A DNA stretch of 20,361 nt from a virus: IMG/VR virus record IMGVR_UViG_3300045135_001825, positions 1 to 20,361 of that record; one strand, 5' to 3'. Each line of letters opens with the position of its first letter. The stretch's first letter is position 1. The notes under the pieces were generated by a model, which searched no databases, was not told the DNA's origin, and worked only from the letters and a program-made list of their open reading frames with translations. Shown one piece after another: positions 1 through 20,361 of this stretch. Both the position numbers and the translations under genes were made by a program.

Positions 1-1281
1 ACCAGGTAATTGTTCTGATGAACTTATAATACCACTATCTAATGAAGTTAGATATGAAGAAGTTGCTGCACTTAATCCATCTACTTCAGTTTGTATTGAA
101 CTACTGAATTGTTCAAGTGATAAATCCCTTTGTCTACTTGAAGTATAGTGGTTTGCGAATGCAGTATCATTTTCTGTATCTGTTGAGTTTACTAAATCAA
201 CAATCTCTACGAATTGGTCGTAATCTGCATTAGCCCCACTTAATATATTATCTATTCTATCCTTTTCAGTAGTGATTCTTGTATCTAATGAAGCAGTAAC
301 CGTATCTATACCATCTAATCTTGTATCATTAGAAGAAGTATATGAATTTAATTGAGTTATATCTGTGTGAGATGAACTAATAAATCCAAGTGCAGTAATC
401 TGTTCTGAACCACTAATTGTTCCTGCAGGTACTGAACTACTTTCTGATACAAATCCGAATGCTGTAATTTGTGCAGATGAACTAATTACATCTGTTCCAT
501 CTAATGTTCTTAAAACAGAACCACTAACTACTCCACTTGGTAATTCTGTCAAATAAGATGAAGTAGCAGCACTTATTGCATCAACTTCTGTTTGAATAGA
601 AGAAGTAAATGAATTTAATTGACTTATATCTACGGATTCTGATATAAATCCTAATGAGGTTATTTGTTCTGAACCACTAATTGTTCCTGCGGGTGTACTA
701 CCACCACTCTCACTTACAAATCCAAACGCAGTTATCTGTGCAGATGAACTAATTAGGGTTGGTACGTTAGTTAAATTTGAATAATTTATCGAACCAGTTA
801 AAGAAGTTGCCGAAAACGAACCAGTTACTTGTAAATCTGATGATACATAGTAATATGATGAGCCAGTTGACCATATAGATGAACCTCCTCCACCTCCACC
901 TCCACCGAGTGAAGATAAATCAACTGTGTTTCCATCAGAAATAGTTAATTGTTTATTTACTTGATTGAAAGATAAGGTTTGATTGTCTGTATCGGTAATT
1001 CCTGCAATTGAGGTTGCAATTGATGAACTAAAGCTAGTAAACCCACTTGTACTTGAAATTGTTACTTGTGAAGAACCACTAACTAATCCAGTACCATCAA
1101 ATGATAATTGAGAACCATCACCATAGTATTTACCAGTAACTCGTATATTAGATGCGGTAATATCACCAGATACCTCTTGCGAACCAGTAATAATCTGTGA
1201 ACCACTTACTTGAAAAACACCCTCTACTACGGAGGCCGTTACAATTCCTTCAATCTGTTTACTTTGAATAAGTGTTGCCAT
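1..1281 (-). CDS. Repeat-rich fibre-like virion protein (C-terminus beyond window)
   Basis: An open frame of 427 codons starts at an ATG (1279-1281) and runs off the left edge without a stop. The ATG overlaps the upstream stop as TAATG, which implies translational coupling. The protein is rich in Ser, Thr, Gly and Ile and has almost no Cys. About residue 125 there is a run of eight Gly codons (883-906), which looks like a flexible hinge. After it come two copies of a unit of about 90 residues built on ISSSAQITAFGFVSES, PAGTISGSEQIT and a SIQTEVD...SAATSSYLT segment. Such short beta-rich repeats are typical of trimeric tail-fibre or baseplate appendage proteins, and the gene follows neck/tail-completion genes. 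The family was not recognised; the fibre assignment rests on composition, repeats and location only. Confidence 0.6.
   Translation of the reverse strand, partial: MATLIQSKQIEGIVTASVVEGVFQVSGSQIITGSQEVSGDITASNIRVTGKYYGDGSQLSFDGTGLVSGSSQVTISSTSGFTSFSSSIATSIAGITDTDNQTLSFNQVNKQLTISDGNTVDLSSLGGGGGGGGSSIWSTGSSYYYVSSDLQVTGSFSATSLTGSINYSNLTNVPTLISSSAQITAFGFVSESGGSTPAGTISGSEQITSLGFISESVDISQLNSFTSSIQTEVDAISAATSSYLTELPSGVVSGSVLRTLDGTDVISSSAQITAFGFVSESSSVPAGTISGSEQITALGFISSSHTDITQLNSYTSSNDTRLDGIDTVTASLDTRITTEKDRIDNILSGANADYDQFVEIVDLVNSTDTENDTAFANHYTSSRQRDLSLEQFSSSIQTEVDGLSAATSSYLTSLDSGIISSSEQLPG
384..488 (-). repeat. Direct repeat copy 2 in the fibre-like gene
   Basis: This stretch encodes ISSSAQITAFGFVSES...PAGTISGSEQITALGFI. 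It matches 648-755 closely at protein level and partly at DNA level. Differences are mostly synonymous, which suggests an old in-frame duplication kept by selection on the protein. Confidence 0.7.
648..755 (-). repeat. Direct repeat copy 1 in the fibre-like gene
   Basis: This is the partner of 384-488, offset by about 265 bases, and encodes the same ISSSAQITAFGFVSES...GTISGSEQIT segment. The linker between the two halves is one residue longer here (GGST against SSV). Confidence 0.7.
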
Positions 1282-1646
1282 TATCTACTAACTATCTTTC
1301 CACGAACTTCGAAATCGGTTGTTACGATATCTTCTGGTCGTAATGTAATACTTTCATTAAATTGTATAACTATGTTAGTACCGTTATCTTCAACGGAATA
1401 GGTACTACCATCTTTTAAAACTCCTTGTAAATAAATATAAACGTAATCTTTGTTAGAGTCAACTTCGAGTTCTTGATATACGAATTTTTTATTATTTAAA
1501 GTCAGAGTAAATAAATTACCACTCAATGAAAGAGAATCAGGTGTATGTGAATACACAAAAAAATCATCTATCACTGCGTTTATTAATGAATTTGTTGCAG
1601 ATATACCATTATGAGGAACAACTATATTTGGTTTTTTCTTAGTCAT
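1281..1646 (-). CDS. Small beta-rich structural protein (121 aa)
   Basis: A 121-residue protein that starts at ATG 1644-1646, overlaps the preceding gene by 8 bases, and ends in a TAATG junction with the fibre-like gene. No enzyme motif is visible. The C-terminal half (about residues 66-121, YVYIYLQGVL...NIVIQF...DFEVRGKIV) has the layout of a small beta-module that is also found at the C-termini of the next two genes upstream. The N-terminus is short and polar. Position between gp15-like and fibre-like genes suggests a minor tail, neck or fibre-attachment protein. That role is inferred from context only. Confidence 0.6.
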   Translation of the reverse strand: MTKKKPNIVVPHNGISATNSLINAVIDDFFVYSHTPDSLSLSGNLFTLTLNNKKFVYQELEVDSNKDYVYIYLQGVLKDGSTYSVEDNGTNIVIQFNESITLRPEDIVTTDFEVRGKIVSR

Positions 1647-1974
1647 CTATTTGTATATCTCCTTTTATAGTAATTTTATCATCTGAATCAAGGGTGTAAG
1701 AAAAGTTTTCTTTTATAAACTTTACTAAAATATCTTTATCATCTTGTTCGAGAATATAATCTTGTTCTAAAATCCATTGACCATTTATAAATATGTCAAA
1801 TCTTGCATGTTCTGGTCTATATTCTCTAAGTTCTGTTTTTAAATCTTTAAACTGTGCACCATCGAGTGAAAATATATGGTATAGTGGATGTTTAGAATCA
1901 CGCTCAGTCATTCTAAACTCATCTGGCTCATGAATTTGTTGTAATATTTGTCTTAAATCTTTTATTCCACTCAT
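1639..1974 (-). CDS. Small structural protein with C-terminal beta-module (111 aa)
   Basis: A 111-residue protein starting at ATG 1972-1974, which overlaps the upstream stop as ATGA. Residues 1-55 are charged and probably helical. Residues 58-111 read RFDIFINGQWIL...DILVKF...DKITIKGDI, matching in layout the C-terminal module of the gp15-like protein and of the following gene: a strand ending in NG, an acidic turn, a DILV strand, and a final ITIKG strand. No known family was recognised. Overlaps on both sides put it in the neck/tail-completion operon, so a minor virion protein is likely. Confidence 0.6.
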   Translation of the reverse strand: MSGIKDLRQILQQIHEPDEFRMTERDSKHPLYHIFSLDGAQFKDLKTELREYRPEHARFDIFINGQWILEQDYILEQDDKDILVKFIKENFSYTLDSDDKITIKGDIQIDD

Positions 1975-3107
1975 AATTCTATAAACTTACCAGTTATACC
2001 AAATTCATCGGTGTTTTCTAAAATATAACCAAGTGATGATGTAGTTGAAAGTAAATCAGTAGGATAAACTCCACCTTCTGATAGAGAACCTGTATTGAAA
2101 TTGATGTATAAATCACTTCCACTCACTTCACTACTCCATTTAGGTGCAGGAATGTTTACACCATTTATATAAATTGTAAATTTCTTATCAGAATCAATTA
2201 CACCAACTAATTGTGGTGGTATTCTCGGTACTTCAACATTTGAAACCTTAAATGTATCTGCATCTATAAATGAACCAGATGCAGAACCTCTTAATGCAAG
2301 GTATTCTAATGTATCTGCATATTCATTTAACAATTCTGGTGTTGTACTTGTACCTTTTCCACCACCAGTTAAATCAGTTTCCATACCAATGATGATTTTT
2401 TTAGGGCCAAATGATAAAGTATTAGTTTCTTTCTTATTGAATTGTTCTGGTAACAGATATGCATTCGCAACCATGTTAAATGTTGTACGAACTATTCTCT
2501 CAGAACCCTGTCCTACTTCACTTTGGTTATCAAATGAATCAATTCTAACTCTAAACTTAAATTTATCCTTATCTCCCCAATAATCATCAGTTGCGTATTG
2601 GAATTGTTCTACAATCTTATTCATATGTTCAGTAAATGATGTCCAAACCATTACTTCATATGTAATACTAACATAATCTGGTACAGTAATGTTATAATTC
2701 TGTGCATTTGGTTTTACACCATTCATTAAACTGAACTTATCGTATTTATTTTTACTATTGTACTTTTGATATGTTGGATATGATAGATATCTGTTAATTG
2801 AATTTGATGCACCATCTCTTTCAATCGAATTTCTTTTGTACATTACAAGAGGTAACTGTAATCTACCTCTAACATCTCTTAAAACACCATCTTTTCTTGC
2901 AGATTTCCATCTTTCAGGATTACCATACAATACTGGTACTTTTATTTTCTTATTATCTTCTTCAAGTTCGGGCAATACAACATCTCTCATGTATTCCATG
3001 ATTGCCAAATCCACATCATATAAAGATATAGCTAGTTTTTCACTCTGTGGTAGTGAAATTTCAGTAGCCCTACTCTTATTCTGTGCACTGTTAAATGGTT
3101 CTTTCAT
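1971..3107 (-). CDS. Tail terminator / proximal sheath stabiliser, gp15-like
   Basis: A 378-residue protein resembling T4 gp15, which caps the tail tube and sheath and joins the tail to the neck. Shared features are an early helix, a KKIKVPVLYGNPERW strand-turn (residues 53-67; compare IRVPITYASKEH in T4), a GRLQLPLVMY segment (81-90), and VSITYEVMVWTSFTEHMNKIVEQF (146-169), which parallels the YELSIFTRYEDDMFQIVEQ region of T4 gp15. T4 gp15 has about 272 residues; the extra length here is a C-terminal extension from about residue 240. It ends in a beta-module (308-378, FTIYINGVNI...DLYINF...FGITGKFIEL) that also occurs in the next two genes. The start overlaps the upstream stop as TAATG. The assignment rests on remembered T4 patterns plus gene order. 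Confidence 0.7.
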   Translation of the reverse strand: MKEPFNSAQNKSRATEISLPQSEKLAISLYDVDLAIMEYMRDVVLPELEEDNKKIKVPVLYGNPERWKSARKDGVLRDVRGRLQLPLVMYKRNSIERDGASNSINRYLSYPTYQKYNSKNKYDKFSLMNGVKPNAQNYNITVPDYVSITYEVMVWTSFTEHMNKIVEQFQYATDDYWGDKDKFKFRVRIDSFDNQSEVGQGSERIVRTTFNMVANAYLLPEQFNKKETNTLSFGPKKIIIGMETDLTGGGKGTSTTPELLNEYADTLEYLALRGSASGSFIDADTFKVSNVEVPRIPPQLVGVIDSDKKFTIYINGVNIPAPKWSSEVSGSDLYINFNTGSLSEGGVYPTDLLSTTSSLGYILENTDEFGITGKFIEL

Positions 3108-3562
3108 TATACTGCTCTCTCCTCTATGTTAATTGTAGATTTTCTAGTCATAAATGTTGAACATATGATTGAGAACTTAGATTCTGTTCTACCTGCCAAC
3201 ATTTGGTCCTCTCTTACATTATCAATTTCAAAATATGCGTTATTATGGAAAATAATATCACCAATTTCTGGATATAATGTTTTTTCTTCTAAGGTATGTC
3301 TGTTAAATCTATATTCTACTTGTTGACCTCTATCAAAACCAAATCCTTCATAGTTTACTTCAGATTCTTGTCTTTCAATTAGACAGTTTACGTTTACACC
3401 ACCATGATATACCTTACCTAATGATTCACCATATAGATTCGTTTTAGATTCGTATACAGATAGTTTGAACAACTGTATAGTAGTTGTTACCAAATCTTCT
3501 ACCAACTCCTCTGAAAAGTGTTTAAACAGAGTTATATCGTTTGGGCCTGTAAACCTTGCCAT
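3107..3562 (-). CDS. Neck protein, gp14-like
   Basis: A 151-residue protein resembling the core of T4 gp14, a head-completion protein that forms the neck under the portal with gp13. The clearest match is LYPEIGDIIFHNNAYFEIDNV near residues 96-116, which parallels [21 protein letters not shown] in T4. A preceding LYGESLGKVY segment corresponds loosely to FGEDLKNKF. T4 gp14 has 256 residues, so this is a short form. It starts two bases after the stop of the connector gene and ends in a TAATG overlap with the gp15-like gene. The gp13-gp14-gp15 order matches T4, which raises confidence. Confidence 0.65.
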   Translation of the reverse strand: MARFTGPNDITLFKHFSEELVEDLVTTTIQLFKLSVYESKTNLYGESLGKVYHGGVNVNCLIERQESEVNYEGFGFDRGQQVEYRFNRHTLEEKTLYPEIGDIIFHNNAYFEIDNVREDQMLAGRTESKFSIICSTFMTRKSTINIEERAV

Positions 3563-3564
3563 AA

Positions 3565-4716
3565 TTATCCTATATAAATATTAATTGGTACTTTAGCCAT
3601 CAACTTTTGTTGATTTTCTGAGTTTTCTGCCTCGGTTTCATAACGTACCTTATTAGAAACTTCTTCTAAGTTTGCTCTAAGTTGTTCTACAAGTTGGTCT
3701 TTTTCAGTTTGTGCCTCTGCTCTTAATGCAGCACCATCTAAACTTACTTCAGAACCTGGAATTGGAACAGTTGAGTACTTTTCTCTAACTGCACCTAACA
3801 ATTCTTTTGCAAGTGCAAGTGCATATTTTCTAATCCATTGTTTACCAACATCATTTATATCCGTATATGTCATGAAATCGTATCCAATGTTAGAATAATC
3901 AGATACAACACCAGTATCTACAACTGTTGAGTTGGCATCATACTCATCTTTTACAATATATTCAAACCAAAGTTTATATGTGCCAGTTGGTCTTGGGAAA
4001 ATCTGTATTTTATTGTTTACTATATTAAAGGTATGTGCAGATTTTCTAATTGTATCGTTAAATTCTATATGTTGGAATCTTTGAATATCTTCAAAAATAG
4101 GCATTAACATAAATTGTGCCGCTGGAGAGAAAGAACCGAACCCAAATTCATCTACTAAGTTAAGTGTACCTTGTCCACTTACAGAGTATGGGTCAAAGAA
4201 TCTGTTAATTGCAGGAGTTGCCTCGTGAAATACTCGTGTGATATCTAATCTTTTACCACTTTCACTTACATCTCCCCATAAAGTTTGTAAATCATACGAT
4301 TGAGAACTTGCACTTGTCTCAACATATCCTTTTTTAACATCTGTTCTACCACCTACGTTGGCGTAAGTACCATATGATTCAGATAATTTAATTGTATTAG
4401 GTAGTGGTGAACCTGCAACTTGTTTATGTGTGTAATCTGTGCCCGTTGGTTTACCAAGTGTTGCACCTAAATTGTTTCTAATGTTAAATTGATTGACTTG
4501 TGCAGAGTATTCTGATACTGCCTCTTCAAAACAAGCGTAAAAGTTTACATCTATAAGTTCAACATCAATAATAGGATATCCTAATCTCCTAGCACACCAA
4601 GTAGCAACTTTTGGCCCATCCGATTGGAAGGTTGAATCGCTATCATAAATACCAAATGGTGTGGAGCCTGAGATATCTTGAGATACTGAACCAGTCCAAT
4701 ATGTTAATGTACTCAT
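3565..4716 (-). CDS. Neck / head-tail connector protein, gp13-like by position
   Basis: A 383-residue protein, first gene of the neck group downstream of the capsid gene. Residues 39-71 (TWCARRLGYPIIDVEL...CFEEAVSEYS) have the LG-P-DVEL-acidic helix pattern seen at the start of phage head-tail connector proteins. The C-terminal 50 residues form a charged helix (KDQLVEQLRANLEEVSNKV) and then KVPINIYIG. It is preceded by a strong AAAGGAG 7 bases before the ATG. Downstream genes are gp14- and gp15-like, so it holds the place of T4 gp13. Direct similarity to T4 gp13 could not be confirmed by eye; an alternative is a connector family unrelated to gp13. Confidence 0.6.
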   Translation of the reverse strand: MSTLTYWTGSVSQDISGSTPFGIYDSDSTFQSDGPKVATWCARRLGYPIIDVELIDVNFYACFEEAVSEYSAQVNQFNIRNNLGATLGKPTGTDYTHKQVAGSPLPNTIKLSESYGTYANVGGRTDVKKGYVETSASSQSYDLQTLWGDVSESGKRLDITRVFHEATPAINRFFDPYSVSGQGTLNLVDEFGFGSFSPAAQFMLMPIFEDIQRFQHIEFNDTIRKSAHTFNIVNNKIQIFPRPTGTYKLWFEYIVKDEYDANSTVVDTGVVSDYSNIGYDFMTYTDINDVGKQWIRKYALALAKELLGAVREKYSTVPIPGSEVSLDGAALRAEAQTEKDQLVEQLRANLEEVSNKVRYETEAENSENQQKLMAKVPINIYIG

Positions 4717-4745
4717 ATATTCTCTCCTTTATATAGTTTACCAAC

Positions 4746-4755
4746 TATAAATATA
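4746..4755 (-). promoter_or_regulatory. AT decamer, putative late promoter element before the connector gene
   Basis: TATAAATATA on the plus strand (TATATTTATA in the direction of the genes). It is one of five exact copies, each in an intergenic gap just upstream of a minus-strand start. It begins about 30 bases before the ATG at 4716 and follows the terminator at 4765-4791. Confidence 0.45.
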
Positions 4756-4764
4756 AGACAATAA

Positions 4765-4791
4765 AAAAGGGGATGAAAAACACCCCCTTTT
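4765..4791 (-). terminator. Rho-independent terminator after the major capsid gene
   Basis: On the minus strand AAAAGGGG, an 11-base loop, then CCCCTTTT followed by TT. The stem has 8 base pairs and its 3' arm runs into a T tract. It lies about 20 bases past the capsid stop codon and would separate capsid mRNA from the neck genes. Confidence 0.75.
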
Positions 4792-4812
4792 AAATATTAT
4801 TTATATCAGATA

Positions 4813-6426
4813 TTAAATTTGGTCAATACCTTTGATATAAATCTTACCATAGAATTCTGGTCTTACCATTTTCTTAGCGTATCTAGTCATAACTCCTCTT
4901 CTTGGAGTGAAGTTAGCTGGGTCATACACTAAAGGTGTCATGATAAGTGGAACGTATGGAGCGTAAACAGCACCAGTTTCTAAGAAGTTAGACCCTTTGA
5001 AGCCCATTAGGATTTCGTTGTTAGTCTGATAAGGATTCTTATAAACTGTATATCTGTTTGCTAAAGAACCAACTGTTGATACACCAGCAGCGAATGAACT
5101 AGCATCTTTATCAGCGTTCACAGAGAATGCTGGAATAGATTCTAAAATAGTACATACGTCAGGTGATGCAACGATAAAGTTAGCTCCTCCTCTTAACGTT
5201 AATTGGTGAATCTTGTTAGAAACTTTGTTAAGTTTAGTACCAAGAGTCTGGAACCAAGTGTTCTTTTGGTAAGCAACACCAGAAGATGCAGCAGTCCAAC
5301 CATCAGAACCGTTGAATTCCTCACCGATTACTGCAGACCAGTATTCAGTTGTTAACGCGTTGCTTCTTAACATATCTAAGATTTCTAAGTCAATCTCTAA
5401 TGAGATGTACTCAGATAACATAGAAGTTAATTCAGCTTCAGCATCAATACTGTGGTAAGCATTAAGGTCTTGAGCCAATTCAGGTGTCCATACAGCCTTT
5501 AGTTTTCTAGTCTTAGCTACGATAGCCTCAGATTTCAACTCAAGGTCGATTTCTGGAATATCAAGAGTAGCACCATCAGAACCAGAAGTATTTAAGACTG
5601 GGTCTCTATCTTCAAAATCACCTCTATTCTCTGCAGAGTTTTCAGAAGCGTAGTGTACTTCAACAGCACCTACATCTTCACCACTACCTGAGAAGAAGAA
5701 TACATAGCTTGAACCATCTACTTTGTTGAATGCATTTAAGTTTTCATCAATTTCTGAACCAGAAGTTGTTAAGTAGAATCCTCTAATCGCATCGTTATCA
5801 GCAGTTGAATCAATGTTTGATTTTGTGATAGTTGCTTTAAAGATGTTACCAGCTTCAACTGAAGCAGTATATCTTGAATCATAGTTTAAGTCATCAAAAA
5901 CAGATGCAGTAGCAACAGTTACGTTTCCACTTACAACCATTTTTTGTTTGTCAGATAATGTATATCCGAATCTACCATCTCCATAAAGACCGTTTTGAGC
6001 AACGTTAGTAGAACCTAAGTCACTACCGTCACCACCAAATAATGAAGAACCAGAGTAGTTACTACCACCAAATTGTCCATTATTGTATTTAAAGTCTAAA
6101 TAGAAGATAAGTCCTGAAGGTAAGTTCATCGGTTGTACCGAAACGAATTCTTTAGATGAAATTTCACCGAAAATACGTCTTACCAAAGGAAGTGCAACAC
6201 CACTCCACTCTTCGTTACCAGAAGATGTAGAAGTAGCATTTGCTTCATCAAGCAATTGTTTTGCTTGGTTTTCAAGAAGAACCGACATCTGATGTTGGTC
6301 TCTCTCTTTTAAACCTTCAAGAAGTCCAGTTTGTTCCCACTTTCCTTTAAGTTGTCTTGTTTCTTCCAACATTACAGCTTGTGGGTTCTTTCCTTCCATT
6401 AGTTTAGATAAATCAAAATTACTCAT
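4813..6426 (-). CDS. 23: Major capsid protein, gp23-like
   Basis: A 537-residue homologue of T4 gp23 (521 residues), the hexamer-forming shell protein with an HK97-type fold. Diagnostic segments are LPLVRRIFGEISSKEFVSVQ (79-98) followed by PMNLPSGLIF, and AIVAKTRKLKAVWTPELAQD (301-320) followed by LNAYHSIDAEAEL, both close to T4 gp23. Residues 1-61 are helical and charged and should be the propeptide. LLDE at 58-61 followed by ANATSTS fits the T4 rule of hydrophobic-X-Glu and the T4 cleavage after residue 65, so maturation after E61 is predicted. Residues 115-290 are Gly/Ser-rich and variable, probably the surface insertion. A strong AAAGGAG lies 10 bases before the ATG. A terminator follows, as expected for the most abundant product. 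Confidence 0.93.
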   Translation of the reverse strand: MSNFDLSKLMEGKNPQAVMLEETRQLKGKWEQTGLLEGLKERDQHQMSVLLENQAKQLLDEANATSTSSGNEEWSGVALPLVRRIFGEISSKEFVSVQPMNLPSGLIFYLDFKYNNGQFGGSNYSGSSLFGGDGSDLGSTNVAQNGLYGDGRFGYTLSDKQKMVVSGNVTVATASVFDDLNYDSRYTASVEAGNIFKATITKSNIDSTADNDAIRGFYLTTSGSEIDENLNAFNKVDGSSYVFFFSGSGEDVGAVEVHYASENSAENRGDFEDRDPVLNTSGSDGATLDIPEIDLELKSEAIVAKTRKLKAVWTPELAQDLNAYHSIDAEAELTSMLSEYISLEIDLEILDMLRSNALTTEYWSAVIGEEFNGSDGWTAASSGVAYQKNTWFQTLGTKLNKVSNKIHQLTLRGGANFIVASPDVCTILESIPAFSVNADKDASSFAAGVSTVGSLANRYTVYKNPYQTNNEILMGFKGSNFLETGAVYAPYVPLIMTPLVYDPANFTPRRGVMTRYAKKMVRPEFYGKIYIKGIDQI

Positions 6427-6450
6427 TTTTATTTCTCTCCTTTAATGTTA

Positions 6451-7602
6451 TTAAATTAAGTTTGCTAACTTTTTAAATCTGTCAGCCATTTTGTTAGTAC
6501 TTTCTTCAATCACTTCTTTCGTTGGTGCAGTTGAAGCAGTTGCCTTAGAAGCGATTCCTTCTGAGATTTTTTGCTTTTTACTGTTACCATTGAATTTCAA
6601 TGATTCTGCAAGTGTACTAAATACCAATTTCACCTCTCTTACAGAGTTTGTTCTGTCAAGAGTTTCAACCACCTTAACTTTTTGGTCATTAGTTAAGTTG
6701 TAAGAACGGAATAATTTGTTAGCGAATAACAATTTAGCGTTTAGAAGATTCACTTCGTTGATTGTTTTCTTCAACTCTTTGATTGTAGAATAAGCTTCTT
6801 CAAGTTCTTTCTGAGATTCTTCATATTTCATCTCATCTGTACCATCATGCTCTTCTTCTTCCTCTTCACCATATCCCATTTCTCTTAGAATTTCATCTAA
6901 GTCGATATCTTCTTCAACTTCATCTTCTTCGTGAGAATCTTCAGCCACTTCATCAGCAGGAGCCTCTTCGTGCTCTTCACCTTCGTGGTGTTCTTCCTCA
7001 TGTCCGTCAACTACGTCTTTAGCGATATCTTCAACTTCACCTTCTTCTTCATCATCAAGTTCTTCGCCCATATCAGCTTCTAACTCTTTAATGATAGCTT
7101 CCAGGTCAAGTTCTTCGTCTACCTCTTCTTTGTCTTCGTCCTCATCACCTTCAGCGATTGAAGCATCATCAGCGTTAGTAGGGTCTACAGGTACTCCGCC
7201 TCTATCAGCGTCAGCTTCTCCGTATCCTTCTTCTACTTCGTCTTTTTCTTCTTCTTCTTCGCCTTCTAGCTTAAGGTCTTTGACTTTGTCAAGGTTACCA
7301 TCTTCTGAACCTACTTCTGCTGTTTCTTTCTCAGTTTCTGGGTCTAACTCAGTATGAGCTTCATCGTACTCAGGTTCTTTGTTATCACCTTTACCGATTG
7401 CAGATGAATCTACAGTTTCTTCTACTTCTTCTTTATCTTCCTCTTCAGCCTCTTCAATTTCTTGAGTTAACTTCTTAGATAAAATAGATTGTAATTTAGG
7501 AGTAAAAGCTTCCTCTAATGCGATTTTTGCATTAGCGATTGCAGTTTCTCTTACAGCTTTAGCGTCAGCGATGGCTTCTTTTAATAATTTAGAATTTGCC
7601 AT
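6451..7602 (-). CDS. 22: Prohead core scaffold protein, gp22-like
   Basis: A 383-residue, very acidic protein placed directly before the capsid gene, as T4 gene 22 is. In T4, gp22 forms the core on which the shell assembles and is then cut to peptides by gp21. Residues 1-50 are an Ala/Lys-rich helix. About 50-250 are dominated by Glu and Asp runs. About 258-305 form a predicted coiled coil (ELEEAYSTIKELKKTINEVN) leading to LLFANKLFRSYNLTNDQKVK, which resembles the LTESQKEKV region of T4 gp22. The last residues, KMADRFKKLANLI, parallel the T4 C-terminus, KVASRF. The acidic block is longer than in T4 (269 residues). An AAAAGGAAGG ribosome-binding sequence precedes the ATG. Confidence 0.8.
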   Translation of the reverse strand: MANSKLLKEAIADAKAVRETAIANAKIALEEAFTPKLQSILSKKLTQEIEEAEEEDKEEVEETVDSSAIGKGDNKEPEYDEAHTELDPETEKETAEVGSEDGNLDKVKDLKLEGEEEEEKDEVEEGYGEADADRGGVPVDPTNADDASIAEGDEDEDKEEVDEELDLEAIIKELEADMGEELDDEEEGEVEDIAKDVVDGHEEEHHEGEEHEEAPADEVAEDSHEEDEVEEDIDLDEILREMGYGEEEEEEHDGTDEMKYEESQKELEEAYSTIKELKKTINEVNLLNAKLLFANKLFRSYNLTNDQKVKVVETLDRTNSVREVKLVFSTLAESLKFNGNSKKQKISEGIASKATASTAPTKEVIEESTNKMADRFKKLANLI

Positions 7603-7713
7603 AGTTTTAGCCTTCCTTTTAAAATCTGAAAATATTAGGGGATTCTCAATAATGTTAGGTCGGTTGTTTGGTCACTACATATAAGGATGAGTATTCATTA
7701 ACCAACTATAAAA

Positions 7714-7735
7714 AACACACATAGAATCGTGTGTT
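7714..7735 (-). terminator. Rho-independent terminator after the bS21 gene
   Basis: On the minus strand AACACAC, loop GATTCTAT, GTGTGTT, then further Ts down to 7710 (six Ts in a row). The stem has 7 perfect pairs. It lies about 35 bases past the bS21 stop and before the scaffold gene, so scaffold and capsid mRNA probably start from a separate promoter in 7603-7710. Confidence 0.75.
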
Positions 7736-7769
7736 ACTGTGTATAAGTATTATAATATATTAGAAACCG

Positions 7770-8042
7770 CTATTTTCGGTTTCCTTTTTTTCTTTTCTTA
7801 GTATGTAAACGGATTGATGTATCACCACTTTCTATCTTATCAATCATAACTTGTCTCTGATTTTGTCTGATTGCTTGTTGTTTTTGTTTCCTCTTGAATG
7901 TGGTTGGTTTGACGTATTCTTGTCTTTTTCTTACTTCGAATAAGTGACCAGATTCACTTACTCTTCTTTTAAAAATTTTTAATGCTTTTTGTATGTCTCC
8001 TTTTCTTACTTGAACTGAGACTAATCTTGGGTGTTTACTCAT
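7770..8042 (-). CDS. rpsU: Ribosomal protein bS21 homologue
   Basis: A 90-residue very basic protein. Residues 7-63 match the bS21 family: VSVQVRKGDIQKALKIFKRR, then an EVRKRQEYVKPTT turn and an FKRKQKQQAIRQNQ helix. Compare E. coli [20 protein letters not shown] and [20 protein letters not shown]. bS21 sits on the 30S platform near the 3' end of 16S rRNA and the mRNA Shine-Dalgarno site. Residues 64-90 are an extra basic tail. Phage-encoded bS21 has been reported in several marine and freshwater phages, so this is a known but uncommon gene. It lies between virion genes, after the 663-residue protein and before a terminator. The ATG has AAAGGAG only one base upstream, which is unusually close. 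The sequence looks less like the short Bacteroidota type than like proteobacterial forms, but host assignment is not safe. Confidence 0.88.
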   Translation of the reverse strand: MSKHPRLVSVQVRKGDIQKALKIFKRRVSESGHLFEVRKRQEYVKPTTFKRKQKQQAIRQNQRQVMIDKIESGDTSIRLHTKKRKKGNRK

Positions 8043-8043
8043 T

Positions 8044-8050
8044 CTCCTTT
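8044..8050 (-). promoter_or_regulatory. Shine-Dalgarno AAAGGAG unusually close to the bS21 start
   Basis: On the minus strand AAAGGAG, then a single A, then ATG. Other genes here leave 5-10 bases between GGAG and the start. No other in-frame ATG, GTG or TTG is near, so the start itself is probably right. Confidence 0.7.
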
Positions 8051-8065
8051 ATTTAGTGTAACATT

Positions 8066-8075
8066 TATAAATATA
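8066..8075 (-). promoter_or_regulatory. AT decamer, putative late promoter element before bS21
   Basis: Exact copy of TATAAATATA (plus strand), about 24 bases before the bS21 ATG. In the gene direction the next bases also form TATAAATG (8063-8070), one change from the T4 late promoter TATAAATA, so this gap carries the best late-promoter candidate. Confidence 0.5.
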
Positions 8076-8077
8076 TA

Positions 8078-10069
8078 CTACGAACCTTTTCCAGTCCCAC
8101 TTTTTCTTCCACCAGTATGTGTAGAAACATTTATAGGTTTCTTACCTTGACCTGCAGAAGATTTTCCTCCTCTGTTCGATTTGTTTTGTGCTGCTCTTTT
8201 TCTACGAGTTGCACTTTCTTTTTCTTTCTTACTCATTGATGCCGCTTTGGCTGCAGGTACACATTTAGCGTATCCTCTCTTCTTACCACTTGTACCACAT
8301 GGTGGGTGTTTACCGCTCTTATCTTTTTTACCAATATTTACCCACTTTGATTTGAACCAATTTCTTAAATCTTCATTTGTATTGATTTCAGATACTTGGA
8401 AAAGTTTTTCTTCTGCAGCTGCATTAGTTCTATAATCGTAGTGATTTCCGTTGATTTTAAAATCTTTTAAGGATTTAACTAAAAAATCTCTATATTTTTT
8501 CTTACCTAATTTTTTTTCAAGATTAGATAATATATCGTAGAACTTTATTTCTTTTTTACCGGCTTGTTTTTTAATTTTATTGATTTCTGCCTTAGTTTCA
8601 TCGATACCTTTTACTTTCTTTTTAACTATCATTGTGATGCCACCCAAATCCTTTGCCCACTTTTCAGCATCTTTCTTATCTTTGTAGGCTGCGGTTGTTA
8701 CTGGTTTCACTCCTTTTTTTGGTGCGTACAATACAATATATGCTTCGTTTAATCCTTCTTTAAAAACAATCTTACCAGTTCTATCTTCGATATGAATTCT
8801 TTCACCCTTATCCATATGTTTTCTGATAACACTATAGACAGCAGGTACTTCTTGTGGGTTCTTGATATTTTTCTGATAAATAACATCACCTCGTTTGATT
8901 ACCACCAATGTATATGGATTTGGTCTACCTTTAACCGCTCTCATTACATCACCTTTTGTGGCCTCGTTTACTGATTCATTAAATCCATAAACATATCCAC
9001 CCTTATGTAAAGTGTTTACAAACTTTGCTAAATCTTTTTTGTTTTTAAAAGTTTGGATATCAAAGAAATCACTACCATCTTTGTGTTTCTTCTTACCATC
9101 GTGGTAAGAGATTGTGTATTTTGCTGAACCAACTCTATCTTGTTGGTAGTATCTTTTTTTACCTTCGTTTACTGATTCACTAACTAAAGAATCTATATCA
9201 TCATGTACATCTTTCCACTTAGTAAATTTTTTATTACGAAGTGTACTATAAAGAGCTATTGAATATTTTTGTGAAGAGTTGTGGATAATTCTTTTTACAT
9301 AATCAACTGCACCAACATTAGGTTTTCCTTTTTGGATTGAATCAACTGCTGATTTTAATGCTTTGTAATTGTTGAATGCTCTTTCTTTGTTTCTATCTGA
9401 AATTACTTGAGTAATGTAATCTTTTGCTTTTTTCTCATCACCCTTAAACATATCTAAAACTTGTTGTGCACCTTTATCATTTTTCTTTAATGCTCTTTCA
9501 AAGTTTCCGATTTGTACTTTTGCTAAACCCTTAGAGTTGAAGTAATCTTTCTTATCAAATGTATCATATACTTTATCGAAAGTTCTATCATTAGATTTAA
9601 AGGGTTTTGATATCGTAGGTTTTCCTATTGCTTCATACGTTCTCTTCTTAGATTTAGATACGATTTTTAAATCTTTTGCTTTTGCCAAGATGTATTTTTC
9701 AAATCTACCATCTTTACCTAAGTTTACTTTGTATTCATCTCCATCTTTTCTAACAACATCACCAACAAATTTTTTCTTACTCTTAGGGTCTGTGTATTGA
9801 ACTCTTGTATTGTAGAATTTATCTTCGTTTACTGATTCTGCGAACTTCATTAGGTCTCTTACTCGTTTTACTAATGTACCTGCAGGAATACCATATGTAT
9901 CACTCATTACATCTTGAGTAAATTTGTTTGATAAAAAGTTAGATAGTTCTTTTTTAGTTGCAACACCACTACCAAAATCGTTTCTAGCAATCTTATCTAA
10001 TTCTTTTGCAGATAGTTTACCTTTAAAAAAATCTGTTAGTGCATCTGCTTTGTAGTTGTACTTTGGCAT
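8078..10069 (-). CDS. 663-aa modular basic protein with repeated SVNE sites; putative prohead polyprotein
   Basis: A long Lys-rich protein that looks like a chain of small domains. SVNE occurs at residues 79-82, 299-302 and 366-369, LNE at 440-442, and a weaker TNE at 564-566. The segments are: 1-82 helical (FFKGKLSAKELDKIARNDFG); 83-143 a small beta-domain (VGDVVRKDGDEYKVNLGKDG); 144-302 helical and basic; 303-369 and 370-442 small alpha-beta units; 443-490 a beta-alpha-beta unit (AYIVLYAPKKG); 491-566 helical; 567-663 a very basic C-terminus with WFKSKWVNIG, HPPCGTSGKKRGYAKC and a Gly/Lys/Arg-rich tail. The sites fit hydrophobic-X-Glu cleavage by the gp21-type protease encoded about 1.2 kb upstream. 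The start follows the previous stop by 6 bases with AAGGA. No known function; DNA-binding internal head proteins are the inference. Uncut multidomain virion protein is the alternative. Confidence 0.75.
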   Translation of the reverse strand: MPKYNYKADALTDFFKGKLSAKELDKIARNDFGSGVATKKELSNFLSNKFTQDVMSDTYGIPAGTLVKRVRDLMKFAESVNEDKFYNTRVQYTDPKSKKKFVGDVVRKDGDEYKVNLGKDGRFEKYILAKAKDLKIVSKSKKRTYEAIGKPTISKPFKSNDRTFDKVYDTFDKKDYFNSKGLAKVQIGNFERALKKNDKGAQQVLDMFKGDEKKAKDYITQVISDRNKERAFNNYKALKSAVDSIQKGKPNVGAVDYVKRIIHNSSQKYSIALYSTLRNKKFTKWKDVHDDIDSLVSESVNEGKKRYYQQDRVGSAKYTISYHDGKKKHKDGSDFFDIQTFKNKKDLAKFVNTLHKGGYVYGFNESVNEATKGDVMRAVKGRPNPYTLVVIKRGDVIYQKNIKNPQEVPAVYSVIRKHMDKGERIHIEDRTGKIVFKEGLNEAYIVLYAPKKGVKPVTTAAYKDKKDAEKWAKDLGGITMIVKKKVKGIDETKAEINKIKKQAGKKEIKFYDILSNLEKKLGKKKYRDFLVKSLKDFKINGNHYDYRTNAAAEEKLFQVSEINTNEDLRNWFKSKWVNIGKKDKSGKHPPCGTSGKKRGYAKCVPAAKAASMSKKEKESATRRKRAAQNKSNRGGKSSAGQGKKPINVSTHTGGRKSGTGKGS

Positions 10070-10075
10070 GGCTGG

Positions 10076-10834
10076 TTATCCTTTACATTTTCTCCAACCA
10101 CCACCTTTTCCTTTGTAGTTCTTTGCTGCCCATCCATTTGCGTACGCAGAAGGGTAAACATCAAACTTCTTTTTAGCAGCAGCCTTTGATGCCGCCCACT
10201 TACCAGGGTCTGTTGGACAATTCTTTTCACTCATTAAAGCCTTTTCTACTTTAAGACCAAATTCGTATAGTTTAGTTTCTTCTTCGTTTAAATCTGTTAC
10301 TTCTTTGATTGTAGTAATAATATTACCATTCGGAGTTCTGTTAGAAACTTTTACTGATTCTTCGTTTACTGAATCACCACATCCACCTGGAGTAGTTCCA
10401 CCACATCCACATCCACAATCTCCTTTAGATTCTTTGATACCTAATCTTGATTTCATTTCATCTTCAGTAATTTCACCAATTTTGTAGTATCTTGAAAGAA
10501 TGTTACCCATATCCTCATATAGACCGTGCATTCTTTGGTCTAAGTTTCTTGCCTCTTTGGCAACTTTATCAAATTGTGAACCCAATTTAGTTAGTTCACT
10601 CATATTTCTTTTTACTGTGTGTTTATCAAACCAATCATCAGATTCTCTTAGAGCAAGTTCTCTTGCTGCTTCTGTAATACCACCTAAAGTTTCAGCAACC
10701 TCAATGATATCAGATTTTCTATCCATTGATTCTTGATATTTGTTATATGTAGAAACGATTTCTAAGAAGTGTCTTTTTACTTCGTTAGATAATCCTCTAT
10801 CTTCTGATTCTTTAAGTATATCTGTTAGTTTCAT
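10076..10834 (-). CDS. Prohead-associated protein with Cys-rich linker and basic C-terminal module
   Basis: A 252-residue protein. It begins MKLTDILKE, which resembles the T4 capsid targeting leader MKTYQEFIAE and ends in a possible L-K-E cleavage site. Residues 18-135 are helical (DDWFDKHTVKRNMSELTKLG). A Gly/Cys linker follows at 139-153 (DCGCGCGGTTPGGCG), then SVNE at 155-158 and LNE at 182-184. The C-terminus (206-252) is a basic module, CPTDPGKWAASKAAAKKKFD then VYPSAYANGWAAKNYKGKGGGWRKC, with two Cys at its ends; I recall similar modules in uncharacterised viral proteins but give no family name. The start has TAAGGAG 5 bases upstream, and that TAA is the stop codon of the preceding gene. 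Function unknown; packaged internal protein is inferred. Confidence 0.75.
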   Translation of the reverse strand: MKLTDILKESEDRGLSNEVKRHFLEIVSTYNKYQESMDRKSDIIEVAETLGGITEAARELALRESDDWFDKHTVKRNMSELTKLGSQFDKVAKEARNLDQRMHGLYEDMGNILSRYYKIGEITEDEMKSRLGIKESKGDCGCGCGGTTPGGCGDSVNEESVKVSNRTPNGNIITTIKEVTDLNEEETKLYEFGLKVEKALMSEKNCPTDPGKWAASKAAAKKKFDVYPSAYANGWAAKNYKGKGGGWRKCKG

Positions 10835-10843
10835 TTTCTCTCC

Positions 10844-11317
10844 TTACAGTAATTTTAATTCTTTATCTTCGTAGGTATCTGCGTAATACCATTTTTTATC
10901 TTTTTCATTATAAAGATAAACGTATTCAGCACCACCTTGATTACCTGCATCTTTAATGTAGTTAAGTACTTTATCAAGTTTACCTTTCATATACTTACCA
11001 CCTTTTTCACCTCTATCTCTACCGTAGAATGTAGTTTGACCTTTTACTCTATTATCAAATGAGTGTCCTTTACCACCATCCATTTTAGGTTCAAGAGATG
11101 AGATACCATTACCACCATCAATTTTTAAAAGTTGTTTTACTTTACCACCACCATAATGTTTTTTGGCAACTGCACCAACACCTTTTGGATATCCATCGTA
11201 ATGTACATATGTAGAAAGGATATTTCCACTTCTATCGATTACACCAATTTGTGAACGAGTTGATTCGTTTATACTACCCAATGCCTGTAATCCTACTATA
11301 CCAGTTAATTTAATCAT
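10844..11317 (-). CDS. Putative internal head protein with short cleavable leader (157 aa)
   Basis: A 157-residue basic protein directly after the protease gene (ATGA overlap). It opens with MIKLTGIVGLQALGSINE, an apolar leader ending in I-N-E at 16-18, which fits a gp21-type cleavage site. The rest (19-157) is a single compact domain: STRSQIGVIDRSGNILSTYV, HYDGYPKGVGAVAKKHYGGG, then a TTFYGRDRGEKGG loop and a C-terminal AEYVYLYNEKDKKWYYADTY strand pair. I recall similar SQIGVID...HYDGYP domains as hypothetical proteins of large phages, function unknown. Leader and location suggest a protein carried into the prohead. Confidence 0.75.
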   Translation of the reverse strand: MIKLTGIVGLQALGSINESTRSQIGVIDRSGNILSTYVHYDGYPKGVGAVAKKHYGGGKVKQLLKIDGGNGISSLEPKMDGGKGHSFDNRVKGQTTFYGRDRGEKGGKYMKGKLDKVLNYIKDAGNQGGAEYVYLYNEKDKKWYYADTYEDKELKLL

Positions 11318-11895
11318 GATAATTCCGTTATTATTTCTCTCATTAAATCTTGAGCTTTACAATATTCATCACAAACCTCAGAAATAACTTGTTTAGATTC
11401 ATTTACAGGTGTCATAAATGCACCATGTGTAGATGGATTTGATACAAAATCCCATCCAAGTAACTCGAAATCTTCTCCTACTCTCACTTTACCATCACCA
11501 ATTGGTTCTACTGAACCCATACCTCTTGATGATATACCGAGAAGAATATTTGCTTTTAATAATTCTTTTAATATGTTACCACTTGGTGTAGGTAGGATTT
11601 CTACTGTACCAACCAAATCATCACCTTCCCAATGGATTTCTCTTACGTTATGTGAAACGTTTTTTAAGTTTATTACAGAAGAATCTGGATGGTCTAATTC
11701 ACCCAACGCTCTTCTTTCTTTAATGAGAGTTTCATACTTCTTAGCCTCTCTCATTAGAATTTCTTTTGGATACACTCTTTCGTTTTGGTTAGGTGCTTCA
11801 GCTCTTTGTAGGATACCTTTTACGATAGTTCTACCTTCAGAATCTTCGTTTACTCTACCCTCAAATAATCTTGTTTCTATTAATAAATTTTTCAT
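11314..11895 (-). CDS. 21: Prohead maturation serine protease, gp21-like
   Basis: A homologue of T4 gp21, the prohead protease with the herpesvirus-assemblin fold. With the ATG at 11893-11895 it has 193 residues. Catalytic candidates are H69 in GELDHPDSS, S122 or S123 in GISSRGMGSV, and D149 in LLGWDFVSNPS. A TTG 12 bases further upstream is in frame, but the ATG is preferred: it forms TAATG with the upstream stop and has GGGGAG just before it. V-N-E occurs at 15-17 (LFEGRVNEDSEG) and again at 164-166 (MTPVNESKQ), flanking the catalytic core and fitting the self-cleavage known for T4 gp21. The C-terminal tail after E166 is helical with two Cys. In T4 the enzyme cuts core and shell proteins after hydrophobic-X-Glu and then destroys itself; the same is inferred here. 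Confidence 0.92.
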   Translation of the reverse strand: MKNLLIETRLFEGRVNEDSEGRTIVKGILQRAEAPNQNERVYPKEILMREAKKYETLIKERRALGELDHPDSSVINLKNVSHNVREIHWEGDDLVGTVEILPTPSGNILKELLKANILLGISSRGMGSVEPIGDGKVRVGEDFELLGWDFVSNPSTHGAFMTPVNESKQVISEVCDEYCKAQDLMREIITELS

Positions 11896-12083
11896 TACGC
11901 TCCCCAACTTTTACGTTTCTTAAATAAATCAAAGAAAATCGCAGATACTTCTTGACGGATAATTTTTCTTATTACATCTTTATCCGATTCATCGAGTTCC
12001 TCTTTAACTAAAAAATGGTTTACACCATATTTAAAATCTCTGATTTCCTCGTTGATAATATCTACCAACTCTCCTTTTTTCAT
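11895..12083 (-). CDS. Small helical protein upstream of the protease (62 aa)
   Basis: A 62-residue protein starting MKKGELVDIINEEIRDFKYG, with I-N-E at 10-12, followed by a helix DVIRKIIRQEVSAIFFDLFK and a basic end. The stop overlaps the protease ATG as TAATG, so the two are translated together. A weak AAAAGG precedes the start. In T4 the small core genes 67 and 68 lie between portal and protease; this gene holds a similar place. No sequence match to them could be claimed by eye. Confidence 0.65.
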   Translation of the reverse strand: MKKGELVDIINEEIRDFKYGVNHFLVKEELDESDKDVIRKIIRQEVSAIFFDLFKKRKSWGA

Positions 12084-12092
12084 AATTACCTT

Positions 12093-12476
12093 TTACGATT
12101 TTCTTTTTAAAATCTTATGTACATCTTGAATTCTCTCAATAGCATTTTCTAAATGGTCCATTGCTTCAAGAACACCATCTTCTTGTAAACTTTCAAGTGC
12201 TTCTGAAAAATCAATTTTTACTACACCTGCAAGGTCTTTCAATGTTTTTTCTTCTCTCTTGAATTTACCTTCGTTTACTTCAACTTCATTTTTGGCACCT
12301 CTTGATTTCCAAGTTTTTTCAATTTTATTGAAAAATGCTTTTTTCTCATCATCAGACATAGATGGAATTGATTTTCCAGCTTTTTCTAATGCCTTTTTGA
12401 AAAACTTTTGGTATTCAGATTCTTCTCTGAGTACATCGGCAATTATTTCTTTTAATCTATTTTTTGTTATTTTCAT
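12093..12476 (-). CDS. Small core-type protein with VNE site (127 aa)
   Basis: A 127-residue Lys/Glu-rich helical protein. It begins MKITKNRLKEIIADVLREES, a leader of the type shared by several genes in this cluster. V-N-E occurs at 67-69 (EVEVNEGKFKRE), halfway along, so cleavage would give a basic N-terminal piece and an acidic C-terminal piece (VVKIDFSEALESLQEDGVLE). The start overlaps the upstream stop as ATGA. Position between portal and protease matches T4 prohead core genes 67/68. Function inferred only. Confidence 0.65.
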   Translation of the reverse strand: MKITKNRLKEIIADVLREESEYQKFFKKALEKAGKSIPSMSDDEKKAFFNKIEKTWKSRGAKNEVEVNEGKFKREEKTLKDLAGVVKIDFSEALESLQEDGVLEAMDHLENAIERIQDVHKILKRKS

Positions 12477-12928
12477 TGGTCTAACTCCTTAATACTGTTA
12501 GCGATGTTAATTAATCTTTCTTTTACATTATAAATATGACGATTAGTTCTCTTCCAATATGTATCTTTAGAAAGTTCATTCATCGATTTTATTTTGTTAT
12601 ACCAATTGAAAAACTTTTCAACCTCTGCCAATTGATATTTCAATTCTTTTAGACCTACTGCTAACTTCTGATTAGGAGAACGAGTTTCATCATTCTTTAA
12701 TTCTAACCATCTATTAACTGGTCTTTTTACTTTTGCCTCACCAACGATAGTATAATCATCACCTGCTTTTTTAGCAATATCTTTTCTTCTATCCTTTTTC
12801 CCTTTACCAGAAAAAGCATGAGGAGTTTGATACACATCTACATTTGCAGTTGTGGTAACTTCATCTAACTCTTCTTCTACTTCTTTGACGAGTTCTTCAA
12901 TATATGTTCTTAATTTACTTTCTAACAT
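12473..12928 (-). CDS. Core-type protein between portal and protease (151 aa)
   Basis: A 151-residue protein. Residues 1-23 form an acidic helix, MLESKLRTYIEELVKEVEEE, ending in LDEVTTTANVDVYQTPHAFS; the LDE there (21-23) is also a hydrophobic-X-Glu site. A basic stretch follows (GKGKKDRRKDIAKKAG), then helices to the end (KLAVGLKELKYQLAEVEKFF). The gene overlaps the upstream one by 14 bases and the downstream one by ATGA. I recall TT.NV..YQTPFAF-like segments from other marine phage structural proteins, but with no known function. Confidence 0.6.
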   Translation of the reverse strand: MLESKLRTYIEELVKEVEEELDEVTTTANVDVYQTPHAFSGKGKKDRRKDIAKKAGDDYTIVGEAKVKRPVNRWLELKNDETRSPNQKLAVGLKELKYQLAEVEKFFNWYNKIKSMNELSKDTYWKRTNRHIYNVKERLINIANSIKELDQ

Positions 12929-13781
12929 TTTTCATCTCTTTGATGAGTTCAAATCCCATCATTAAGGCTGAAACTTGGTTATCAGTAACCTTTCTTCCAA
13001 CTTTTTGTTTTCTTAATAAGTTAAGAGTTTCCTTTAACTTAATTCTTGTAACCTTATCTTTAGTTTTAGTATATTCTTCATGTAAAGAAGAAACGAGTTT
13101 TTTCATTTCACCTTTGTAGTAATCTACAAATTTACTTGTATTGTTCACATTATTGATATATTCTTTCAATAAATCTTTTTGTGCAGTATCAAGTTTAGTG
13201 TATTTTTTATTGAATTGTTCAACAAGAATTTTGTAAGTAAGTAATCTTACATCTTTTTCTTGTTTTTTATAAGATTGAAGTGCTCTATCTTCAATGATTC
13301 TTTCTTTATTCTTAACAGATGTACTGATAATATGTTCGATAAGCGTGAATCTTGAATTAAGAACATCTCTTACATCTGCGTTTTCTACTGATTTTGATTC
13401 GAAAACTTTATAAATAGATGCGTATGTTTTATAATTTGTAATCGGTGAATTCAAAAATTCATCAATATTAAATGATTCTTGAATTGATTTGATTAAGTTA
13501 TATTTTTCTTTGGTAACTTTTTTACTATCGATTTTACTGTGTGCTTCTAAGATTGCATCAATAAATTTCTCTGCTCTTGATTCAGAGTTATACTTTTCTT
13601 TTAAAAGTAAATCATATAGTTTTTTTTCTTTTGAGAGTTCTGTACCTTGTTTAAAGAATTCTTTAACAATGTTTTTTGCCACCTCTTTATCACCATTCAA
13701 AATCTCTAATGTGATTTGGCGTACAAGTAACTCAAAAAGAATACCAGTGTTTTTAAATTTACTATGTCTAATTTTTTTCAT
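12915..13781 (-). CDS. All-helical basic protein next to the portal (288 aa)
   Basis: A 288-residue Lys-rich protein, predicted helical throughout. It begins MKKIRHSKFKNTGILFELLV, then RQITLEILNGDKEVAKNIV, and ends in a VGRKVTDNQVSALMMGFELI helix. No signal, membrane segment or enzymatic motif is seen. An AAGGAT lies 6 bases before the ATG, and the decamer at 13819-13828 lies about 38 bases upstream. It is the first gene of a run that leads through three small core-type genes to the protease, so a prohead core or portal-associated role is likely. The FKNTGILFELL start is familiar from T4-like marine phages as a conserved hypothetical protein. Confidence 0.7.
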   Translation of the reverse strand: MKKIRHSKFKNTGILFELLVRQITLEILNGDKEVAKNIVKEFFKQGTELSKEKKLYDLLLKEKYNSESRAEKFIDAILEAHSKIDSKKVTKEKYNLIKSIQESFNIDEFLNSPITNYKTYASIYKVFESKSVENADVRDVLNSRFTLIEHIISTSVKNKERIIEDRALQSYKKQEKDVRLLTYKILVEQFNKKYTKLDTAQKDLLKEYINNVNNTSKFVDYYKGEMKKLVSSLHEEYTKTKDKVTRIKLKETLNLLRKQKVGRKVTDNQVSALMMGFELIKEMKNVRK

Positions 13782-13818
13782 TCTATCCTTACAATTTGAT
13801 ATGATACTAAAACTCTAA

Positions 13819-13828
13819 TATAAATATA
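13819..13828 (-). promoter_or_regulatory. AT decamer, putative late promoter element after the portal gene
   Basis: Exact TATAAATATA (plus strand) in the 64-base gap between the portal stop and the 288-residue gene, about 38 bases before its ATG. Confidence 0.45.
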
Positions 13829-13845
13829 CAATTATGAATTAAAAA

Positions 13846-15591
13846 TTAAATTTTTGTATCATCAAGGAGATTATCCTCGTTTAACATATCATTTTCGTGT
13901 AAATATTTACGTTTTGAAGAAACTCCGTTGACCATTTGTTTGGCCTTTTCTACAGAAATCCTACCTTCTCTCGTATCACGCTTCCTAGCTTTGGTACGTT
14001 CATCATCTCCGAGAGGGTCTCTACCATAAGGATGTTTGTCTTTCTTATAAGTATTACCTTCTCTTGGTCTACCGCCTTTATCTTTTAGTTCGTTCTTTAA
14101 GGCTTCTAAAGATTCTTCAACATCCGTTGGGTCATCTTCTTCTGCAGGGTCATTACCCTCATCCTCAATTGAACGATATCTAAATCTATCTTTTAAATCG
14201 TTTATCAGAGTTCCTTTTTGTCTATCAATTTCTTCGTTAGACATTTTAAATATATTTTCATATACCCACTCTTTTGATAACATATTTAAACCAGCGATAT
14301 CTTGTGCCAATCTAATTTTTTCACTCCACAAGTTTACTTTCTCTTGTTCGTAAATTGTAGATGGATTTACTAATGATAAATCAAAGTTTGTCATCTCCGT
14401 ATCTGAAATACCTTGTGAGTATAAATGTACAATGGCAATTTTACTCAATTCAGACACAATAATTCTTTGTATTCTTTCTATTGTTCTTGCGAACCTTACA
14501 TCTTCCGCAGCTAATGTTGCCTTACCGTTAATTTGTTCTTCATATCCTAAGTATGCTTTTGGAATTTTTAGTGCTGCAAATAATTTAGCTTTTAAGTAAT
14601 CAATATCATCTGTTGATGAATATTCTAATCCACTAAGATTATCAATTGATGTACCACTATCTCCACCCCTTACTGGTAGATAGAAATCTTCTGTTAGGTT
14701 TTGCATATTGTACTTTAAGTTGTACTCACCTGTGTTTCTATCTAAGAAAGGAACTTTCTTCATCTTGTTGATAATTCTTTGCATGTAGTTATCAACTTCG
14801 TTTGGTGGAATGTTACCAATATCAATTTTAAAAACTCTCTTCTCAGGTGCTCTCATGATTCTGTGAATCAACATAGCATCTTCCATCAAAGATAATTGTT
14901 TCCATAATCTTCTAGCATTTTCAACCATTGATTTACCATATGGTAACCAGTTTGTATCTGCTAATAATCTAAAGTGTGCGATTTCCCAATTCTCATAATC
15001 AACTTTTCCGTTGATATCATCTTCTATGTGAAACTTTACATAGTTTGGGTTTTCTGGGTCTGTTCTTTCTAATCTTTCTGTATTGTATACTGAATAAGGA
15101 GTTACGTTTACAATACCTTTTCCTTCTGCCATTTCAAGACCTAAGAAGAAATCTCCATACTTACACATATTTCTTACCCATGGCCAAAGATTAAATTCAA
15201 TGTTCATGATATCATAAAATAAATTGTGTAGTATTGCCTGAATATCTTCGTTTGAAGAACGAATAGTAAGTATGTTACCAAATTCGTTTTTAAGTGTAGA
15301 TTCATCAGCAAATATATCTAATGCAGATGCAATAATTGGGTCATTATCCATAGCATCGTAATCTCTGAATATTTCTCTACGAACTTGTTGGTAGGCCATG
15401 GATTGAGCTCCACCAGCCATTTCATATTGTGCTTTTTGTAGTTTGGTATATCTATCTCTTAGAGATGATAGATTGGTACGTTGTCTTTCATCGGTATCTA
15501 CAACTTTACGTCTACCTTTACTATCGACACGAACAATCGCCTGTGTTGAAAACAGACGGGTTAACCTACCAAAAAATGAAGTATCTGCCAT
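13846..15591 (-). CDS. 20: Portal vertex protein, gp20-like
   Basis: A 581-residue homologue of T4 gp20 (524 residues), the dodecameric ring through which DNA enters and to which the neck attaches. Matching segments include DYDAMDNDPIIASALDIFAD (78-97), WLPYGKSMVENARRLWKQLS (215-234), the RAPEKRVFKIDIGNIP stretch (247-262; T4 has RAPERRVFYVDVGNLP), and LTEDFYLPVRGGDSGTSIDN (299-318) with DIDYLKAKLFAALKIPKAYL after it (329-348). The C-terminal 90 residues are polar, acidic, then basic, and probably disordered; they include LNE at 570-572 (MLNEDNLLDD), a possible trimming site. The Shine-Dalgarno is weak (AAGAATAA). Confidence 0.93.
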   Translation of the reverse strand: MADTSFFGRLTRLFSTQAIVRVDSKGRRKVVDTDERQRTNLSSLRDRYTKLQKAQYEMAGGAQSMAYQQVRREIFRDYDAMDNDPIIASALDIFADESTLKNEFGNILTIRSSNEDIQAILHNLFYDIMNIEFNLWPWVRNMCKYGDFFLGLEMAEGKGIVNVTPYSVYNTERLERTDPENPNYVKFHIEDDINGKVDYENWEIAHFRLLADTNWLPYGKSMVENARRLWKQLSLMEDAMLIHRIMRAPEKRVFKIDIGNIPPNEVDNYMQRIINKMKKVPFLDRNTGEYNLKYNMQNLTEDFYLPVRGGDSGTSIDNLSGLEYSSTDDIDYLKAKLFAALKIPKAYLGYEEQINGKATLAAEDVRFARTIERIQRIIVSELSKIAIVHLYSQGISDTEMTNFDLSLVNPSTIYEQEKVNLWSEKIRLAQDIAGLNMLSKEWVYENIFKMSNEEIDRQKGTLINDLKDRFRYRSIEDEGNDPAEEDDPTDVEESLEALKNELKDKGGRPREGNTYKKDKHPYGRDPLGDDERTKARKRDTREGRISVEKAKQMVNGVSSKRKYLHENDMLNEDNLLDDTKI

Positions 15592-15617
15592 TTTATTCTT
15601 ATTTTAATTATAACCTA

Positions 15618-16025
15618 TTACCAAGCTCTACAACTCCAATACCTTGCCTTATGTCTTGGGCCAGGATTATCACAGTTGTGTCTTGCTCTGAATGACTTCC
15701 TTCTTTGAGGGTCACTCTTTTTTATTTTCATTGTTTTTCCTTTTGCTGAAGAACCACCATGTCCAAAGTTAACTTTTACTACGTTACCTTGTGGATTCTT
15801 TACATATACTTTGAATTTTTTAACATCACCTCTCATTGGTTTACCAAGTTTAACTTTTCTTCCTTGATATTCTGCTTCGTTTACTTCTGGTTTGTATGCT
15901 TTTAAAAATTCAACAATCTCTTTGTAATCTTGTTCGTTCTCGCAATCGTATTCTTGTATCTCATCAGATTGTTCTCTGATTGTTTTTACAAAATTCGAAT
16001 AAAGTGCCTTTGTTATTTCATCCAT
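15618..16025 (-). CDS. Small pro-protein: acidic leader, VNE site, basic Cys/His module (135 aa)
   Basis: A 135-residue protein in two halves. Residues 1-50 are acidic and helical (TIREQSDEIQEYDCENEQDY) and end in PEVNE (V-N-E at 48-50). Residues 51-135 are strongly basic: GRKVKLGKPMRGDVKKFKVY, VNFGHGGSSAKGKTMKIKKS, then RRKSFRARHNCDNPGPRHKA and RYWSCRAW. The last part has C118, H125 and C132 beside H116, which could bind a metal. I recall this basic module as recurrent in marine phage genomes without a known function. Cleavage at E50 would release a DNA-binding-like mature peptide. The gene lies between terminase and portal, with TAAGGAG 6 bases before its ATG. Confidence 0.75.
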   Translation of the reverse strand: MDEITKALYSNFVKTIREQSDEIQEYDCENEQDYKEIVEFLKAYKPEVNEAEYQGRKVKLGKPMRGDVKKFKVYVKNPQGNVVKVNFGHGGSSAKGKTMKIKKSDPQRRKSFRARHNCDNPGPRHKARYWSCRAW

Positions 16026-16041
16026 AATTAACTCCTTACAG

Positions 16042-16051
16042 TATAAATATA
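16042..16051 (-). promoter_or_regulatory. AT decamer, putative late promoter element after the terminase gene
   Basis: Exact TATAAATATA (plus strand) in the 39-base gap between the terminase stop and the 135-residue gene, only 17 bases before its ATG and directly followed by the Shine-Dalgarno. Confidence 0.4.
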
Positions 16052-16064
16052 TAATTTTTAAGTA

Positions 16065-17657
16065 TTACCTAATTAACCAGGTCAAATCCTCATTCGAATC
16101 ACCTACTTGTTGTTGCCATGGGTTATGTTCTAAATGACTCGGTAAAGAATTACCACCATAAACTGCACCATGTACTTGTGTTCCAATACCACCTAATGCT
16201 TTTTTAGTTAAATCAATTCCTTCTTGTCTTAATCGAAGTGCGGTATCTCTAACCCACAATCCAATCGCAAATGACATTGTTAAATCATCATTATAACCTC
16301 TCATCGCTTCAGCCCTATTACCATTCCATATAAATGTAAACATTTCATCAATTAATCTATGTGAACGAATTGTTACTGATTTATCTCTGAAATAATCATC
16401 TAATTTAGATATAATTAGGGGTCTTGTTTTAGATGTAGTACTAAATCCAGCAACCATACCTCTTTCTTCGGCACGATATCTATTTGTCATTTGATTTTCT
16501 ACATCTACATATTTTAAATCCTTACTCATATAGAATAAGTTTCCATATCCTCTATCAATTACTTGTTGAATTGTTGCCCATCCAATATTTGCGTTTTCAA
16601 TCACAAGTAATGCTTCGTTATATTCAGTAGCAAGTGCAACTAAGAAGTTCCCAAATGCTTTTGTATCTAATTTACCTTTGTATTCAGCAACTTGAGTTGC
16701 CTCTTGTATATCAATTACATGACATGCCGAGTAATCACCACCATCACCTCTCGCAACATCGGCAACAACCATATAACCTTTGTTGTAATTTGGATATTCC
16801 CATTTCCAAAGGTTACTATCGAATCCTGTCTTTTCTAATGGTTCTTGACAGAATGATTCTTTATAGAATTGTAAAAGTTGAGGGTCGATAACCGTATCAC
16901 CAGAAGAAACAAAATCACAATCACACTCTTGTGCTGCACCTTTTGGTCCTAATAGTGTTTCTTGATTATCTCTCCACTCTTGATTTCGTTCTGGATGTAC
17001 ACTCCAATGTAATCTGATTGGATTAAATCCATTTTCATCTTCTTCTGAACCTACCCATGTTCTATGGAAGAAATTACCCACACCATTTGGTGTTGAAAGT
17101 ATAATAGAATTACCACCAGTAGATAATGTTGATTGTGCAGATATCCAAATCTCCTCAATATTATCAATAAACGCTGCCTCATCAAATACTAATAAAGATA
17201 GTGCTTCAGAACGACCAGCATCACCACTTGAAGATGTTGCTTTTATCTGAGAACCATTCGAATATCTAAGAGATAGTTTATTATCTTCTATTGTTGTTTG
17301 TTTTAACCAAGTTGGTAATAAATCATTCATTACCCTAACCTTTGTTACAAGGTTTTTTGCTACTTCTTGTTTAGTTGCGATTACTAATACGTTGAAATCT
17401 TGATTGAATAACATTTTCCAAAGTGAAAACCCCGCAACTAAGGTTGAGATACCTGTTTGACGGGATTTTAGAACAATATTATATCTATGTTCATTAAATT
17501 GTGAAAGTGTTTTCTCTTGAAATGGATATAAGTGAAAAGGAATTTTACCGCGTACCGGATGTTGTATCATACAATACTTCTTCATGAAGTGTATTGGGTC
17601 GGATGCACACTTCTGATACTCAAGTTTTATTATTTCCTTTAAACTTTGTTTACTCAT
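16065..17657 (-). CDS. 17: Terminase large subunit, gp17-like
   Basis: A 530-residue DNA packaging motor (T4 gp17 has 610). The N-terminal ATPase shows Walker A SRQTGIST (65-72), Walker B LLVFDEAAF (155-163, D159 and catalytic E160) and the coupling motif ILSTPNGVGNFF (186-197). The C-terminal RNase H-like nuclease has D300 in VADVARGDGGDYS, E354 in LVIENANIGW and D457/D458 in GYNDDLTMSFAIG, which would cut the concatemer. The start overlaps the upstream stop as TAATG. No gp16-type small terminase can be named beside it, and the sheath and tube genes that separate 17 from 20 in T4 are missing at this place. Confidence 0.95.
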   Translation of the reverse strand: MSKQSLKEIIKLEYQKCASDPIHFMKKYCMIQHPVRGKIPFHLYPFQEKTLSQFNEHRYNIVLKSRQTGISTLVAGFSLWKMLFNQDFNVLVIATKQEVAKNLVTKVRVMNDLLPTWLKQTTIEDNKLSLRYSNGSQIKATSSSGDAGRSEALSLLVFDEAAFIDNIEEIWISAQSTLSTGGNSIILSTPNGVGNFFHRTWVGSEEDENGFNPIRLHWSVHPERNQEWRDNQETLLGPKGAAQECDCDFVSSGDTVIDPQLLQFYKESFCQEPLEKTGFDSNLWKWEYPNYNKGYMVVADVARGDGGDYSACHVIDIQEATQVAEYKGKLDTKAFGNFLVALATEYNEALLVIENANIGWATIQQVIDRGYGNLFYMSKDLKYVDVENQMTNRYRAEERGMVAGFSTTSKTRPLIISKLDDYFRDKSVTIRSHRLIDEMFTFIWNGNRAEAMRGYNDDLTMSFAIGLWVRDTALRLRQEGIDLTKKALGGIGTQVHGAVYGGNSLPSHLEHNPWQQQVGDSNEDLTWLIR

Positions 17658-18373
17658 TACTCTTTTTTACCTAATTTCCAATACATAGAACCACCAACAA
17701 ACGGTTCTAACTTAGAGTTGCCAGTAAGAGGGTCTTGTATCTGATTGGATACACCTAAATCTAAACTAAACATTTTTTGTTTCTTAGTTTTTAGTAATAA
17801 ACTACCCCTAAGATTGTTTATAAAGTTAGGTTTATCGAATCCACCACCAAATCCTAAGTACCATTCATTTTTTGGTAACTCTTTTACTATTTTAGTATTA
17901 TAAACTGTAGGTATTTTGAAATTCCATTCAATTTCTCTCGATTGTATTGAGTTTTGAGATATTACATCAGTTAAAATACCAAATCCTAAATCACCAGATG
18001 GTTTATTTCCAATAGAATCTGTAACCTCTGTTGGGAAATCGTATGCTAACTGTAAAGTATCAACAACTTTGTAAGATGCAAAATAATCTTGTATGATTTT
18101 CAATGTATCTACATCAATTGGTATTTCTACTTCTTTGATTACTTCTTTCGTAATATACTTTGGTATGTATTTTTGAACTACTACTTCTTTTTCTACAAAG
18201 ACAGTATCTATTTTCTGTTCTAATAATTCAAATTGTTCACCATCAACTTCAACAAGTTCTTTGTCTCCGTTATACTCTGCATCACAACCTCTCATAAAGA
18301 GGATGATACCAATCAGGAGTAGAATAAATAATTCTCTCCATCGTTTTAATAATAAATTAAAGAATATGCTCAT
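17657..18373 (-). CDS. Membrane-anchored protein with beta-rich C-terminus (238 aa)
   Basis: A 238-residue protein. Residues 15-28 (LFILLLIGIILFMR) form one hydrophobic segment after a basic N-terminus, followed by C30, so it is either an N-terminally anchored protein or a weakly matching lipoprotein signal (FMRGC is not a standard lipobox). Residues 55-100 are charged with repeated KEV/EVxIP patterns (VVQKYIPKYITKEVIKEVEI). From about 171 there are alternating strands rich in aromatic and Gly residues (WYLGFGGGF, FSLDLGVSN, FVGGSMYWKL), like outer-membrane beta-hairpins. An inner-to-outer membrane link, as in spanins, is one speculation; a host-envelope protein is another. The gene overlaps its upstream neighbour by 17 bases and has AAAGGAG 7 bases before the ATG. 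Confidence 0.7.
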   Translation of the reverse strand: MSIFFNLLLKRWRELFILLLIGIILFMRGCDAEYNGDKELVEVDGEQFELLEQKIDTVFVEKEVVVQKYIPKYITKEVIKEVEIPIDVDTLKIIQDYFASYKVVDTLQLAYDFPTEVTDSIGNKPSGDLGFGILTDVISQNSIQSREIEWNFKIPTVYNTKIVKELPKNEWYLGFGGGFDKPNFINNLRGSLLLKTKKQKMFSLDLGVSNQIQDPLTGNSKLEPFVGGSMYWKLGKKE

Positions 18374-19019
18374 AATTTTTCTCCTTTATCCTATCAAATA
18401 ATGTGTTTCTTTTATCTGATATAATTTCAATTTCTTCTCTACTCCTCTGAATGAACCCAGCCATTTCTTCTTTCATTTCATCAACTGGTCTTGGTAGTAC
18501 ATATGAGTTGACTACTTGTCCGTTTTCATCAATTTCATCATACTGTTGTTTTAATTCATCCATCGATTGTTTGATTTCTTCAAGTTTAAACAATCCAACC
18601 TTGATTCTTTCTGTAAGAACTCTATAATTTGCGTAATCTTCTAAAATACCTGCCTCTTTTAACTCTATAGATAGTTCAGACATACAATTTGTACAATATC
18701 CGAACTCTTTTATTGATTTTTTGTTGTTAGTACTAAATTTACCAACATGAGAACAATCTTTATTCTTACATTTCTCTAAATCTGCGAGATATTTCCTAAT
18801 ATCCTCGAAAACATCAGAGTTTTTACCTTGTTTTACAATATAACCTTCTTTTTTCTCGTATTTGTAGTGTTCATCTTCCCAAACATCACCTACTTTACGT
18901 TCAATCTTCTTTCCTTCATAACCGATTTGAGTATTTTTATCATACTCACCAGTTTTAACCATATCTACCAACTTTCTACGAGTTGGGTGCATAAATTTTC
19001 GTTTAAACTCTTTACCCAT
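18357..19019 (-). CDS. Cys4 zinc-ribbon-like coiled-coil protein (220 aa)
   Basis: A 220-residue protein of unrecognised family. The N-terminus is basic (KEFKRKFMHPTRRKLVDMVK), followed by RKVGDVWEDEHYKYEKKEGY. Residues 84-112 hold four Cys (C84-x4-C89 and C109-x2-C112), which could bind zinc. From about 130 to the end the protein is a long charged coiled coil (FKLEEIKQSMDELKQQYDEI) broken by NGQVVNSYVLPRPVDE. The gene is two places before the large terminase. A small terminase (gp16 equivalent) is usually in this area and is also helical, so that role is possible, but no match can be shown. The ATG has no strong Shine-Dalgarno. Confidence 0.65.
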   Translation of the reverse strand: MGKEFKRKFMHPTRRKLVDMVKTGEYDKNTQIGYEGKKIERKVGDVWEDEHYKYEKKEGYIVKQGKNSDVFEDIRKYLADLEKCKNKDCSHVGKFSTNNKKSIKEFGYCTNCMSELSIELKEAGILEDYANYRVLTERIKVGLFKLEEIKQSMDELKQQYDEIDENGQVVNSYVLPRPVDEMKEEMAGFIQRSREEIEIISDKRNTLFDRIKEKNYEHIL

Positions 19020-19045
19020 TGTTACATATTAGGTTATTGTTTATG

Positions 19046-19055
19046 TATAAATATA
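19046..19055 (-). promoter_or_regulatory. AT decamer, putative late promoter element before the Cys4 gene
   Basis: Exact TATAAATATA (plus strand), about 27 bases before the ATG at 19019, in the 59-base gap after the nucleotidyltransferase-like gene. No hairpin terminator is seen in this gap. Confidence 0.45.
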
Positions 19056-19078
19056 TCAAATTAAAGAAACCGTAAATT

Positions 19079-20320
19079 TTAGAAGAAGATACCAAGTATT
19101 TGATTTACGGATGCAAATGTACCAGTTAATTTAAATGTATTTCCTTTATATAAGAACACGATACCTTCATTTGGTACAATTTTTTTAGAACCACCGATTG
19201 AATTCAATCTTCCAAGTTCTAATTTAAGTTTTTCTATCTTTTTAGGGTCACCTGATTTCTTAACATCCTTGATTGTTTTATCAATTCGTTTCTTTATATC
19301 ACGAACTGCAGCATCAGGATTAACTGTAAGTGCGGATGAAGTAAATTCTAATACCTCTGCACCCAATCCTAAGAAAATCTGTTCAAATTTCATTAGATTT
19401 TGTTTAGATATTTTCTTATGGTCATCTTTATCTGTTTTCTTAGCCCATTCAAGTGTTTTAGAATCAGAAATATTTTTATTATCTAATCTAAACTTCTTAT
19501 CCATGAATGCCCATCTCTTAACTAACCCCATTTTGGTTTTGTTATCAAGTGATGATGGTGAATTTTTATCAACCCATTGTTCCCACCATGCTTGATGATA
19601 GTTTGCAACACCATCTGTATCTTTTAGTTTGAATTCTTTTTGTAGTTTAGAGATTTGTGATGAATATTTTCCTTTTTTCTTGGATAAATCAGTAGATTTA
19701 GGTAGTTTTACAACCGGTGGGCCTTGAATCGTATAATTATCTTGAACATCTTTGTTCACTTGTTTAATCATACCTGCCAAGATTCTTGCAGCCTCACCAT
19801 TTTCACCTATTGCAACACCCTCATCGTTATATTCCATCGTGCCATGGAATACAAGTAGTGCCTGTCCATAAGGAATTACGTTAACTGATGTTGGATATAT
19901 CACTTCAAGGTTCATAAAACATGCACCTTGTTTAAAAATCTTATCTCTTTGTTTTTCTGATAAAGAAGAAATAGCATTTGAGAGGTCTTTCATAGCATAA
20001 TTGTATGCATCTGATAATCCACCTCTACCTTGAAACTTATCTGATACTCCTTTGATATCTAAAGCATTCTCACCTTTGTTTTTTAGGTGTCCTTTGTTTC
20101 TTGCTGCTACTAATCTTCCATCTCTCCATGAAATTGCAAGAGCTTGACCATCAGTTTTCTCTCTTGTGAACTCAAGTGTACCTTCGAGTGCACGATTTAC
20201 GATATCTTTAAGTTGTCCAAAGGTTAAATTGATATCAGTATCAAATGGGTGAGACATATGTCCATACGCACCACCTTCTTTTAGTAGTACTTCTTTTAAT
20301 ATCTTTTTTAATCGTATCAT
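19079..20320 (-). CDS. Nucleotidyltransferase (DNA/RNA ligase superfamily)-like protein
   Basis: A 413-residue protein in which the ordered motifs of covalent nucleotidyltransferases can be traced: motif I K55-T-D-G-Q (REKTDGQALA), a downstream RLVAARNKGHLKNKG basic stretch (69-83), a motif III-like FMNLEVIYP (135-143), motif IV NEGIVFLY (384-391) and motif V TFKLTG (395-400). In this superfamily the Lys of KxDG is adenylated or guanylated. The long spacer between motifs III and IV (about 240 residues) is unusual and includes a WWEQWVDKNS segment and helices. No OB domain is obvious. The N-terminus MIRLKKILKE resembles a T4-type capsid targeting leader. Upstream codons to the window edge are open and read ...NYLNESIE, so a longer protein starting outside the window cannot be excluded. 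No strong Shine-Dalgarno precedes this ATG. Confidence 0.6.
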   Translation of the reverse strand: MIRLKKILKEVLLKEGGAYGHMSHPFDTDINLTFGQLKDIVNRALEGTLEFTREKTDGQALAISWRDGRLVAARNKGHLKNKGENALDIKGVSDKFQGRGGLSDAYNYAMKDLSNAISSLSEKQRDKIFKQGACFMNLEVIYPTSVNVIPYGQALLVFHGTMEYNDEGVAIGENGEAARILAGMIKQVNKDVQDNYTIQGPPVVKLPKSTDLSKKKGKYSSQISKLQKEFKLKDTDGVANYHQAWWEQWVDKNSPSSLDNKTKMGLVKRWAFMDKKFRLDNKNISDSKTLEWAKKTDKDDHKKISKQNLMKFEQIFLGLGAEVLEFTSSALTVNPDAAVRDIKKRIDKTIKDVKKSGDPKKIEKLKLELGRLNSIGGSKKIVPNEGIVFLYKGNTFKLTGTFASVNQILGIFF

Positions 20321-20361
20321 TTCAATGCTTTCGTTTAAATAGTTTTCTTTTTCTTTATTTT

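Follow-up and report, generated by a model that had tools for sequence, protein, structure and literature searches.

A candidate polyprotein of exchangeable basic head modules in an uncultured T4-like phage

The window analyzed here, a 20,361-bp stretch that makes up the whole of its IMG/VR record, carries a 663-aa gene that we read, with a probability of roughly 0.78, as encoding a modular polyprotein of basic internal head proteins, which would be cut in the prohead by the phage's S77 protease, leaving modules that stay with the DNA and are probably ejected, and in which the DNA of the joints would let the modules recombine. Relatives carry the domains of this polyprotein in other orders, which makes it resemble an interchangeable set of proteins carried inside the head. 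The source of the window is an uncultured virus of bacteria, a T4-like myovirus, and its minus strand carries part of the head and neck cluster, in which the 663-aa gene lies between the S77 prohead protease and the scaffold gene:

17657-16065, minus strand: TerL
15618-16025, minus strand: 135-aa gene adjoining TerL
15591-13846, minus strand: portal, with several small genes between it and the S77 protease
12473-12928, minus strand: conserved 151-aa gene ("gene A"), upstream of the protease
11314-11907, minus strand: prohead protease, Peptidase_S77, gp21 family (PF03420, Pfam E 1.4e-26)
10844-11317, minus strand: region of a 157-aa gene, which is followed by a 252-aa gene, both between the S77 protease and the 663-aa ORF
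8078-10069, minus strand: modular head polyprotein gene, 663 aa (ORF and AlphaFold2 model)
7770-8042, minus strand: small ribosomal-protein-S21-like gene, between the polyprotein and the scaffold
Minus strand, between the S21-like gene and the major capsid protein: scaffold-like protein, strongly acidic
4813-6426, minus strand: major capsid protein (MCP), with the inferred cleavage site LLDE↓A (arrows mark inferred or proposed cuts throughout)

Except for the protease and the S21-like gene, these names are presumptive, taken from gene order, similarity and general knowledge of T4. When capsid proteins are compared, Microcystis phage Mel-JY01 and the immuto phages of Flavobacterium come closest among annotated isolates, with 50-54% identity. 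An S21-like ORF is found near the equivalent position in Mel-JY01, where it is annotated RpsU, and a similar ORF in LR756508. The region of the 157-aa gene was unmatched in blastn comparisons with two relatives (L001 and L071; relatives are given by locus number), and it may therefore be variable too.

The 663-aa protein and its joints

The 663-residue protein that the sequence-only reading had placed at 8078-10069 stands as an open reading frame, and its strand is the minus strand (10069 to 8078), the plus strand there being full of stops. The three SVNE and one LNE that were claimed for it are found at exactly the residues given, with SVNE ending at 82, 302 and 369 and GLNE at 442. The motif [SG]-[VIL]-N-E thus occurs four times against a mean expectation of 0.045, four copies were reached in 0 of 5000 composition-matched shuffles, and we reject chance as the source of these copies; the looser [LIVFM]xE showed no significant enrichment in this protein alone (10 vs 6.5, P = 0.09). 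All four sites also have a second x-x-E with its E exactly four residues upstream (FAE↓SVNE, VSE↓SVNE, FNE↓SVNE and FKE↓GLNE), giving the joint pattern x-x-E↓[SG]-phi-N-E↓. Additional, weaker joints are probable at IDE 491 and at VSE 561, which the AlphaFold2 model places close to the end of a helix, and residues 146-150 (EAIGK) are a decayed joint, the close relative L012 having ESVNE there. The features of the protein are as follows:

9824-10069, minus strand: module 1, residues 1-82, recurring inside other polyproteins (e.g., L015 317-392, L025 526-601)
9824-9838, minus strand: linker ESVNE 78-82, GAATCAGTAAACGAA; L001 and L126 cease to match at DNA level at residue 78.7
9632-9823, minus strand: module 2, residues 83-146, SH3-like small beta-barrel with five strands in the model
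9620-9634, minus strand: decayed joint EAIGK 146-150, GAAGCAATAGGAAAA; L012 carries GAATCAGTAAACGAA there and diverges beyond
9164-9622, minus strand: module 3, residues 150-302, all-helical, pLDDT mostly >90, with homologues in other contexts
9164-9178, minus strand: linker ESVNE 298-302, coil in the model
8963-9163, minus strand: module 4, residues 303-369, in a non-redundant cluster of n = 46
8963-8977, minus strand: linker ESVNE 365-369, GAATCAGTAAACGAG
8744-8962, minus strand: module 5, residues 370-442, relatives few and distant (30-40% identity)
8744-8758, minus strand: linker EGLNE 438-442, GAAGGATTAAACGAA; DNA homology to L001 and L071 resumes at residue 440.3
8597-8743, minus strand: module 6, residues 443-491, ending IDE; relatives run from IDE into differing modules (GKKRY..., SVNE...)
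8387-8596, minus strand: module 7, residues 492-561, ending VSE; mostly the final module in relatives' polyproteins
8081-8386, minus strand: module 8, residues 562-663, basic C-terminal domain (PHROG 23735, E 1.3e-16)
10361-10375, minus strand: copy of the linker DNA inside the adjacent 252-aa gene, encoding DSVNE and differing from the 15-mer at one position

Using a 97-row alignment of relatives, assembled as colinear chains, AlphaFold2 predicts separate folded domains arranged as beads on a string (mean pLDDT 76, pTM 0.41), with coil at 81-87, 298-305, 362-372, 430-441 and 486-491. The four named [SG][VIL]NE sites are in predicted coil between folded domains, with none buried in helices or strands. 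The earlier proposal that these sites mark domain boundaries is also borne out by shuffled homologues, which identify the module edges independently of inspection by eye, and its estimate of five or six peptides is probably too low, since eight modules are visible. An obvious short T4-like capsid-targeting sequence is absent from the 663-aa protein, where the first phi-x-E occurs only at 76-78; some relatives have a short N-terminal candidate (MEEMLINE↓).

Shuffling of modules among relatives and the DNA of the joint

Our viral-contig search in IMG/VR identified 54 loci, and further scans brought the set to 199. These relatives have modules in common, not whole proteins: each of the segments 1-82, 83-148, 150-302, 303-369, 443-491, 492-561 and 558-663 turns up on its own, whether in a different order, within another gene or as a gene by itself. 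For example, the module 4 cluster has 20 different left and 22 different right neighbours, and the counterpart of module 8 is a standalone gene of about 115-135 aa in many relatives. The catalogue of 143 non-redundant linker ORFs resolves into 430 modules, 167 families and 113 distinct architectures, and the motif E[SG][VIL]NE is present 307 times in 1307 ORFs, compared with 5 times in shuffles. Strict homology junctions lie within 5 aa of a linker for 44% of C-ends and 23% of N-ends, vs 8% of random positions in both cases; about one quarter to one third of them are >10 aa away from any linker-like site, and these come partly from BLAST ends inside diverged modules.

The same edges are present at the nucleotide level, with breakpoints sitting inside otherwise 75-94% identical DNA. 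L012, 94% identical over 6.3 kb, ceases to match at residue 146.7, where its ESVNE is decayed in the window, and the DNA homology of L001, L126 and L071 breaks or resumes at residues 78.7, 84.0, 301-305, 369.3, 440.3 and 491.7. Shuffling extends beyond the polyprotein gene, with two other conserved small head-cluster genes acting as acceptors of extra modules in relatives: the constant ends of gene A are separated by 27-35 aa in 11 distinct relatives and by 104-765 aa, mostly containing linkers, in 29 others, and the 135-aa gene adjoining TerL keeps a constant C-terminus with up to about 850 aa upstream of it. Neither the most mobile module nor a second polyprotein (L261) had homologues in the search of isolated phages. 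The cultured Flavobacterium phage immuto (immuto_2-6A, NC_055915.1) encodes an 841-aa protein with the linker (KNV73_gp079, L200:1111-3636), in which the joints are MNE↓SVNE↓G (GAATCAGTAAATGAA) and LKE↓SLNE. On the minus strand of L223, a 549-aa ORF has ESVNE joints that connect stretches which are partly acidic and contain Cys, in contrast to the basic, Cys-poor modules of the other ORFs.

Analysis of the DNA at the joints demonstrated that 145 of 216 ESVNE joints (67%) are encoded by GAATCAGTAAACGAA, where about 5% would be predicted from the codon usage of these ORFs. The conserved stretch has sharp edges that coincide with the joint, and its wobble positions are conserved above flanking wobbles. 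All distinct exact copies of the 15-mer in the first loci (140/140) are in frame and on the coding strand, and in a DNA-only 16-mer scan of viral contigs, which does not depend on module homology, 111 of 115 matches were in frame, with at least two linkers in 57 of 80 ORFs. Codon homogeneity at conserved residues inside single module families is 0.63-0.90, and linkers across unrelated modules are therefore as uniform as, or more uniform than, truly homologous positions. Such near-fixation of the linker DNA suggests a second role for these 15 bp, as a recombination seam. Shared descent, rather than selection at the DNA level, could explain this uniformity. Either homologous recombination at the joint or a joint inherited with moving modules would give uniform linker DNA; direct selection on the joint DNA is possible, and recombination at the joint is the cause that we propose. 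We consider the chances evenly balanced that this is a dual-use joint, i.e., a DNA repeat encoding both a prohead-protease site and a recombination seam, which would give phages a cassette system for assembling and exchanging ejected effector modules, both in single polyproteins and in core genes that are otherwise conserved.

Candidate protease sites and head cargo

The prohead protease of T4, gp21, cleaves after L/I-X-E, and gp22, gp67 and gp68 are substrates that it breaks into several pieces each (PMC9026906). Judged by sequence, the joints match this gp21 rule, in agreement with the site type first suggested for them, and they resemble the cleavage site of the phage's own MCP (LLDE↓A), which is inferred from its position in the capsid protein; LLDE↓[AS] is present in 28/28 relatives fetched, and phages further removed show LISE↓A, IVSE↓A and LLKE↓A. 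Across 12 module types, 172 of 202 distinct module starts come directly after phi-x-E, against a background of 24% for phi; A, G or S occupies P1' in 69% (20% background), and 64% of linkers have the tandem phi-x-E-[SG]-phi-N-E. Joints other than VNE keep phi (P3) and E (P1) and leave P2 free (G, D, T, Y, S, K and others). Two features of an S77/gp21 substrate are found together, phi-x-E sites before a small residue and an S77 protease in the same phage, and we propose this S77 enzyme for processing of the 663-aa polyprotein.

The small basic domains described in the sequence-only reading are recovered across the catalogue, where middle modules have a median length of 76 aa, pI 9.7 (93% above 9) and 0.07% Cys, compared with pI 5.7 (29% above 9) for control chunks and 0.49% Cys for control ORFs. 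Linker genes sit in the T4 core-gene neighbourhood, around the S77 prohead protease: counted where flanking markers are present, 52 linker ORFs lie between the post-portal gene and S77, 36 between S77 and S21 and 11 adjoining TerL, with most inside the TerL-portal-protease-S21 interval. Pfam and PHROGs searches with the whole 663-aa protein and 104 module representatives gave almost no functional clue, with PHROG matches all of unknown function, no sequence homology to T4 internal proteins (IPs), and no recognised effector, peptidase or anti-restriction domain among the representatives. Foldseek comparisons with PDB and BFVD yielded no significant match; module 2 alone showed a resemblance, to small SH3-like barrels (NdhS and KOW-type, with prob 1.00 but an E of about 0.1). 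In Mel-JY01 the polyprotein slot holds a 388-aa protein (L201:11398-12564); a resemblance of this protein to ADP-ribosyltransferases, seen by eye, was unsupported by Pfam, PHROGs and PDB sequences, and we do not use it as evidence.

These observations would fit a course in which the chain of small basic internal head proteins is incorporated into the prohead core. The phage's S77 protease would then cleave the joints after phi-x-E, probably using both sites where the joint is the tandem phi-x-E↓S-V-N-E↓. Single-domain proteins would be left in the capsid alongside the DNA, and the released modules would probably be ejected into the host. Through recombination at the nearly fixed 15-bp joint DNA, modules would be gained, lost or reordered, and because nearly every module is bounded by the same joint they would be exchangeable without harm to the domains or to their release.

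The gene neighbourhood and the multiple cutting of T4 gp22, gp67 and gp68 (PMC9026906) would also suit a core or scaffold protein whose protease-cut fragments, as with those T4 proteins, are structural filler degraded or lost at maturation, with no host function. We think this unlikely, as the modules are folded, basic, diverse and rapidly exchanged, unlike acidic, conserved scaffolds (that of the window is strongly acidic), and the internal proteins of T-even phages, too, differ from one phage to another and inhibit the type IV restriction of the host (PMC12373910). The chain might instead stay uncut and enter both the head and the host in one piece, with its modules on flexible ESVNE hinges, in the manner of polyvalent proteins (Iyer et al. 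2017), which the passages of PMC5512222 cited here describe as multi-domain, mosaic and predicted to be packaged, some of them (N4 vRNAP, ArdC, TraC1) working as full-length chains; cutting of the window's polyprotein is, for its part, read from sequence patterns. However, a hinge need not be phi-x-E↓[AGS], and a plain flexible linker is not expected to keep this pattern, whereas here phi and E are fixed while P2 varies, the joints are like the inferred MCP site, and an S77 prohead protease is encoded close by. We therefore give an uncut chain a low probability.

The near-invariance and sharp bounds of the 15-mer, and its conserved wobbles, are what would be seen if the linker were primarily a DNA element (a recombination site) with ESVNE as an incidental translation that has no role in proteolysis. 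This is very improbable given that every distinct exact copy in the first loci is in frame on the coding strand and that joints with other DNA retain phi-x-E. The data being metagenomic contigs, an assembly artefact or chance similarity has also to be considered, but with hundreds of linker copies on independent contigs, and the linker present in the isolate genome of immuto, we regard the likelihood of this as negligible.

Relation to known head proteins

The T4 internal proteins are ejected head proteins, of which Ip1, Ip2 and Ip3 inhibit distinct type IV restriction enzymes, and phages related to T4 carry other internal proteins (PMC9026906, PMC12373910). IPI, IPII, IPIII and Alt of Tequatrovirus are the internal head proteins of a T4-like phage, as the modules would be here; the T4 IPs are small and basic, and IPs and Alt are cut by gp21 after L/I-X-E, ejected with the DNA and variable between phages (PMC9026906, PMC12373910). 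The modules share the small size and basic charge of this family; the 663-aa protein lacks its N-terminal targeting sequence ending L/I-x-E, and the searches found no IP homology. T4 IPs and Alt are separate genes, each with its own N-terminal targeting sequence that is cut once (Alt also at the C-terminus), whereas the window's modules share one chain with protease-type sites as joints. By analogy, the modules may be ejected and may inhibit type IV restriction as T4 IPs do, and a function in anti-defence or takeover would be conceivable. T4 gp22, gp67 and gp68 share the neighbourhood and are cut into several fragments, but these are mostly lost and are not modular domains, unlike the folded basic modules shuffled between phages here.

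Polyvalent proteins (e.g., P1 DarA and DdrB) are, going by the passages of PMC5512222 cited here, the nearest conceptual relative: they are multi-domain, mosaic, predicted to be virion-packaged and injected, and compared by their authors to polyproteins. The mosaic chain is common to both, but polyvalent proteins have large enzymatic domains, with release proposed via embedded peptidase domains, and those passages describe neither a repeated prohead-protease joint nor fixed joint DNA; none of the known effector, peptidase or anti-restriction domains was recognised among the 104 module representatives. The phiKZ-like ejection proteins (SPN3US gp53, gp54 and others) are likewise head proteins, and an S77-like prohead protease matures them by cutting after A-X-E (PMC10052503), but cleavage there removes propeptides, sometimes in pieces, and modular exchange is not described in the literature consulted. 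The cutting rule, the protease family and the internal-protein concept are already known; in the open-licence literature searched, we found no described phage system of shuffled internal-protein polyproteins with protease-site joints.

Cargo of the T4 type, known as separate genes, appears here chained into polyproteins. With joints that fit the protease rule and hardly differ in their DNA, exchange of domains and their release would use one element. If this is true, a simple rule (cut at phi-x-E↓[AGS], read ESVNE) predicts many unknown, probably ejected proteins in marine and freshwater T4-like phages, the pool of modules would be a place to seek anti-defence proteins, and the arrangement would represent a natural design for packing several proteins into a capsid from one gene.
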